From an uncultured Clostridia bacterium (lineage in GTDB: Bacteria; Bacillota; Clostridia; Monoglobales; Monoglobaceae): DNA of 64,000 nt. The notes beneath the pieces were generated by a model. The model was not told the origin of the DNA and made no database searches. It saw only the letters and a program-made list of their open reading frames with translations. Shown piece after piece: positions 1 to 64,000 of the stretch. Every line of letters begins with the position of its first letter. Within the stretch, counting starts at the first letter, position 1. The translations under genes and the position numbers were made by a program. The stretch is from the NCBI GenBank assembly GCA_947631965.1, contig CANRNL010000004.1, forward strand, positions 1 to 64,000. Direction: 5' to 3'.

Positions 1-100
1 TGTTAATGCCTTCATCATTGATGGCGAACTTTTTTAGGAGATTTTGTAACACATCATTGACAAACCTACAGTTTTTCTTTGATTTTAAATTTTATCAAAG
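1..100 (+). other. left edge, no confident gene
   Basis: No complete gene is visible. One frame is open from the left edge to a TAG at 35-37, ending in Gly-Glu-Leu-Phe, and could be the tail of an upstream gene, but 11 codons are too few to assign. Confidence 0.2.
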
Positions 101-129
101 TTGACAGCCGTTTGTTGTACCGTTATAAT
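101..129 (+). promoter_or_regulatory. sigma-A promoter of comF
   Basis: TTGACA at 101-106 and TATAAT at 124-129 with a 17-nt spacer: a perfect housekeeping promoter. It lies 26 nt upstream of the comF start, so the leader is short. Confidence 0.9.
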
Positions 130-154
130 ATATTAAAAGGGGTTAAATTTTCAA

Positions 155-883
155 ATGAACGGTCCGCTTAAATTTCTGACAAATCTGATATTTCCTCCGA
201 AGTGCGTATTTTGCAACAACATTCTCGAACCGAGCCACACCGACAACGTTTGTGCGGAGTGCCGTCTAGGGATTCGCTACTGCAAGGATTTTTTGTGCTG
301 TGTCAAGTGCGGCAAACCGGTTGTCAGCTACGGCGAGGATAAAAAGTGCTACGCCTGTCTCAACACAAGGCATCGATTCACCCGCGCCGCCTCCGCGCTT
401 ATCTACGAGAAAAATGTTCGTTATGCCGTGATTCGCAACAAAAAACGGTGTGTAAAAGCAAACATCGCTGAATTTGCGCGGCTTATGTCGCTTGCGGCGG
501 AAATGAGCTTCGGAGAAGTTGAGTTTGACGCGGTGGTCAGTCCTCCGCCTTCAAAATTGAGTCTCCGCAAGAACGGATTTGACCATATCGAGGCAATCGC
601 AAAGGAACTGGCAGAAACGCTCGGTCTGCCCTACATAAAAGGCTGTCTTTGCAAGGTCAGGCAAACGCCGCACCAGTCCTCTCTGAAATATAATCAGCGT
701 ATTGAAAATCTGCGCGGCACAATGGAGTGTAGGGCGGATATGAGCGGCAAGACAGTGCTTCTCGCGGACGACGTTCTCACTACGGGCGCAACTGCCGACG
801 AATGTGCGCGTGCGCTGAAAAGCGGCGGCGCGAAAAAGGTTTACGTCGTGACCCTCGCAACCGCCGTCAAAGAAAATCTGTAA
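155..883 (+). CDS. comF: ComF family phosphoribosyltransferase-like protein
   Basis: A 242-residue protein of the ComF/GntX family, which in transformable bacteria helps move single-stranded DNA into the cytoplasm and is otherwise of unclear function. The N-terminal third holds a cysteine-rich zinc-binding region (CVFC, CAEC, CVKC and CYAC pairs, about residues 17-67). The C-terminal part is a type I phosphoribosyltransferase fold with the PRPP-binding motif LADDVLTTGAT near residue 205. The ATG follows AAAAGGGG by 12 nt. The gene is monocistronic, between its own promoter and terminator. DprA, another natural-transformation protein, lies at 41.9 kb. Confidence 0.9.
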   Translation: MNGPLKFLTNLIFPPKCVFCNNILEPSHTDNVCAECRLGIRYCKDFLCCVKCGKPVVSYGEDKKCYACLNTRHRFTRAASALIYEKNVRYAVIRNKKRCVKANIAEFARLMSLAAEMSFGEVEFDAVVSPPPSKLSLRKNGFDHIEAIAKELAETLGLPYIKGCLCKVRQTPHQSSLKYNQRIENLRGTMECRADMSGKTVLLADDVLTTGATADECARALKSGGAKKVYVVTLATAVKENL

Positions 884-892
884 TTAAGATAA

Positions 893-919
893 AAAATCCC
901 GTCTTTTCGACGGGATTTT
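893..919. terminator. bidirectional rho-independent terminator
   Basis: An 11-bp stem AAAATCCCGTC/GACGGGATTTT around a TTTTC loop. A- and T-runs on both sides let it end both comF and the convergent zinc-ribbon gene. Confidence 0.9.
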
Positions 920-930
920 AATTTTGCAAA

Positions 931-1773
931 TTAAGATATGCGCGACTGTCTTATTTTAATCAGCCACAGGTTAATAAGCAGGAGATACACAATGTCTGCA
1001 ACGCAAATCAGAAACGTCATTATACCTCCTGAAAACACGCTCGCCAGAGATATGAACGCGAGTATAAAGTTAACCGCAATAATATAGTTGGGCGGATTTT
1101 TAACCGACCAATCGTTTGCCAGCGCCAAGCGAGCCGACTTTACAAGCAACAGCAGTTTAACATAGTATATAATACCGGGCACCGTCAGCGCAAGCAGCAG
1201 CGGAACTATAATAAACGCCGCTGCCGCAAGACCCGACGCCAACCCGTCGTCGAAGCCTCCGGAAATTATGAACGACGTCACGCCGCCAACAAGGGCAAAC
1301 AGAACGAGCGCGCATATAATTCCGAGAAAGACGATTTTTATTATCGCCCACACCTTTATGAGCGTAAAACCGCTGTCGGCATTTTTCACACTTCGTATAA
1401 GCCACAAGCCGACGCAGAAAACCACCGAGAAAAGCGTTCCTATTCCCATAACGGCTCTCGTGCCGAGCGTAAAGTCAAAATTTCGGTAATAGGGACCTCC
1501 GTATGTCGTCATAGATGATATAATATCATCCGCCGAAATGTCCATACTGAAAATATTTATAAATCTCAAAACCAGCAAAGCCGAAAATACGAGAGCGGCA
1601 AAGAAGAACAGAGGCGAGCGAAGCGCCTTTTTTACCTCCTCCGCGCCGCCCAAAACGGCTCCTGCCGCCTTGCCGCCGTACTTAGGCGCGGAGAGAGCGA
1701 AAGCGTGTCCGCAGGTTCGGCAATACAGCTCGCTGTTTTCGTTTTCGTGTCCGCATTTATTACATATCTTCAT
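931..1773 (-). CDS. zinc-ribbon multi-pass membrane protein
   Basis: 280 residues of unknown function. The first 21 residues form a zinc ribbon with two CxxC pairs (CNKC and CRTC, Cys4/7/18/21). The rest is hydrophobic, with about six predicted membrane segments starting near residue 55. This zinc_ribbon_2 plus membrane-domain layout is common in Clostridia and is not tied to one function. It sits 18 nt downstream of putP on the same strand and is probably co-transcribed, which could mean a link to transport, but that is only positional. Confidence 0.75.
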   Translation of the reverse strand: MKICNKCGHENENSELYCRTCGHAFALSAPKYGGKAAGAVLGGAEEVKKALRSPLFFFAALVFSALLVLRFINIFSMDISADDIISSMTTYGGPYYRNFDFTLGTRAVMGIGTLFSVVFCVGLWLIRSVKNADSGFTLIKVWAIIKIVFLGIICALVLFALVGGVTSFIISGGFDDGLASGLAAAAFIIVPLLLALTVPGIIYYVKLLLLVKSARLALANDWSVKNPPNYIIAVNFILAFISLASVFSGGIMTFLICVADIVYLLLINLWLIKIRQSRIS

Positions 1774-1791
1774 ATGTCTGACTCCTTATGT

Positions 1792-3285
1792 TTACTCCTT
1801 GCACATTTTCAAAGCATCGTCAAACAATTGCTCTACTTCTTCGGACGGTTTTTTGTCGATAAGAGAAACAATTACGCCTGCAAGCATACCTACTATAAAG
1901 CCCGGAAGCAATTCGTAAATACCCGTCACCGTTTTAAAGAACAACAGCCATACAATGACCGTTATCGCGCCGCATACGATAGTCGCAACCGCGCCCTTGT
2001 ATGTAAAGCGTTTCCAGTAAAGCGACAACACGATAACCGGACCGAATGCCGCGCCGAAGCCCGCCCAAGCGTTCTCAACAAGGTCCATAATGCTGCCCGA
2101 ATTCGGATTGCTTGCTATAAAGAACGCAACAATCGAAATTATTATAACCGCAATTCTGCCTATCCACAAAAGCTCGCGGTCGGATGCGTTCTTTCTGAAG
2201 ATTGGCTGGTAAATATCGCTTGTAACCGCCGACGACGCAACAAGAAGCTGAGAATCAGCGGTACTCATAGACGAAGCCAAGATTGCCGAAAGCAGGATAC
2301 CCGCGATAAAGCTTGGGAAAACCGCACGAGAAAGCTGTATAAACACCGTTTCGCTGCCGGATACCGCAAGTTCGGGCATAACAATTCGACCCAAGATTGC
2401 TATAACAGCCGCCATAAGCAGGCTGATTACGACCCAGGCCGTAGCAATTCTTCGTGAACTTTTAATCATCTTAACGTCCTTTATCGACATATAACGAACC
2501 AGAATGTGGGGCATACCGCAGTAACCCAAGCCCCATGCAAGGCCTGACAAAATGGTGGATATGCTCTCCCAGTCCCATTTGCCGCTTGCCAAAAAGTTAA
2601 AATAGTGCGGATTTGAAGCGGTTACGGCTTCAAATGAGATTTCGCGTGTCACAAAAATCACAACCGGAACTATTACCATCGCAATAATCATCAAAAGTGC
2701 CTGGAAAAGGTCTGTCCAGCACACCGCGTTGTAACCGCCCAAAAACGTATACAAAATTATAATTGCTCCGAACACGAGCATCGGGCCGGTGGTGCTGTCA
2801 AGGTTCAAAACAGATGCGAAAAGCGTCGCGCCCGCCTTAAATCCCGAAGCCACATACACAGTGAAGCAAACAAAGAATATAAGCGCGGAGATGACCTGAA
2901 GCGTCAAGCCCGACGACTTAAATCTGTTGTTTATGTACTGCGGAATCGTAATCGAATCGTTCGCCGCCTGTGAAAACGCTCGAAGTCTGCCCGCAACGAA
3001 AAGCCACGCGAGGTATGTTCCTATCGCAAGACCTATCGCAATCCATACCTTGCCGAAGCCCGCCACCAGAATCGAGCCGGGCAGTCCCATCAGGAGCCAT
3101 CCACTCATATCAGACGCCTGAGCGCTGAACGCGGTAGTCCATTTTCCCATTTTTCTGCCGCCAAGGAAATACTCTCTTTGTCCTCCGCTTTTTGTCTTGA
3201 TAAAGAAGTATATTCCTATCGCAATAACAAACAGGAAGTACAGCGCAAACGCCAGTATCTCCCATACATTTGCATTTTCAAACAT
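1792..3285 (-). CDS. putP: sodium/proline symporter
   Basis: A 497-residue member of the solute:sodium symporter (SSS) family, importing proline with Na+ across the cytoplasmic membrane. About 13 hydrophobic segments run the full length. Family features include the early GGRKMGKWTTAFSAQASDMSGW stretch (residues about 41-62) and the mid-protein ASSMSTADSQLLVASS stretch that contributes to the sodium site. The length matches PutP (about 500). The ATG has an AGGAGG-like site (GGGAGG) 8 nt upstream. Other SSS substrates, such as pantothenate or a sugar, are less likely given the sequence. Confidence 0.88.
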   Translation of the reverse strand: MFENANVWEILAFALYFLFVIAIGIYFFIKTKSGGQREYFLGGRKMGKWTTAFSAQASDMSGWLLMGLPGSILVAGFGKVWIAIGLAIGTYLAWLFVAGRLRAFSQAANDSITIPQYINNRFKSSGLTLQVISALIFFVCFTVYVASGFKAGATLFASVLNLDSTTGPMLVFGAIIILYTFLGGYNAVCWTDLFQALLMIIAMVIVPVVIFVTREISFEAVTASNPHYFNFLASGKWDWESISTILSGLAWGLGYCGMPHILVRYMSIKDVKMIKSSRRIATAWVVISLLMAAVIAILGRIVMPELAVSGSETVFIQLSRAVFPSFIAGILLSAILASSMSTADSQLLVASSAVTSDIYQPIFRKNASDRELLWIGRIAVIIISIVAFFIASNPNSGSIMDLVENAWAGFGAAFGPVIVLSLYWKRFTYKGAVATIVCGAITVIVWLLFFKTVTGIYELLPGFIVGMLAGVIVSLIDKKPSEEVEQLFDDALKMCKE

Positions 3286-3338
3286 TTAACATTCCTCCCA
3301 AGTCAGATAATACAATAATTAAAAACATTATTTTAAGT

Positions 3339-3367
3339 ATTTTATCACATACGGAAAATTTTGTCAA
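3339..3367 (-). promoter_or_regulatory. promoter of putP
   Basis: On the minus strand, TTGACA (3367-3362), a 17-nt spacer, then TAAAAT (3344-3339). It lies about 55 nt upstream of the putP start. Confidence 0.8.
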
Positions 3368-3462
3368 CAATGCGAATAATATAAGAACCGCACAAATTTG
3401 CCATAGACTTTCGTTAAAATCCGTGATAAAATTATTTATAGATAAAAATTATTGAAAAAGTA

Positions 3463-3489
3463 ACGGCTCCCGCATTTCGCGGGAGCCGT
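3463..3489 (-). terminator. terminator of the RNase P RNA gene
   Basis: A perfect 11-bp GC-rich stem (ACGGCTCCCGC with GCGGGAGCCGT), followed on the minus strand by TTACTTTTT. It lies just past the 3' end of rnpB. Confidence 0.88.
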
Positions 3490-3504
3490 GATTTTTAATA
3501 AAAT

Positions 3505-3844
<340 letters not shown>

Positions 3845-3850
3845 GTCGTC

Positions 3851-4037
3851 GCAAGTTTCCCTTTATGCTCCGATTTCCCTGTTCGGGAAATCTTCGCTTT
3901 TACGGGAAACTTGCTCCTCTTTCCCAAAAAGCGCAAGTCGCTTTTTGGGAACCCTATGCGGCTTCGCCGCATTATATAAACTCGCGCTTTTTCGCGCGGT
4001 TGTTCCTCTCCGACAAAAATCTGCGGATTTTTGTCGG
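3851..4037. repeat. cluster of perfect palindromes upstream of rnpB
   Basis: No gene is seen in this stretch. It holds consecutive hairpins: 3851-3861 with 3904-3914 (11 bp) enclosing 3872-3879 with 3885-3892 (8 bp); 3921-3933 with 3939-3951 (13 bp); 3956-3962 with 3966-3972 (7 bp); 3983-3986 with 3995-3998 (4 bp); 4010-4021 with 4026-4037 (12 bp). The nested 11/8-bp pair looks like one palindrome inserted into another. Such arrays resemble REP- or MITE-derived debris. Confidence 0.7.
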
Positions 4038-4046
4038 TTATTTTTC

Positions 4047-4300
4047 GTAGGGGCGAACCGTGTTCGCCCGCCGCTGATGTACTCACGCAAAAACTTAAAC
4101 AGAAATGGTAAAATTAGGCTTAAACTTTACCGTCTTTGGGTTTTTGACGGACGCGTTAGGCAACAGCCTTGCGTCCGTCGGGGTTTTTAGGGGCATAGCC
4201 CCTAAATGTTTCTTTTGGTACTTTTCTTAACATTAAGAAAAGTACATAACCCTGCCCGCGTGAAACGCGGGCAAAACGGGCGAACACGGTTCGCCCCTAC
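4047..4300. repeat. 254-bp element bounded by perfect 24-bp inverted repeats
   Basis: The arms at 4047-4070 and 4277-4300 are exact reverse complements over 24 bp, and each arm itself folds (GGGCGAA with TTCGCCC). Inside are more hairpins: GACGGACGC with GCGTCCGTC, TAGGGGC with GCCCCTA, GTACTTTTCTT with AAGAAAAGTAC, and GCCCGCGT with ACGCGGGC. There is no open reading frame of note. It has the form of a miniature inverted-repeat element or palindromic repeat cluster between rnpB and serA. Confidence 0.65.
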
Positions 4301-4349
4301 ATTAAGAAACATAACCACCCGCGTGGAACTCGAAAAAACGAAGTTTATC

Positions 4350-5507
4350 TTATTTATAAACCCTTACTTTTATAACTCCGTCTATTGCCTCAAGCTCTCC
4401 GAGTGCGTCGTCCTTAAACTCCGCAACGTCGAGCATTGTATACGCGTAATTTCCCTTGCTCTTGTTAACCATATTTTCAATATTCACGCTCTCTTTTGAG
4501 AACACGTTTGAAATCTGGTTGAGCATATTTGGGATATTCTTATGCGCTATCGTAACTCTCGTGCCGTTTACCGCGCCGAGGTTGCAATTCGGGAAATTGA
4601 CCGAATTTGTGATATTTCCGTTTTCAAGGAAATCTTTTATCTCATTAGCCGCCATAACAGCGCAGTTTTCCTCGCTTTCGGGGGTTGACGCGCCAAGGTG
4701 CGGCATCACGATTACCTTATCGTTGTTCAAAAGAGCGTCGGTCGCAAAGTCTGTTATATAGCACGAAAGCTGTCCGCTCTCCAGAGCCGCGAGAACAGCC
4801 GCCTCGTCAACCAGCTCGCCGCGCGAGAAGTTGAGCAGTCTTGCGCCCTTCTTCATCTTTGCAATGTTATCCGCGTTAAACATTCCCTTTGTGTCCTTTG
4901 TCGCGGGAACGTGTATCGTTACATAATCGCTGTTTGCGAGAACCATGTCAATGTCGTTTGCCTTATGCGCAAATCTGGTCAGATGCCATGCGGAGTCAAC
5001 CGACAAAAACGGGTCGTAACCCAAAATCTCCATATCGAGATGATGAGCCGCGTTTGCAACTCTTACGCCTATCGCGCCAAGACCGATAACGCCGAGCGTC
5101 TTTCCCGCAATTTCGGGTCCCGCGAAATTAGACTTGCCCTTTTCAACGAGCTTGCCTACGCCCTCTTGTCCCGCAAGAGTTTTAGCCCACTCAATGCCTT
5201 GAACGATTTTTCTCGATGAAAGCAGCAGCGCGGTCAGAACAAGCTCCTTTACCGCGTTTGCGTTTGCGCCGGGAGTGTTGAAAACAACTATGCCCTGCTC
5301 GCTGCACCTGTCAATCGGGATATTGTTTACTCCCGCTCCGGCACGAGCTACCGCCGAAAGGCTCTTGGGCAGCTCCATATCGTGCATCGAAAAGCTTCTG
5401 AGTATGATACCGTCGGGATTTTCAACCTCTTCTCCGAACGTATATTTGTCATCCAGAACCGCAAGACCGGTCTTGGAAATTTTGTTTAAAAGCTGAATTT
5501 TATACAA
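4350..5507 (-). CDS. serA: D-3-phosphoglycerate dehydrogenase
   Basis: 385 residues. It catalyses the NAD-dependent oxidation of 3-phosphoglycerate to 3-phosphohydroxypyruvate, the first step of serine synthesis in the cytoplasm. The D-2-hydroxyacid dehydrogenase fold is shown by the dinucleotide motif GVIGLGAIG (about residue 139), the NFSRGELVDE segment with the catalytic Arg, and HLGASTPESEE with the catalytic His. A short C-terminal ACT-like domain (about residues 315-385) may bind serine for feedback control. It lies 34 nt downstream of serC, so the two form a serCA operon. Confidence 0.92.
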   Translation of the reverse strand: MYKIQLLNKISKTGLAVLDDKYTFGEEVENPDGIILRSFSMHDMELPKSLSAVARAGAGVNNIPIDRCSEQGIVVFNTPGANANAVKELVLTALLLSSRKIVQGIEWAKTLAGQEGVGKLVEKGKSNFAGPEIAGKTLGVIGLGAIGVRVANAAHHLDMEILGYDPFLSVDSAWHLTRFAHKANDIDMVLANSDYVTIHVPATKDTKGMFNADNIAKMKKGARLLNFSRGELVDEAAVLAALESGQLSCYITDFATDALLNNDKVIVMPHLGASTPESEENCAVMAANEIKDFLENGNITNSVNFPNCNLGAVNGTRVTIAHKNIPNMLNQISNVFSKESVNIENMVNKSKGNYAYTMLDVAEFKDDALGELEAIDGVIKVRVYK

Positions 5508-5541
5508 TGTTATAGCCTCCTATGTTAATGCGTTCAATATC

Positions 5542-6624
5542 TTACGCGTTTTCCTTTTCAAACTTAGCCATAAAGTCAACCAGAGCCTTAACGCCCTCAA
5601 TCGGCATAGCGTTGTATATACTTGCGCGCATACCGCCGACGGTTCTGTGTCCCTTAAGGTTGATAAAGCCCGCCGCCTTCGACTCGGCTATAAACTTCTT
5701 GTTAAGCTCGTCGGAGTCGGTAACAAACGGTACGTTCATAATCGAACGGTCTTCGGGAACAACCGTACCCTTGAACATCTTTGAATTGTCAAGGAAGTCG
5801 TAGAGTATCTTTGCCTTCTCAACGTTTATCTCATTCATAGCCTTAACGCCGCCGAGATTTTTAACCCATTCAAACACGAGCTTGCAGATGTATATGCCGT
5901 ATGTCGGAGGCGTGTTATACATCGAACCGTTCTCGGAATGAGTGTCATATCTGAGCATTATCGGAGTGATGTCCATCGCGTTGCCAATCAAATCCTCACG
6001 CGCGATAACAGCCGTAACACCAGCGGGTCCCATATTCTTCTGCGCTCCCGCATAGATAAGTCCGAATTTATTTATGTCAACCGGTTCGGACAAAATCGAG
6101 GACGACATATCCGCAACTACGGTAGCGTCGCCAAAGTCGGGCATATTGTTATAGTGCGTTCCGTAAATGGTATTGTTATAAGTAATGTGGAGATAATCCG
6201 CATTCGGAGTGAGCATACCCTTGTCAACCTTGGGAATATAGTTGAAAGTAGCATCCGCCGACGAAGCAATCTCGTTTGCGGTGACGTACGCCTTAGCCTG
6301 AGCGAGCGCCTTTTTAGCCCACTGACCCGTTGTTATATAATCCGCCGTTTTGGTCTTGTTGCCGAGATTGAGCGGAACCATGGCGAACTGCGTCGACGCG
6401 CCGCCCTGCAAAAACATAACCTTGTAATTGTCGGGTATCGACAAAACCTCGCGGAAAAGTGCCTCCGCCTCGTCGATAATCGCCTGATACTCGCTGCTTC
6501 TGTGGCTCATTTCCATAACCGACTGTCCGCTTCCGTTGCAGTCCAGCATTTCACGCTGTGCGCGCTCCAAGACTTCCAGGGGAAGCATAGACGGTCCCGC
6601 CGAAAAATTATAAACCCTGCTCAT
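5542..6624 (-). CDS. serC: phosphoserine aminotransferase
   Basis: 360 residues from the chosen ATG. A PLP enzyme that transfers an amino group from glutamate to 3-phosphohydroxypyruvate, step two of serine synthesis; it can also act in pyridoxine synthesis. The N-terminus RVYNFSAGPSMLP is diagnostic, and YAGAQKNMGPAG carries the PLP lysine. The frame stays open 84 nt further upstream, but the ATG at 6624 has AGGAGGC directly ahead of it and gives the family's usual length. It is first in the serC-serA operon. Confidence 0.94.
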   Translation of the reverse strand: MSRVYNFSAGPSMLPLEVLERAQREMLDCNGSGQSVMEMSHRSSEYQAIIDEAEALFREVLSIPDNYKVMFLQGGASTQFAMVPLNLGNKTKTADYITTGQWAKKALAQAKAYVTANEIASSADATFNYIPKVDKGMLTPNADYLHITYNNTIYGTHYNNMPDFGDATVVADMSSSILSEPVDINKFGLIYAGAQKNMGPAGVTAVIAREDLIGNAMDITPIMLRYDTHSENGSMYNTPPTYGIYICKLVFEWVKNLGGVKAMNEINVEKAKILYDFLDNSKMFKGTVVPEDRSIMNVPFVTDSDELNKKFIAESKAAGFINLKGHRTVGGMRASIYNAMPIEGVKALVDFMAKFEKENA

Positions 6625-6679
6625 TGATATAAGCCTCCTAAAACATATAAAATTTAATTTAAATAATTGATAATTAAGT

Positions 6680-6708
6680 ATTATATATCTAAATTTCCGA
6701 CAAGTCAA
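6680..6708 (-). promoter_or_regulatory. promoter of serC-serA
   Basis: Minus-strand TTGACT (6708-6703), a 17-nt spacer and TATAAT (6685-6680). It lies about 56 nt upstream of the serC start codon. Confidence 0.82.
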
Positions 6709-6767
6709 TACGATATTGTTATTTTTTTGTCGATTATCATTTTATTCCGACCCGTTACGAAAATATC

Positions 6768-7538
6768 TCACAAAGACTTCTCGATTATATACTTCCAATA
6801 TTTTTTCGGCATCATAGACCTTTGGAGCTTGGGATTGCGCCGCTCCTTTATTTCCACCGCATCGTAAAAGCATTTCCAAAGTCTGCGGTACTCCTCCTCG
6901 TTCTCGGAACGCGGCGGTAAATTTTCTGGTATACCGCGAAGCAGGGTAAGCTCTCCGGCATCGTAAACAGCGCTTATTCCCCGCCCCTTATCGCACATTA
7001 TAAAACGACGGTTTGGGAACCTGTCCTCAAAGTGCTTCGCAAGAAGCTCGAGTATGTTGTTGTCGGGCTCAAGCTCGGCGTAGTAAATGCCGCCCTCAAG
7101 CTCCTCAAACCGCAAAAATCCGAACAGCTTATCCGCCTCGCGGTAAGCCTTTTCTTTGAGCTTCACGACAGACAGTACCGCGTCATTGTTCATCATATTC
7201 AAAACTCTGCCGCCGTATTTAAAGCCCAGCCGCAGAAATTCAAAAATATCGTCCTCCATACCCTCCCGTTCGGTCATAAACGCGAGATACGCATAGTAGA
7301 GCGCCTTGCCCGAAATATTTTTCCTTATCCCCTCATATACCCGCTCCGCCTCGACTTTGTCGGTTCGGACATCCGACACCCTGTCGAAAATGCTCGGCGT
7401 GAACGTGCCGTAACGCGCGATTTTGCTCGGAAAGCGCTTTGTATTGTACGCCGTGAAAACGCAGCACAAAAAGCCGTCAAACGTGCCGTCATAGGTATAT
7501 ATAATTCCGTTTCGGTTGTCGTCCGTAAAAAATTCCAT
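6768..7538 (-). CDS. TIGR03915/DUF4130-type putative DNA-metabolism protein
   Basis: 256 residues. It matches in character the family annotated as SAM-linked DNA metabolism or repair protein: the N-terminus IIYTYDGTFDGFLCCVF and the block FGFLRFEELEGGIYYAELEPDNN are typical. This family is nearly always encoded beside a radical-SAM protein of TIGR03916 type, as here, with a 4-nt gap. In relatives the domain is fused to or near uracil-DNA-glycosylase-like domains, which is why DNA repair is inferred; no reaction is established. It is second in a two-gene operon. Confidence 0.8.
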   Translation of the reverse strand: MEFFTDDNRNGIIYTYDGTFDGFLCCVFTAYNTKRFPSKIARYGTFTPSIFDRVSDVRTDKVEAERVYEGIRKNISGKALYYAYLAFMTEREGMEDDIFEFLRLGFKYGGRVLNMMNNDAVLSVVKLKEKAYREADKLFGFLRFEELEGGIYYAELEPDNNILELLAKHFEDRFPNRRFIMCDKGRGISAVYDAGELTLLRGIPENLPPRSENEEEYRRLWKCFYDAVEIKERRNPKLQRSMMPKKYWKYIIEKSL

Positions 7539-7542
7539 AGCC

Positions 7543-8877
7543 TTAAAACTCTCCCGTAATACTCTTTACGACCTCAATCTTAGGCGGATTTAACGGAAGC
7601 GCAAGCTGCTCGTCGAACATCGAAAGCTGCGCCGAATTTTTCTTCGCGTTTTGCGGGGACATAGCCGCGTCCGCGAGCATATTCCGCTCTATGTTTTTTT
7701 GGTCTACCGTGATTCCGTCAAAATATTTTCCGCCGCACACCAAAAAATACCGCGCGCGTTTGAGTACCACACCCATCTTTTTAAGGTTGGCAAAATCAAG
7801 TCTGCCATACCTGCGCGCGCTCACTATTCTTTTTGCGGAGCGCACGCCGACGCCCGGAACGCGCAGAAGCATATTATAATCGGCGCGGTTGACCTCGACT
7901 GGAAAAAGTTCGGGATGATTTATCGCCCAGGTGCATTTCGGGTCCAAAAGCTCGTTGAAATTCGGGTTTTCCTCGGTCAGAATTTCATCGGCGCGGAAGC
8001 CGTAAAATCTCAAAAGCCAATCCGCCTGATAAAGCCTGTGTTCACGCATAAGCGGAGGCTTGGTATTCGGAAGCGCGGGATGATTGCCGACCGGAATATA
8101 CGCCGAAAAATACACCCGCTTTAATTTATACTTATTGTAAAGCCCCTCGGTGAGCCTTATTATCCGCAAATCGGTTTCGGGGCTTGCGCCTATTATCATC
8201 TGGGTCGAGTGACCCGCCGGCGCAAATTTCGGTGCGGATTTATAAAGGGCAAGCTCGTGCCTGTTCTCTTTAATTCCGCTCGAAATTTGACCCATAGGCT
8301 TTAAAATACTGTTTCTCGACTTATCGGGCGCAAAAGTTTTAAGGCTTTCCTCGCTCGGCATCTCGATGTTTACCGATATTCTGTCCGCCATAAGTCCGAG
8401 TTTTTTTATAAGAAGCGGGTCGGCTCCGGGTACGGTTTTCGCGTGAATATATCCCGCGAAGCCGTATTCCTCACGAAGCAGGCGCACCGCCTCGCAAATA
8501 AGCTCCATTGTGTAGTCGGGATTTTTCACAACGCCCGACGACAAAAACAGCCCTTCGATATAGTTGCGCTTATAGAAGTTAACCGTCAGCTCGGCTATTT
8601 CACGCGCGGTAAACGTAGTGCGCGGCACATCGTTGGAGCGGCGGTTGACACAATACTTGCAGTCGTAAATACAGCAGTTGGACGCAAGAATTTTCAGCAG
8701 CGAAATACAGCGCCCGTCGCCCGAAAACGAGTGGCATATACCCGACTTCATAGCGCTGCCCATACTCGCTCCCCGCTCCGCCGCCGCTTTTCCGCCGCGG
8801 GAGCTTCCGCTCGACGCGCAGGATACGTCATACTTTGCCGCATCTGTCAAAATTTCGAGCTTTTCAAGCGCATCCAT
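7543..8877 (-). CDS. putative DNA modification/repair radical SAM protein (TIGR03916 type)
   Basis: 444 residues. The radical-SAM cluster motif CxxxCxxC is Cys69, Cys73 and Cys76 (CIYDCKYC), so it should bind a 4Fe-4S cluster and split S-adenosylmethionine. A helix-hairpin-helix DNA-binding motif (LLRVPGVGVRSAKRIV) lies in the C-terminal quarter. The start used is the ATG at 8877, preceded by GAGGTG; the frame extends 48 nt further without a better site. The chemistry performed is unknown. It is co-transcribed with the DUF4130-type partner. Confidence 0.83.
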   Translation of the reverse strand: MDALEKLEILTDAAKYDVSCASSGSSRGGKAAAERGASMGSAMKSGICHSFSGDGRCISLLKILASNCCIYDCKYCVNRRSNDVPRTTFTAREIAELTVNFYKRNYIEGLFLSSGVVKNPDYTMELICEAVRLLREEYGFAGYIHAKTVPGADPLLIKKLGLMADRISVNIEMPSEESLKTFAPDKSRNSILKPMGQISSGIKENRHELALYKSAPKFAPAGHSTQMIIGASPETDLRIIRLTEGLYNKYKLKRVYFSAYIPVGNHPALPNTKPPLMREHRLYQADWLLRFYGFRADEILTEENPNFNELLDPKCTWAINHPELFPVEVNRADYNMLLRVPGVGVRSAKRIVSARRYGRLDFANLKKMGVVLKRARYFLVCGGKYFDGITVDQKNIERNMLADAAMSPQNAKKNSAQLSMFDEQLALPLNPPKIEVVKSITGEF

Positions 8878-8949
8878 AACCGCACCTCGTTCCTCAGGCA
8901 TTGTTCCAAAACACCCGTATTGCATTTTTTCCGATTCAATGCTATAATA

Positions 8950-8978
8950 ATCTTAGCATAACTTAAACGAAAAATCAA
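8950..8978 (-). promoter_or_regulatory. promoter of the radical-SAM gene pair
   Basis: Minus-strand TTGATT (8978-8973), a 17-nt spacer, TAAGAT (8955-8950). A moderate match. It lies in the short divergent region shared with cca. Confidence 0.6.
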
Positions 8979-9030
8979 GTTATTTTTTGAAATTTTAAAC
9001 ATTTTTCTTGATAATTGCGAGGTGACAGGT

Positions 9031-10359
9031 TTGACCGTAAAGCTTCCCGACAATGTCGATATGATTATAAAAGCGCTGCACAGCGCCGGATACGAGGCGT
9101 ATGTTGTGGGCGGCTGCACGCGTGACAGCATTATGGGTCTTAAGCCGGACGACTGGGACATAACCACTTCGGCGCTCCCCCGGCAGGTCAAAGAGGTTTT
9201 CAGCTCATATCACATTATCGAAACCGGAATAAAGCACGGCACCGTGACGGTTATAGCGGACGGTATGCCCGTTGAAATAACCACCTACCGCATAGACGGA
9301 GAGTATACCGACAATCGGCACCCGAACGAAGTGCGGTTTACGCGCACCCTGCGGGAAGATTTATCGCGGCGCGATTTCACAATCAACGCAATCTGCTTCA
9401 GCTCCGAAGAAGGCATTACAGATAAATTCGGAGGAATTTCGGACATACAAAAAAAGTGCGTGCGCTGCATAGGAGAACCGTCCGAGCGCTTTAACGAGGA
9501 CGCTCTGCGTATTTTGCGCGCGCTGCGCTTTGCCTCGGTACTCGAATTTGAAATCGAAGAAAAGACCGCCGAAGCGATACACATACACCGCGCGCTTTTG
9601 AAAAATATTGCCGTCGAGAGAATATCCGCCGAGTTTAACAAGCTGCTCGTCGGAAACGGGGTCGGAGATATTCTCCGCAAATACCGCGACGTTTTCGCGG
9701 TGTTCATACCCGAAATCGAGCCGATGTTCGACTTTGACCAGCGGAACTACCACCACTATCTTGACGTATGGGAGCATACCGTAAAAGTTGTCGAAAATTC
9801 CGACGCAAACAAAAGCTCACGTCTTGCCGCACTGTTCCACGACATAGGAAAGCCTGCTACGTTTGCGCTCGATGAAAACGGAGTAGGACATTTTAAAGGA
9901 CACGCGAAGCAAAGTGAGATTACGGCGAGAAAAATTTTAAACAGGCTGCGCTGTGACGGAGCGACTATTTCCGAGGTTTGTACTCTTGTGCTTCACCACG
10001 ACGACGATATAACGCCACGCCGTCCTCTTTTGAAGCGTTGGCTCGGCAGATACGGAGAGACGGGGCTCAGGCGGCTTATAGATTTGAAGCGCGCCGACAA
10101 TCTCGCGCAGAGCGAGGAATGGCGCGACAGGCTGACAACTCTTGCGGAGTGCGAAAAAATCATTGATGAAATTATTGCCGAAGGAGAGTGCTTTTCTTTG
10201 AAAACGCTCGCGGTAAACGGCAGAGACTTAATGGCGCTCGGTATTCCGTCGGGAGAGCGTATAGGCAAAGTTTTAAACGAGCTTTTAAGCGCGGTGCTGG
10301 ACGGAAAACTGGAAAACGAAAAAGATGCGCTTTTAAAATACGCGGAAAAATTAAAATAA
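9031..10359 (+). CDS. cca: CCA tRNA nucleotidyltransferase with HD domain
   Basis: 442 residues. It adds or repairs the 3' CCA end of tRNAs using CTP and ATP. The nucleotidyltransferase signature GGCTRDSIMG and the metal-binding DDWDIT lie within the first 45 residues. The RNA-binding ERFNEDALRILRALRFA helix region follows, then an HD phosphohydrolase domain (AALFHDIGKP, VLHHDDD) in the second half. I take the TTG at 9031 as the start because GAGGTGACAGG is ideally spaced ahead of it; the upstream GTG at 9022 overlaps that site. All five tRNA genes in this window already encode CCA, so repair is its likely role for these. Confidence 0.92.
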   Translation: MTVKLPDNVDMIIKALHSAGYEAYVVGGCTRDSIMGLKPDDWDITTSALPRQVKEVFSSYHIIETGIKHGTVTVIADGMPVEITTYRIDGEYTDNRHPNEVRFTRTLREDLSRRDFTINAICFSSEEGITDKFGGISDIQKKCVRCIGEPSERFNEDALRILRALRFASVLEFEIEEKTAEAIHIHRALLKNIAVERISAEFNKLLVGNGVGDILRKYRDVFAVFIPEIEPMFDFDQRNYHHYLDVWEHTVKVVENSDANKSSRLAALFHDIGKPATFALDENGVGHFKGHAKQSEITARKILNRLRCDGATISEVCTLVLHHDDDITPRRPLLKRWLGRYGETGLRRLIDLKRADNLAQSEEWRDRLTTLAECEKIIDEIIAEGECFSLKTLAVNGRDLMALGIPSGERIGKVLNELLSAVLDGKLENEKDALLKYAEKLK

Positions 10360-10367
10360 GTTTAAAG

Positions 10368-10396
10368 TTGACAAATTTTTCATTTTCGTTCATACT
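10368..10396 (+). promoter_or_regulatory. promoter of the hybrid histidine kinase
   Basis: TTGACA at 10368-10373, a 17-nt spacer, CATACT at 10391-10396. It starts 9 nt past the cca stop codon, with no terminator between. Confidence 0.75.
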
Positions 10397-10463
10397 TAGT
10401 ATATAAATTAAGGAAATTCGGGATTGATTTTTCAGTAAACCGAATTTTTAAGGGGTGGTCGAT

Positions 10464-12563
10464 ATGGTACGCAGGTTTCTCAGCCTAATACCCGCATTGC
10501 TTATTGTTTTTTCGGCGCTGAGCGGCGTTTTTGGCGCGCGGGTCTGCGCTGCGGACGAGCAGAGCGTATTGCAGCTTACTCCGGAGGAAGAGAACTACAT
10601 AGCGTCGCATAAATCTCTCAGAATAGGCTATGTTCAAGACCGCATACCCGTCTCTTTTTCGGACCGAAACGGAGAGCTTGCGGGAATATCACGCTACATA
10701 TTCGACCGCGTGAGCGATATATGCGGCCTGGAATTTGAGTATGTGCCGCTTCCCGAAGGTGAAATCACATACGATTATCTTTTAAGCAACGGGCTTGACC
10801 TCGTGTCGAGCGTCGAGTACAATGATGAGAACAAAAACGCCCGCGGCATCTTAATCAGTGAGCCGTATCTTTCAAGCCGCAAGGTCGTGGTGGCGCGCAA
10901 GGGTTTTGAGTTTAAAAGCGGCTCAAGATTTTCGGTCGCAATCTCCACGGGTTCGCAGACCGTTAAAAAGGTTCTCGCCAAGTCTTATCCGAACTTTGAC
11001 CCTGTTGACTATCCCTCGGTTTCCGCCTGCTTCGATGCGGTAAATTCGGGGGACGCCGATCTTATGATTCAAAACCAATATGTTGTTGAATACTGGATTT
11101 CCAAACCGATTTACGAAAAGCTCAAGGTCATTCCCGTACCGGGGCTTGACGACAGGCTTTGCTTTTCGGCCGTCGTTGCCTTTGGAGGCGGAGAAGGACC
11201 CGACACCGAGGACGGGCGCATACTTATAGATATTCTCAATAAAACCATAGAGGCTATACCTGAGGACGAAATCGGCAGCTACACAATACAGGCGATTATG
11301 GAAAATCCATACCGCTACACGTTTTCGGACTTCCTCTACCGTTACCGTCACGCCGTAAGAACTATGGTGATTGCCGTTCTTCTCATTGTTCTGCTTACGG
11401 TACTGCTTATCCGTATGCACTTGCGCTTTACCGAAAACAAGGCGAACGACAAAATCAAAAATCAGTTTTTGTCCACTATGAGCCACGAAATACGGACTCC
11501 GCTGAACGGTCTTATAGGTCTTAATCATCTTATGTCGCAAAACTCCGACGACCCCGAAAAGCTGAAAGAATATCTGAGGCAGTCCACACTGACCTCCAAC
11601 TATCTTATGTCGCTCGTTAACGATATGTTTGATATGTCAAGTCTGCAAGCGCAAAACCTTGAGCTGGTGCTGCGCCCCGTAGACCTCAAGCTGGTGCTGA
11701 ACACGGTTGACTCAATCACCGAAAACGCGATGTCCGCCAAAGGAATTGAATACAGCAGCGATTATGACCCGGTGTTCAGATGCGTTCTCGGCGACGAAGT
11801 GCGTATACAGCAGGTTTTGCTGAGCCTTTTGGACAATGCGCGAAAATTTACGCCCAAGGGCGGTAAGGTGACGCTCTCGATAAAGCAGGAACTGCTCGAC
11901 GACGAAACCGTACTCACATCCGCGACTGTAACCGACACGGGCAGCGGTATGAGCGAAAAATTTCAAAAACATATTTTTGACACGTTCGCGCAGGAGCTTG
12001 ACACCGTTTCAAAGGGAAATCAGGGCACGGGGCTGGGTCTGCCGATAAGCCGCCGTCTGGCAATTCTTATGGGCGGCGACCTGACCTTTACAAGCCGAAA
12101 GGGGGAGGGCAGCTCGTTTACGTTTACGTTTGCCGCAAAGCCCGACGTACTGCCCAAAAAAGACGTTTTGGAGCAACCCGACAATGTAAAGCATCCGCGT
12201 ATTCTGGTCGCGGAGGACAACGAACTCAACGGAGAAATAATCCTCAGCTTGCTGGAGGAGTATGGCTTTGAGGCGACGCTCGCGGAAAACGGGAAAAAGG
12301 CGCTTGAGGTCTTTTGCGATTCCGAGCCTCACACATTCGGAGTTATACTTATGGATTTGCTTATGCCCGAAATGGACGGTTTTGAAGCCACCAAAGCCAT
12401 ACGCGAATCGGGCAGACCCGACGCAAAGACCGTACGCATTTTCGCCTGCACCGCAAATTCCCTGCCGGAGGACAGAGAAAAGGCTATGTTAAGCGGAATG
12501 GACGACTTTATCGCAAAGCCTATCGACGTAGGCGCGCTTATAAGAAAGCTATCTACGGAATAA
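10464..12563 (+). CDS. hybrid sensor histidine kinase with periplasmic-binding-type sensor
   Basis: 699 residues from the ATG at 10464; the GTG at 10455 overlaps the ribosome site. A signal peptide is followed by a solute-binding-protein type 3 sensor domain outside the membrane (about residues 35-285), one membrane helix (about 297-317), then HisKA with phospho-acceptor His341 in STMSHEIRTPLNG. The HATPase domain has the boxes DNARKF, DTGSGM and GTGLGLP. A C-terminal receiver carries Asp631 in ILMDLLMPEMDG. The sensor type suggests it senses an amino acid or similar small molecule. No separate response regulator is adjacent, so the output partner is elsewhere. Confidence 0.9.
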   Translation: MVRRFLSLIPALLIVFSALSGVFGARVCAADEQSVLQLTPEEENYIASHKSLRIGYVQDRIPVSFSDRNGELAGISRYIFDRVSDICGLEFEYVPLPEGEITYDYLLSNGLDLVSSVEYNDENKNARGILISEPYLSSRKVVVARKGFEFKSGSRFSVAISTGSQTVKKVLAKSYPNFDPVDYPSVSACFDAVNSGDADLMIQNQYVVEYWISKPIYEKLKVIPVPGLDDRLCFSAVVAFGGGEGPDTEDGRILIDILNKTIEAIPEDEIGSYTIQAIMENPYRYTFSDFLYRYRHAVRTMVIAVLLIVLLTVLLIRMHLRFTENKANDKIKNQFLSTMSHEIRTPLNGLIGLNHLMSQNSDDPEKLKEYLRQSTLTSNYLMSLVNDMFDMSSLQAQNLELVLRPVDLKLVLNTVDSITENAMSAKGIEYSSDYDPVFRCVLGDEVRIQQVLLSLLDNARKFTPKGGKVTLSIKQELLDDETVLTSATVTDTGSGMSEKFQKHIFDTFAQELDTVSKGNQGTGLGLPISRRLAILMGGDLTFTSRKGEGSSFTFTFAAKPDVLPKKDVLEQPDNVKHPRILVAEDNELNGEIILSLLEEYGFEATLAENGKKALEVFCDSEPHTFGVILMDLLMPEMDGFEATKAIRESGRPDAKTVRIFACTANSLPEDREKAMLSGMDDFIAKPIDVGALIRKLSTE

Positions 12564-12584
12564 ACTTGATTAAAATATAAAAAC

Positions 12585-12613
12585 GCTTGCCGTTTAAAAC
12601 GGCAAGCTGTTTT
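12585..12613. terminator. bidirectional terminator
   Basis: GCTTGCCG with CGGCAAGC around a TTTAAAA-type loop, with T-runs on both sides. It separates the kinase from the convergent gatD. Confidence 0.85.
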
Positions 12614-12615
12614 TG

Positions 12616-13338
12616 TTACTTACAAAATCTGTTTACTATATACTCGTTACCGCGGTTTTCAAGCGAGTCATCAAGCGGCGCAAGCTCTTTGAAGTCCGGA
12701 TAGCGGCGTTTTAAAGCCTGAGTTAAAATTCTGTCGCAAAGCTGCGGATTTTTCGGAAGAAGCGGTCCGTGCAGATAAGTTGCGGTGACGTTTTTATAAA
12801 CCACCCCTTCGGCTCCGCTCACGCCGTCGTTTCCGTGACCGACTACCACCTTGCCGAGCGGGGTATGGTTTCCTATAAACGTTCTGCCGCCGTGATTTTC
12901 AAACCCCACTATTTTACGCTCCGCAAAATCCGAACTCAAAACCACGTTTCCTATGAGGCGAGGCGAGCCTTGCTCAGTATATATGTCCAGAATTTCAAGA
13001 CCCTTTACCGTCTCATCTTCAAGCTTATAATATTTTCCAAGCAGCTGATAGCCGCCGCAGACCGCAACAAGCACACCGTCGTTTTCTACATACTCAGACA
13101 GCATATCCTTTTTTTCGAGAAGTCTGCCGCACACTATTTTCTGCTCGCGGTCAGACCCGCCGCCGATAAATATTATATCGGTGTTTTCAATATCGATATT
13201 ATCCTCCCGACAGGTACAGCAATGCGTTTCGACGTCAATTCCGCGCCATCTGAGCCGTTGCTCCATACACGCTATATTTCCCCTGTCGCCGTAAAGGTTA
13301 AGCAGGTCGGGATACATATGCAAAATATTTATCTTCAT
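12616..13338 (-). CDS. gatD: lipid II isoglutaminyl synthase, glutaminase subunit
   Basis: 240 residues from the ATG at 13338, which has GAGGA upstream. GatD releases ammonia from glutamine for MurT, which amidates the D-glutamate of lipid II to D-isoglutamine. The class I amidotransferase nucleophile is Cys94 in VAVCGGYQLLG and the catalytic His is His190 in TYLHGPLLPKNP. Both positions and the length match the staphylococcal enzyme. The start codon lies 11 nt past the murT stop, so the subunits are translated in tandem. Confidence 0.93.
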   Translation of the reverse strand: MKINILHMYPDLLNLYGDRGNIACMEQRLRWRGIDVETHCCTCREDNIDIENTDIIFIGGGSDREQKIVCGRLLEKKDMLSEYVENDGVLVAVCGGYQLLGKYYKLEDETVKGLEILDIYTEQGSPRLIGNVVLSSDFAERKIVGFENHGGRTFIGNHTPLGKVVVGHGNDGVSGAEGVVYKNVTATYLHGPLLPKNPQLCDRILTQALKRRYPDFKELAPLDDSLENRGNEYIVNRFCK

Positions 13339-13349
13339 AGCTAAATTCC

Positions 13350-14675
13350 TCACTTGCCGAGTGATTTTTTTATTCCGAGCATAACAGTTTCGGTCGAATA
13401 AAGCGCAGTGTAGTTCACGAGGACATACACCACCTCGGAATCCGTGGAAAGCGCGCGCTCTATCGCCGCTTTCATATCGGTTGTTTCAAAATCGACCTTA
13501 ACTCCCGCATATTTAAAGCGCAGGCTTATATCGTAGACCCGTATTCCGGTCACCGTGAGCGTGTTCAGATTTTCATCGCTGACCTTGTCAAAATCCACGT
13601 CCCAAAGCCACGAAACATCGCGTCCGTCGTTCGCGTTATCGTTTATCGCTATTATAACGTCCTTGCGGCGCTTGTCCGCCGTGACCGTCGCAATTGCCTG
13701 ATTAAATCCGGCAGGATTTTTCGCCAGATTGAGTATTACGGGCTTGCCGAGGTCAAGCTCCTCCATTCTGCCTATCTGCGGTCTATAGCTTTCGAGCAGA
13801 CTTCCGAAGTTGTCCGCCTTTTCGCCGAGCGCACATATTCCCGCATAAACCGCCGCCATATTGTAAATATTGTAAAAGCCCTTATAGTTAAGCTCCATAG
13901 GCTCGCCGTTTATGGTAAATCGCATCGGGCTTCCCAGGCTGACGTTTTTAACTTCAAAGTCGATTTTAGGTCGCCTGAACGAGCAGGACGGGCAATAATA
14001 GTCTCCGAGCTGACTGTAATGATAGTAGTTGAATTTCTGCTCCGCGCCGCAAACCGGACAAAACCTGCCCTCTTTCGCATCGTCGGTCTGCGGTAAAATA
14101 GGCTCGGATATTCCGTAGTACACCGCATCCGCGCCTATTCCGAAGCGGGCGCACAGCGGGTCGTCGCCGTTTAAAACCAGCTTTAGATTCGGCGCTTTTT
14201 TGATTGCGCGGTTCAAAATGTCGGTAGTTATGTCAATCTCTCCGTAACGGTCAAGCTGGTCGCGGAACAGATTGGTTATTATCATCACGTCGGGCCTGAT
14301 TTGGTCAAAGACCTTTAAAGTGGAAGCCTCGTCCACTTCAAGACACGCATAATCCGCCTCAAAGCCGCCGAATATTCCGCACGCCTGCGCGAACGCAGTC
14401 GCAATACCGCCGAGCATATTAGCTCCCAGCCTGTTGCAAAGCACGCGGTAGCCCTTTGACTCAAGAGCCGCGCACAGCAGATTGTTCGTCGTGGTTTTTC
14501 CGTTCGTTCCGCAGGTGACGATAACGCCCTTTGAGATATTTTTCGAGAGTATTTTTATAAGATTCGGACATATTTTAAGCGCGATAACTCCAGGAGAGGA
14601 CGACGACTTTTTACCCATCAGCCGCCCTACCACGGAGGACGCCTTTGCCGCCCATACAGCAAGCAATTTCCGCAT
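13350..14675 (-). CDS. murT: lipid II isoglutaminyl synthase, Mur ligase-like subunit
   Basis: 441 residues from the ATG at 14675 (GGTGGA upstream). It is the ATP-dependent partner of GatD acting on lipid II at the inner face of the membrane. The Mur ligase P-loop is VTCGTNGKTTTNN. The inserted four-cysteine zinc ribbon typical of MurT is present (FCPVCG and YYCPSC, about residues 205-230). The C-terminal DUF1727-type region is intact. First in the murT-gatD operon. Confidence 0.93.
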   Translation of the reverse strand: MRKLLAVWAAKASSVVGRLMGKKSSSSPGVIALKICPNLIKILSKNISKGVIVTCGTNGKTTTNNLLCAALESKGYRVLCNRLGANMLGGIATAFAQACGIFGGFEADYACLEVDEASTLKVFDQIRPDVMIITNLFRDQLDRYGEIDITTDILNRAIKKAPNLKLVLNGDDPLCARFGIGADAVYYGISEPILPQTDDAKEGRFCPVCGAEQKFNYYHYSQLGDYYCPSCSFRRPKIDFEVKNVSLGSPMRFTINGEPMELNYKGFYNIYNMAAVYAGICALGEKADNFGSLLESYRPQIGRMEELDLGKPVILNLAKNPAGFNQAIATVTADKRRKDVIIAINDNANDGRDVSWLWDVDFDKVSDENLNTLTVTGIRVYDISLRFKYAGVKVDFETTDMKAAIERALSTDSEVVYVLVNYTALYSTETVMLGIKKSLGK

Positions 14676-14716
14676 ATTTCCACCATCCAATCTTTACTTT
14701 GCCTTACTCAGCGTTT

Positions 14717-14745
14717 ATTCTACCATATACCGCGCAAAAATTCAA
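14717..14745 (-). promoter_or_regulatory. promoter of murT-gatD
   Basis: Minus-strand TTGAAT (14745-14740), a 17-nt spacer, TAGAAT (14722-14717). The leader is about 35 nt. Confidence 0.7.
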
Positions 14746-14822
14746 TAAAAAATTCCAAGACCGCATACATAATTTTCCGCATAACACAAATAATAGCATT
14801 GGTATTAAGGGAGGTGATTTTA

Positions 14823-14996
14823 TTGAGTCCGAAAGAACTGCTCTATATTGAGGACGCGCTCGGTCACGCGCAGTTTCTCACCACGCAATGCCAGGAGGCG
14901 ATACAAAACCTGCAGGACAGCGACCTCAAAAACTACGCTCAGCAGATGGTAGACAAGCACAAGCAGATTTTCAACAGATTTTACCAGTTGGTGTAA
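14823..14996 (+). CDS. short CotF-like spore coat protein
   Basis: 57 residues, mostly helical, beginning with a TTG at 14823 that is preceded by GGGAGGTGA. Sequence character (YIEDALGHAQFLTTQCQEAI) resembles the small coat F-type proteins found in pairs in Clostridia. A second, longer coat protein follows 38 nt later on the same strand. Expected site of action is the spore coat. The assignment rests on family resemblance and the pairing; no sporulation promoter could be read with confidence upstream. Confidence 0.72.
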   Translation: MSPKELLYIEDALGHAQFLTTQCQEAIQNLQDSDLKNYAQQMVDKHKQIFNRFYQLV

Positions 14997-15034
14997 AAAA
15001 TCAAAAAGGAAACAGTCAAAGGAGGAAACATAAT

Positions 15035-15286
15035 ATGGATGACAAATGTATAATGGAGAACATTCTTCTGACAACCAAGGGCGTGTGCGACCTGTATATG
15101 CACGGCACAATAGAATCGAACACCTCAAACGTGCAGCAGACGTTTAATCAGGCTCTTAACGACAGCCTCACGATACAGGACGACATTTATAAAAAAATGG
15201 CGGCAAAGGGTTGGTACCCCACAACCACCGCCGACCAGCAGCAAATAAACCAGGTAAAGCAGAAATTCGCAAATTCAAACGGATAA
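15035..15286 (+). CDS. CotF-like spore coat protein
   Basis: 83 residues. The sequence contains the coat F-type features: an N-terminal DDKCIMENILLTTKGVCDLYMHG stretch (residues 2-24), a helical middle, and the C-terminal KGWYPTTTADQQQINQVKQKF typical of Clostridial CotF proteins. The ATG follows AAAGGAGGAA at ideal spacing; an earlier in-frame start at 14888 lies inside the previous gene and is not used. Probably a two-gene coat operon ending at the terminator at 15333. Confidence 0.82.
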   Translation: MDDKCIMENILLTTKGVCDLYMHGTIESNTSNVQQTFNQALNDSLTIQDDIYKKMAAKGWYPTTTADQQQINQVKQKFANSNG

Positions 15287-15332
15287 TACACGGTAAATAA
15301 CGGATGTTTCACCCAAAATAAAATTTCGGAAA

Positions 15333-15366
15333 TATGCCCGACGGCTTTTCGTCGGGCATATTTTCG
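15333..15366 (+). terminator. terminator of the coat protein operon
   Basis: A 10-bp stem TATGCCCGAC with GTCGGGCATA around GGCTTTTC, followed by TTTTCGC. Confidence 0.85.
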
Positions 15367-15392
15367 CGCTTTGAAAAATTTAAAATTTATTA

Positions 15393-15422
15393 TTGACAAA
15401 TTTTAAATAATTGTGATACAAT
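15393..15422 (+). promoter_or_regulatory. promoter of the DUF2798-type gene
   Basis: TTGACA at 15393-15398 and TACAAT at 15417-15422 with an 18-nt spacer. GATACA at 15415 would give 16 nt. It lies about 147 nt upstream of the start codon. Confidence 0.72.
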
Positions 15423-15441
15423 TCGACCTGCAAAAACGACG

Positions 15442-15517
15442 ACACATGTATTACCCCGAAAAGGTATGTAAATCTGATTACAGAACGTATGCCACGGAGT
15501 AATATGTGTATTTTTTT
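15442..15517 (+). promoter_or_regulatory. structured leader with terminator-like end
   Basis: The leader folds as one long hairpin. Bases 15442-15447 pair with 15504-15509, 15450-15454 with 15499-15503, and 15456-15458 with 15495-15497. The interior holds further pairings (GGTA 15463-15466 with TGCC 15490-15493; TGTAA with TTACA at 15467-15471/15478-15482). Seven T residues follow at 15511-15517. This is the form of a transcription attenuator or small riboswitch. I could not match it to a known class. Confidence 0.55.
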
Positions 15518-15568
15518 GCGCAAATTCGGAATTTATTTTTAAAAAATATTTTAAGGAGGATTTATTTT

Positions 15569-16132
15569 ATGCCGAGAAATCAATTTCAAAGGATGGTGTT
15601 CGCGTTTTTAACGGTGCTTATCACGGTACACGCGTATGTGTTTTACAGCCTTTTTGTTATAAACGGAGGCGCGTTTATGCGCGTCACGGGAGAGGGGAGC
15701 GTTTTAAGTGCGGTGCGCGCCATGGGCGGCGTGAGCGTTTTCGGAAGCCCCGTTCCGATATGGGCGGTCGTGCTTATCGAATTTGCGTTTGCGTATTCGC
15801 TCGAAGTTTTGATGGGAAGCCCCTGCTCTTTTAGGCTGGCGTTAAAGGTATTTGACCCCGCAAAAACGCATCCCGTTCTATTTGAGTCCGCGATAATCTG
15901 CGCGACGGTGGGTCTTATGTGTCCGGCTATGAGCTTTATTGCCGCGTGGCTCTATTATCCCTATCACAGCGGTTTTAATATTTTCACTCTGCTTGCAAAC
16001 TGGCTGAAGCTCGTGTGCTTCAACTTCCCGTTTGCCTTCTTTACGCAGATGTTTTTTATTCAGCCTCTAATACGGACCATATTCAAATTTTTGTTCCGCA
16101 AGGATATTGCCGCCCGTGCCGACAACGCTTAG
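15569..16132 (+). CDS. DUF2798-type membrane protein
   Basis: 187 residues, four hydrophobic segments, no known reaction. The N-terminus MPRNQFQRMVFAFLTVLITVHAYVF and a later similar segment resemble the tandem DUF2798 layout seen in Firmicutes. The ATG at 15569 has AAGGAGGA at ideal distance; a further 21 codons upstream are open but lie inside the leader. It is a single gene with its own promoter and a long structured leader, so expression is likely regulated by transcript folding. Confidence 0.62.
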   Translation: MPRNQFQRMVFAFLTVLITVHAYVFYSLFVINGGAFMRVTGEGSVLSAVRAMGGVSVFGSPVPIWAVVLIEFAFAYSLEVLMGSPCSFRLALKVFDPAKTHPVLFESAIICATVGLMCPAMSFIAAWLYYPYHSGFNIFTLLANWLKLVCFNFPFAFFTQMFFIQPLIRTIFKFLFRKDIAARADNA

Positions 16133-16158
16133 CGAAAGGAAATACGCCAAATATACAT

Positions 16159-16183
16159 ACTCCCGCTCACTCGGAGCGGGAGT
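16159..16183. terminator. hairpin between convergent genes
   Basis: A 10-bp stem ACTCCCGCTC with GAGCGGGAGT, loop ACTCG. The T-run is weak on both sides, so termination may be partial. Confidence 0.55.
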
Positions 16184-16203
16184 TATACATATATTCCGTG
16201 TTA

Positions 16204-16860
16204 TCAAAGCATACGCAAATCTTCTTCGCAAAGGTCGTAAATGTTGACAAACTTAACGGAATACAAGTCGCATACGATAAGGCGGTTGGAGCCGACCTCG
16301 CGTATTACGAGAAAGTTTGTGCCGATTTCGTTCAAAATGCCGTCGCGCTGTGCGTTTTGCTGAGTGCCGACAACAAAATAAATTTGAACGTACTTGCCCA
16401 AATGCTGCTGTAAATATCCCTGTAAGTACGCCGTGTCGGTCGCCCTCGGCGAAGTGCTGATGTTCAGGGTCTGCGACGGAACAGCGCTCATCGCCGAAGC
16501 GGCGGGCATATTGCTCATCGTATTATTTGCCATATTTCTCCGCGCGACCGACGCCGCCGCTCTGGGCGGTACGGTACGCGAGGTTCCGTCCGCGCAGGCC
16601 GCGCTTCTCATACTTCCGCCTTCGTTTTGCGGCATTTCAATATCGCTTATCCTCTGCGGCTGTATCGACGGCGGCGTGTTGGGCGGAAGCACCACGACCG
16701 GCTCCGCTTCCCACATAGCGCCGTTGTCAACGCCCTGCTCGTTTATTTCCATATTGTCCATCCTTGCCGCCTTGGCAGAGTCGTTCATATTGTCCATATT
16801 ACTCATATTATTCATATTGCTCATATTATCACCTGTATTGTTCATCATACAATGCTTCAT
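16204..16860 (-). CDS. GerQ-like spore coat protein
   Basis: 218 residues from the ATG at 16860. The last 75 residues match the GerQ domain: YLQGYLQQHLGKYVQIYF followed by GILNEIGTNFLVIREVG and a tyrosine-rich end. In Bacillus GerQ is cross-linked into the coat and keeps CwlJ there. Here the N-terminal 140 residues are unusual, starting with an Asn/Met-rich run of NM-x repeats and then a Pro/Ala/Ser-rich linker. The start is uncertain: an ATG 36 nt inside (16824) has a better AGGTGAT site. It lies 25 nt downstream of cwlJ. Confidence 0.75.
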   Translation of the reverse strand: MKHCMMNNTGDNMSNMNNMSNMDNMNDSAKAARMDNMEINEQGVDNGAMWEAEPVVVLPPNTPPSIQPQRISDIEMPQNEGGSMRSAACADGTSRTVPPRAAASVARRNMANNTMSNMPAASAMSAVPSQTLNISTSPRATDTAYLQGYLQQHLGKYVQIYFVVGTQQNAQRDGILNEIGTNFLVIREVGSNRLIVCDLYSVKFVNIYDLCEEDLRML

Positions 16861-16885
16861 TTAATTTAAATTCCCCTTTCAAAAT

Positions 16886-17326
16886 TTATGTGTCATAATA
16901 AAATACGGTCGGCTCATAAAAGCAGTGTTCGTTTATTCTGTTTTGAATAACTCCGCTTCTGTTGTACGGAAAATAGTCGGGGCAGGTATCGCTGTAAGGG
17001 TTCATAAACCAAAGCGTCTGTTCCGAAAGCCCGGGATGCGTTCCGCCGTTTATCGCCCAATCCGCGATTTCATAGTGTATGTCCTCCGGCGTCTGCGTCC
17101 ACACATTCTGAACATTCTGAACACCTCCGACTACCGATTTATGGCAGGTAAACTGACATTCCTGTTCGATGACCCGCCGCAAATCCCCTTGATTTACGCG
17201 GGCGTATTCGCCATATGTAACCTTCGCTCTGTTTACAACGGTCGTCGCAACCGCCGCCATTCCGCTCAAACCTTCGCCGCCCGCCTCACATTTGATAAGC
17301 CTGGCTAAAAGCTCTCGCGTATCCAT
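16886..17326 (-). CDS. cwlJ: spore cell wall hydrolase CwlJ
   Basis: 146 residues of the SleB/Hydrolase_2 family. It degrades the spore cortex at muramic-delta-lactam sites during germination. The catalytic glutamate is Glu14 in IKCEAGGEG, followed by the conserved AAVATTVVNR helix and the LWFMNP segment. There is no signal peptide or peptidoglycan-binding domain, as in CwlJ and unlike SleB. The ATG has AGGAGGAGG upstream. Its placement directly ahead of gerQ repeats the functional pair in which GerQ is needed for CwlJ to stay in the coat. Confidence 0.9.
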   Translation of the reverse strand: MDTRELLARLIKCEAGGEGLSGMAAVATTVVNRAKVTYGEYARVNQGDLRRVIEQECQFTCHKSVVGGVQNVQNVWTQTPEDIHYEIADWAINGGTHPGLSEQTLWFMNPYSDTCPDYFPYNRSGVIQNRINEHCFYEPTVFYYDT

Positions 17327-17419
17327 ATAACCTCCTCCTATCAATTACATAATATGTTCATACCGAATTTTTGTGTTGCATCAAAATAAATTTAACTCCC
17401 GCTCCGCCGCAGCAAAAAA

Positions 17420-17443
17420 CGCTCCGCGATACTTCGCGAAGCG
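17420..17443. terminator. terminator of birA
   Basis: A 10-bp stem CGCTCCGCGA/TCGCGAAGCG with one C-A mismatch, with A-run and T-run on both sides. On the minus strand it ends birA. Confidence 0.78.
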
Positions 17444-17451
17444 TTTTTGTG

Positions 17452-18438
17452 TTATTTCTTAACCCTTATGCTTATTTCGCCCGACGAGAGAAGCTCCTCC
17501 TCATCGCCGCACCTGACGCGCAGGCGGCATTCGTCGTCAATTCCGAGCGCGACCGCCTGCCTTGCCCTGTCGCCCTGTATAATCGTAATATCTTTTCCGA
17601 CGACGCAGGAGCGCGATTTGTAGCCCTCCAAAAAGGCGCGTTCTCCGAGCGTCTCATAATATTTTTTAAAATTTGTAAGTATTGCCGCGGCAAGCGCACT
17701 TCGAGCGTCGCTCGGCGGATTTTTCTCAAAAATCGCTCCCGCAACGTCCTTTATTTCGTCGGGAAATCCGCCCTCCGGCTCCGTGATGTTAACGCCTATT
17801 CCGACAACCGCATAGTCAAGCGCGCCGCTTTCCAAATCAAACGAAGCCTCGGTGAGTATTCCGCACACCTTTTTGCCGCCGCAAAAAATATCGTTCACCC
17901 ATTTTATACGGGTTTCCCGCCCCGTTAGCTCCTCAATCGCCTCGGCTACGGCGACCGCCGCCGAAGTTGTCAGAAACAACGCGTCTTTCGGCGGTATATT
18001 CTCTCTTAAAAGTATGCTCATATAAAGACCCGTTCCGCGCGGTGAACTGAAACGCCTGTTCCCGCGCCTGCCGCGTCCGCCGCTCTGTTCCTCGGCAATC
18101 AGCACCGTGCCGTGCGGCGCGCCCAACGCGGCGTACTCTTTTAAAACCGTATTCGTAGATGTGACGCGGCTCTTTACTTCTATTTTGAAATCTTTAAAAT
18201 CGCTTTCCGCTCCGAGATATTTTTCAACGCTCTGCGGAGACAAAATATCGTTTGACGGAGTAAGGCAATACCCTCGGCTCTTGACCGACAGTATCTCGTA
18301 GCCGTCGTCCGTAAGCGCCTTGACCGCCTTCCAAACCGCGTTTCGGCTGACGTTTATGCGCGCCGCCAGCTCAGCACCCGATATAAAGCTGCCGCGGTTA
18401 TTTTCAAGCTCCTTCAAAAGCTCCGCCTTAACGCCCAT
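17452..18438 (-). CDS. birA: biotin--[biotin carboxyl-carrier] ligase and biotin repressor
   Basis: 328 residues from the ATG at 18438 (GGTGAG ahead). The N-terminal 65 residues are a winged helix-turn-helix (SGAELAARINVSRNAVWKAVKAL), so it should also repress biotin genes. The catalytic domain has the biotin-AMP loop GGRGRRGNRRF and KWVNDIF with the active-site lysine. A C-terminal SH3-like domain ends the protein. It joins biotin to carboxylase subunits in the cytoplasm. No biotin operator could be picked out here. Confidence 0.93.
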   Translation of the reverse strand: MGVKAELLKELENNRGSFISGAELAARINVSRNAVWKAVKALTDDGYEILSVKSRGYCLTPSNDILSPQSVEKYLGAESDFKDFKIEVKSRVTSTNTVLKEYAALGAPHGTVLIAEEQSGGRGRRGNRRFSSPRGTGLYMSILLRENIPPKDALFLTTSAAVAVAEAIEELTGRETRIKWVNDIFCGGKKVCGILTEASFDLESGALDYAVVGIGVNITEPEGGFPDEIKDVAGAIFEKNPPSDARSALAAAILTNFKKYYETLGERAFLEGYKSRSCVVGKDITIIQGDRARQAVALGIDDECRLRVRCGDEEELLSSGEISIRVKK

Positions 18439-18518
18439 TAAGCTCACCGCCCTTTGATCCGATTTATCGCTCTATTATTCTACACCCCCTCGCCCGCCGC
18501 CGTCAAGTGTAAAGTAAA

Positions 18519-18545
18519 CCTCGGCGCGGATTTCCGCCCCGAGGC
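18519..18545 (-). terminator. probable terminator of the leucine-rich-repeat gene
   Basis: A 12-position stem CCTCGG-CGCGGA / TCCGCC-CCGAGG with one mismatch, then TTTACTTT on the minus strand. Confidence 0.6.
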
Positions 18546-18581
18546 TTTTATGTAAACTTTCATTTCCAATATTTTTATATA

Positions 18582-20453
18582 TTATTTTATCGTAATTGTT
18601 TTCGGCTCGCAGAGAGGGCGCATTGTGTCAAGGCTGTCCCAGCAGAAAACTTTTATCGTTTTCACGTCCTCGGCGGGCAGAGTCGCCGCGCCGTCCTGCA
18701 GTTTTTCCGAAGCCGTGAGTTTGTTTCCGTCGTAGCCTACCGCAAACAGTTCACCCTCGCCATCAATATTTTTTGCTTCGGCGGTTATTGTTATACTGCC
18801 GCCCTCAACTACCGGCTCGGACACCGAAATTTGCGGAGGTCCGGCACTGTTGTAATGTATAGTGGCACCTGTTAAATCTTCGTTATATATATTTTGCCAA
18901 TCTTCTTCACTTCCGCCGTAATATATGTCTGTTAAGCTTTTACAACCATCAAACGCTCCCCAGCCAATGCTTATGACGCTGTTTGGTATTGTAACGTTCG
19001 TTAAGCTATCGCAATCGGAAAACTCACTATTGCCAATACTTGTAACGCTGTTCGGTATTATGACGCTCGTTAAGCTGTCGCAGTACGCAAACGCACTATC
19101 GCCAATGCTTGTGACGCTGTCCGGCATTGTGATGCTTGTTAAACTGTCGCAGTAACAAAACGCTCTACCGCCGATGCTTGTGACGCCGTTCGGAATTGTA
19201 TATTCGGGCTGTATTTCATCTTTGGCATATGCAATTATTTCGGTTTTATTTTTATTAAACAAAACACCGTCTATATCGCTGTAATTTTTATTGTCACTAT
19301 CTACACTTATATTTAAACTTCCGCAATCTGAAAACGCACCAACGCCAATGCTTGTGACACCGTTTCCAATTGTAATGTTTGTTAAACCGATACATTTGGA
19401 AAATGCCCAATTGCCAATGCTTATTACGCTGTTTGGTATTGTAACGCTCGTTAAACTGTCACATTCCTCAAACGCACTTTTGCCGATGCTTATTACACCA
19501 TCGGGTAACGTTACACTTGTCAAACTATCACAGTTAATAAAAGCCATCTCTCCTATACTTGTTAAGCTATTTGGTATGTTTATACTTTTTAAACTGATGC
19601 AACCATAAAATGCCATATCGCCAATGCTTGTGACACCTTCGGATATTGTTACACCTATTAAACCAATACATCCACCAAACATATTATCTTCAATGTTTTT
19701 TACACTGCCGGGTATTGTTATGCTTTTTAAACCGCAGTTACTAAACGAACTCTTACCGATGCTTGTTATACTGTCGGGTATTGTTATGCTGGTAAGTTTA
19801 TCACAACCAAAAAATGCACAACTTGCAATAAGCCTTGTGCCGCTGCTTATTGTATAATTTGACGGCATTTTATCATTCGCATTTACCAAACAATTATCTA
19901 TATATAAAACGCCATTATGCCAATTTGATTCTTTGTTGTAATATGCGGTATTATAAAACGCATTTTCGCCAATGCTTGTTACGCTGTCTGGTATTGTTAT
20001 TCTTGTTAAGTTACTGCAATAGGAAAACGCCAGATTGCCAATGCTTGTTACACCGCTTGGTATAGTGACGCTTGTTAAACTGCTACAACTTTTAAACGCA
20101 TCATCTCCAATGCTTATGATACCGTCGGGTATGTTTATACTTGTAAGTCTTTCGCAGGAACTAAACGCCCAATCGTCAATGCTTGTGACGCTGCTTGGTA
20201 TTGTTACGTTTGTTAGTTTACCACAATAAGCAAACGCACTACTGCCAATACTTGTCACCGGCAAGCCGTCTATCTCGGCGGGAATATCGACGGATACCGC
20301 GTTTGTGTCGCAATCGGTTATTTCGATATAGTCAACGTATTTTTCATAATACAAATAATCGCCGTATCTTGTGCCCCTCTCCGCGCCGACGGTGATTGGA
20401 ATTGACGGCAAAATCATAATCGCGCATAAAATTATCGCTAAAAATTTTTTCAT
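18582..20453 (-). CDS. secreted BspA-like leucine-rich-repeat protein
   Basis: 623 residues from the ATG at 20453. A signal peptide (residues 1-23) is followed by about 18-20 LRR_5 repeats of roughly 23 residues, with the pattern LTSVTIPNSVTSIGDSAF. A C-terminal beta-rich domain of about 90 residues (from ISVSEPVVEGGSITITAEA) follows. There is no LPxTG, SLH or other anchor. BspA-like proteins are usually adhesins or binders of host or fibre surfaces. The DNA repeats are diverged at the base level, so the array is not a recent expansion. A long folded leader lies upstream. Confidence 0.87.
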   Translation of the reverse strand: MKKFLAIILCAIMILPSIPITVGAERGTRYGDYLYYEKYVDYIEITDCDTNAVSVDIPAEIDGLPVTSIGSSAFAYCGKLTNVTIPSSVTSIDDWAFSSCERLTSINIPDGIISIGDDAFKSCSSLTSVTIPSGVTSIGNLAFSYCSNLTRITIPDSVTSIGENAFYNTAYYNKESNWHNGVLYIDNCLVNANDKMPSNYTISSGTRLIASCAFFGCDKLTSITIPDSITSIGKSSFSNCGLKSITIPGSVKNIEDNMFGGCIGLIGVTISEGVTSIGDMAFYGCISLKSINIPNSLTSIGEMAFINCDSLTSVTLPDGVISIGKSAFEECDSLTSVTIPNSVISIGNWAFSKCIGLTNITIGNGVTSIGVGAFSDCGSLNISVDSDNKNYSDIDGVLFNKNKTEIIAYAKDEIQPEYTIPNGVTSIGGRAFCYCDSLTSITMPDSVTSIGDSAFAYCDSLTSVIIPNSVTSIGNSEFSDCDSLTNVTIPNSVISIGWGAFDGCKSLTDIYYGGSEEDWQNIYNEDLTGATIHYNSAGPPQISVSEPVVEGGSITITAEAKNIDGEGELFAVGYDGNKLTASEKLQDGAATLPAEDVKTIKVFCWDSLDTMRPLCEPKTITIK

Positions 20454-20495
20454 AAATCCTATCCCTTCTTTTGTAAATCTTTTCCGCAAATTACG

Positions 20496-20773
20496 GTTTG
20501 CGTGCCGCGTCTCCTTTCCGAAAAACTCACGCAAACAAAAAATGCGTGGCATAAATCTACGCCACGCACCAAAAACGCAGCTTAGATTCAATGTTACCAC
20601 ACATTTTCACTTTGACTTGAAATATCCCGACATAAAGGCATTTCATTCAATTATAAAGCCTGCGTTTTTAACAGAACACAAACCTTTATGCGGGAATGTC
20701 AAAACCGAAATATTCGGAAGTGAATATTCTGCTTAAAAATCTTATTCAATTATTCAAAGTGAAAAAATGTGGT
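20496..20773 (-). promoter_or_regulatory. long folded 5' leader of the leucine-rich-repeat gene
   Basis: The transcript should start near 20773. Its 5' end (20778-20755) pairs with 20614-20591 over about 22 bp with small bulges. An inner arm pairs 20683-20695 with 20625-20638 (CCTTTATGCGGGA with TCCCGACATAAAGG). Downstream is a perfect 8-bp hairpin, 20568-20561 with 20550-20543, followed by six U (20542-20537): an intrinsic terminator. A third, 9-bp hairpin follows (20536-20528 with 20504-20496). The order of antenna-like fold, terminator, then gene suggests attenuation. Confidence 0.55.
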
Positions 20774-20779
20774 AATGTT

Positions 20780-20807
20780 ATTATACCATATTATTGAGAA
20801 AAATCAA
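20780..20807 (-). promoter_or_regulatory. promoter of the leucine-rich-repeat gene
   Basis: Minus-strand TTGATT (20807-20802), a 16-nt spacer and an extended TATAAT (20785-20780). It places the start of transcription at the outer edge of the folded leader. Confidence 0.65.
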
Positions 20808-20810
20808 CAC

Positions 20811-20840
20811 AAAAAACGCGGTGCATATGCGCCGCGTTTT
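20811..20840 (-). terminator. terminator of the VOC gene
   Basis: A 9-bp stem AAAACGCGG with CCGCGTTTT around GCATATGC, followed on the minus strand by a run of T. Confidence 0.85.
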
Positions 20841-20851
20841 CAAATCTTAGA

Positions 20852-21232
20852 TTAAAGTTTCTGGTCTTCGGGACGGTCGATAAGATGAAGTATGTTTCCG
20901 TCGGGGTCGCGGAACCAGAATGTGCCTATTCCCTTTGCGGAAACGCTCTTTTCAACAACGACCTCAACGCCCGCACCCATCAGCTTATCGGTCATACCGT
21001 CCAAATCGTCAACCGAAATTGCGATGTGGCGTATTCCCGAAGCGGGCTTACCGAGCTTGCCGCCGTCCTCCTGCGTGCTTACAAACTCAATCATACCGCC
21101 GTCGTCAGCCTTTAAGAAGTATGTTCCCTTGCCGTTGTCATAGACCTGCTTCCAGCCGAACATCTCCATATACCAGTTTTTGAGCTTTTCGGTATCAAAC
21201 GAACAAATACCGATGTGTTCAATTCCTACCAT
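20852..21232 (-). CDS. VOC family protein (glyoxalase/bleomycin-resistance fold)
   Basis: 126 residues forming two beta-alpha-beta-beta-beta modules. Likely metal ligands include His6 (GIEHIGI), the Glu of MIEFV, a His in GIRHIAISV, and the C-terminal GNILHLID. These enzymes include lactoylglutathione lyases, epimerases and resistance proteins; nothing here decides the substrate. The gene has its own terminator and lies 38 nt downstream of hisIE, so it may be the last gene of the histidine transcript. Confidence 0.82.
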   Translation of the reverse strand: MVGIEHIGICSFDTEKLKNWYMEMFGWKQVYDNGKGTYFLKADDGGMIEFVSTQEDGGKLGKPASGIRHIAISVDDLDGMTDKLMGAGVEVVVEKSVSAKGIGTFWFRDPDGNILHLIDRPEDQKL

Positions 21233-21270
21233 TTCATTTTCCTCCTTAATTTTTTATTTTATTAAAATTT

Positions 21271-21915
21271 TTAATTTCTTCTGCTTTCTATTTCGCCGAA
21301 AATGTCATCCCAGGTAATGCCCTGCTCGGCAAGCACTACCGCGAGGTGGAAAAGCAAATCCGCCGTTTCGTACTTAACCTCGTCGGGCTCGCGGTTTTTG
21401 GCGGCTATAATTACCTCGCTCGCCTCCTCACCCACCTTTTTGAGCATTTTGTCGAGCCCCTTTTCAAACAGAAAGTTGGTATAAGAGCCCTCGACGGGAT
21501 TTTTCACCCTGTCCAAAATCGTCGCATATTCCTGCTTTAAAACATTTTTGCCGAACTTCGGCACAGCCGTGTCGCGCACCGGCACGCCGTCCTCAATCTT
21601 TCTGTAAAAGCAGGAGCGGTTATTTGTGTGGCACGCCGCGCCCTTTTGCCGCACCAACAGCACTATCGCGTCGGCATCGCAGTCAATTCGCATCTGAACC
21701 ACGCTCTGAGTATGCCCCGACGTTTCGCCCTTTGTCCAAAGCTCCTGCCTGCTGCGGCTGAAATATGTCGCCAGACCCGTTTCAAGCGTCTTTTTTATGC
21801 TCTCCTCGTTCATATAGGCGCACATCAGCACTTCGCCGCTGACCGCGTCCTGAGCAATCGCGGGAATAAGCCCCTTTTCGTCGAATTTCAGCTCTTTTAT
21901 AAATTCAAAATCCAA
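21271..21915 (-). CDS. hisIE: bifunctional phosphoribosyl-AMP cyclohydrolase / phosphoribosyl-ATP pyrophosphatase
   Basis: 214 residues. The N-terminal HisI domain has the zinc and substrate residues in [19 protein letters not shown] and NRSCFY. The C-terminal HisE domain begins near residue 118 and has [14 protein letters not shown]. Together they carry out steps 2 and 3 of histidine synthesis. I use the TTG at 21915, which sits 6 nt after GGAGGGG; an upstream TTG at 21930 overlaps that ribosome site. It follows hisA by 19 nt. Confidence 0.92.
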
Positions 21916-21934
21916 GTAAATCCCCTCCAACTCG

Positions 21935-22654
21935 CTATTGTGAAAGTGCAGCTCTCGCCTCGCTCAGGCTCAGCGCACCCGTATAAAGCGCCTTTCCGAT
22001 AATCGCGCCCTCAACGCCCGCCGCCTCAAGCGCCTTTATATCGTCGGTCGAGGACACCCCGCCCGACGCTATTATGTTAACCTTCGGCACGGCGTTCACC
22101 ATTTCCTCCATCGCCGCCGTGTTCGCGCCCTTCAACATTCCGTCGGTGGCAATATCGGTATATATTATGTATTTCACGCCGAGGCTTTGCATCTCACGCG
22201 CCAAATCGACCGCGCACACCGAGCTTACCTCCTCCCAGCCGCAAACCGCCGCAAAGCCGTCCTTTGCGTCAATTCCGACCGCGATTTTGTCGCCGTACTT
22301 TTCAACCGCGGCACGCACCAAATCGGGCGTTTTGAGCGCCGCTGTGCCTATTATCACGCGGGAAACACCCGCCGAAAGCAGCCGCTCAGCCGCTTCGAGC
22401 GAACGCACGCCGCCGCCTACCTCAATGGGAACCGAAACGCTTGCGGCAATTTTGCGTATAACCTCCAAATTGTCTTGATTTCCCGAGCGCGCGCCGTCCA
22501 AATCAACTATATGTATCAGGTCGCCGCCCTGACTTTCCCACCTTTTCGCCACCTCTGTCGGGCTGTCCGAAAAGGTGGTCTTTTGGGAGTAGTCGCCCTG
22601 AACCAGCCTCACGCATTTTCCGTCAATTATGTCAATCGCGGGGTATAGTTTCAA
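21935..22654 (-). CDS. hisA: phosphoribosylformimino-5-aminoimidazole carboxamide ribotide isomerase
   Basis: 239 residues, a TIM barrel that carries out step 4 of histidine synthesis. The N-terminus [18 protein letters not shown] and the phosphate-binding segments EVGGGVRS and IASGGVSS are diagnostic, as is the catalytic Asp pair (VDLDGA and TDIATDGM). It begins directly after the hisZG stop codon, so translation is coupled. hisF and hisH, its usual neighbours, are absent from this window. Confidence 0.94.
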
Positions 22655-24298
22655 TTAAAGCTCCCCTTTCACCCTTGTTATAATATCGTTTATCCTCTCG
22701 CGGTGCAGCTTCAGGCTCACCCTGTTTACCACCAGGCGCGCGCTGACGTCGCAAATTTCCTCCAAAACCTCAAGCCCGTTTTCTTTAAGCGTCTTGCCTG
22801 TTTCGACAATATCGACAATGACCTCCGAAAGCCCCACGAGCGGACCCAGTTCAACCGAGCCGTGCAACTTTATTATGTCAACCGTTTGACCCTTTACGTT
22901 ATGGAAGTAATCGCGGGCTATGTTGGTATACTTACTCGCGACGCGCATAATGTTTCTGCCGACCAGCTTATCCTTCATTTCGGCGGGACCCGCAACAGCC
23001 ATTTTGCACTTGCCGAAGCCGAGGTCAAGCACCTCATAAAGGTTTTTGCCGTATTCCAAAAGCGTATCCTTGCCGACTATTCCGATGTCAGCCGCGCCGT
23101 ACTCGACATATGTGGGTACGTCCGACGCTTTCACGAGGACAAATTTCATCTTATTTTCCTCGTCCGTAAACACCAGCTTACGAGTTTTGGATTTCATCTC
23201 GGAGCAATTAAGACCGATTTTTTCAAATATTTCAATCGAAAGCTCGGCAAGCCTGCCCTTTGCGAGAGCGACGGTTATATATTCGTTGTCCTGCTTGCTG
23301 TAATCCTCGCGGCTCATATCGTTCAGAGCGGACATAACGCGCTCGACACCGATTGAAATTCCCGTCGCGGGCAAATTTTTGCCGAACTTTGAAATCAGAT
23401 TGTCGTAACGTCCGCCCGTGCATATGGGGAAGCCGATGCCGTATGTAAAGCCCTTTATGACCAGACCCGTGTAGTAGTCAAGGTTCGGTATCATTCCGAG
23501 GTCTATCGACACTCTGCCCTGCGCGCCGTGGCTCTTTAATATTTCGTAGACAGCCGAAAGGTTCTCAAGAGCCTCGCGCGACACCTCTCCGAGGCATTTA
23601 TACTTTGAAACCTCGTCTATAATTTCAATTCCGCCGAACATCGTAGGCAACTTGATTATTATGTCGCGTATCTCGTCGTCCAAATCGTAGTCGCGCAAAA
23701 TGCCCTCGATAGACGAAAAGCTCTTTGTGTATATCGCCTCGCGCAAGCGCATTGTATCGTTTTCGCTGAGCCCCGCCTGCTCGACGATGCCCTTGAAAAA
23801 TCCAATGTGTCCCATATCTATCTGAAAGTCGCGAAGTCCCGACTTTTCAAGTGTCTCGATGGCAATTTCGATAACCTCGCTGTCCGCAGCAGCCGAGTTC
23901 TCGCCTATAAGCTCCACGCCGACCTGAGTAAATTCGCGCTGACGCGCCTGCGAAAACGCCTCATCATTTCTAAAAGCGGAGCCGATATAAGACAGGCGGA
24001 GCGGATAGCCGCTGTCCGAAAACTTCGTCGCCGCCATACGCGCAATAGACGTGGTTATATCGGGACGCAGAGACAACATTCTGCCGTCGCCGTCAAAAAA
24101 CCTGAAAATATTTTCGCTGCTTGTGGTACTTGCAACATCATAGACCTCGCTGTATTCAAACATCGGAGCCTGAACCATTTTATATCCGCGCGACTTGAAC
24201 ACCTCACGCGAAACGCTCTCTATATTGAACTTCAACTCGCAGTCATCGCAGAGAATGTCCGCAAGTCCCTCCGGAATATGCGTAATTCTTTCGGACAA
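22655..24298 (-). CDS. hisZG: fused ATP phosphoribosyltransferase, HisZ regulatory and HisG catalytic domains
   Basis: 547 residues in one unbroken frame. Residues 1 to about 330 are HisZ, a class II histidyl-tRNA-synthetase-like domain ([32 protein letters not shown]). About residue 337 to the end is a short-form HisG ([44 protein letters not shown]) that makes phosphoribosyl-ATP, step 1 of histidine synthesis. Short HisG needs HisZ for activity and feedback control, and the two are normally separate proteins in a hetero-octamer. Here they are joined by a short linker near SKQDNE. It heads the operon with hisA and hisIE. Confidence 0.9.
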
Positions 24299-24406
24299 TC
24301 AAACCACTCCAATCTTATTATTTCGGACAAACGCATAAAACGCTTTGATTTGGTCTTTATTCTTTTCAAACACAACTCACTCAAAATATTTAAGAAAGAT
24401 ATATAA

Positions 24407-24436
24407 ATTATAACACACTTTCTGCGGCTATGTCAA
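24407..24436 (-). promoter_or_regulatory. promoter of the histidine operon
   Basis: Minus-strand TTGACA (24436-24431), an 18-nt spacer, TATAAT (24412-24407). The leader is about 100 nt, with no T-box features that I can see. Confidence 0.8.
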
Positions 24437-24460
24437 TTTTTACAGCTAAATTACAATAAA

Positions 24461-24488
24461 AAAACGGAACGCCGAAGCGTTCCGTTTT
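24461..24488 (-). terminator. terminator of the SLH gene
   Basis: A perfect 12-bp stem AAAACGGAACGC with GCGTTCCGTTTT, loop CGAA, then a run of T on the minus strand. Confidence 0.92.
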
Positions 24489-24520
24489 TAATTTTGATTT
24501 TAAATAATCTTTACAGATTA

Positions 24521-27304
24521 TTACGCCTCAGGAGTAGCCGATGCGTCAGGAGTTTCTGATGCGTCGGGCTCTGCCGATGCGTCCGGAGCTTCCGATGCGT
24601 CCGGAGTAGCCGATGCGTCGGGCTCTGCCGATGCTTCAGGCTCTGCCGATTCCTCAGGAGCCGGAGTTTCCTCAGGCTCGTTGTTGAGGTTAGCAAATCT
24701 GTAAATCATTACAGCAGCCTCTGCTCTTGTAGCAAGGTTCTTCGGACCGAATGTGCCGTCCGTGTAACCGTTAACTACGCCAAGCTCGGAGAGAAGTGCA
24801 ACTGCCTGCTTTGCATAATCAGCAACGCTTCCCATATCCGTGAAGGTAGCTGCAGCCGACGGCTCTGTGCCAAGGCTTCTGTAAAGGATTGTAGCGATGT
24901 CCTCACGAGTGATGTTGTCGCCAAGTCCGAACCAACCGTCCGAATATCCTGTGATAAGACCGTTGTCAACAGCAGCCGCGATATAAGGAGCATACCACTG
25001 GCTTGCGTCTACGTCAGCAAATGTTGTTACGCCGCTTCCTGTCGGAAGTCCGAGTGCGCCGACAATCATCTTCGCAAACTGCTCACGGGTTACGTTCGAG
25101 TCAGGATCGAAATGAGTAGCGTCAACACCGTTGATTACGCCTTCTGCTGCGAGAGCTTCAATAGCCTCGCCTGCCCACGACTTAACGCCGTCGATATCAA
25201 CGAACGTAGAAGTTGTACCGGTCTGACCGCCGGGAGTTGTAGACTCTGTGGGCTCTGCGCTCGCGCTGGCTGAAGGATTGCCGCCGTTGCCGCTGCTGCC
25301 TCCGGGACCGGAAGTAGCAATCGACGAGCTCTTACCCTTAACTACGGTTGTTACGGGAGCAAGCGTATAGATGTCTTCGCCAACCTTGTAAGAACCGGTA
25401 ATCTCAACGGGTTCGCCCTTTGCTTTATCCAAAGCAGCTACCGAAATCGAAACGTTCTTTGCGCTTCCTGACATAGTAACGGGAGTAGCCGGAGTTCCAT
25501 CTATCGAAATTTCAACCGTAGCGTCGCTTTCGATTGTAACGTCTCTCTTTACAAGAACAGTGAAGTCTTTCTTTTCTCTTATTGTAGGCTCAACGATTAC
25601 CGGAATGCTCATAAGACCTTCGAGAGTAGTTTCAGCAGCAGCCAAATCCGCATTTTCGGGGTCAGCAGCCTTTGCATCTGCGAGCTGAGCCTTAACCTTT
25701 TCAGCAACTTCCTTATACTTCGCGTTGCTTGTGTAATCCTTCAACTGTTTAACAGCTTCTACAACAGCTGCAACTTCCTGCTCGGTTGTTACTTCAGTAG
25801 TAGGCAGGAGTGCTCTTGCAGCTGCAACAGCAGCCTTTGCATCCTGGAGTTTCTTGTTAGCCGCGGTTGCACCGGGAACCTCTTCTTTTCCTTCGAGAAC
25901 TTCTTCAGCAACTTCAATCCATGCCTTATAAGCAAGTGCTGTGTCGCTGTTAACGTGCTCTACGAGGCTGGAAGCGATGTCTGCCGCCTCTATGATTTCA
26001 CCGAGATCATTCAATACATCATTGGTAAGAGAATCAAGCTTAGCCTTATCTGCGTTGAGCTTCTTGGAATCCTTAAGAGCCGGTTCGGATCTTACAAGAG
26101 AATTGTACTCGCTCTTAAGATCCGGAACGTTTTCCTTAAGCACATCTACATCTCCGGTAATGTCCTCAAGTGCGGGAACAGTAGCTTCAACCTTTTCGTG
26201 GAATGCCCTACCTGCCTCAGAAGCCGCAAGAATCGGGTCATCCGTAACAGTTACCGTAACGGTAGCCTTCTTACCGGTAACATCAATGTAATCGTTGTCA
26301 GCGAGGTCAGCCTCAACTGTATAAACGTCTTCTTTGCCAACCTGCGCAGCTGTAAGAGTACCGGTAGCCTTAACGGTCTGAGTAAGTCCGTTTGTAGCAG
26401 TTACTGTAGCGTCAGTCTCAAATGTAGCAGGCTCGGTAGCGCCATCTATCATATCTACTTCCGCAGTAGCTGTTGCCGAAGCAAAGTCAGCCTTTGAAAG
26501 ATTTACGGTAACCTTAACAGTCGGGCTAACACCGGAACCGAGAGAAATGGGATCCTCTGCAGTTACAGTACCTGTTACTTCCTGAGTTGCAGCCATATTG
26601 TTATAGGTTGATGCATCCCAAGTTACAGGAAGCGAAACCGTTGTGGTTCCCGATGATGTTGTTCCTGTAGCCGAAACAGTTGAAGGAAGTATGGAAATCG
26701 GATCGCCAAACTTACCTGCAACAGGCTCAACCGGGTTGATAGCTGTAACCGTTGTAGTCTCAGCAACAGTTACGGTGAACGTAGCCAAGTCGTCTATATT
26801 ATATTTATTGATAGCGTCATCCGGCTTATAGAAACAGGTAGCTCCCTCATGCTGGAAACTAAAAGTATAGTCACCGGGAGTCAAATCGCTTGCAACGGTT
26901 ACTTCAACACTGCCGAGAAGCGACGTGGTATAATTGCCCTTAGGCTTAGTCTTTGCACCTATAAGAACAAGCTTATCTTCTCCCATATTCTGTGCAATTT
27001 CTATATCATCCTCGTTAAAAATGCTCTTTATTTCAGCTGTAAACTTTGTTTCGTCAAAACCCAAGACGTTACAACCAACCGTCATGTCATAGAAGGTTAA
27101 CGGACCTCCCGAAGGATCGGTAACATAGATATTCATCGTAAATTTACCACCCTGTTTAACGGTTACCGAATTGGCTCCGTTTACATCGCCGGTTGTCAAT
27201 AACAACTTGCCGTCATAATCTTCCGCAAATGCGTTTATGCAGCAAAGCGAAAGAACCATTGCGACAACAACAACGAGAGCCGTAATTTTCTTTAATGTTC
27301 TCAT
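24521..27304 (-). CDS. S-layer-anchored protein: cohesin-like domain, Ig-like region, three SLH domains
   Basis: 927 residues. A signal peptide (1-27) precedes a beta-sandwich of about 150 residues resembling a cohesin domain (SVTVKQGGKFTMNIYV, LLGSVEVTVASDLTPGDYTF). Ig-like repeats follow (about 180-370), then a helical middle (about 370-590) and a Ser/Gly/Pro linker. Three SLH domains (about 705-880; FVDIDGVKSWA, FADVDASQWYA, FTDMGSVADYA) should bind wall polysaccharide. The tail of about 45 residues repeats PDAS/PEAS. Placing a low-complexity tail after the SLH domains is unusual. It is co-transcribed with the upstream dockerin-like gene. The cohesin call is by eye and less certain than the SLH call. 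Confidence 0.82.
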   Translation of the reverse strand: MRTLKKITALVVVVAMVLSLCCINAFAEDYDGKLLLTTGDVNGANSVTVKQGGKFTMNIYVTDPSGGPLTFYDMTVGCNVLGFDETKFTAEIKSIFNEDDIEIAQNMGEDKLVLIGAKTKPKGNYTTSLLGSVEVTVASDLTPGDYTFSFQHEGATCFYKPDDAINKYNIDDLATFTVTVAETTTVTAINPVEPVAGKFGDPISILPSTVSATGTTSSGTTTVSLPVTWDASTYNNMAATQEVTGTVTAEDPISLGSGVSPTVKVTVNLSKADFASATATAEVDMIDGATEPATFETDATVTATNGLTQTVKATGTLTAAQVGKEDVYTVEADLADNDYIDVTGKKATVTVTVTDDPILAASEAGRAFHEKVEATVPALEDITGDVDVLKENVPDLKSEYNSLVRSEPALKDSKKLNADKAKLDSLTNDVLNDLGEIIEAADIASSLVEHVNSDTALAYKAWIEVAEEVLEGKEEVPGATAANKKLQDAKAAVAAARALLPTTEVTTEQEVAAVVEAVKQLKDYTSNAKYKEVAEKVKAQLADAKAADPENADLAAAETTLEGLMSIPVIVEPTIREKKDFTVLVKRDVTIESDATVEISIDGTPATPVTMSGSAKNVSISVAALDKAKGEPVEITGSYKVGEDIYTLAPVTTVVKGKSSSIATSGPGGSSGNGGNPSASASAEPTESTTPGGQTGTTSTFVDIDGVKSWAGEAIEALAAEGVINGVDATHFDPDSNVTREQFAKMIVGALGLPTGSGVTTFADVDASQWYAPYIAAAVDNGLITGYSDGWFGLGDNITREDIATILYRSLGTEPSAAATFTDMGSVADYAKQAVALLSELGVVNGYTDGTFGPKNLATRAEAAVMIYRFANLNNEPEETPAPEESAEPEASAEPDASATPDASEAPDASAEPDASETPDASATPEA

Positions 27305-27379
27305 TTCTTTAATCCCCTTTCAAAAATTTAAATATTTTGGATTTAATTATTTTTCGTAAATATTTTTGGAATAATCTTC

Positions 27380-27404
27380 CCGTGTGTCTTAAAACACCAC
27401 ACGG
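27380..27404 (-). other. intercistronic hairpin
   Basis: CCGTGTG (27380-27386) pairs with CACACGG (27398-27404). No T-run follows on the minus strand, so it is more likely a processing or stability hairpin between the two surface-protein genes than a terminator. Confidence 0.5.
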
Positions 27405-27447
27405 ACGAATATTATTATTCGTCCAATGTGATATTTTTAATCAAAGA

Positions 27448-28320
27448 TTATTCAGCAGCCTCAACCTCGGCTTCAACTTCAGCTTCGGTCTCTTCCTCGG
27501 TCTCCTCTTCGGAAGTTTCCTCGGCAGCTTCCTCGGATTCTTCAACCTCTTCGGTTACTTCTTCCGATTTTACTTCCTCGGCATCTTCTGCGGGAGTCTC
27601 CTCCTCAGGCTCGGTTGCTTCTTCGGGCTCAACAACTTCCGCGTTGTCCTCGGGAGCAACAACCTCTTCGGGTTCTTCTATCGAAGCTGCAGCGGCAGCT
27701 TCAACGGGGAATGTATCAATCTTTCCCAAAATTTTGCTGATTATAAGACCAACGTCTGCAGCAGTCAAGCCTCCGATTCCGTCAACATCAGCAGCGATAA
27801 ATCCGGGCGTTCCTTCAGCCAAACTTGAATCCTTACCCAAAATGTTGCTGATTATAATACCAACGTCTGTAGCGGTCACACCCCCGATTCCGTCAACGTC
27901 GCCGTACGTAACATCCGGAGTCTCCTGATACTCAAACGCAACAACCTGCGCCGCAGGAGTGTCGATATCGGTACCGCCTACCTTAACGAGCAGGTACTTG
28001 CTTTCGCCTTCCGCCGGAGCCCAACCGTCTTTAACCGTAAAGGTCTTGGACGAGCCTGCGTCCTCCTGGGTAACGTAAACTATTTCCTGGTCTACATAAG
28101 GCGTGTCTTCCGCACCTGTGCCGCCTGTCAAAGCCTCATAAGCCGCGGTTATATCAAATGCCAACAAGGTCATCTGACCGCTTATTCCGCTATAATCAAC
28201 GGTGACATTAGAGCCTGCGCGGCTTGCTGTCATTGTCGGAGCGGCAAACGCCGAGCTGCTTACAGCAACGCTCAACGCAGTTGCACACGCCAACGCTTTT
28301 GCAATTGTTTTGATTTTCAT
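27448..28320 (-). CDS. secreted dockerin-like protein with acidic tail
   Basis: 290 residues from the ATG at 28320 (AGGAGG ahead). A signal peptide (1-26) is followed by a beta-rich domain (about 28-133), then two dockerin-type segments (139-163 and 176-200) with the pattern DVDGIGGxTAxDVGxIISxILGK. The last 80 residues are very rich in Glu with Pro, Val and Thr. Real type I dockerins have Asp at the fifth loop position (GDG); both repeats here have Ile (GIG), so calcium binding may be altered. The neighbour downstream carries a cohesin-like domain, suggesting a matched surface pair. Confidence 0.78.
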   Translation of the reverse strand: MKIKTIAKALACATALSVAVSSSAFAAPTMTASRAGSNVTVDYSGISGQMTLLAFDITAAYEALTGGTGAEDTPYVDQEIVYVTQEDAGSSKTFTVKDGWAPAEGESKYLLVKVGGTDIDTPAAQVVAFEYQETPDVTYGDVDGIGGVTATDVGIIISNILGKDSSLAEGTPGFIAADVDGIGGLTAADVGLIISKILGKIDTFPVEAAAAASIEEPEEVVAPEDNAEVVEPEEATEPEEETPAEDAEEVKSEEVTEEVEESEEAAEETSEEETEEETEAEVEAEVEAAE

Positions 28321-28568
28321 AATGAACATCCTCCTTAACTCTTTCCTTAAAATATTGATTTCACTTTCTATTCCCTCGGAAACCCTCGGAAACATAATTT
28401 TACTGAGTTGAATTGCCGAATCATCATTCGGCTGTCCGGAAAGAGAAACCCACAACAACAACTCTTTCCGCATCCATTTCCCTATAATTTATATCTTTTT
28501 ATATCTTTATATATTACGAGCAAAATACGCTATGTAAAAATACAAAATCGTACTTCACCGTTTATACA
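28321..28568 (-). other. long 5' leader of the dockerin-like gene
   Basis: About 250 nt between the expected transcription start and the ATG, with no open frame of note. It holds two small hairpins on the minus strand (GGAAAGAG with CTCTTTCC; GCCGAAT with ATTCGGC) and a direct repeat of TTTCCGAGGG. No known riboswitch was recognised. Bases 28604-28703, further upstream, are AT-rich and hold nothing I can name. Confidence 0.4.
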
Positions 28569-28574
28569 TTTTCA

Positions 28575-28603
28575 ATTATAATACTTTTGATACAATATTT
28601 CAA
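28575..28603 (-). promoter_or_regulatory. promoter of the dockerin/SLH operon
   Basis: Minus-strand TTGAAA (28603-28598), a 17-nt spacer, TATAAT (28580-28575). Confidence 0.75.
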
Positions 28604-28703
28604 GAGTTTTTTTAACTTTTTTTATATTTATTTTTTGGAAATGCCCAAAACGCCTGAAATAATGCGGTATTACAGGGATTTAAGCAAAAAAATTTTTTCT
28701 TGA

Positions 28704-28732
28704 TTGACATTATATCTTATTTGCGCTAAAAT
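28704..28732 (+). promoter_or_regulatory. promoter of apbE and the amidohydrolase gene
   Basis: TTGACA at 28704-28709, a 17-nt spacer, TAAAAT at 28727-28732. The leader is about 95 nt. Confidence 0.82.
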
Positions 28733-28833
28733 ATCAATACATAATTTTAAAAAAATACAATCTTAAAACAATTTTTTCAGCGCTTTTCATATTTAGATAT
28801 TATATTATTATATAAAATAAGGAAGAAACTTAT

Positions 28834-29823
28834 ATGAGTATAAAAAAAATCAAGATTTTGCTTTCGGTAATACTTCTCGCGGTGCTGTGCGCCGCACTTT
28901 ATATATCGAGCGGGCGGCGCGCGGGAGAATATTCCGAAACCCAATTTCTGTTTGACACCGAATGTACCGTAAGCGCGGGCGGCAAAAACGCCGAAGCCGC
29001 CGTAAACGCCGCGTTCGAGCGTGCCGCAGAGCTTGACGCGCTGTTTGACTACTATTCCGACAGTTCAATCGTTTCAGAAATAAACAACGCTTCCGCAGAC
29101 GTTGAAATCGGTATTGACGCAGACACCGCCTCCGTCCTGTCTATGGCAAATCAAATCTCGGAAGCGTCGGGAGGCGCGTTTGATATAACCATAGCACCGG
29201 TCAAGGATTTATGGAATTTCAGCGGAGAACCCTCCGTTCCGTCAAGCGCCGCGATTCAATCGGCTTTAAAAAGTGTAAACTATAACAACTTTACACTCGA
29301 TTCTGAAAATAATTTTCTTGTAAAGCACAATACCTTTACAAGAATTGACTTAGGCGGAATAGCAAAGGGCTACGCGGCGGACGAAGCCGCAAAAACACTG
29401 AAAGAAAGCGGCGTAAAATACGCTCTTATCGACTTTGGTGGCAACGTGGTAACTCTCGGCAACAACCCGAAGAACAAAAACGGAATATGGAAAATCGGTA
29501 TTCAAAAGCCATTTGCGCCCACCGGAGAATACAGCGAAATAATAGAGGTAACCGAGAGCGCGGTGGTCACGAGCGGAATTTATGAACGCAACTTCACCGA
29601 AAACGGCATACTTTACCATCATATTTTAGATCCCAAAAGCGGATACCCCGTCGAAAACGGGCTGAGCAGCGTCACGGTCGTACACAAATCGTCCGCCGTG
29701 GCGGACGGTCTTGCAACCGCGTGCTTTGTACTCGGCGAAGAACATGGACGCGAGCTTGCGGAAAAATTCGGGGCGGAGGTTTACTTTAAATATCGGAACG
29801 AACAGACGGAGGAAACAAAATGA
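28834..29823 (+). CDS. apbE: FAD:protein FMN transferase
   Basis: 329 residues. It attaches FMN to threonine of target flavoproteins such as Rnf or Nqr subunits, outside the membrane. An N-terminal hydrophobic segment (about 8-25) anchors or exports it; the nearby Cys does not form a clean lipobox. Family motifs are present: FDTECTV near the start, GGAFDITIAPVKDLW, DLGGIAKGYAADEA and ALIDFGGNV. No flavin-target gene lies nearby, so the substrate is unknown. It overlaps the next gene by ATGA, showing translational coupling. Confidence 0.9.
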   Translation: MSIKKIKILLSVILLAVLCAALYISSGRRAGEYSETQFLFDTECTVSAGGKNAEAAVNAAFERAAELDALFDYYSDSSIVSEINNASADVEIGIDADTASVLSMANQISEASGGAFDITIAPVKDLWNFSGEPSVPSSAAIQSALKSVNYNNFTLDSENNFLVKHNTFTRIDLGGIAKGYAADEAAKTLKESGVKYALIDFGGNVVTLGNNPKNKNGIWKIGIQKPFAPTGEYSEIIEVTESAVVTSGIYERNFTENGILYHHILDPKSGYPVENGLSSVTVVHKSSAVADGLATACFVLGEEHGRELAEKFGAEVYFKYRNEQTEETK

Positions 29824-30965
29824 CTGTAACAAACGCTAAAATCTATACCATGAAAAATCGGGAAATAATCGAGTGCGGCTTTATATCATTTGAAAACGGC
29901 ATAATAACCGCGGTAGGCGATATGGCAAATTGTCCGCACACCGACGAAGTATTTGACGCGGAAGGCGGCACGGTAACGCCCGGACTTGTTGAGGCGCACT
30001 GTCACATAGGTATGTGGGAGGACGGTCTTAACGAGGAGGGCGACGACGGTAACGAGGACACCGAGCCCGCAACGCCGCAGATGCGCGCAATAGACGCGGT
30101 AAATCCGCAGGACAGAGCTTTTTCGGAAGCCGCCGCCTCGGGAGTAACCACCGTAGTCACGGGTCCGGGAAGCGCAAATCCAATCGGAGGGCAGCTTATG
30201 GCTATGAAAACGGCCGGAATACGCGCCGACGATATGGTCGTAAAATCCCCTATTGCCATAAAAATGGCGTTTGGAGAAAATCCGAAGATGGTTTACCGAG
30301 GAAAGGAGCGCACTCCCTCCACCAGAATGGCAACCGCCGCAATCATACGGGAAAATCTGTATCAGGCGCGCGAGTATATGAAAAAATGGGAGCGATACAA
30401 GAGCGGCGCCGACGAGGATATGCCCGAATTTGATTTTAAGCTCGAACCGCTTGTTTCGGCGCTGAAAGGCGAAATACAGGTTCACGCGCACGCGCACCGC
30501 GCCGACGATATTTTCACGGCAATACGCATAGCAAAGGAGTTTGGCTTAAAACTTGTCCTCGTACACTGCACCGAGGGGCATCTGATTGCCGACGAGCTTG
30601 CAAAAGACGGCTATCCCGTGCTTTCGGGGCCGTCCTTTACCGACAGGAGCAAGCCGGAGCTGCGGGCGCTCACGTTTGAAGCCCCGTCAATATTAAACAA
30701 GCATAATATACCGACCGCAATTATAACAGACCATCCCGAAACTCCGGTAAAGTATCTTAACATCTGCGCCGCCATGGCAGTGCGCGAAGGGATGGACGAG
30801 TACGAGGCTCTGCGCTCGATAACTGCGGTTCCCGCCGAAATACTCGGTCTGGGAGATAAAATAGGTTCGCTCGAAGCGGGCAAGGATGCGGACATTGTTA
30901 TATGGGACAAAAGTCCGCTCGATATTATGTCAAAACAGAAAAAAGTATTTATAGATGGGAAATAA
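29820..30965 (+). CDS. metal-dependent amidohydrolase, imidazolonepropionase-like
   Basis: 381 residues of the amidohydrolase superfamily. The metal-binding HxH is in VEAHCHIG near residue 60; VHAHAHRADD and VHCTEGH supply later His ligands, and ITDHPE a catalytic Asp. The region KSPIAIKMAFGENPK may carry the bridging lysine. It lacks a signal peptide. This subfamily is usually annotated only as amidohydrolase and its substrate is unknown. It is co-translated with apbE, but a shared role is not obvious. Confidence 0.85.
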   Translation: MTVTNAKIYTMKNREIIECGFISFENGIITAVGDMANCPHTDEVFDAEGGTVTPGLVEAHCHIGMWEDGLNEEGDDGNEDTEPATPQMRAIDAVNPQDRAFSEAAASGVTTVVTGPGSANPIGGQLMAMKTAGIRADDMVVKSPIAIKMAFGENPKMVYRGKERTPSTRMATAAIIRENLYQAREYMKKWERYKSGADEDMPEFDFKLEPLVSALKGEIQVHAHAHRADDIFTAIRIAKEFGLKLVLVHCTEGHLIADELAKDGYPVLSGPSFTDRSKPELRALTFEAPSILNKHNIPTAIITDHPETPVKYLNICAAMAVREGMDEYEALRSITAVPAEILGLGDKIGSLEAGKDADIVIWDKSPLDIMSKQKKVFIDGK

Positions 30966-30972
30966 ATAAATA

Positions 30973-30994
30973 AAAGCGGGTAAACCCGCTTTTA
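30973..30994. terminator. bidirectional terminator
   Basis: AAAAGCGGGT pairs with ACCCGCTTTT, with AT-rich runs on both sides. It is shared by the amidohydrolase and the convergent carboxypeptidase gene. Confidence 0.88.
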
Positions 30995-31004
30995 TTTATT
31001 TTAT

Positions 31005-32183
31005 TCAACTTGCCTTTACAAACGTAAACCTTTTCAAAATCTTTCCGAACATCTGCAAATACGTTATTCGCGGCGCGTCCTCGCTTGTGACAATATTTCT
31101 GCGCGCGACCTCGCCGCCGTCGATAGTGAACACGACTTCGCCCACCTTCGTGCCTGCGGGCGCGGGAGCGTCGAGCTTTTCATCCATTGTAACATTTACT
31201 TCAACATTTCCGCTGTTACCTTTTTTGACAATAAAATTTACGCCTCCCTCTACCTCTGTCGCGGCGCTGTCTTTTGAACCACCCGCAACCTTTATCGGCG
31301 GAAGCGGCTCGGTCATTACGCTGTCGTCAACCAGAGAGTAATTCGCAAAACCGTAATCAAGCAGCTTTGTCGCGCTTGAAAATCTGTCTGCTGTCGTCGG
31401 CGCGGCGAGAACCACGGCAACAAGCTGCATATTATTTCTCTTTGCCGACGCGGAAAGACAGTATTTCGCGGTACTTGTCGAGCCCGTCTTTATTCCGTTC
31501 GCGCCGTCGTAAAACCTTATCAGCTTATTGGTGTTCGCAAGCTGAAACTCTCCGCCCCGTATACTGTCCATCCATATCGTAAGATACTTTTGTATCTGCT
31601 CATGCTTTAAAAGCTCGCACGAAATCAACGCTATGTCATACGCGGTGCTGTAATGCTCGGTCGTCTCGTCCAAGCCGTTGCAGTTTATAAAGTGTGTATC
31701 ATTTGCGCCGAGCGCGGCGGCGCGCTTGTTCATCTGCTCGACGAAAGACTCCTCCGTTCCCGAAACAAACTCCGCCATGGCGACCGCCGCGTCATTGCCG
31801 GAGGCTACCGCGATGGCTTTCATCATATCGTCAACGCTCATCTGCTCGCCCTGCTCCAAAAATACCTGCGAACCGCCCATCGACGCGGCATGCTCGCTTA
31901 CCGTCACCATATCGTCAAGCGATATTTTGCCGCTGTCCAGCGCCTCCATTATAAGAAGCATTGTCATAGTTTTCGTTACGCTGGCAATCTGCATACGCTC
32001 ATGCGCGTTAAGCTCGTACAAAATCTGTCCGCTCGACGCTTCCATAAGAAGCGCGGACGGAGCGGTGACAAGCTGTGCCGATACGTCGGTGTCAACCTGC
32101 ACCGAGACCTCGGCGAACGCCGACGCGCCGCAAAACACGGCAAGCGCAAGAGCAAGACAAAGCGCACACTTTAATATTCGCAT
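31005..32183 (-). CDS. D-alanyl-D-alanine carboxypeptidase (DacA/DacF type)
   Basis: 392 residues from the ATG at 32183. A signal peptide (1-24) leads into a class A low-molecular-weight penicillin-binding protein. The active-site Ser68 and Lys71 are in SVTK, the second motif is Ser128-Gly-Asn130, and the third is KTG in GIKTGST. A PBP5-type C-terminal beta domain follows, ending with a weak amphipathic membrane helix. It trims the terminal D-Ala of peptidoglycan stems, in vegetative cells or spore cortex; which of the two is not decided by sequence. Confidence 0.92.
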   Translation of the reverse strand: MRILKCALCLALALAVFCGASAFAEVSVQVDTDVSAQLVTAPSALLMEASSGQILYELNAHERMQIASVTKTMTMLLIMEALDSGKISLDDMVTVSEHAASMGGSQVFLEQGEQMSVDDMMKAIAVASGNDAAVAMAEFVSGTEESFVEQMNKRAAALGANDTHFINCNGLDETTEHYSTAYDIALISCELLKHEQIQKYLTIWMDSIRGGEFQLANTNKLIRFYDGANGIKTGSTSTAKYCLSASAKRNNMQLVAVVLAAPTTADRFSSATKLLDYGFANYSLVDDSVMTEPLPPIKVAGGSKDSAATEVEGGVNFIVKKGNSGNVEVNVTMDEKLDAPAPAGTKVGEVVFTIDGGEVARRNIVTSEDAPRITYLQMFGKILKRFTFVKAS

Positions 32184-32358
32184 AAAATCAGTTCCTTCCG
32201 TTTTTGTGTTTTTATGTTTCAAGTTTTTAATTCTTCCGTTTATAAATAGCTATGCGAAAACACAAACAAAATTCACCTTTTTTGTGATTTTTACTGTTTT
32301 TGTATAATTAAATCTATCCGATTTTTTTGAAAATATTGTCATTTAATGCACAAAAATG

Positions 32359-32387
32359 TTGATTTTGAACTCATTTTAATATATTAT
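32359..32387 (+). promoter_or_regulatory. promoter of the small membrane protein gene
   Basis: TTGATT at 32359-32364, a 17-nt spacer, TATTAT at 32382-32387. A moderate match. Confidence 0.55.
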
Positions 32388-32474
32388 ATACATAGGTTAA
32401 ACTCAAAACGTTTATGCTCCGGTGAACCGGCGAGTATTTTAGTTTTTATTTTTATTTATCGGAAGTGTTTTAAA

Positions 32475-33029
32475 GTGAAATTCGGTAAACTTGAAGAATT
32501 GAAAATGCGGCTGAGTATGAGACTGTCGGGATTTTCTCTGCGCGGCAATACGGAACGCAAAATAATAATCGTTCTTATACTCGCGCTTATTTCGGCGCCG
32601 ATATTAACATATCATATCGGGTCAAGCAAAAATCTAAGCCACGCACTGGTCGAAGAAAAGCTGAGTGCGGACGAGGAATATAACAACGTTATAAGCGGAA
32701 TAGAGGAACAAAGCGGAAAGCTTGACGAGCTGAAAGAGCAGATAAGCGAGAGCGAGGCAAAGCTCGAAGAATACAGAATCCAAAAAGAAAATTCCGAAAA
32801 AGAGCTGGCGGAGCTTGACCGGAAGCTCACCGAAAAGCACGAGATTCTTTACCCCTCCGCGAAAAGCGAGGTCAAGGTGGCGCTGTCGGACAACAGCACG
32901 GTTTATGTCACCAAGACCGGCAAAAAATATCACCGCGACGGCTGTTCAAGCCTTTCAAAAAGCAAAATTCCAATTACTTACGCGGAAGCCGTAGCAAAGG
33001 GTTACATGCCCTGCAAATCCTGTAACTGA
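32475..33029 (+). CDS. membrane-anchored coiled-coil protein with C-terminal Ada-type zinc motif
   Basis: 184 residues from a GTG at 32475 (GGAAG 9 nt ahead); a later ATG at 32505 is possible. There is one membrane helix (about 33-52), a Glu/Lys-rich coiled coil (about 65-125), then a C-terminal HxxxC...CxxC motif (YHRDGCSSL through GYMPCKSCN) like that found at the end of secreted nucleases and ComEC-like proteins. That motif likely binds zinc. The bulk of the protein should face outward. Function unknown. Confidence 0.7.
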   Translation: MKFGKLEELKMRLSMRLSGFSLRGNTERKIIIVLILALISAPILTYHIGSSKNLSHALVEEKLSADEEYNNVISGIEEQSGKLDELKEQISESEAKLEEYRIQKENSEKELAELDRKLTEKHEILYPSAKSEVKVALSDNSTVYVTKTGKKYHRDGCSSLSKSKIPITYAEAVAKGYMPCKSCN

Positions 33030-33046
33030 CAAATCAAAGCGCAAAA

Positions 33047-33078
33047 AATCGGCATACTTAAAATTAAGTATGCCGATT
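33047..33078. terminator. bidirectional terminator
   Basis: A perfect 14-bp stem AATCGGCATACTTA with TAAGTATGCCGATT, loop AAAT, with T-rich flanks. It separates the small membrane protein gene from ferritin. Confidence 0.9.
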
Positions 33079-33112
33079 TAATTTTCGGTTATTGTTTATA
33101 TGCCGTATCCTA

Positions 33113-33625
33113 TCAGTCAAGAACGAGGGAGGGGGCCGAGTAAACTCTCGCGCCAAGCTCGCTGTTGAGCATATACAGGCTTCTTGCATCATCGCCGAAA
33201 AGCTCCATCTTTGTGATGAGGTCGGAAGAATTTTTCTCCTCCTCGCCCTGTTCTTTAACGAACCAGTCGAGGAATTGAACCGTGCGGTAGTCATTTACCT
33301 TCTGAGCCGCCGCGTATATGTTGTTTATGAGCGAGGTAACATACTGTTCATGCTCGTAAGCCGCGTTCAGCGGGTCGAGAAGCGTCTCGAAGGTCTTGTC
33401 GGGCTTTGCGATTGCCTCAAGAACTACGGGTTGGTCGTTGTTGTGCAGATATTGATAAATCAAAAGCGCGTGGTCCTGCTCTTCTTTCGCCTGAATCTCA
33501 TACCAGTTCGAAAAGCCGTCCAGCCCTTTTGCGGAGTAGAAATTCGCCATATCAAGGTAGAGATATGCGGAATACAGTTCCTTGTTTATCTGGTCGTTCA
33601 ATAATTCGTATACCTTCTTGTCCAT
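33113..33625 (-). CDS. ftnA: ferritin
   Basis: 170 residues of the non-haem bacterial ferritin family. It stores iron as a mineral core in a 24-subunit shell. Ferroxidase-site residues are visible as Glu in NKELYSAYLY, Glu and His in KEEQDHALL, and the Glu/Gln pair in WFVKEQGEEEK. There is no haem-ligand methionine of bacterioferritin type. The ATG at 33625 has AGGAGG; the longer open frame upstream runs through the promoter and is not used. Monocistronic. No Fur-like operator was recognised. Confidence 0.93.
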   Translation of the reverse strand: MDKKVYELLNDQINKELYSAYLYLDMANFYSAKGLDGFSNWYEIQAKEEQDHALLIYQYLHNNDQPVVLEAIAKPDKTFETLLDPLNAAYEHEQYVTSLINNIYAAAQKVNDYRTVQFLDWFVKEQGEEEKNSSDLITKMELFGDDARSLYMLNSELGARVYSAPSLVLD

Positions 33626-33668
33626 AGTAAAACCTCCTAAAATAGTTAAAATATCTAAATACATAAAA

Positions 33669-33697
33669 ATTATAGCACCGCAAAATTTGAGTGTCAA
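33669..33697 (-). promoter_or_regulatory. promoter of ferritin
   Basis: Minus-strand TTGACA (33697-33692), a 17-nt spacer, TATAAT (33674-33669): a perfect consensus. Confidence 0.92.
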
Positions 33698-33724
33698 TAG
33701 ATAATTAAAATTTTAAAAAAAGTA

Positions 33725-33753
33725 TTGACAATAAAATGTTTCTTTGCTATAAT
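33725..33753 (+). promoter_or_regulatory. promoter of the tRNA operon
   Basis: TTGACA at 33725-33730, a 17-nt spacer, TATAAT at 33748-33753: a perfect consensus, diverging from the ferritin promoter. Confidence 0.93.
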
Positions 33754-33792
33754 ACTTTAGGTCAAGTTAACAAACCTTTATATTATGGATAT

Positions 33793-33866
33793 GCGGGTGT
33801 AGTTCAATGGTAGAATCTCAGCCTTCCAAGCTGATTGCGTGGGTTCGATCCCCATCACCCGCTCCA
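33793..33866 (+). tRNA. tRNA-Gly(TCC)
   Basis: The acceptor stem GCGGGTG pairs with CACCCGC, the anticodon loop is CTTCCAA (anticodon TCC), the T-loop is GGTTCGATCC, and CCA is encoded. First of five tRNAs in one operon. Confidence 0.97.
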
Positions 33867-33876
33867 TTATTTTTAT

Positions 33877-33953
<77 letters not shown>

Positions 33954-33995
33954 AATTAAGGTCTGCGGGCATACTGTATGCGCCTTACGTTTTGT

Positions 33996-34073
33996 GGTGG
34001 GTATAGTTCAGCTGGTTAGAGCGTCAGTTTGTGGCACTGAATGTCGTGGGTTCGAATCCCACTACCCACCCCA
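33996..34073 (+). tRNA. tRNA-His(GTG)
   Basis: The acceptor GTGGGTA pairs with TACCCAC, the anticodon loop TTGTGGC gives anticodon GTG. The extra 5' G characteristic of tRNA-His is present at 33996, opposite C34070. CCA is encoded. Confidence 0.97.
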
Positions 34074-34081
34074 TCAGATAC

Positions 34082-34156
34082 TGGGCTGTCGTCAAGCGGT
34101 AAGACACAGCACTTTGACTGCTGCATTCGTAGGTTCGAATCCTGCCAGCCCAGCCA
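34082..34156 (+). tRNA. tRNA-Gln(TTG)
   Basis: The acceptor TGGGCTG pairs with CAGCCCA, the anticodon loop CTTTGAC gives anticodon TTG, and CCA is encoded. Confidence 0.97.
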
Positions 34157-34199
34157 TATTTTTTTCGGCGGCAGAATACAAAAGCCTAAAATTAAATAT

Positions 34200-34275
34200 G
34201 ACCCATTAGCTCAGCTGGCAGAGCACTTGACTTTTAATCAAGGTGTCCGGGGTTCGAGTCTCCGATGGGTCACCA
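34200..34275 (+). tRNA. tRNA-Lys(TTT)
   Basis: The acceptor GACCCAT pairs with ATGGGTC, the anticodon loop CTTTTAA gives anticodon TTT, and CCA is encoded. Last in the operon. Confidence 0.97.
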
Positions 34276-34280
34276 AAAAC

Positions 34281-34318
34281 AATCCGAACTCTTCACATAT
34301 CGGTGAATGGTTCGGATT
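34281..34318. terminator. terminator of the tRNA operon, shared with the opposite-strand RNA locus
   Basis: AATCCGAAC pairs with GTTCGGATT, extended inside by TTCAC with GTGAA. TTTTTGTTT follows on the plus strand and TTGTTTTTGG on the minus strand, so it can stop transcription from either side. Confidence 0.9.
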
Positions 34319-34367
34319 TTTGTTTATGCCGAATCGATTTGACATACAGCTATATTCTCTCTCAAAT

Positions 34368-34479
34368 AAAAGAAGGTGCTGCGCCGACGTTGTTTCCTCA
34401 GCCCAAAACGAGGACATTCCGCAAGTGAATCCCCAACTGTATAAGTGGTTGGCAATTATTAACAAAACGTCCCCGCCTG
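34368..34479 (-). ncRNA. candidate small RNA, unit 4 of a tandem array
   Basis: The region begins 7 nt after a near-consensus promoter. By eye the RNA folds as a closed multi-branch: GACGTT(TT)GTT near its 5' end pairs with AACAACGTC near its 3' end, enclosing hairpins CCAAC/GTTGG, ATTC/GAAT and CCTC/GAGG. The end is set at a T-rich run, but transcription could continue to the strong shared terminator at 34281-34318. An open frame of 75 codons crosses it without a ribosome site. Confidence 0.55.
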
Positions 34480-34485
34480 TCCCCC

Positions 34486-34514
34486 ACTATACCACAAGCC
34501 AAGAGCGGTGTCAA
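34486..34514 (-). promoter_or_regulatory. promoter of small RNA unit 4
   Basis: Minus-strand TTGACA (34514-34509), 17 nt, TATAGT (34491-34486). All 29 bases are identical to the promoter at 34650-34678. Confidence 0.85.
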
Positions 34515-34550
34515 TGGTGATATGCGGAAACTCGGATTGCTTCGGCGTAT

Positions 34551-34643
34551 AAAAAGAAAGCCGCAGAGCAGCAAGCACTGATAATGCGGGATAACCCGCC
34601 CCAGTCGAACGCCCAAGACGTAGATGCTGATACGACTTTTACT
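34551..34643 (-). ncRNA. candidate small RNA, unit 3 of a tandem array
   Basis: About 93 nt between a near-consensus promoter and a clear intrinsic terminator (GCTGC-TCT-GCGGC, then TTTCTTTTT, at 34572-34551). An internal perfect hairpin GCGGG-TTAT-CCCGC lies at 34586-34599. No start codon with a ribosome site is seen. This unit has the best-defined 3' end of the four. Confidence 0.65.
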
Positions 34644-34649
34644 AACTCT

Positions 34650-34678
34650 ACTATACCACAAGCCAAGAGCGGTGTCAA
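34650..34678 (-). promoter_or_regulatory. promoter of small RNA unit 3
   Basis: Minus-strand TTGACA (34678-34673), 17 nt, TATAGT (34655-34650). Identical over the full 29 bp, spacer included, to that of unit 4, while both flanks differ. Confidence 0.85.
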
Positions 34679-34709
34679 CGACAATTCGGGAACGATATAA
34701 ATTTTCGAT

Positions 34710-34781
34710 AAAAGAAGAATCCAAGAATTACTCAGGGGTCTTAGGCTCCAATTGCCTAAAATCTTCAGCAAACTCAGGTTC
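34710..34781 (-). ncRNA. candidate small RNA, unit 2 of a tandem array
   Basis: About 72 nt. It contains the hairpin TTAGGC-AATTGGA-GCCTAA (34759-34741), the same loop as in unit 1 on a stem that differs by a compensated pair. It ends near CTTCTTTTAT, but a convincing terminator stem is not visible, so the 3' end is uncertain. Confidence 0.55.
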
Positions 34782-34787
34782 AATATC

Positions 34788-34816
34788 ATTTTACACAAAG
34801 GCAAATATGTTGTCAA
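34788..34816 (-). promoter_or_regulatory. promoter of small RNA unit 2
   Basis: Minus-strand TTGACA (34816-34811), 17 nt, TAAAAT (34793-34788). Confidence 0.8.
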
Positions 34817-34861
34817 GGGTGATTCTGTCGAAATCCCAAAAACAATAAAAAATTTTCGAAT

Positions 34862-34937
34862 AAAAAAAGAAGTCCGGCGTGGCCGCAAAGCAGAGGGCTC
34901 CAATTGCCCAAGCTGGCAAGACACCACACTTGACTCT
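34862..34937 (-). ncRNA. candidate small RNA, unit 1 of a tandem array
   Basis: About 76 nt. It contains the hairpin GGGC-AATTGGA-GCCC (34909-34895) and ends with a short GC-rich stem (CGGC-CAC-GCCG) then ACTTCTTTTTTT, a fair intrinsic terminator. No ATG is present in the unit. It is first in the array; bases 34973-35079 upstream hold no further promoter of this kind. Confidence 0.62.
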
Positions 34938-34943
34938 GATAAC

Positions 34944-34972
34944 AGTATACTCGCAAAACAGGATATTGTCAA
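34944..34972 (-). promoter_or_regulatory. promoter of small RNA unit 1
   Basis: Minus-strand TTGACA (34972-34967), 17 nt, TATACT (34949-34944). Confidence 0.85.
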
Positions 34973-35079
34973 GGATAATATGCGAAAAATGATACAAAGG
35001 CGTATGACCTCAAAAAACAGAGATTATTTAAGATTCTGACAGATAAGAATGAACTCCGAAATTTTTGCAAAGACCCCGA

Positions 35080-35108
35080 TTGATTATTTTACATACTTGT
35101 GATAAAAT
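35080..35108 (+). promoter_or_regulatory. promoter of the ArsC/Spx-family gene
   Basis: TTGATT at 35080-35085, a 17-nt spacer, TAAAAT at 35103-35108. Confidence 0.7.
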
Positions 35109-35139
35109 AAGCTTATAAAGGCAAAGGAGCGATAATAAT

Positions 35140-35493
35140 ATGGTTAAATTTATATGCTATCCGAAATGCTCGACCTGCAAAAAGGCGCAGGAGTGGCTGG
35201 AGCAAAACGGAATAGAGTACGAAATCCGCGACATCAAAAGCGACAACCCGACCTACGACGAGCTTAAGGGCTGGTACGAAAAAAGCGGTCTGCCGCTGAA
35301 AAAATTTTTTAATACGAGCGGAATGTTGTACCGTTCAATGGAGCTAAAGGACAAGCTGCCCGATATGAGCGAGGATGAACAGCTCACCCTGCTCGCGTCG
35401 GACGGAATGATGGTAAAGCGTCCCATCGCGGCGGACGGAGATACCGTTCTTGTCGGATTTAACGCGGACAAACGGGAAAAGCTAAAAAAATAA
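35140..35493 (+). CDS. ArsC/Spx family thioredoxin-fold protein
   Basis: 117 residues, alone in its transcript. The N-terminal CxxC (CSTC in YPKCSTCKKAQEWL) and the later conserved block VKRPIAADGDTVLVGF define the ArsC/Spx/YffB fold. Members are arsenate reductases or, as Spx, regulators that bind RNA polymerase under thiol stress. Spx-specific features, such as the RxxR contact region, are not evident, and no arsenic genes are near, so the role is open. AAAGGAG precedes the ATG. Confidence 0.85.
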   Translation: MVKFICYPKCSTCKKAQEWLEQNGIEYEIRDIKSDNPTYDELKGWYEKSGLPLKKFFNTSGMLYRSMELKDKLPDMSEDEQLTLLASDGMMVKRPIAADGDTVLVGFNADKREKLKK

Positions 35494-35517
35494 AGCGGAA
35501 ATCCGCTTTATTTTTTT
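35491..35517. terminator. bidirectional terminator
   Basis: TAAAGCGG with CCGCTTTA followed by seven T; overlaps the stop codon of the ArsC-like gene. Confidence 0.9.
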
Positions 35518-35544
35518 GTTCGCTTAAATCTTAAATTTGAGCTA

Positions 35545-35919
35545 TCAGTCCTTTACCGCGATTACTTCAACCTCCGCCAAAACGCCCTTGGGAAGCGCGG
35601 CGGCAGCGACGCAAGAGCGCGCGGGCTTACCCGTAAAGTATTTTCCGTAAATCTCGTTGAACTTTGCAAAATCGGACATATCCGCGAGGAAGCAGGTGGT
35701 TTTGACCGCGTTTTCAAAGCTCATTCCCGCCTCCGCCAAAACAGCGCCGAGGTTCTTCATAATCTGCTCGGTCTGCCCTTCTATGTCGCCCGCTTCGACG
35801 TTGCCGCTTGCGGGATTTATCGCTATCTGCCCCGACGTATACAGCACGTTTCCGCTCAAAATTGCCTGCGAATAGGGTCCTATCGCTTCAGGTGCGCCGT
35901 TTGTGTGAATTTTTTTCAT
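35545..35919 (-). CDS. ridA: reactive intermediate/imine deaminase RidA
   Basis: 124 residues of the YjgF/YER057c/UK114 family. RidA hydrolyses 2-aminoacrylate and 2-iminobutanoate, released by PLP enzymes such as threonine dehydratase, before they damage other proteins. Diagnostic segments are AIGPYSQAI, the conserved Arg in [13 protein letters not shown], and VLAEVEVIA with the Glu. It is 22 nt downstream of ilvA, the very enzyme that makes its substrate. Last gene of a long minus-strand block. Confidence 0.94.
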
Positions 35920-35941
35920 AATTTACTCCTCCTGTTTATTT

Positions 35942-37135
35942 TTATTTTATTGTATAATTATGGTCTGCGAGAGTCTTTCTTATCTCATTGAGATGCTCCA
36001 TATCGCGCGTTTCCATAGATATTCTCAAAACGCACGAGTTTATGTCGAGATGCACGTCGGCGCGGTCGTGGCTGACCGATACTACGTTGCCGCCAAGGTC
36101 GGAAATTATCCTTGAAACGCCCTTGAGCTGACCCGGTCGGTCCTCAAGCTCTATTTCAAGCTCGGCAAGGCGACCCGCCTTCTGAAGTCCGCGGTCTATA
36201 ACGCGGGAGAGTATCGTAACGTCTATATTTCCGCCCGATACAAGGCAGACCACCTTCTTTCCTTTAATCGGCAGTTTGTCGAAAAGCACCGCCGCGACCG
36301 AAACCGCACCCGCTCCCTCGGCAATCATCTTCTGCTGCTCGATAAGCGCGAGTATCGCGGTTGCAACTTCATCATCCGTAACCGTTACTATTTCGTCAAC
36401 ATACTTGCTGCACAACTCGAACGTATGCTCGCCCGGCGTTTTTACGGCTATTCCGTCGGCAATGGTCTTGACCTTTTTCAGCGTTTCGATTTTGTGGTCG
36501 CGCACAGAATTATACATCGACGGCGCGTTTGCCGACTGCACTCCGTAGACCTTTATATCCGGTCTGAGCGTCTTTGCCGCAAACGCCACTCCGCTTATAA
36601 GTCCGCCGCCGCCGACAGGCACCACTATCGCGTCCACGTCGGGGAGCTGCTCCAGAATTTCAAGACCTATCGTACCCTGACCCGCTATAACAAGCTCGTC
36701 GTCAAACGGGTGGATAAACGTCGCGCCGCTCTCCTTTTGAAGCTCGAGCGTCTTTTCATACGCGTCGTCGTATGTACCCTCGACAAGGCAAACCTCCGCG
36801 CCGTAGCTCTTTGTCGCCTCGATTTTTGAAATAGGCGCGGCGTCGGGAATACAAATCATAGACTTTATATTGTTCTTGCTCGCCGCAAGCGCGACTCCCT
36901 GCGCGTGGTTCCCCGCGGAACACGCTATTACTCCGCGAGCCTTCTCCTCATCTGTTAGCTGAGATATTTTGTAGTACGCGCCGCGCACCTTAAACGAGCC
37001 TGTGACCTGCAAATTCTCGGTCTTTAAATAGACCTCTGCTTTGCGGCTCAGTCCCGCCGCGTAAATAACGTCGGTGGGGCGTATTACGTCTTTGAGAACA
37101 AATCCCGCGTGATAAATCTTATCAAGTGTCAACAT
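35942..37135 (-). CDS. ilvA: threonine ammonia-lyase
   Basis: 397 residues from the ATG at 37135 (GGAGG 10 nt ahead). A PLP enzyme converting threonine to 2-oxobutanoate and ammonia, entering isoleucine synthesis or energy metabolism. The PLP lysine lies in TGSFKVRGAYY and the phosphate-binding loop is VPVGGGGLISG. A single C-terminal ACT domain (about 325-397; ELEDRPGQLKGVS) marks the shorter form rather than the 510-residue biosynthetic type. Partner ridA follows. Confidence 0.93.
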   Translation of the reverse strand: MLTLDKIYHAGFVLKDVIRPTDVIYAAGLSRKAEVYLKTENLQVTGSFKVRGAYYKISQLTDEEKARGVIACSAGNHAQGVALAASKNNIKSMICIPDAAPISKIEATKSYGAEVCLVEGTYDDAYEKTLELQKESGATFIHPFDDELVIAGQGTIGLEILEQLPDVDAIVVPVGGGGLISGVAFAAKTLRPDIKVYGVQSANAPSMYNSVRDHKIETLKKVKTIADGIAVKTPGEHTFELCSKYVDEIVTVTDDEVATAILALIEQQKMIAEGAGAVSVAAVLFDKLPIKGKKVVCLVSGGNIDVTILSRVIDRGLQKAGRLAELEIELEDRPGQLKGVSRIISDLGGNVVSVSHDRADVHLDINSCVLRISMETRDMEHLNEIRKTLADHNYTIK

Positions 37136-37150
37136 ATGTAAAACCTCCAA

Positions 37151-38389
37151 CTAAATATTTCCAATCATATACAGCGAACCGCAAACTATTATAACGTCGT
37201 CGCTCTGTGCCGACCCTTTAGCAAACGCGAGAGCGTCGGACGGATTTTCAAACGAGGGCGGCTCGTCTTTAAAAAACTTTTTCGCAATATGCGCGAGCTT
37301 TTCGGCTTCGAGCCTGCGCGGGTTTTGCGGCTGTGTGGCGACAAACTCCTTAGCAATCGGAGCCAGGACGCTCAGACATTTCTCATACTCCTTGTCTGAG
37401 AGCATACCCATAACAAGTATCACTTTTTTGCCGACATACTTTTCAACGGTATGCCTGAGAGCCTCCGCTCCCGCCAAATTATGCGCGCCGTCAACTATAA
37501 CGGTCGGCTCGGTTCCGACCGTTTCAAACCTGCCGCAAAAGCGCGTATTTTTAAGACCCGCGCGAACCGCATTTTCGCTCAGGCCGAGCGCCGCACAAAC
37601 CTCTATCGCGGTAAGCGCGTTATATATCTGATGAACGCCGAGCATAGGAATTTCATACTCCGCGCCCTTATACGAAAATTTACTTCCGAACATATTTTGC
37701 TCGGTTATTTTTAGCGCGGACTTATCCGCGAAAACAAGCTCCGCGCCTCTCTCGCGCGACATCCGCTCTATAACCTCGTTTGCCTCGCGCGGATTTTCGC
37801 AGTAGGCGACCGCCTTTGAGCCGCTCTTTATGATTCCGCACTTTTCATAGGCAATCTTGTCGATAGTGTCTCCCAAAACCTCGGTGTGGTCATAACTTAT
37901 GCTTGTTATAACGCAAACCTTTGGCGGCTTTATGACGTTTGTCGCGTCGAAACGCCCGCCAAGCCCCACTTCGAGCGCCACAATATCGCATTTTTGCTCG
38001 TAAAAATACAGCAGAGCGGCGGCCGTGACCACTTCAAACTCGGTCGCCTCAAGGTCGTCGCCCATAACGTCGGCAACCCTCGAAACGCAATGTGCAAGGG
38101 AAGCGTGGTCTATAATCCTGCCGTCAATCTGTATGCGTTCTTCAAAGACGCGGACAAACGGAGAAATGTAAAGACCCGTCTTTTTGCCGTCCGCCGTACA
38201 GGAATTTGCGATATACGACGCGGTAGAGCCTTTGCCGTTGGTTCCCGCGATATGGACAAAGCTCAGCTTGTCCTGCGGATTTCCGAGGCGGCGCATAAGC
38301 TCTGTTATATTGTCAAGTCCGAGTTTTGAGCCGAAACGAAGCCTGCCGTGAATAAAAGCCATCGCTTCATCATATGAAAGTTCTCGCAT
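37151..38389 (-). CDS. folC: folylpolyglutamate synthase / dihydrofolate synthase
   Basis: 412 residues of the Mur ligase superfamily. It adds glutamate to dihydropteroate or to folates using ATP. The P-loop is [15 protein letters not shown] (about residue 46) and a second family signature is [15 protein letters not shown]. The ATG at 38389 has AAAGGAGAT; it lies within the end of trmFO (20-nt overlap). The neighbouring trmFO uses methylene-tetrahydrofolate, which makes the pairing sensible. Confidence 0.92.
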
Positions 38390-39674
38390 CACCTATCTCC
38401 TTTAAAGCTCTTTGTGCAAATTTTTCAGCTTTCAGTTTTTTATCCTTTACTCGCTCTCCCAAATCCTCAAAAATTCCGAAGTTTACGTTCATCGGCTGGA
38501 AATTGACGATTCCCGAATTTGAGACGTAGCACGCGAGCGCGCCTATCGCCGTTTTTTTGCTGAATTCCGCCCGCTCCCTGCCGAGCGCGGAGAGCGCGGC
38601 GTTAATTCCCGCCAAAAGCCCCGACGCGGCGGACTCAACATATCCCTCTACGCCCGTTATCTGACCCGCGAAATACAGCTTTTCGTATTTCCTCATACGA
38701 TACGTATTGTCGAGCAGGTCGGGCGAGTTTATATATGTGTTCCTGTGCATAACTCCGTAACGCGCAAATTCTGCGTTTTTCAGCGCGGGTATAAGCCCGA
38801 ACACCCTTCTTTGCTCGCCGAATTTCAAGTGCGTCTGAAAGCCGACAATATTGTAAAGACTGCCCGCCGCGTTATCCTGCCGAAGCTGAACCACCGCGTA
38901 CGGACGACTGCCGTCGTACGGATTTGTAAGGCCGACCGGCTTCATAGGTCCAAAGCGCATTGTGTCCTCTCCGCGCTTCGCCATAACCTCAATCGGCATA
39001 CAGCCCTCAAACACATCAGGCTCGCCATCGAGACCGTGTACCTCCGCCGTCTCGGCGGCGGCAAGCTCCCGTCTGAACGTCAGGTATTCTTCGCGGCTGA
39101 GCGGACAATTTATATAATCGTCGCCGCCCTTGCCATAGCGCGCGGCTCGAAACGCCTTGGTCATATCCACTGAATCTATATCCACAATAGGCGCGGCAGC
39201 GTCAAAAAAATGAAGATATTCGCTGCCCGTAATACTTCGTATGCTCTCGTAGAGCGCGTCCGAAACGAGCGGTCCCGCCGCGACAACGGTATACTCATTG
39301 GGATTTATCTCGGTGACTTCCTCCGAAATAACCTCTATGTTGGGGTGAGCCTTGATTTTTTCGGTGACCGCCGCCGAAAAGCCTTCGCGGTCAACCGCAA
39401 GCGCTCCGCCCGCGGGCACGCGCGTTTGGTCAGCGCACTGCATTATAAGGGAATCGAGCCTTCGCATCTCCTCTTTTAAAAGTCCGACCGCGTTGCCAAG
39501 ACCCGCCGCACGCAGAGAGTTACTGCACACAAGCTCGGCAAAATTATCGCTCTTGTGCGCCGCCGAGCGTTTATGCGGCTTCATTTCAAAGAGCCGTACC
39601 CAAGCTCCGCGCCGTGCCGCCTGCCACGCCGCTTCACATCCCGCGAGTCCCGCTCCGATTACATTTATTTCCAT
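38370..39674 (-). CDS. trmFO: tRNA uracil-54 methyltransferase, folate/FAD-dependent
   Basis: 434 residues. It makes ribothymidine at position 54 of tRNA using methylene-tetrahydrofolate and FADH2. The N-terminal FAD motif is [13 protein letters not shown]. The conserved CSNSLR and the [14 protein letters not shown] segment follow, and the C-terminal [20 protein letters not shown] is a GidA/TrmFO hallmark. It starts 6 nt after topA ends and overlaps folC, so the genes are tightly coupled. Confidence 0.94.
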
Positions 39675-39679
39675 AGCTT

Positions 39680-41806
39680 TTAAACTTCCGCTTTCTCTTT
39701 ATTCTCGCTTTTCTTTCCCGACGGCTTTTTCTCCCATTTGCAGTCCTCATTGCTGCACACAATCTTAACAAAGTTTTTGCCTCTGTACGGGCGGCGTTTT
39801 ACCACCATCGAACCGCACTGAGGGCATTTCTCGTTTGTCGGCTCATCCCACGACATATAGTCGCAGGTGGGATTATGCTCACAGCCGTAATAAGTAATTC
39901 CCTTTTTCGACCTCTTAACGAGAATTTTTCCTCCGCACTTCGGGCAGTCAACGCCAAGCTCCTTTGTTATCGACTTGGTGTTCTTACATTCGGGATAGCC
40001 GGGGCAGGCGAGGAACTTTCCGAACCGACCCTGCTTATACACCATCATTCTGCCGCACTTTTCACACTTTACGTCCGAAACCTCATCCTTTATCTCAATA
40101 TCTCCGATTTTTTCTTCGGCAAGCGAGAGCGTTTTGGAAAAAGGTCCGTAAAAGTCGCGTATTATATCCTTCCACGGCGTATCGCCGCTTTCTATCTCGT
40201 CAAGCTCGGTTTCCATATTCGCGGTAAACTCTATGTCCACTATATCCTTGAAATTTTCTTTCATAAGCTCGGTAACGATAATTCCAAGCTCAGTCGGGAA
40301 AAGCGACTTTCCGTCGCGCGCCACATATCCGCGCGAGGTTATTGTGGTTATCGTCGGCGCATAGGTACTCGGACGGCCTATGCCCTCTTCTTCCATCACC
40401 TTGACGAGCGACGCCTCGGTGTATCGCGGGGGCGGCTGCGTAAAGTGCTGGTCCGAAATCAGTTCCTTGAGCTTTAGCTCCTGACCCTCGGTAAGAGGCG
40501 GGAGCTTGCTCTTCTTTTCCTCCGCATCGTCCTGACCCTCGACATAGACCGCGGTAAAACCGTCAAATTTAACGGTGGTGCCGTTTGCGCGGAATATATA
40601 TTTGTCCGCCGAAATATCCGCCTGCACCGTGTCAAACACCGCGCTCGACATCTGGCTTGCCAGAAATCTGTTCCACACCAGCCTGTAAAGCTTATACTGG
40701 TCTGACTTGAGCGAATCCTTGACCGCTTCGGGCGGCAGACTCATATTTGTCGGACGGATTGCCTCGTGTGCGTCCTGTGCGCCGTTTCGCGATTTATATA
40801 TTCTCGGCTTTTCGGGAACGTATTTATCTCCGTAACGCTCCGAAATATACTGCCTCGCCGCGTTCTGCGCGTCAACGGCTATTCTCATTGAGTCGGTTCT
40901 CATATATGTTATAAGTCCGACGGTACCCTTTCCCTTTATGTCAACTCCTTCGTAGATCTGCTGCGCCGTACTCATCGTGCGTCTCGCGGTGAAATTCAGC
41001 TTTCGCGACGCCTCCTGCTGGAGAGTGCTGGTAGTGAACGGCGGCGCGGGATTGCGCTTTTTCTCGCTCTTTTTTATGGATTTAACCGCATAGTCCGCAC
41101 CGCGAACCGCATCTTCTATCTCACGCACCGTTTTTTCGTCGGGCAGGTCTATTTTCTTGCCGTCCGCCCCGCCGAGAAACTTTGCGACAAACGGCTGTTT
41201 GCCCGCGCTGTTGGTGAGCTTTGCATCCATACTCCAATACTCGACGGGCTTGAACGACTGTATTTCCGCCTCGCGGTCGACCACCAATCTTGTCGTGACC
41301 GACTGTACACGTCCGGCGCTCAGCCCCTTTTTCACCTTTTTCCACAGCAGAGGACTTATTTTATAGCCCACTATTCTGTCAAGCACGCGGCGCGCCTGCT
41401 GTGCGTCAACCAGGTCCAAATCAATGGAGCGCGGACTTTTCACCGCCTCGCGTACCGCCGTTTTGGTAATCTCGTTAAATGTGACTCTGCATTTTGAGCT
41501 TGGGTCTATTCCGAGCAAAATCGCCAAGTGCCACGAAATCGCTTCTCCCTCTCGGTCAGGGTCGGTCGCAAGCAAAATCTTATCCGCCGACTTCGCCTTC
41601 TTTTTGAGGTCGGAAATCAGCGGTCCTTTGCCGCGAATCGTGATGTACTTAGGCTCGAAATCACTTTCAATATCAACTCCGAGCTGGCTTTTGGGCAAAT
41701 CTCGAAGATGTCCCATAGACGCGGTAACATCATAGCCGCTGCCCAAATACCCTTTTATGGTTTTAGCCTTTGAAGGCGACTCAACAATAACAAGTTTTTT
41801 TACCAT
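39680..41806 (-). CDS. topA: DNA topoisomerase I
   Basis: 708 residues, type IA. It relaxes negative supercoils. The TOPRIM domain is at the N-terminus ([30 protein letters not shown]). The active-site tyrosine is in [12 protein letters not shown]. Three four-cysteine zinc ribbons lie at the C-terminus (CEKCG...CPGYPEC; CPKCGG...CEHNPTC; CPQCG...CSNEDC), followed by a basic tail. The dprA-topA-trmFO order is common in Firmicutes. Confidence 0.96.
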
Positions 41807-41859
41807 AATTCATTACCTTTCCGTTTTCATCTTTTTGACTTTCATTTTTTAAGCTCTTA

Positions 41860-43065
41860 TCATTTAAAAACCGGTGAGTATATATTTCCCGCACCGCGTT
41901 TAACTATTCCCTTCATTTCTAGCAGCAAAAGCTTCGCGCTGAGACTGCCCGCGCTTATTCCGCAGCCCTCGGCAATATCGTCTATCATCGCGCTGCCGTG
42001 TTCGTGCAGAAATTTGACTATCGCAACCTGCTCGTCGTCTCCGAGCGAGGCTGTTATCGTTTCTATAGGCGTCTTTTTGACGCTCTCCGCCTTTATCTTT
42101 TTCTCGCGGGCGGGGCGCGACTTTTCGCGCTCATCTCCGCTCATCGCAATATTGACAGGCTCCCCAATCAGCGCTTCGCCGTTACTCAAAAGCTCGGGAG
42201 ACACCGAAGCGTACTCGTTTATAACGTCTCTCGCGTCGCGTATTATATACGCTCCGTCGCTGAGCAGACTGTTCGGCAATTCGGAATTTCTGACTATGGG
42301 CGTTATCGGTATCGCGAACACGTCGCGGTTATTTTCCTCCGCCAGCCTTGCGCTCATCGAGGTACCGCTTTTGTATCTGCCCTCGGCTATGACCGTCGCC
42401 GTACACAGGCCGACGATTATTCTGTTTCTTTGGGAATAAAGCCTGCCTTCGGCGGGATAATGCGGCGGGCGTTCGCTTACGACCGCGCCGTTGTTTATTA
42501 TACACTCATACAGGTCGGCGTTGACCTTGGGATATACCACGTCAACTCCGCCCGCCAGCACAGCCACTGTCTTATTGCCCGCGTGAAGCGCGCCGACGTG
42601 CGCCATACGGTCAATTCCGACAGCCATACCGCTGACTATGACCGCGCCGCGAGCCGCGAGGTCCTTTGCGATGGAGTACACCACCTTCATACCCTCCTCG
42701 GTAGGTCGGCGCGAGCCTACTATGCTTATTCCGAGAAGATTGTCGAAGTCGGGAAGGTCGCCTTTTACATAAAGTATGCGGGGCGGGCAGGTTGTATGAC
42801 GCAGTCTGAACGGATAATTCTCGTCGTCAATCGTTATTATATGTATTCCGCTATCCGTACATTCGCGATAAATTCGCTCCGCTTCGCGCGTGTCCTTTTT
42901 CGCGGCGGCTCTGCCCAGGCCGTACTTTCTGAGCGCCGCCGCGTCCGCACGGTAGACCGCTTCCGCGCTTCCGAAGGCGCGGATATGTTTGTCGATAACC
43001 GTCGGTTCGTGCTTACAGACACAGCTTAGCCATAAGTCCTTGAGCAAATCATCAAAGCTTGTCAT
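41860..43065 (-). CDS. dprA: DNA processing protein DprA/Smf
   Basis: 401 residues. It binds incoming single-stranded DNA and loads RecA during transformation; it is also kept in species not known to transform. A helix-hairpin-helix-like N-terminus is followed by the Rossmann-type core with SIVGSRRPTEEG, VSGMAVGIDRMAH and SQRNRIIVGL. A C-terminal winged helix (about 335-401) is present. The start ATG overlaps the end of the methylase gene (ATGA) and has GGGAGGAAGG upstream. Confidence 0.94.
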   Translation of the reverse strand: MTSFDDLLKDLWLSCVCKHEPTVIDKHIRAFGSAEAVYRADAAALRKYGLGRAAAKKDTREAERIYRECTDSGIHIITIDDENYPFRLRHTTCPPRILYVKGDLPDFDNLLGISIVGSRRPTEEGMKVVYSIAKDLAARGAVIVSGMAVGIDRMAHVGALHAGNKTVAVLAGGVDVVYPKVNADLYECIINNGAVVSERPPHYPAEGRLYSQRNRIIVGLCTATVIAEGRYKSGTSMSARLAEENNRDVFAIPITPIVRNSELPNSLLSDGAYIIRDARDVINEYASVSPELLSNGEALIGEPVNIAMSGDEREKSRPAREKKIKAESVKKTPIETITASLGDDEQVAIVKFLHEHGSAMIDDIAEGCGISAGSLSAKLLLLEMKGIVKRGAGNIYSPVFK

Positions 43066-43832
43066 AAAACCTTCCTCCCAAGCTCGTACATCGCTATTCC
43101 CGCCGCGACCGACGCGTTTAAAGACTCCGCCGCGCCGCGCATCGGTATTTTAAAGAGTATGTCCGCGCCCGCTTCAGTCTCAGGCGATATGCCCCGCGCC
43201 TCGCTGCCTATCACAAGCGCGATTTTGCCGCAGTCCGAAATGTCCGAAATGCTTTTCTTTGCCGACAGCGACGAGGCGCAGACCGTAAATCCGCGCTCTT
43301 TTAAAATGTCGAAAATCTCCGCACTGTTCTTTCCGAAAACTATCGGCATACGGAAAATCGAGCCCATTGTGGAGCGCACCGTCTTTGGATTGTAAACGTC
43401 TACGCAGCCGCCCGTCGTATATATTATGTCAACTCCCAGTGCCTCGGCGCTTCTGATTATCGTACCCATATTTCCGGGCTCCGAAACGCCGTCGAGAATT
43501 AGCGCAAAACGCGCCAAATCAAGGTCTTGAGGAATTTGTGATATTCTGACGGCGGCAAGCGCGCCTTGAGAATTTTCGGTATCGCAAATGTCCTTGAACA
43601 CCGCATCCGAAACGACGAGCGTTAAAACGTCTTCGTTTGAAAAATCGGGATTTTTTGCAAAAAAGCTTTCGGAGAGTATAACAAACTCAGCCGAGCCGAC
43701 CGAAAGAGCCTCCGCAACGATGCGTCTGCCCTCCGCAAAGAACAGAGAATACTTCTCCCTGTACTTTTTCATCGACAGGGATTTTGCAATTTTCACATAC
43801 TTATTATCCTTGCTTTCTATGTGTCTAATCAT
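43062..43832 (-). CDS. TrmH/SpoU family RNA 2'-O-methyltransferase
   Basis: 256 residues. The SPOUT knot motifs are LILDGVSEPGNMGTIIRSAEALG, IALVIGSEARGIS and the final IPMRGAAESLNASVAAGIAMYE. An N-terminal L30e-like substrate domain is present. Likely target is 23S rRNA or tRNA; the exact position cannot be set from sequence. It begins the methylase-dprA-topA-trmFO-folC-ilvA-ridA block, and no clear promoter was found ahead of it. Confidence 0.9.
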   Translation of the reverse strand: MIRHIESKDNKYVKIAKSLSMKKYREKYSLFFAEGRRIVAEALSVGSAEFVILSESFFAKNPDFSNEDVLTLVVSDAVFKDICDTENSQGALAAVRISQIPQDLDLARFALILDGVSEPGNMGTIIRSAEALGVDIIYTTGGCVDVYNPKTVRSTMGSIFRMPIVFGKNSAEIFDILKERGFTVCASSLSAKKSISDISDCGKIALVIGSEARGISPETEAGADILFKIPMRGAAESLNASVAAGIAMYELGRKVL

Positions 43833-43880
43833 AATAAAACCGACTTTGTGGCTTAAAAAATTAAGTTATCTTACAGCGAA

Positions 43881-43908
43881 AAAAGTTATACCGAAAGGTA
43901 TAACTTTT
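43881..43908 (-). terminator. terminator of the infC operon
   Basis: A 12-bp stem AAAAGTTATACC with GGTATAACTTTT around a GAAA loop, just past the rplT stop codon. Confidence 0.9.
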
Positions 43909-43913
43909 TTTAA

Positions 43914-44258
43914 TTATCTTACTTTCTCAACCAATTTTGTAAATGCCGCAGGGTCTGAAATTGCTATTTCGGACAGCATTTTACGGTTAATCTCAATGCC
44001 GTTTTGCTTAAGACCGTTCATAAATCTGCTGTAGCTCATTCCGTTAGCCCTTGCTGCCGCGTTTATACGGGCAATCCAAAGCTGTCTGAAATCTCTCTTC
44101 TTCTGCTTTCTGTCACGATAAGCATAAGACAGCGACTTCATAACCGCCTGATTGGCTGTTTTATACAGCTTGCTCTTTGCACCTCTGTAACCTTTTGCAA
44201 GCTTTAATATTTTTTTATGTCTTGCACGGGTTTTAACCGCACCCTTTATTCTTGCCAT
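43914..44258 (-). CDS. rplT: 50S ribosomal protein L20
   Basis: 114 residues, basic, binding 23S rRNA early in assembly. The N-terminus [25 protein letters not shown] is diagnostic. In Firmicutes L20 also represses its own operon by binding the leader, which is visible upstream of infC here. Last of infC-rpmI-rplT. Confidence 0.97.
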
Positions 44259-44309
44259 AGATTTGTTCTCCTTTTCTTAACTTTACGACTTGTACGTTTT
44301 TAGCCCGCC

Positions 44310-44513
44310 TTACTTGTAAGGCATCATCTTTTTGATGGTCGAAGCATTTGCCGGCGACAAATAGCCCGCCTTTCTCAGCTTTCTTTTTCTCTTAGTGCTT
44401 TTCTTGTTCAAAATGTGGCTCTTGTAAGCCTTGCTTCTTTTAACCTTACCGTTCTTGGTAACGCCGAAACGCTTTGCCGCGCCTCTATGGGTCTTGATTT
44501 TAGTATTAGCCAT
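44310..44513 (-). CDS. rpmI: 50S ribosomal protein L35
   Basis: 67 residues, very basic, complete. Starts [25 protein letters not shown] and ends with the typical [16 protein letters not shown]. Middle gene of the infC-rpmI-rplT operon. Confidence 0.97.
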
Positions 44514-44549
44514 ATCCTTTTCTCTCCTTCCGTTTATGAAACTGATTTT

Positions 44550-45068
44550 TTATGCGTTATTTTTGGGTGTTATGAACATAGCCATATTTCTGCCTTCCAT
44601 CTTGGCTCCCTTTTCCACGGTTCCGTATTCCGCAACCGTTTCCGCAACCTTATCAAGCAACTCCTTACCCAATGACGAATGAGTAATTTCGCGTCCTCTG
44701 AACTTAACCGAAACCTTAACCTTGTCACCCGCCTTGAGGAATTTTATCGCGCCGCCCATCTTGGTGTTGAAGTCGTGGTCGCCGATATTGGGCGTAAGCC
44801 TGACCTCTTTGATGCTGACGGTCTTTTGATTTTTGCGCTGGTCCTTCTCCTTTTTGGCAAGCTCAAACTTGTGCTTCCCGTAGTCCATAATCTTGCATAC
44901 CGGCGGCTTTGCCTGAGGAGCAATCTTTACCAAATCAAGATTTGCCGCCTCCGCCCTGCTTTGAGCCTCGCTGTTGGAAACTATGCCGAGCTGAGTTCCG
45001 TCCTCGCTTATAAGCCTGACCTCTTTGTCCTTGATTTCCTCATTAATCATTAAATCCTGTTTAGCTAT
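44550..45068 (-). CDS. infC: translation initiation factor IF-3, AUA start
   Basis: 172 residues from an ATA codon at 45068. IF-3 keeps ribosomal subunits apart and checks start codons. The N-terminus (AKQDLMINEEIKDKEVRLI) aligns residue for residue with Bacillus IF-3 if the ATA is read as the start, and GGAGGTG lies 6 nt ahead of it. No ATG or GTG is better placed: GTG falls inside the ribosome site, and the first ATG is seven codons in. A rare start is a known device by which IF-3 limits its own synthesis. C-terminal domain ends KMEGRNMAMFITPKN. Confidence 0.93.
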   Translation of the reverse strand: MAKQDLMINEEIKDKEVRLISEDGTQLGIVSNSEAQSRAEAANLDLVKIAPQAKPPVCKIMDYGKHKFELAKKEKDQRKNQKTVSIKEVRLTPNIGDHDFNTKMGGAIKFLKAGDKVKVSVKFRGREITHSSLGKELLDKVAETVAEYGTVEKGAKMEGRNMAMFITPKNNA

Positions 45069-45202
45069 GCAAAACACCTCCAAAAAACTAATACGCGAAA
45101 AGCTAAGCCTTCCGCGTATATTCAAACGAATATTAGGTTCGAATATTAAGTTGCTGCCCTTTCGCTGCGCGCTGAGGGGAGAAGCGGAAACCTCTGCTTT
45201 AC
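45069..45202 (-). promoter_or_regulatory. L20-type leader of the infC operon
   Basis: About 134 nt. It contains an AATATTC/GAATAT hairpin, then ATACGCG pairing with CGCGTAT (with inner GCTTAGC), followed by TTAGTTTTTT directly before the ribosome site. This is the terminator arm of the autoregulatory L20 leader known from Bacillus. L20 excess should favour termination. Confidence 0.75.
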
Positions 45203-45208
45203 CCAAAT

Positions 45209-45237
45209 ATTATAGTATCGCGCCGTGCGTTTGTCAA
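45209..45237 (-). promoter_or_regulatory. promoter of infC-rpmI-rplT
   Basis: Minus-strand TTGACA (45237-45232), a 17-nt spacer, TATAAT (45214-45209): a perfect consensus. Confidence 0.92.
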
Positions 45238-45288
45238 GTACTTTTTTAAAATTTTTCAAATTTAATTTTTATGCCGTATTTTTTAAAA

Positions 45289-45320
45289 GCCGAGGCGCCG
45301 CCCGTCCGCGGCGCCTCGGC
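45289..45320 (-). terminator. terminator of the sigma factor operon
   Basis: A perfect 12-bp GC-rich stem GCCGAGGCGCCG with CGGCGCCTCGGC, then TTTTAAAAAAT on the minus strand. Confidence 0.9.
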
Positions 45321-45327
45321 AAAAATA

Positions 45328-46365
45328 TTATTCCACCGTAACGGTCACGTCTCCGACCGTCACGCTCTCAATCTCGGATATATCCGTGATTTTGTCGAAG
45401 TTATAGCCGACCACATTTTTACCCTGCCTATTGTTGCCGTCCTGGAAGTTCAAAAACATAAACGTGGATGTCTCATCGTTTACAACCTCCATACGAATTT
45501 CGCCGCCGTCCTTAAATTTGATAACCGGATTTAAAACCGTAAGCACATCGTCGCCCTCCACTGTAATCCATACAGACATCGGAGAAATTTCAAGCGTCGT
45601 AAACGTATCATCGTTTATGCCGTTTATGTCAACCTTTTGATTCACATAGACGGTCTTTTGCTCGGCGGGAATGCCGTCAAACTGCCATTCAAGCTCCCAT
45701 TCGCCGGGCAGCACGGTTTTCCATTCGCTCTGCGAGTAATCTTCGTTGTGCTCCACATATCCCAAATCCTTGATATAGAGCGACATTCTACAGCCCGCGC
45801 TGAGCGTTCCGACATTCTCGGTGCGGATAAGCACCGTTCTTTTATTGCCCGCCTGAGACACCACGCGGCAACTGCCGCTGCCCATACCCATTGTCCTGCT
45901 GTCATCATAGTCGAAATCCGCGTCCAGCGAATAAATATCGGGCATTATCTCATCTGTGAACACAAAGTCCTGCGGGGCTTCTATGTCGCACAGCGCGTAA
46001 ATTCCGTGATTGTCGGCGAGGGTCTGCTTCACGGTAACGGTAACGCCGTTTTGCGTGACCGTAGCTTCGGGCATCTCCGCCGCGCTTCCCAGCCTCTCCA
46101 TCTGGCTTTCGCTCGGCTTAAAAAGCTCTATCATTTTTTCGTTCCAGCCAAAATTTGCCGCGAAAACCGCCGTTGTCAGCAGAGCGGCAAGCGCCGCCGT
46201 GATGAGCGCCGTTTTATAAATTCTTCTTCTCATAAATATTTTCCTTTCCGCAGGGTCGCCGCTCAAAGCGCCGACGGTCATTCTGCTTATTTTTCCTGTG
46301 TCCGCCCGCAAATCGGTCTTTTTAAATCCGATTTTGCCTCCGAGTTTACGAAGCCGTCTGTTCAT
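45328..46365 (-). CDS. DUF4179-type membrane protein, putative anti-sigma factor
   Basis: 345 residues from the ATG at 46365 (GGGAGGT 7 nt ahead). A cytoplasmic N-terminal part (about 1-45) is followed by one membrane helix (ALITAALAALLTTAVFAA, about 52-69) and a large external domain. This topology, and the 20-nt overlap with the ECF sigma factor gene, point to an anti-sigma factor that holds the sigma at the membrane. The external DUF4179-like domain would be the sensor; its signal is unknown. The N-terminus is short for a classical zinc anti-sigma and has no HxxxCxxC. Confidence 0.78.
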   Translation of the reverse strand: MNRRLRKLGGKIGFKKTDLRADTGKISRMTVGALSGDPAERKIFMRRRIYKTALITAALAALLTTAVFAANFGWNEKMIELFKPSESQMERLGSAAEMPEATVTQNGVTVTVKQTLADNHGIYALCDIEAPQDFVFTDEIMPDIYSLDADFDYDDSRTMGMGSGSCRVVSQAGNKRTVLIRTENVGTLSAGCRMSLYIKDLGYVEHNEDYSQSEWKTVLPGEWELEWQFDGIPAEQKTVYVNQKVDINGINDDTFTTLEISPMSVWITVEGDDVLTVLNPVIKFKDGGEIRMEVVNDETSTFMFLNFQDGNNRQGKNVVGYNFDKITDISEIESVTVGDVTVTVE

Positions 46366-46987
46366 TTCCATACCTCCCGTCCCGAAGCTCGCCGTTTATG
46401 CCGTTTTCTCTGAGCAGTATCTTCATTTTGCCGCGGCACCGCGAGAGCTTCGTTTTTATTTTCGAGCCGCAAATCCCCGTAACCGCCGAGATTTTTGAGA
46501 TTTTTTCGTCGTAAAAATAATACCTCATAAAAATTTCGCTGTCCGGCTCGCCGAGCTTTTGGATTAGCGATATAAGCATCCTGCGCCTTTCCCGCTCCTC
46601 CGCTATTTCCTCGGTGCCGCGCTCGTCCGCAAGCGTCTCGTCGTACTCTTCAAACGTCCGTGCGTTCCGCATACGGTTTTTGGCGCAGTTGCGGGCTATA
46701 ACTCCGAGATACGACCGCACGCTTCCCTTTTCGGCATCCAAGTCGCCCGCGTGCCGCCAGAGAGACACGAACACGTCCGAGACCGCTTCCTCGACGTCCT
46801 CCTTCGACATACCGCTTCCGACAATGTTGTATATTACCGTGCAGACATACGGCGTATAGAGCTTTATCGCCTTTTCCAGACTGCCTCCTCTGCCGTTTTT
46901 CAAATTTATAAGCAGTTTTTTCTCATCAGTCAATTTGAGCTTCAACCCCCTTGTCTTTGTAAAAATAAAAACGACGTCGTTTCGCAT
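46346..46987 (-). CDS. ECF-type RNA polymerase sigma factor
   Basis: Up to 213 residues. Region 2 (EKAIKLYTPYVCTVIYNIVG through EEAVSDVFVSLWRHAGDLD) and region 4 (LISLIQKLGEPDSEIFMRYYFYDEKISKISAVTGI) are clear. The first 14 or so residues may not be translated: the ATG at 46987 has no ribosome site, while AAGGGGG occurs about 30 nt further in, ahead of TTG codons. It is co-transcribed with its putative membrane anti-sigma and appears to be autoregulated from an ECF-type promoter. Confidence 0.88.
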   Translation of the reverse strand: MRNDVVFIFTKTRGLKLKLTDEKKLLINLKNGRGGSLEKAIKLYTPYVCTVIYNIVGSGMSKEDVEEAVSDVFVSLWRHAGDLDAEKGSVRSYLGVIARNCAKNRMRNARTFEEYDETLADERGTEEIAEERERRRMLISLIQKLGEPDSEIFMRYYFYDEKISKISAVTGICGSKIKTKLSRCRGKMKILLRENGINGELRDGRYGNEQTAS

Positions 46988-47001
46988 ATTACACTTTTAT
47001 A

Positions 47002-47028
47002 TACACGCCGAAAGCCGAAACGGTTTCA
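47002..47028 (-). promoter_or_regulatory. ECF-type promoter, probable autoregulation
   Basis: Minus-strand TGAAAC (47028-47023), 15 nt, CGTGTA (47007-47002). The GAAAC and CGT elements match the pattern of ECF sigma promoters, in front of an ECF gene. Confidence 0.6.
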
Positions 47029-47086
47029 CTTTTTATCAATATTTTATATCAAATCCGTTCAAAATAGCAACGGGAGTGTATATAAA

Positions 47087-47776
47087 ATGATTATAACTTT
47101 TTTGAGAACCATTCTGGTCTACTTTTTCGTAATAGTGGTGCTTCGCCTTATGGGGAAGCGTCAGGTCGGAGAACTGGAGTCATCCGAACTGGTCGTGACG
47201 ATTATGATTTCGGAGCTTGCGGTTATGCCGATACAAGACCCTCAGCAGCCTATGGCGAGCAGTCTTATAGGCATACTTATGCTCCTTATAATCGAGGTGC
47301 TGCTCTCCTTTCTCACCTACAAGAACAAAACCGCGCGCAAAATCGTCTACGGCACGCCGAGCGTTTTTGTGGAGAACGGTAAAATCAAGCAAAAAGAAAT
47401 GGAGAACCAGCGCTTCAACATAAACGACCTTATGGAGGAGCTTCGCAACAACGGCGTATGCGACCTTTCGGAGGTCGAGTATGTCATTATGGAGACAAAC
47501 GGCAACGTAAGCGTAATATTAAACGCGCAGAACCGCACGGTCACGCCGTCAGATTTATCGCTGGAGCCCGCTCCGGTAGAAATGAGCTATATAATAATAG
47601 ACGCGGGCGAGGTTATAAAAACCAATCTAAAAACGCTCGGATTTGATGACAACTGGCTTTCAAAGACGCTCGGCGAAAAGGGCTTTAAGCGTCCGAGCGA
47701 CATATTCTATATGTCAGCCAACCGAAGCGGCGACATATACATCATTCCTATGCTGAAAAAGGGGGAAAAGGCGTGA
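47087..47776 (+). CDS. DUF421 (YetF/YdfR family) membrane protein
   Basis: 229 residues from the ATG at 47087 (GGGAG ahead). Three N-terminal membrane helices (VYFFVIVVLRLMGKRQVGELESSELVV at about 10-36 is the family hallmark) precede a conserved soluble domain (NDLMEELRNNGVCDLSEVEYVIMETNG). Role unknown; relatives in Bacillus sit in spore or inner membranes. It overlaps the next gene by GTGA, a pairing (DUF421 with DUF4363) seen widely in spore-forming Firmicutes. Confidence 0.88.
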   Translation: MIITFLRTILVYFFVIVVLRLMGKRQVGELESSELVVTIMISELAVMPIQDPQQPMASSLIGILMLLIIEVLLSFLTYKNKTARKIVYGTPSVFVENGKIKQKEMENQRFNINDLMEELRNNGVCDLSEVEYVIMETNGNVSVILNAQNRTVTPSDLSLEPAPVEMSYIIIDAGEVIKTNLKTLGFDDNWLSKTLGEKGFKRPSDIFYMSANRSGDIYIIPMLKKGEKA

Positions 47777-48147
47777 AATCGGTATGGATCTCGTGGATTT
47801 TGCTCGCGGTCGTGTTTATATTTATCGTCCTGCACGCATTTGTGATAACGGATATGACAAAGGATATTTTAAAATATGTCGACGAAACGAAAGCCGCCGT
47901 TAGCTCCGAAAGCTGGGATGAGGCTTCGGAGGCTATGGAGAGGGTCAAGTCGCGCTGGGAAAGCGGCGGTGTATGGGCAGAGCTTACCATAAGAGCCGAT
48001 CGGCTCGACGATATAAAAATTTCGCTTGACCGCTCCGAGGTACTGTTGTCCGAGCGTGACAAAACCGCGTTTTTGAGCGAATTTACGCGTTTTGAGCTTT
48101 TGGTGGACGATATTCCCGACAACGAGGGTCTGGAGTTCTTAAAGTAG
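47773..48147 (+). CDS. DUF4363 family protein
   Basis: 124 residues from a GTG that overlaps the DUF421 stop. One N-terminal membrane helix (about 5-26) and an outward helical domain with conserved Trp residues (SESWDEASEAMERVKSRWES). Function unknown. Its constant association with DUF421 suggests the two act as one complex. Confidence 0.82.
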   Translation: MKSVWISWILLAVVFIFIVLHAFVITDMTKDILKYVDETKAAVSSESWDEASEAMERVKSRWESGGVWAELTIRADRLDDIKISLDRSEVLLSERDKTAFLSEFTRFELLVDDIPDNEGLEFLK

Positions 48148-48157
48148 CGGGAATTAC

Positions 48158-48186
48158 TTGACATATAAAGCCGTTTATTATAAAAT
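48158..48186 (+). promoter_or_regulatory. promoter of gltX
   Basis: TTGACA at 48158-48163, a 17-nt spacer, TAAAAT at 48181-48186. The leader is about 30 nt, too short for a T-box. Confidence 0.85.
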
Positions 48187-48221
48187 ATATTTTAAATTAA
48201 AAGACAAAGGCGGTTTAATAT

Positions 48222-49865
48222 ATGGATTACAAAAGACTCGCAGACCTGCTTTTCCCGAACGAGCTTAAATCTCCGCGGGAATACGAAGAAATATACCCGA
48301 AGCGCAATCTGCCCGAGGGCGCGACGGTCACAAGAATAGGTCCCAGCCCTACGGGATTTATCCACCTCGGCAATCTCTACAATGCCCTTATAGGGGAGAG
48401 GCTGTCCGCCCAGAGCGGCGGCGTGTTCTTCCTGCGCATCGAGGACACCGACTCAAAGCGTTATGTCGAAGGCGCGGTTGACGTTATACTCTCATCTATG
48501 AAGTTTTTCGGCATCGAGTTTGACGAGGGCGCGACGGTTGACGGCGACAACGGAAGCTACGGTCCGTACCGTCAGAGCCTCCGAAAGGAAATATACCATA
48601 CCTTTGCCCGCGAGCTTGTGCTGTCGGGCAAGGCGTACCCCTGCTTTTGCGGCGAGGATGAGCTTGAAGCTATGAGGAACGAGCAAATGGCAGGCAAGCT
48701 GAACTTCGGTTACTACGGAAAGTGGGCTAAGTGTCGCGACCTATCCTACGAAGAAATCGAGGCTAAAATCAAAAACGGCGAGCCTTATGTGCTTCGCTTC
48801 CGCTCGGAGGGAGACGAGAACAACCGCGTTGAGGTTTTCGACGGCATACGCGGCACTCTCTCGCTTCAGGAAAATTATCAGGACTTCGTGCTTTTAAAGT
48901 CGGACGGCATACCGACCTACCACTTCGCCCATGTGGTGGACGACCACCTAATGCGAACCACCCACGTTGTACGCGGCGAGGAGTGGCTCTCCACCCTCCC
49001 GATTCACGTTCAGCTTTTTGACACGCTGGGCTGGGAGCGCCCCATATATTGTCACACGGCGGTGCTTATGAAGATGGACGGTGAGACAAAGCGCAAGCTG
49101 TCAAAGCGCAAGGACCCCGAGCTGGCTCTTGAATACTACCGCAAGGAGGGCTATCTGCCGTCCTGCGTTACGGAATACTTAATGACTGTTCTAAACTCGA
49201 ACTTTGAGGAATGGCGCGCCGAAAACCCGACCGCTCCGATAGACGACTTCAAATTCACGCTTGAAAAGATGAGCAATTCGGGCGCGCTGTTCGACCTCGC
49301 AAAGTTTGACGACGTGAGCCGCGAGGTGCTTTTGAGAACCCCTGCGGAAGAAATCTACGAAAAGCTGGCGGAATGGGCGCGGGAATACGACCCCGAATTT
49401 TTCAAAATTTTCACCGCAGACCGAGACTTTTCGATAAAGGCAATATCGGTCGGCAGAAGCGGCGACAGACCGCGCAAGGATTTGGTAAATATGAGTCAGG
49501 CGAGGGACTTCCTCTCGTTTTACTATCGCGGCACCTTTAAAATCGAGGACGAATTTCCGCAAAACACAGACGCGGATATGCGCAGGGAGATAATCTCGCG
49601 CTACCTCGACACGCTCGATTTCGGCGATGATAAAACGGCGTGGTTCGCCAAGGTGCGCGTTATCGCGGACGACCTCGGATTTGCGCTTCAGCCGAAAAAG
49701 TACAAGAAAAATCCCGAGCTTTACAACGGAAGCATAAGCGACGTAAGCAACGTCATACGAGTCGCGCTCGTCGGACGCACAAACTCGCCCGACCTTTGGG
49801 AGATAAGCCAAGTCCTCGGCGAGGACGAGACGCGCGCAAGGCTTGCGAAAGCCGCAGAGCTTTAA
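48222..49865 (+). CDS. gltX: glutamate--tRNA ligase
   Basis: 547 residues, class I. The HIGH motif appears as HLGN in IGPSPTGFIHLGNLYNAL, and KMSKS as KLSKR in TKRKLSKRKDPEL. The cysteine cluster before the catalytic core is reduced (CFCGEDEL). The anticodon-binding domain fills the last 170 residues. In many Firmicutes this enzyme also charges tRNA-Gln with Glu for later amidation. No glutaminyl-tRNA ligase is seen in this window. Confidence 0.94.
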   Translation: MDYKRLADLLFPNELKSPREYEEIYPKRNLPEGATVTRIGPSPTGFIHLGNLYNALIGERLSAQSGGVFFLRIEDTDSKRYVEGAVDVILSSMKFFGIEFDEGATVDGDNGSYGPYRQSLRKEIYHTFARELVLSGKAYPCFCGEDELEAMRNEQMAGKLNFGYYGKWAKCRDLSYEEIEAKIKNGEPYVLRFRSEGDENNRVEVFDGIRGTLSLQENYQDFVLLKSDGIPTYHFAHVVDDHLMRTTHVVRGEEWLSTLPIHVQLFDTLGWERPIYCHTAVLMKMDGETKRKLSKRKDPELALEYYRKEGYLPSCVTEYLMTVLNSNFEEWRAENPTAPIDDFKFTLEKMSNSGALFDLAKFDDVSREVLLRTPAEEIYEKLAEWAREYDPEFFKIFTADRDFSIKAISVGRSGDRPRKDLVNMSQARDFLSFYYRGTFKIEDEFPQNTDADMRREIISRYLDTLDFGDDKTAWFAKVRVIADDLGFALQPKKYKKNPELYNGSISDVSNVIRVALVGRTNSPDLWEISQVLGEDETRARLAKAAEL

Positions 49866-49884
49866 AAACAGGGGAGGCAGTGTA

Positions 49885-51921
49885 ATGGGAAAAGACAAAA
49901 GAGAAAACGGTACGCATTATGAGTTTAAAAAGCCGAGCATTTTTGATATGGAGCGCCCGAAGTTCCCTAAACGCGCGGTAATAACCGGCGGTATGCCCTA
50001 CGGCAACAAAACGCTTCACTTCGGACACGTCGGCGGAGTGTTCGTTCAGGCGGACGTATGGGCGAGGTTTTTGCGGGACAGAATAGGCGCGGAAAACGTG
50101 ATTTTCGTGTCGGGAACCGACTGCTATGGATCTCCTATCGTTGAGGGCTACCGAAAGGTGAAAGAGAGCGGAGAGTTTAGCGGCACGCTTGAGGACTTTG
50201 TGCGCTCAAACCACGAAAGCCAAAAAAAGACGCTTAATGACTACGATATAAGTCTCAATCTGTTTGCGGCGTCGGGTCTTGACGAGGCTAAAAAGTTTCA
50301 CGCGGAGGAAAGCCGTGAAATTCTTGAAACGCTCTACAAAAACGGCTATCTTACCAAAATGACCACCTCTCAGTTCTACGACGCGAAGGCGGAGCAGTTC
50401 TTAAACGGCAGGCAGGTAGTCGGAAAATGTCCGGTGGAGAACTGTAACTCGGACAAAGGCTATGCCGACGAATGTTCTCTCGGACACCAGTATATGCCGA
50501 GCGAGCTTATAGACCCCAAAAGCACCCTCACGGGCGAAACGCCCGAAATGCGGGACGTGGTAAACTGGTACATTGATTTGACGAAATTCTTCCCTCTTAT
50601 GCAGGAATACGTCGAAAATATCTCTCAGGACGAGAGCGTACGTCCGCTCGTTTCAAACACGATAAAGGAATTTTTAAATCCTCCCATAATATATGTCAAG
50701 AACGAATTTGAGGAGAATTACGACAAAGTAAAGGCGCAGATGCCGGCTCACCGGATGCACAAGGGTGCGAACAAGACCTCGTTTGCGCTCGAATTTAAGA
50801 ATCTGGACGACAGAGACGAGGCGAGGCGCGTACTCGGCGACAACGGAATACGCTTCCGCGCGGGCAAGACCCTCGTGCCGTTCAGACTGACCGGCAATAT
50901 CGAGTGGGGCGTTCCCGCTCCCGTAATCGAAGGCGAGGAAAATCTCACCGTATGGGTATGGCCTGAGTCGCTGTGGGCTCCGATTTCGTTTTGCAAGACC
51001 TACTTAAACTCACAAGGCAAGGACGCGGACGAGTGGAAAAAGTACTGGTGCAGCGACGACGCTAAGGTGTATCAGTTCATAGGGCAGGACAACATCTATT
51101 TCTACGGCATCGCGGAGATGGCTATGTTTATGGCTCTGAACGCAAAGGACGGTCTTTCGGCACACCCCGCCGACGGAGAGCTTACCCTTCCGACGCTGGT
51201 CGCAAACCATCACATATTATTTCTGAACAAAAAAGCAAGCAGCAGCGGCGCGGTTAAGCCGCCGATGGCGGGCGAGCTTTTGGACTACTACACTGCCGAA
51301 CAGCTCAGAGCGCACTTTTTGAGCCTCGGACTGGGAATCAAGAGCGTCAGCTTTCAGCCGAAACCGCTCAACCCGACTGCGGGAGAGAGCGACGCAGACC
51401 CCGTTATCAAAGAGGGCAACCTGCTTTCAAACGTATTTAACAGAGTGGCGCGCTCCTGCTTCTACTCGGCTCAGAAATACTGCGGAGGAAAGCTCCCGCG
51501 CGGCAAAGTGAGCGACGACGTTTTAAAAGATGCAAAAGAGGTCATTTTAAAATACGAGAGAGCAATGTACCGCTTTGAGTTCCACACCGTTATGAATTTG
51601 CTCGACTCGTATATTCGAAGCGCAAACAAATATTTTGCTAAAAATTCGGCAGCGGCGGACAAGGACAACAACGACGAGCTGCGCATCCGGACTATTATCG
51701 ACACATTCCATATGGTACGCACCGCCGCGCTTTTGGTACATCCAATCGCGCCGCGCGGCACCGAGCTTCTGCTCGAATATCTGCGCTTTGGCAACGAGTT
51801 TTGGGACTGGAACCGCGCGTTTGACACGTTGTACGACTTCTGCGGCGAGGGCGAGCATGAGCTTAAATTTTTGGAGCCGCGCTTCGACTTTTTCCCGCAC
51901 CACCCAAGCCAATTTGCGTAA
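49885..51921 (+). CDS. methionine--tRNA ligase-like class I synthetase with atypical signature
   Basis: 678 residues from the ATG at 49885 (GGGGAGG ahead). Residues 37-50 (MPYGNKTLHFGHVG) give a HIGH variant, His45-Phe-Gly-His48. A zinc-knuckle region (GKCPVENC, YADECSLGHQYMPSELI) and VPVIEG-type core are of MetRS pattern. The KMSKS loop is changed to Lys450-Ala-Ser-Ser-Ser454, lacking the second lysine. A helical anticodon-type domain follows. It could be a divergent main MetRS or a paralogue with another role; a standard metG is not in this window. Same strand as gltX, 19 nt apart. Confidence 0.8.
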   Translation: MGKDKRENGTHYEFKKPSIFDMERPKFPKRAVITGGMPYGNKTLHFGHVGGVFVQADVWARFLRDRIGAENVIFVSGTDCYGSPIVEGYRKVKESGEFSGTLEDFVRSNHESQKKTLNDYDISLNLFAASGLDEAKKFHAEESREILETLYKNGYLTKMTTSQFYDAKAEQFLNGRQVVGKCPVENCNSDKGYADECSLGHQYMPSELIDPKSTLTGETPEMRDVVNWYIDLTKFFPLMQEYVENISQDESVRPLVSNTIKEFLNPPIIYVKNEFEENYDKVKAQMPAHRMHKGANKTSFALEFKNLDDRDEARRVLGDNGIRFRAGKTLVPFRLTGNIEWGVPAPVIEGEENLTVWVWPESLWAPISFCKTYLNSQGKDADEWKKYWCSDDAKVYQFIGQDNIYFYGIAEMAMFMALNAKDGLSAHPADGELTLPTLVANHHILFLNKKASSSGAVKPPMAGELLDYYTAEQLRAHFLSLGLGIKSVSFQPKPLNPTAGESDADPVIKEGNLLSNVFNRVARSCFYSAQKYCGGKLPRGKVSDDVLKDAKEVILKYERAMYRFEFHTVMNLLDSYIRSANKYFAKNSAAADKDNNDELRIRTIIDTFHMVRTAALLVHPIAPRGTELLLEYLRFGNEFWDWNRAFDTLYDFCGEGEHELKFLEPRFDFFPHHPSQFA

Positions 51922-51947
51922 AAGGAATTGAGGGGGGCAAGCAGGAT

Positions 51948-52187
51948 ATGAATATTGAATATAGCCGCGAAGCTGTAAAACACATTGAGGCACTTGACAA
52001 ATCAACCAAGCAAAGAATAAAACAAGCTATTGAAAAATTGCCCGGAGGAGATGTCAGAAAGCTGACCGGCTTCAGAAGAGAATATCGTCTGAGAGTAGGA
52101 AATTATAGGATTTTGTTTTCAAACGAAAGCGGCACAATAGTTATAAAAGATGTTCTGCCACGTCAAGCGGCATATAAAAAATTATAG
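51948..52187 (+). CDS. RelE/ParE family toxin
   Basis: 79 residues. The sequence has the RelE fold pattern: EYSREAVKHIEALDKSTKQRI at the start, LRVGNYRILFS in the core, and basic residues throughout. Such toxins cut mRNA at the ribosome or inhibit gyrase. It lies 26 nt past the synthetase gene and 12 nt before its partner. Toxin-first order resembles higBA-type loci. Confidence 0.85.
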   Translation: MNIEYSREAVKHIEALDKSTKQRIKQAIEKLPGGDVRKLTGFRREYRLRVGNYRILFSNESGTIVIKDVLPRQAAYKKL

Positions 52188-52199
52188 GAGGTATTTGAT

Positions 52200-52391
52200 A
52201 TGAGTAAGGACGCACTCAAAGAACTAATTGATGTGATAGACGAACAAGATATAGAAACAATTTTTCAAATATTGATCCGATTTGTTCCGGAAGAGAAGCC
52301 GCTGTCCGACGAAATTGAAGCAATAAACGACGCGAATAAAAGTATTGAGCAATTCGGTACTGTTCCGCACAGCTGCGTAAATTGGGACTAA
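52200..52391 (+). CDS. putative antitoxin partner
   Basis: 63 residues, acidic, starting 12 nt after the toxin gene with AGGAGG upstream. It begins with ALKELIDVIDEQDIETIFQILIRF, predicted helical, and ends with a short polar tail (HSCVNWD). No helix-turn-helix or ribbon-helix-helix is evident, so any autoregulation would need another factor. The partner role is inferred from position and charge. Confidence 0.7.
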   Translation: MSKDALKELIDVIDEQDIETIFQILIRFVPEEKPLSDEIEAINDANKSIEQFGTVPHSCVNWD

Positions 52392-52409
52392 ATTAAAATT
52401 TTGCGTAAA

Positions 52410-52440
52410 AAAATCTGTGCCGATTATCGGCACAGATTTT
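52410..52440. terminator. bidirectional terminator
   Basis: A perfect 14-bp stem AAAATCTGTGCCGA with TCGGCACAGATTTT, loop TTA, with A/T-runs on both sides. Confidence 0.92.
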
Positions 52441-52460
52441 TTATTGTTGTTCAAACGAGA

Positions 52461-53492
52461 TTATCTCTGAACACGTCCGCTTGCGTCGCCGCCTGCGAGC
52501 GTCTCAACATCCTTTCTCGAAACCATATTGAAGTCTCCGGGGATGGTGTGTTTGAGTGCGGAAGCCGCAACTCCGAATTCAAGAGCATCCTTGAAGTTCT
52601 TGCCGTCCAGGAAGCCGCAAATCGTGCCGCCCGCAAAGCTGTCGCCGCCGCCTACGCGGTCAACGATGGGATGAATTCTGTATTCCTTGGAATGATAGAA
52701 TTCCTTTGCGTCTCTCGAATAGATACAAGCCGACCAGCCGTTATCCGACGCGCTGTGACTTACGCGCAGAGAGCTGATAACATACTCGAAGTTGAACTTT
52801 GCAACCATCTGCTTGAAGATGTCCTCATAGCCCGCAAGCTCAAGGTCGCCCGAAGTGACGTCGGTGTTGCCGGGCTTAAAGCCGAGAACCTTCTCCGCGT
52901 CCTCTTCGTTGCCTATGCAAACGTCAACATACTGCATAAGGTTTGTCATAATCTTCTGAGCCTTCTCGCTCGACCAGAGCTTCTTTCTGAAGTTGAGGTC
53001 AACCGAAACCTTAACGTTGTGCTTCTTTGCAGCCTTAAGAGCAAGCTCCGTAAGCTCAGCCGCAGCGTCCGAAACAGCGGGAGTAATTCCCGTGAAGTGG
53101 AACCAGTCCGCTCCCTCGAAAATCTTATCGAAGTCAAAATCGTCAGCGGTAGCCGTAGCGATTGAGGAGTGCGCTCTGTCGTATACGACGTTGGAAGCTC
53201 TCATCGAAGCGCCTGTCTCAAGGAAGTAAATTCCGAGTCTTTCGCCGCCGCGAGCGATATTCTTTGTGCCCACGTTCATCTTTCTGAGCGCCGCAACAGC
53301 CGAATCGCCAATCGGGTTATCGGGAACCTTTGTTACAAATTCCGCGTCGTGACCATAGTTCGCGAGGGATACCGCAACATTTGCCTCGCCGCCGCCGTAG
53401 CATACGTCAAACTCGTCCGCCTGAAGAAACTTCTCGTTGTTGGGGGTTGATAATCTGAGCATTATTTCGCCCATTGTAACTACCTTTGCCAT
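52461..53492 (-). CDS. kdgK: 2-dehydro-3-deoxygluconokinase
   Basis: 343 residues of the PfkB/ribokinase family. It phosphorylates 2-keto-3-deoxygluconate to KDPG in the cytoplasm. Family motifs are GEIMLRLSTP at the start, CYGGGEANVAVSLANYG, and the catalytic DRVGGGDSFAGG with the active-site Asp. The KDG assignment is supported by the adjacent KDPG aldolase, whose substrate is the product. Second in the eda-kdgK operon. Confidence 0.88.
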   Translation of the reverse strand: MAKVVTMGEIMLRLSTPNNEKFLQADEFDVCYGGGEANVAVSLANYGHDAEFVTKVPDNPIGDSAVAALRKMNVGTKNIARGGERLGIYFLETGASMRASNVVYDRAHSSIATATADDFDFDKIFEGADWFHFTGITPAVSDAAAELTELALKAAKKHNVKVSVDLNFRKKLWSSEKAQKIMTNLMQYVDVCIGNEEDAEKVLGFKPGNTDVTSGDLELAGYEDIFKQMVAKFNFEYVISSLRVSHSASDNGWSACIYSRDAKEFYHSKEYRIHPIVDRVGGGDSFAGGTICGFLDGKNFKDALEFGVAASALKHTIPGDFNMVSRKDVETLAGGDASGRVQR

Positions 53493-53554
53493 ATTTCAAA
53501 TCTCCTTTATTTATGTATTTTTTCTTAAAAATCTAAAAATCAAACAAATTTCGA

Positions 53555-54199
53555 TTACGAAGCGCGAGCTTCCTTAATCTTAGCGATAAATTCCTTAGCG
53601 GTAGCGGTAATGTCCGCATAGTCGCCGGTCTTTGCGCCCTTGGTGAGCGAAGAGCCCGCGCCGACAGCAACGGCGCCCGCCTTTATCCACTTGTCAACAT
53701 TGTTTACGTCAACGCCGCCGGTGGGCATAAGCTTAGCCTGCGGCAAAGGACCTCTTACGTCCTTAATGAAGTTCGGACCAACTATGTCTCCGGGGAACAC
53801 CTTGCAGATGTCAACGCCCGCTTCCATAGCGGTAAGTATCTCGGTAAAGGTCATTGTGCCGGGCATATAGGGAACCGCATAACGGTTACAAAGCTTAGCC
53901 GCTTCGGCGTTGAAGCCGGGGCTTACGATAAAGTTTGCGCCGGACAGAATAGCCTGTCTCGCGGTTTCGGAGTCAAGCACCGTACCCGCTCCGAGAAGCA
54001 TTTCTCCGTGAGTGTATTTGGCAGCGAGAGCCTCTATAACCTTGTGCGCTCCCGGAACCGTGAACGTAAGCTCGATGGAGGGGCAGCCTCCTTCAAGACA
54101 AGCGTCCGAAATTCTCATTGCTTCCTCCGCACTGTTTGCACGGACAACAGCAACCAGACCGGCATCGGTCATCTTTGTTAATACTTTTTGCTTTTCCAT
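53555..54199 (-). CDS. eda: KDPG / 4-hydroxy-2-oxoglutarate aldolase
   Basis: 214 residues, class I aldolase TIM barrel. It splits 2-keto-3-deoxy-6-phosphogluconate into pyruvate and glyceraldehyde-3-phosphate. The Schiff-base lysine lies in DICKVFPGDIVGPNFI, with GAGTVLDSETA and LMPTGGVDVNN also conserved. First gene of eda-kdgK. Together the two enzymes finish uronate or pectin-derived KDG breakdown. The leader upstream can fold. Confidence 0.92.
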   Translation of the reverse strand: MEKQKVLTKMTDAGLVAVVRANSAEEAMRISDACLEGGCPSIELTFTVPGAHKVIEALAAKYTHGEMLLGAGTVLDSETARQAILSGANFIVSPGFNAEAAKLCNRYAVPYMPGTMTFTEILTAMEAGVDICKVFPGDIVGPNFIKDVRGPLPQAKLMPTGGVDVNNVDKWIKAGAVAVGAGSSLTKGAKTGDYADITATAKEFIAKIKEARAS

Positions 54200-54264
54200 T
54201 TTTCATCAACCTTTCTTAATATTTATTATGTAATTTATTATTTTGCAACTGTTTATGTAAACTC

Positions 54265-54314
54265 TTATGCCGTTTTGCCGTCTGTTTTGGCAACATTCGG
54301 ATAAAAAGGCATAA
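54265..54314 (-). promoter_or_regulatory. folded leader of eda-kdgK
   Basis: On the minus strand, TTATGCC (54314-54308) pairs with GGCATAA (54271-54265), enclosing TTGCC (54293-54289) with GGCAA (54279-54275). The stretch also repeats GGCAAAAC/GCCAAAAC. It may be a leader RNA fold or a DNA operator; the two cannot be separated by eye. Confidence 0.45.
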
Positions 54315-54327
54315 TTTAATTAATAGT

Positions 54328-54356
54328 ATTATACTACAACAATATTTAATAATCAA
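54328..54356 (-). promoter_or_regulatory. promoter of eda-kdgK
   Basis: Minus-strand TTGATT (54356-54351), a 17-nt spacer, TATAAT (54333-54328). The leader is about 120 nt. Confidence 0.75.
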
Positions 54357-54405
54357 TATCTTTTCGTTGATTTTTAACAAATATTTTTTAAAATGCAGAT
54401 TTATG

Positions 54406-54434
54406 TTGAATTGTAATATTAAATGATATAAAAT
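54406..54434 (+). promoter_or_regulatory. promoter of pfkA
   Basis: TTGAAT at 54406-54411, a 17-nt spacer, TAAAAT at 54429-54434, diverging from the eda promoter. Confidence 0.65.
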
Positions 54435-54465
54435 ATGTGGGAGAATGAATTGGAGGTTTGTACTT

Positions 54466-55566
54466 ATGAGTAAAATAAAAAGAATCGGCGTTATGACGGG
54501 CGGCGGCGACTGTCCGGGTTTGAACGCGGTTATCCGTGCCGTGACAAAAACCGCAATTTTGAAATACGGCCTTGAGGTGGTCGGCATTAAGCACGGCTAC
54601 AAAGGTCTGTATGAAGGAGAAAAGGCGTTTGTGCCGCTGACACTGCACGACGTTACCGGTATCATATTTAAGGGCGGTACCATTCTTTACAGTTCCAACA
54701 AGGACAATCTCTTTGATTATACCTATATCGACAAGGACGGAAAGCAAAAGCGCGGCGACGTTTCGGACGTCGGCGTTGAAAACCTGAAAAAGGCGGGCAT
54801 AGACGCGCTTATAGTCATTGGCGGCGACGGTACTTTGACCAGCGGACGCGATTTTTCGCGCAAGGGCGTTAAGGTTATCGGCGTACCCAAGACCATAGAC
54901 AATGACCTCGCGTCCACCGACACCACGTTCGGCTACGACACCGCGGTTTCGATTGCGACCGAGGCTATCGACAGACTTCGCACCACCGCAGAGTCGCACA
55001 GCAGAATAATAGTTGTCGAGGCTATGGGAAGATACGCGGGCTGGCTCGCGCTCGGCGCAGGTATCGCGGGCGGCGCGGATGCGATTTTGATACCCGAAAT
55101 ACCGTACGATATAGAAGTGGTGGCAAAAGCATTAAAGCACAACCGCGCAAGAGGCAAGAACTTCGCCATTGTCGTTGTTGCCGAGGGCGCGAAGTCCAAG
55201 GACGGCGACATCGTGGTTTCCAAGGTTCTGGAAAACAGCCCCGACCCAATTCGTCTGGGCGGTGTGGGCGAGCTTGTCGCGGGACAGCTTGAAGGTCTTG
55301 TCGGACTTGAGGCAAGAGCAACCATACTCGGTCACGTTCAAAGAGGCGGTACGCCGACCGCGAACGACAGGATTTTGTCTACCCGCTATGGAGTTGCGGC
55401 GGTCGAGCTTCTTATGCAGGGCAAGTTCGGAAATATGGTTGCGCTTCGCGGCAACGAAATTTCTTACGACTCTCTCGAAAACGTTATCGGAGAGCTTAAA
55501 AACGTAAACCCCAACGGCGAGCTTGTAAATATGGCTCGCTCGATAGACATATGCTTCGGAGAATAA
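54466..55566 (+). CDS. pfkA: 6-phosphofructokinase, mixed-substrate type
   Basis: 366 residues from the ATG at 54466 (GGAGG ahead). It phosphorylates fructose-6-phosphate. Two sites that usually tell donors apart disagree: Gly122 in GGDGT is as in ATP-dependent enzymes, while Lys142 in PKTIDNDL is as in pyrophosphate-dependent ones. This combination marks the mixed-substrate clade, in which the donor must be measured. Fructose-phosphate binding residues (MGRYAGWLA, HVQRGGTPTANDR) are intact. Monocistronic. Confidence 0.92.
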   Translation: MSKIKRIGVMTGGGDCPGLNAVIRAVTKTAILKYGLEVVGIKHGYKGLYEGEKAFVPLTLHDVTGIIFKGGTILYSSNKDNLFDYTYIDKDGKQKRGDVSDVGVENLKKAGIDALIVIGGDGTLTSGRDFSRKGVKVIGVPKTIDNDLASTDTTFGYDTAVSIATEAIDRLRTTAESHSRIIVVEAMGRYAGWLALGAGIAGGADAILIPEIPYDIEVVAKALKHNRARGKNFAIVVVAEGAKSKDGDIVVSKVLENSPDPIRLGGVGELVAGQLEGLVGLEARATILGHVQRGGTPTANDRILSTRYGVAAVELLMQGKFGNMVALRGNEISYDSLENVIGELKNVNPNGELVNMARSIDICFGE

Positions 55567-55596
55567 TTGTTGGCGGAATTTTAAAATTTTAATTAC

Positions 55597-55633
55597 AAAA
55601 AGACAGACGAAATTTTATTTTGTCTGTCTTTTT
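55597..55633. terminator. bidirectional terminator
   Basis: A 12-bp stem AAAAAGACAGAC with GTCTGTCTTTTT, ending both pfkA and the convergent protease gene. Confidence 0.9.
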
Positions 55634-55644
55634 TGTTTTGCTTC

Positions 55645-58600
55645 TTATTCCGTTTCGGCTTCCATTCTCTGCACATTCATCAGAGGTCGAAGGTTTTTAT
55701 CCCAGACATAGAGGCTGACGCCGCAGGCGGCATACTTTTCGGGAATTGTGAACTGAGCGGTCATATCGCTGACCGTCAGCAGCTCGGCATAGCGGAATAC
55801 GCCGCCCTCGCTGAACACCGCGAATACCCGTATATCATTTTCGGGCGGCGGTAATGTCTTTTCAAATATGAGCCGCACCGTCACTTCGCCGCCGTCGCGG
55901 GTAAACTCCACTCTGTCGCGGGGTTCGGGCTCAGGTTCGTCTTTTGTCCACTTCGCGTAATATGTCTTGTTGCCCGTATCGGTGGGGGTTATATCGACTA
56001 CCGCTTTTCCGTCACAGTTTGCGTCCTCGTACCAGCCGCCGAAGGTGTAACCCGTTTTTTTCGGTTCGGGTAAGGTCGCTCCCACGCCGTAGGTGTAACC
56101 CGTCAAATCTTCGCACTCGCCGCCGTTTTTGTTCAGCGTGACGGTGTATGTGTTTGCAATCCATTTTGCGTAGTATGTCTTATCGCCCGTATCGGTAGTT
56201 TTGATTTTGTCTACCTCTTCGCCGTCATAATTCTCGTTTTCATACCAGCCGCCGAACGTGTACCCCTCTTTTGTCGGTTCGGGCAAGGTCGCTCCCACGC
56301 CGTAGGTGTAGCTCGTCAAATCTTCGCACTCGCCGCCGTTTTTGTTCAGCGTGACGGTGTATGTGTTTACCATCCACTTTGCGTAATATGTCTTTTCGCC
56401 CGTATCGGTAGTTTTGATTTTGTCTATCGCTTCACCGTCATAATTCTCGTTTTCATACCAGCCGCCGAACGTGTAACCCGTTTTTTTCGGTTCGGGTAAG
56501 GTCGCTCCCACGCCGTAGGTATAGCTCGTCAGTTCTTCGCACTCTCCGCCGTTTTTGTTCAGCGTGACGGTGTATGTGTTTGCAATCCACTTTGCGTAAT
56601 ATGTCTTTTCGCCCGTATCGGTAGTTTTGATTTTGTCTATCGCTTCACCGTCATAATTCTCGTTTTCATACCAGCCGCCGAACGTGTAACCCGTTTTTTT
56701 CGGTTCGGGTAAGGTCGCTCCCACGCCGTAGGTATAGCTCGTCAGTTCTTCGCACTCTCCGCCGTTTTTGTTCAGCGTGACGGTGTATGTGTTTGCAATC
56801 CATTTTGCGTAGTATGTCTTGTCGCCCGTATCGGTGGGGGTTATTTCGGTTACCGATTCACCGTCAAATTCCTTATTATCATACCAACCGTCGAACGTGT
56901 AACCCGTTTTTGTCGGTTCGGGCAAGGTCGCTCCCTCGCCGTAGGTGTAGCTCGTCAAATCTTCGCACTCTCCGCCGTTTGCGTTCAGCGTGACGGTGTA
57001 TGTGTTTGCTGTCCACTTTGCGTAATACGTTTTATCGCCCGTATCGGTAGTTTTGATTTCGGTTACCTCTTCGCCGTCATAATTTTCGTTTTCATACCAA
57101 CCGTCGAACGTGTAACCCGTTTTTGTCGGTTCGGGCAAGGTCGCTCCCACGCCGTAGGTGTAGCTTGTCAGTTCTTCGCAATCGCCGCCGTTTTTGTTCA
57201 GCGTGACGGGGTACTCTCTCGGTATTGCTTCAAACTGCGCCGTATAAGTAGCGTTTTCCGTTACTTCGGCAATCTCAGGCAGCCAGCCCGTAAACCTGTA
57301 CGAATACCCGTCATCGCGCGGCTTTGCCGGAGTTTCGCCCTTGTATTCGGGTAATGTTCCTAATGCGACATCCTCGCTTTGCAATATGGACTTATCATAA
57401 TTAACAAAGCTAATTGTTCTTGCTTCGCGGACATTAACCGTTCTGACAACTTGATTTGCTTTATTCGTCGCATGGTCAGTAACATCGTAATACACATAAT
57501 ATGTACCTACTGTGTCTGTATTCACATCGGAGTCGTCTATAACCAACTTACTTGCGATATCGGGGTCAAGATTATCAGTCACTTCCGCACCCTGTTCAAT
57601 GTATTGCTCTCCGACTTTCACCGTTACCTCGCTGTCGCCTTTTAGTTTGATTACAGGTTTAATATTGTCAAACCACGTTATTTTTATCGGAATCAAGCTG
57701 ACATTTCCTGCCAAGTCAGTTATCTTAAATGTACTATCGGTATTACTGCCCCAATTTTGAATTGGACGTTCAATTATTGGTTCAGATGGAATTAACTCTA
57801 CCCTTACATTTCTATTAGTCCATGTCGAAGGTGTATAAATCACTTCCGCGGTTGGTGGAATTTTATCTATCCATGTTACTTCAACCGTCCTTTTTGCAGT
57901 ATTCCCCTCTGCATCCGTTAAATCAAAAGTGTACTCGTCATTTTCCGTAAAAGTGTGACTAAATCCGGTTTCGGAGGTTACGCCCTCATATGGAATAAGC
58001 GTTACTGTTACATCTTGATTGGTCGGCTCAGTTGTAGAATATTGTATATCCTTGATGAACGGGTCAAATACCGTAACCGTCCGCACAACTTGCTCCGCCT
58101 TGTTCCCCGCGTGGTCTGTGGCATTATAGTATACAGAATATGTCCCTATCTTATTCGTATTTACCTCAGAACTGTCTATAATGAGCTTGCTCTCAATATC
58201 GGGGTCAAGATTGTCGGTAATCTCCGCGCCGGGATCAACGTATTCTTTACCGTATTCCCATCTTATCTCGCTGTCGCCGTTTATCTTGATTTCGGGAGGG
58301 GTATTATCCGCATAAAATATTTCCGATGTTGCTGAAGGAGCATATGTTATTCCTCCTAACGGTCCCACGCTATATGCACTTCCGGGTTTAATTGTAAAGC
58401 TCACTGTTCCTTCGCCGCTAATATTTCTTATATATATTGAAGTAAGTCCCTGAGTTCCGTAGCCTGTTTTAACCGTTCCGGTAGTATTAACTTCAATGTA
58501 ATGCAGCAGATTCCTATAATAACCACCTGATGACGATTCTACTAAACCACCAATTTCTTTTGCGTTTTCATATGTTATTTGGTATTCTACTTCCTCTCCG

Positions 58601-60105
58601 CTATTTACTGCTTTTTGAGATGGCGGCGAAATGGTTATAGTCGGCGGTTGGGGTATATCGAGTTCTTTAAATCCCGAAAGTATAGTTGCTTTTTCACTGT
58701 CTATACTCAACACTTTCATATATGCACCTGTGTACACATCATCATAAAAATTGCTTGATGGAGTGGTTTCAGGAGAAAATTCGTCGCCTGCAAAATATAA
58801 ATCCTTTGGCGGGTCATATTCCTTTCCGCTATTGCTTTTATACACCGGTACAATAACATTATGGCTTAATGAGGGTAATCTTATATTTGTATAAGGAGCA
58901 CAATGCCAAATTATAACGCCGGGATTGTTCACAAAGTAGTCGTACTTAGGCCATCCCGTACCTCCGGGACGGTATTCTATAACATAAAACTCTGACGGAG
59001 AGAACGAACTCGAATAACCACTATTAACAACCGAAGGGAATATATTCTTATCGGGGATTATAAATACTGCTTTGGTTTTACCCTCCGCTTCTTCGCCATA
59101 CTTTTCAGCGGGACACAGCTCAATTTCTTTAAGTCCGTCGCCGTTTAATACATCATCATATGTTAAAAATACCGCGCCGCCGTCTTCTTCACTTATCCAT
59201 CCCAAAATGTATTTATAATACATATTGACATATGCATACGAATAACCGCCAAGGATTTCATTACATTTAGTGGGTACATAATATCTATCATTTAGGAAGT
59301 ACAGGTCAGGTAATCCAAATAGATGTAGCAGTTCATGAATTTCTGTGCCGGAGTAAAAATTTAAATCCATGTCTTGTGAATTTTTTAGACCGTAAGTCCA
59401 CCTCATATATGTAAAAGGTCTTGCTTTAACGCCGCCCGGCAGTTCAACATAAGGACTTCTACCATTGGGAAATGCATAAGCTCCCCACGCATTATCCGAA
59501 GGAAGGACTGTTATTTCATTATCGCCATCGCAATACTCAACGCAAATGGCATCCACATATCCGTCTCCGTTTCCGTCATATTCTGAAAAATCAACATCGG
59601 TATATGATGCAATTGCTTCTTTAATTAATTCCAACATTACTGTTTGTCTATTATAATAATTCTGTATTTCCGGTGCCTTATACACCGGGAGAACACTCCC
59701 GCTTACATTTAATTTTCCATAAGACAACCTGTCAAACGCGTCTTTTACAGAAAGTTCCTCAAGCATTTTGGCATCTCTGTTTCTGTCTCCAAAAAATTTG
59801 TCCTGCATAAGATCCAAATCTTCCTGTGAAAAATTGGTATCGGCGAACTCTATGGGAATTACAACAACTCGCATATCTCCGACAGGGGACGGAGCACCTT
59901 CGCACCTTACGAGCTCATCTGTCGGTCGATATATATTATAGGAGGTTGAGGCTATTGATAAAGTTGAGCTTATTGGCATAAAACCGTTCTGTGACATATC
60001 AATGTTTTCTTCATCCACAATGCAATCATTATACGCATTCGCTCGACAAGATAAGGGAGTCAAAAGAAGAACGGATATAATAATCGTAGTTACTATATTC
60101 TTCAT
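55645..60105 (-). CDS. secreted M6-type metalloprotease with DUF5011 and InlB-type repeats
   Basis: 1486 residues. After a signal peptide (1-24) comes an immune-inhibitor-A-type protease with zinc motif His257-Glu-Leu-Leu-His261 and Asp267 (HELLHLFGLPD). A calcium-type loop DGNGDGYVD begins at Asp177. Next are Ig-like and two DUF5011-type domains (NLDPDIESK and NLDPDIASK), each followed by a cadherin-like strand set. Six repeats of 71 residues of the Listeria-Bacteroides/InlB B type follow (YTVTLNKNGGECE to TYYAKW). No wall anchor is seen. Likely role: secreted or loosely surface-bound proteolysis or adhesion. Reverse strand relative to pfkA. Confidence 0.88.
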   Translation of the reverse strand: MKNIVTTIIISVLLLTPLSCRANAYNDCIVDEENIDMSQNGFMPISSTLSIASTSYNIYRPTDELVRCEGAPSPVGDMRVVVIPIEFADTNFSQEDLDLMQDKFFGDRNRDAKMLEELSVKDAFDRLSYGKLNVSGSVLPVYKAPEIQNYYNRQTVMLELIKEAIASYTDVDFSEYDGNGDGYVDAICVEYCDGDNEITVLPSDNAWGAYAFPNGRSPYVELPGGVKARPFTYMRWTYGLKNSQDMDLNFYSGTEIHELLHLFGLPDLYFLNDRYYVPTKCNEILGGYSYAYVNMYYKYILGWISEEDGGAVFLTYDDVLNGDGLKEIELCPAEKYGEEAEGKTKAVFIIPDKNIFPSVVNSGYSSSFSPSEFYVIEYRPGGTGWPKYDYFVNNPGVIIWHCAPYTNIRLPSLSHNVIVPVYKSNSGKEYDPPKDLYFAGDEFSPETTPSSNFYDDVYTGAYMKVLSIDSEKATILSGFKELDIPQPPTITISPPSQKAVNSGEEVEYQITYENAKEIGGLVESSSGGYYRNLLHYIEVNTTGTVKTGYGTQGLTSIYIRNISGEGTVSFTIKPGSAYSVGPLGGITYAPSATSEIFYADNTPPEIKINGDSEIRWEYGKEYVDPGAEITDNLDPDIESKLIIDSSEVNTNKIGTYSVYYNATDHAGNKAEQVVRTVTVFDPFIKDIQYSTTEPTNQDVTVTLIPYEGVTSETGFSHTFTENDEYTFDLTDAEGNTAKRTVEVTWIDKIPPTAEVIYTPSTWTNRNVRVELIPSEPIIERPIQNWGSNTDSTFKITDLAGNVSLIPIKITWFDNIKPVIKLKGDSEVTVKVGEQYIEQGAEVTDNLDPDIASKLVIDDSDVNTDTVGTYYVYYDVTDHATNKANQVVRTVNVREARTISFVNYDKSILQSEDVALGTLPEYKGETPAKPRDDGYSYRFTGWLPEIAEVTENATYTAQFEAIPREYPVTLNKNGGDCEELTSYTYGVGATLPEPTKTGYTFDGWYENENYDGEEVTEIKTTDTGDKTYYAKWTANTYTVTLNANGGECEDLTSYTYGEGATLPEPTKTGYTFDGWYDNKEFDGESVTEITPTDTGDKTYYAKWIANTYTVTLNKNGGECEELTSYTYGVGATLPEPKKTGYTFGGWYENENYDGEAIDKIKTTDTGEKTYYAKWIANTYTVTLNKNGGECEELTSYTYGVGATLPEPKKTGYTFGGWYENENYDGEAIDKIKTTDTGEKTYYAKWMVNTYTVTLNKNGGECEDLTSYTYGVGATLPEPTKEGYTFGGWYENENYDGEEVDKIKTTDTGDKTYYAKWIANTYTVTLNKNGGECEDLTGYTYGVGATLPEPKKTGYTFGGWYEDANCDGKAVVDITPTDTGNKTYYAKWTKDEPEPEPRDRVEFTRDGGEVTVRLIFEKTLPPPENDIRVFAVFSEGGVFRYAELLTVSDMTAQFTIPEKYAACGVSLYVWDKNLRPLMNVQRMEAETE
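55940..57215 (-). repeat. six tandem 213-bp coding repeats
   Basis: A marker decamer recurs at 56131, 56344, 56557, 56770, 56983 and 57196, exactly 213 bp apart. Units 3 and 4, counted from the protein's N-terminal side, are nearly identical over the whole unit, which points to recent duplication or gene conversion. Confidence 0.9.
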
Positions 60106-60222
60106 AATATATCACCTCTTAACTATGTATAATTTACCCTATAGAATTCAGTCTTTACAGTAATAGATTTTTAAAATTCAATCAAATCAAAGACTAGCAG
60201 ACAAAACAATTACTATACAAAT

Positions 60223-60251
60223 ATTTTATCATAAACAAAAAAATATTTCAA
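60223..60251 (-). promoter_or_regulatory. promoter of the M6-type protease gene
   Basis: Minus-strand TTGAAA (60251-60246), a 17-nt spacer, TAAAAT (60228-60223). The leader is about 110 nt. Bases 60252-60399 between it and the phage genes contain no gene; a GGCGC/GCGCC hairpin near 60313-60333 is the only structure seen. Confidence 0.72.
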
Positions 60252-60399
60252 CAAAATCGCACAAGAGGTCGATTTCGGCGCATATTATGCAAAAATTTTT
60301 CAATATCGGCGGCAAGGCGCAACAATGTCGCGCCGTGTCGCACTTTTCTTATTATCCTGATACTGCAAGGCAAACAGAAAAGAATCGGAGGTGAGAACA

Positions 60400-60609
60400 A
60401 TGCTTAAACACGAGCTTCCTCCGCCGAGCGTCTTAACGGGCGATATGCGCGGAGATATGCAGAACATTCACGAATGGGCAACCGCTCTCGCAAGAGAGCT
60501 GTCGTTTATGTTCGGGAGCCTTGAAAACGAATTTGAGCCCAAGAAAAGACAAGAAAGGAGGGTAATTATAAGTGGCGACTATCCAGGCGAAGAAGAAACC
60601 GACGTATAG
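60400..60609 (+). CDS. small hypothetical phage protein
   Basis: 69 residues from the ATG at 60400, with GGAGGTGA upstream; a GTG at 60391 overlaps that site. No family recognised. The sequence is charged and mostly helical. Its end overlaps the portal gene by 38 nt, so it belongs to the same transcript. It is the first gene of the phage module. Confidence 0.65.
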   Translation: MLKHELPPPSVLTGDMRGDMQNIHEWATALARELSFMFGSLENEFEPKKRQERRVIISGDYPGEEETDV

Positions 60610-62197
60610 CGGGAATATAAAGCCCGAATTTTTTGAGAAGATACGCGAGCAGTTTAAAATTTACAAGGCGAGCAAGCGCGGATACGACGCAAGAATTATC
60701 GAAAACAACCGCTGGTTCAAGAATTTATACACGGCGGGAGGGGGTGAGATACCCGAAGTCAGCACCTCGTACCTCTTCAACGTACTCGCGACAAAGCACG
60801 CCGAAGTTATGGACAACTATCCCGAGCCGAACATCATCGAGCGAGACAAAAAGGACCGCAAAATTGCGTTCGCGCTCTCGAAAGTCATTCCGCGCAGGCT
60901 TGACCTGTGCAACTTCAAGCAGACATATTCGCGCGCGTGGTGGTACAAGCTCAAAAACGGCGCGGCTTGCTACGGAATATTCTTTGACCCGACAAAGGAC
61001 GCGGCGGGCGAGATAGTCATTAAGAAAATCGACCTTTTAAACCTGTTCTGGGAGCCGGGCGTGAGTGACATTCAAGACAGCAAATTCCTGTTTTTGACCT
61101 CGCTGTGCGACGCCGAGGAGTTAAAGCGCAAATATCCCGCCGCGGAGCTTGCAGGCAACGCAAATTCGATGGACTTTCTTACCTACGACGACAACCAAAA
61201 CACTCTGCAAAGCGAAATTATGCGCGGCAAGACAATCGTTATCGACTGCTACTATAAAAAGCACGGCGAATACGGCTCGACGGTCGAGCTGATAAAATTC
61301 TGCGGAGACACGATACTCGCGGCGAGCGAGGACGCGGGTCGGGGCGGACTTTACGACCACGGTATGTATCCGTTCGTCATAGACGCGCTCTATCCCGACG
61401 AGGACAGCCCTGTGAGCTTCGGGCTTATCGACCTCATAAAAAATCAGCAGATATATATCGACAAGCTGGACGAGCTTATATGCAAAAACGCCATAGCCGC
61501 AAGCAAAACGAGGTTTATGATTAAGGACAACGGAGGCGTTAACGAACACGAATTATGCGACCTGTCGAAGGACATAATCCACGTTTCGGGTTCGGTGCTG
61601 GACGAGAATATACGCGAGCTTACCGTATCGCCTCTGCACGACTACATAATCGAGCATCGCCAGAAAAAGATTGACGAAATGAAAGAAATCTCGGGCAGCC
61701 GCGACGTACTCCAAGGCGGCACCACGGCGGGCGTAACCGCATACTCCGCAATTATGGCGCTTCAGAACGCGGGCGAAAAAATTTCGCGCGATATGCGAAA
61801 CGAGGGCTATGAGGCATACCGCCGCATAATCGCCATGCTCATAGAGCTTTTGAGGCAGTTCCATCCCGAAACGAGCGTTTATCGAGTAGGGAGCGGCAAA
61901 AAGACCGAATACATTGAATTTTCGGGCAGCAGCTTAAAGGACGAGCTTATTCCCGCGGACGGCGAGGTATTAAGGCGCAGAATTGAATTTGACATCATTA
62001 TAAGTCCTCAGAAAAACAATCCCTACGGCAGAATATCGCAAAACCAGACTATGCTCGATTTGTGGAACGCGGGAGTTTTTGACTCCGAAAACAGGGAAAA
62101 CGCAATCCTGCTTATTGAATGTATGCAGTTTGACGGCAAGGACAGAATCCTCGACGGGCTCAGAAAATCCGTGCCGAAAATCCAAAATAAAATTTAA
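60572..62197 (+). CDS. phage portal protein
   Basis: 541 residues from a GTG with AAAGGAGGG upstream. Portal proteins form the ring through which DNA enters and leaves the capsid. Supporting features are the N-terminal NNRWFKNLYTAG region, the central SFGLIDLIKNQQIYIDKLDELICKN, and ISGSRDVLQGGTTAGVTAYSAIMALQNAG followed by a long helical stretch, as in podovirus-type portals. Size and the order portal-scaffold-capsid agree. No terminase gene precedes it. Confidence 0.82.
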   Translation: MATIQAKKKPTYSGNIKPEFFEKIREQFKIYKASKRGYDARIIENNRWFKNLYTAGGGEIPEVSTSYLFNVLATKHAEVMDNYPEPNIIERDKKDRKIAFALSKVIPRRLDLCNFKQTYSRAWWYKLKNGAACYGIFFDPTKDAAGEIVIKKIDLLNLFWEPGVSDIQDSKFLFLTSLCDAEELKRKYPAAELAGNANSMDFLTYDDNQNTLQSEIMRGKTIVIDCYYKKHGEYGSTVELIKFCGDTILAASEDAGRGGLYDHGMYPFVIDALYPDEDSPVSFGLIDLIKNQQIYIDKLDELICKNAIAASKTRFMIKDNGGVNEHELCDLSKDIIHVSGSVLDENIRELTVSPLHDYIIEHRQKKIDEMKEISGSRDVLQGGTTAGVTAYSAIMALQNAGEKISRDMRNEGYEAYRRIIAMLIELLRQFHPETSVYRVGSGKKTEYIEFSGSSLKDELIPADGEVLRRRIEFDIIISPQKNNPYGRISQNQTMLDLWNAGVFDSENRENAILLIECMQFDGKDRILDGLRKSVPKIQNKI

Positions 62198-62210
62198 GGA
62201 GAGATGAAAA

Positions 62211-62768
62211 ATGAAACAGGATAAAACTATGAACGCAGAGCAGTACGCGGAAGTCGTTCAGCCGCAAAACGAAATAAATACCGGCGCAGTAACAACAGCG
62301 GACCCCGCCAAGCCGCAAACACCGTTCAAGACCTTTGCGACAGAGCAGGAGTGGCAGAGCGAAATCGACAGAATTATCGGCTCGCGTCTTAAAAACGACC
62401 GTATTATGCGAGAAAAAGCGGAAAAATTCGACCGGCTGACCGACGCGCGCGAAGAAGCCGCGGCTTCCGTCAACAGCCCCGAATTTGATTTTGACGAGGA
62501 GCTTAAAAATCCCAGGTTCGCAAGCCTGATAACCGAAAACGGCATTTCAGCCGAGGACGCTTACTATCTTTGCCACAAAAACAGCATACTATCGCGGGCA
62601 AGGTCTGCGGTAGCCGCCGATATATCGGCGCGGCGCAGCCGAATTGCGGAATCGGGTACCCTCTCTGTACCCGCCGCGTCGGCTTTTATCAATCCGAGCC
62701 GTCTTACCGACAGTCAGATAGACGATATATTTGACCGCGTCAGAAGCGGCGAAAAAATCACATTTTAA
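62211..62768 (+). CDS. phage scaffold-like protein
   Basis: 185 residues, acidic and predicted helical, 13 nt after the portal gene. The middle (WQSEIDRIIGSRLKNDRIMREKAEKFDRL) resembles capsid scaffolding proteins, which guide coat assembly and then leave. The C-terminal 25 residues (LTDSQIDDIFDRVRSGEKI) may bind coat protein. Called mainly from position between portal and capsid genes. Confidence 0.65.
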   Translation: MKQDKTMNAEQYAEVVQPQNEINTGAVTTADPAKPQTPFKTFATEQEWQSEIDRIIGSRLKNDRIMREKAEKFDRLTDAREEAAASVNSPEFDFDEELKNPRFASLITENGISAEDAYYLCHKNSILSRARSAVAADISARRSRIAESGTLSVPAASAFINPSRLTDSQIDDIFDRVRSGEKITF

Positions 62769-62793
62769 TTTTTAAATTCTAAGGAGGAAAACT

Positions 62794-63759
62794 ATGGCAA
62801 ACACTGTTCAGACAACCACAACAAACAACTTAAACAACAGCCTCACAAGCGAAATGCAGACCTTTTACGACCGCGCGCTCATAAGATACGCGACGCCCAA
62901 GCTCGTACACGCGGCGTTCGGTCAGAAGAAGCCCATTCCGCCCAACAACGGCAAGACCATTCAGTTCAGAAAGTTCAGCCCGCTCGCCAAGGCGACCACT
63001 CCGCTGACCGAGGGAGTTACGCCCGACGGCAACAGCCTCAACGTGGTTTCGGTAACCGCGACGGTAGACCAGTACGGCGACTACATAACCACATCGGATC
63101 TGCTCAACCTGACCGCGGTGGACGACATCATTATGGAGACGCAGGCGATTTTGGGCGACCAGGCGGGCAGAACTCTTGACACGGTGGTACGCGAAAAAAT
63201 CAACGCGGGTACCAACGTTCAATACGTCAACTCAAAAAGCGACCGCAGTTCGCTCACGGGCGGCGCGGCGAGCGGCAACGACTATCTCACCGTAGCCGAA
63301 ATCAAAAAGGCTGTCGCAACCCTCAAGCGCAACAACGCAAGTCCGTTCCGCGACGGCTGCTATGTCGCAATAATTCATCCTGACGTTGCGAATGACCTCA
63401 CAAACGACCCCGAATGGAAAGAAATCAAGCAGAACGTAGACCCCGAGGACTGGTACAGCGGCGCGATAGGCAAAATCCACGGCGTAGTCTTTGTGGAAAG
63501 CACCGAAGCCAAAATTTTCGAGGGCGAGGGAAGCGGCTCGCGCGACGTATACTCAACTCTGGTGATAGGTCAAAACGCCTACGGCGTAACCTCGATAACC
63601 GGAGGCGGACTTGAATCCATTATCAAGCAGAAGGGCAGCGCGGGAACGGGCGACCCGCTTGACCAGCGCAGCACAATCGGCTGGAAGGCAACACAGACGG
63701 CGGAAATATTGTCAAGCGAATATATGGTGAGAATAGAATCTACCTGTTCGTATAAATAA
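62794..63759 (+). CDS. major capsid protein, N4-gp56 family
   Basis: 321 residues. The N-terminus (MQTFYDRALIRYATPKLVHAAFGQKKPIPPNNGKTIQFRKF at about 21-61) is highly characteristic of N4-gp56-type capsid proteins, as are QYGDYITTSDLLNLTAVDDI and CYVAIIHPDVANDL. AAGGAGGAAA precedes the ATG. Such capsid genes occur in podovirus-like prophages and some defective elements of Clostridia. Confidence 0.9.
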   Translation: MANTVQTTTTNNLNNSLTSEMQTFYDRALIRYATPKLVHAAFGQKKPIPPNNGKTIQFRKFSPLAKATTPLTEGVTPDGNSLNVVSVTATVDQYGDYITTSDLLNLTAVDDIIMETQAILGDQAGRTLDTVVREKINAGTNVQYVNSKSDRSSLTGGAASGNDYLTVAEIKKAVATLKRNNASPFRDGCYVAIIHPDVANDLTNDPEWKEIKQNVDPEDWYSGAIGKIHGVVFVESTEAKIFEGEGSGSRDVYSTLVIGQNAYGVTSITGGGLESIIKQKGSAGTGDPLDQRSTIGWKATQTAEILSSEYMVRIESTCSYK

Positions 63760-63772
63760 ATCCGCACACACG

Positions 63773-63795
63773 GGGAGCGTCCGCTCGGCGCTCCC
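63773..63795 (+). other. hairpin after the capsid gene
   Basis: GGGAGCG pairs with CGCTCCC around TCCGCTCGG. The trailing sequence TTAATATT is only weakly T-rich, so it may limit rather than stop transcription, raising capsid mRNA relative to later genes. Confidence 0.45.
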
Positions 63796-63821
63796 TTAAT
63801 ATTAAAAAAGGAGACTTTATT

Positions 63822-64000
63822 ATGGCTGAAAATAAAAACAACAAAAACAATATTGAAGTTAACGATTTTAACGAAAAGGTGGAGATTACTCTGCCCAAGA
63901 TACGCGGCAACGACGACGTTACCGTAACGCTCAACGGCGTAAATTATCAGATACAGCGCGGCGTGAGCGTCAAGGTGCCCAAAAGCGTGGCTCTGATACT
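63822..64000 (+). CDS. partial phage gene, cut by the window edge
   Basis: At least 59 codons from the ATG at 63822 with AAAGGAG ahead. The N-terminus is rich in Asn and Lys, followed by KVEITLPKIRGNDDVTVTLNGVNYQIQRGVSVKVPKSVAL, a pattern seen in small proteins following N4-gp56 capsid genes. Incomplete; function unassigned. Confidence 0.6.
   Translation, partial: MAENKNNKNNIEVNDFNEKVEITLPKIRGNDDVTVTLNGVNYQIQRGVSVKVPKSVALI

Follow-up and report, generated by a model that had tools for sequence, protein, structure and literature searches.

Candidate RNA antitoxins against phage BECR-fold nuclease domains in a tandem array of small RNA genes from a Clostridia bacterium

Relation to described toxin–antitoxin systems

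The type III toxin–antitoxin systems (ToxIN, CptIN and TenpIN) resemble the RNA units described here in that a structured RNA with separate promoter and termination is expected to neutralise an RNase toxin, and in their links to phage conflict (PMC4627078, PMC3475682). They differ in that their RNA is a repeat array which precedes, on the same strand, a small toxin gene with a different fold, whereas here single RNAs lie antisense inside the genes of multidomain BECR effectors and, in addition, in orphan arrays. The RNA is found not upstream of the toxin on its own strand but antisense at the 3' end of the toxin domain, and it belongs to no known type III RNA or Rfam family. Binding and inhibition of the toxin protein, as in type III, is suggested here by the conserved loop and the orphan arrays. 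Type I systems likewise have an antisense RNA gene overlapping the toxin gene and a promoter within the locus, but their toxins are mostly small hydrophobic peptides, whereas here conservation extends to the fold and loop of the RNA itself, and the domain, predicted to be a nuclease, is delivered in protein form. Overlap of an antisense RNA with a toxin gene was seen at the cognate loci and not for the array in the window (the whole analysed stretch of 64,000 nt, positions 1 to 64,000 of contig CANRNL010000004.1), and no small hydrophobic peptide toxin is involved, MuF_C, PBECR3 and LPD3 being parts of large proteins. Because each class has one tested defining feature that these loci lack, membership of neither type I nor type III can be claimed. 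A predicted BECR-nuclease partner is identified by curated profiles for MuF_C and PBECR3.

MuF and polymorphic toxin systems with immunity genes are also phage-borne effector domains that need self-protection; immunity was sought there in small downstream proteins, whereas here it would reside in a nested antisense RNA (PMC5576092). In the case of the phiTE pseudo-ToxI, an RNA tames a nuclease in a phage–host conflict, as we propose here, but it protects the phage from a host toxin, whereas here bacteria hold RNAs paired with the phage's own nuclease domains (PMC3475682). AbiF with its RNA antitoxin offers another likeness, in that the toxin is encoded on prophages in Clostridia and has a structured RNA as its partner, but it has a different fold and serves as an abortive system that protects the host, and its RNA is adjacent and not nested antisense (PMC12373285). 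In the part of the literature that we covered, no RNA partner of MuF or PBECR domains was found. As far as this search shows, the gene architecture is undescribed; the RNAs would act in the manner of RNA antitoxins.

The array in the window

The array lies on the minus strand (34370-34972) and is flanked by a five-gene tRNA operon on one side and an ArsC/Spx-like gene at 35140 on the other. As far as we see, the adjoining tRNA operon is no part of the system. Past it, a palindromic terminator-like element (TCCGAACCATTCACCGATATGTGAAGAGTTCGGA, 34281-34325) is present, which is repeated many times, on either strand, in genomes throughout the family and class.

The promoter pattern TTGACA-N17-TAWANT was found at 11 sites in the 64 kb, compared to 0.06 expected in shuffles, and four of these 11 sites make up the array. 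The earlier note had described these four minus-strand promoters with exact 17-nt spacers and start-to-start distances of 156, 138 and 164 bp, without a protein gene on that strand to account for the units. All of this, including the positions, was reproduced. When promoter, closing stem and T-run were required together, five window sites remained at ≥11/12, four of which are the array units and the fifth an infC-like leader. The latter (45100-45237, minus strand) is an ordinary consensus promoter and structured leader ahead of an infC-like (IF3) gene. The array units are about 75–90 nt long and fold, as had been claimed, with z-scores of -2.0, -1.6, -2.2 and -3.7 for units 1–4 (-3.73 for unit 4). 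They end in a long closing stem followed by a T-run and not in a short hairpin, which is why a simple terminator scan finds only one terminator among them; the earlier note had likewise seen one clear terminator.

The promoter of unit 1 (34944-34972, minus strand; TTGACA-17-TATACT) precedes RNA 1 (34861-34937, minus), a type-A, MuF_C-linked RNA in which a GGGC/GCCC stem carries the loop AAUUGGA and a closing stem and T-run are present. RNA 1 scored 66.6 bits (E 4.7e-15) against covariance model R1, whose seed does not contain it, and is 88% identical to an RNA antisense to MuF_C on contig C27 of the same genome. Unit 2 (promoter 34788-34816, minus, TTGACA-17-TAAAAT; RNA 2 at 34709-34785, minus) is a divergent type A with 20.6 bits (E 0.01) against R1, and its core AGGCAAUUGGAGCCU is identical in the MuF_C-antisense RNA of genome G004 (locus L181). 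In unit 3 (promoter 34650-34678, minus, TTGACA-17-TATAGT), RNA 3 (34552-34643, minus) carries the motif CGUCUUGGGCG of the PBECR3-linked family and is 89% identical to an RNA of genome G006 that lies antisense to the end of PBECR3; it scored 73.2 bits against model R2, of which it is itself a seed member. The promoter of unit 4 (34486-34514, minus, TTGACA-17-TATAGT) is identical to that of unit 3 over 29 nt. RNA 4 (34400-34479, minus) has a long closing stem, and its extent is the least certain of the four, with T-runs both near 34405 and near 34370 as candidate 3' ends. Relatives were found for units 1–3; RNA 4 matched neither R1 nor R2 and has no known partner domain. Judged by sequence, units 1 and 2 are one RNA type and unit 3 is another. 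Within the window, no MuF_C-like domain was found on the strand opposite units 1 and 2, nor any counterpart of the G006 PBECR3 frame.

RNA families and their partner domains

The Rfam search proposed in the earlier note gave no match to the units in Rfam 15, at gathering or at relaxed thresholds. Two new structured RNA families, both strongly covarying, were identified. For the 17 type-A sequences that align without gaps (out of an initial 29), 84.8% of the cells pair (65.6% in shuffles), both sides have changed in 15 of the 22 pairs, and the covariation score is 0.496 compared to 0.162 in shuffles. For the unit-3 family these values were 85.3% (shuffles 69.9%), 11 of 19 pairs, and 0.444 (shuffles 0.201), respectively. 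The type-A pairing signal was lost when the arms were slid by 1–3 columns, a control that somewhat favours the structures since both consensus structures were derived from the same sequences that were tested. Wobble pairs lie on the antisense strand, with 72 GU against 25 AC in the model-fitted alignment, where the fit leans the same way, and 26 against 13 in an unfitted alignment. The conserved hairpin element has the loop RAUUGNA in most MuF_C-type RNAs and the motif CGUYUYGGRCG in the PBECR3 type; loop or motif is fixed per RNA type, while the stem varies freely yet stays paired. Two other readings of these elements were considered: mimicry of tRNA by the 7-nt loop found no evidence, and mimicry of a CRISPR repeat by one L034/L035 unit (GTTTTAGAGCT) was dropped, as the sequence belongs to a hairpin.

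The type-A core GGGCAAUUGNAGCCC with its closing stem is present in Clostridia, Bacilli, Synergistaceae, Aeromonas, Pectobacterium, Brenneria and E. coli prophages, as well as in Stenotrophomonas, Rhodospirillales, Syntrophus, Neisseriales, Verrucomicrobiales and one IMG/VR contig. Together with the covariation and the conserved promoters, these relatives in many phyla bear out the description of the units as separately promoted, structured small RNAs. Phage and plasmid collections gave no match by DNA similarity because the stems diverge; a search by protein succeeded. Paired, adjoining type-A motifs were observed at four loci (L127 4686-4820, L099 2811-2948, L045 22-256 and L167 1501-1807). 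At L127 and L099 a T-run follows the second motif only, a pattern that may reflect one transcript with two binding sites.

According to Pfam matches above the curated cut-offs, the domain whose end has the RNA antisense to it is MuF_C (PF18819) for type A and PBECR3 (PF18812) for the unit-3 type. The host proteins are polyvalent proteins of up to about 3500 residues in prophages and phages. With a local MuF_C profile, the end of MuF_C was seen to overlap the RNA 3' end by about 1–31 nt at more than 20 loci from several phyla. MuF-C, which has been classed as PBECR, and the PBECR domains are predicted to be RNases of the BECR fold and are believed to enter the cell together with the phage DNA by injection (PMC5512222). 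An antisense unit was scored where a promoter of ≥10/12 with a 17-nt spacer, a stem and a T-run occurred with the -35 box 60–200 nt past the domain end. Such units were present at 26 of 36 polyvalent domains (9/11 MuF_C, 4/6 PBECR3 and 13/19 LPD3), a count drawn from genomes sampled by protein family and including a few loci that are copies of one element. At the same position on the sense strand the count was 0/36, and in the control set of solo BECR genes (PBECR3/PBECR4) an antisense unit was found in 1 of 42. Ten of the 36 polyvalent domains had no unit at this threshold. Moreover, three phages found through MuF_C protein similarity alone, PhiR5_2 (host K-12 MG1655), Pmp11 (Pasteurella) and phi296, all had the RNA at the predicted place, with scores of 41.1, 25.2 and 59.1 bits, respectively. 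The RNA promoter in the E. coli phages is weak (TTGCGA/TATTTT).

Different domain families carry different RNA families, with further RNA types at LPD3. The earlier note inferred a regulatory RNA family, for which no support was found; the units fall into at least two families, each tied to a different predicted phage nuclease domain, which points to toxin neutralisation. The LPD3-linked RNAs (L243, L238, L253, L242 and L254) are diverse, seem to have a GGG(U/C)UWAAG-like motif in common, and probably constitute one or more further families. In genome G167 the LPD3 match coincides with a PBECR3 match, and LPD3 may hence be a relative. MuF_C, PBECR3 and LPD3 are predicted to be toxic. The MuF_C domains keep an invariant His and other polar residues, which suggests active enzymes. 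Their structure model reached a pLDDT of 87, and its best PDB matches, among them a CDI toxin and an MqsR/MqsA entry at E about 0.1, were not significant.

The genome of the window itself holds a 3478-residue polyvalent frame with two LPD3, ART-PolyVal and MuF_C (G000:C27, locus L033, 1192-11625), and type-A and other RNA units lie antisense in the linkers of this gene. The threat could plausibly come from this frame. At L034 (5330-5520) and L033 (6250-6445), a longer RNA recurs that is made of two halves resembling each other (GGGAAGCACUUCCUGAACC / GGGAAGUGCUUUCCGAACC); it occurs both in an array on the chromosome and in a polyvalent gene, within its LPD3 linker.

Orphan arrays and competing explanations

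The window array and similar arrays in G001, G006, G013, G029 and G038 are toxin-free or decayed. Related regions contain many tandem units of several unrelated RNA types, each with a promoter with a 17-nt spacer, an RNA of about 75–90 nt, a long closing stem and a T-run. For several arrays, tRNA genes are found no more than a few kb away (window 34200-34275; L040 697-876; L037 10043-10242), which would be consistent with their having come from decayed prophages that had integrated at these places.

Polymorphic toxins are known to have orphan immunity genes. We propose, with a probability of roughly 0.6, that the units are RNA antitoxins against BECR-fold nuclease domains of phage polyvalent proteins, kept as orphan immunity arrays. 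Each unit would be a separately transcribed antitoxin against one class of BECR-fold domain. In the phage or prophage, the RNA gene is nested antisense at the 3' end of its own nuclease-domain coding sequence, with a sigma-70-type promoter of its own within the interdomain linker. The RNA folds into a closed stem presenting the conserved hairpin element. This element probably serves as a pseudo-substrate to which the cognate domain binds and by which it is blocked, a mechanism proposed on the model of type III antitoxins. In the orphan arrays, the RNA genes have been retained on the chromosome without toxins, probably from decayed prophages, and would shield the cell from domains that incoming phages inject or resident ones produce. 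Delivery of the nuclease domain is believed to occur in protein form, so that protection of a lysogen or bystander must act on the protein.

The main rival is antisense control of the type I kind, in which the RNA would pair with the mRNA of the toxin domain in its 3' part, so that this mRNA is translated less or becomes less stable in the cell that makes it, and orphan copies would silence related mRNAs in trans. The nested antisense position makes cognate RNAs complementary to the toxin mRNA, and unit 1, which shares 88% identity with the RNA strand where MuF_C ends elsewhere in this genome, is largely complementary to that mRNA. A precedent is SR6 of B. subtilis, an antisense antitoxin overlapping the 3' end of a toxin (PMC5848175). 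We nevertheless consider this explanation rather unlikely: the RNAs have a covarying fold that antisense action would not need, their loops are fixed while the stems vary freely, the orphan copies diverge from any single target, and pairing with mRNA could have no effect on a toxin injected as a protein.

With lower probability, the RNA could be a positive partner of the polyvalent protein, whose domain would bind it as a cofactor, as a guide or as cargo to be packaged. This would agree with the conserved loops, with one RNA type per domain type, and with the BECR domain of Mu MuF, which has been described as inactive and possibly RNA-binding (PMC5512222). However, arrays that lack the protein gene are then hard to account for, and the invariant His and other polar residues of MuF_C suggest active enzymes.

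Equally doubtful is the view that function is confined to the nested copies, the orphan arrays being non-functional relics of polyvalent genes from prophages. In a comparison with G001, unit 2 (RNA plus hexamers) kept 85 of 91 positions without gaps (93%) compared to 57 of 74 with six gaps (77%) for the spacers, a contrast from one unit and one genome pair. Decay alone would also have to account for four intact hexamer pairs with exact 17-nt spacers, and for RNA genes that are whole and closely packed where the toxin coding is gone. On the other hand, array content otherwise differs between the window genome and its close relatives, indicating rapid turnover, a mixed comparison of the G006, G013 and G029 arrays gave no clear difference in conservation between units and spacers, unit 4 has no family assignment, and plus-strand remnants of linker coding are visible.

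It is very improbable that the conservation reflects a protein linker encoded on the plus strand, with the RNA being accidental. The opposite strand is coding in the cognate loci, where a GLQLP-like peptide recurs, but identical hexamers with the 17-nt spacer recur over quite different opposite-strand peptides, and the linker peptide as cause is contradicted by the covariation with its compensatory stem changes, the antisense-unit pairing, orphan copies without a toxin frame, and the conservation of unit 2 above the spacers. Least credible of all are CsrA-sponge RNAs with GGA in hairpin loops, since the GGA in the loops of units 1 and 2 has its G replaced by A, C or T in relatives and no csrA was found in the genome (81% complete).

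The RNA-antitoxin reading would bear on a wider issue. Polyvalent and MuF proteins occur widely as phage effectors, with domains predicted to be RNases, and immunity proteins have so far been no more than a guess as to how the cell that makes them survives. If the reading is true, this survival would be accounted for by an RNA antidote concealed on the antisense strand of the toxin gene, and it would be clear why protein-based annotation overlooked the immunity. We see an even chance that the RNAs constitute a new class of RNA-based immunity, with diverse antidotes nested antisense in the genes of phage-injected nuclease domains and collected into orphan arrays that would confer resistance to the effectors of incoming phages. 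The reading would also add RNA families across several phyla that are missing from Rfam, and bacteria would be shown to maintain arrays of RNA immunity genes.
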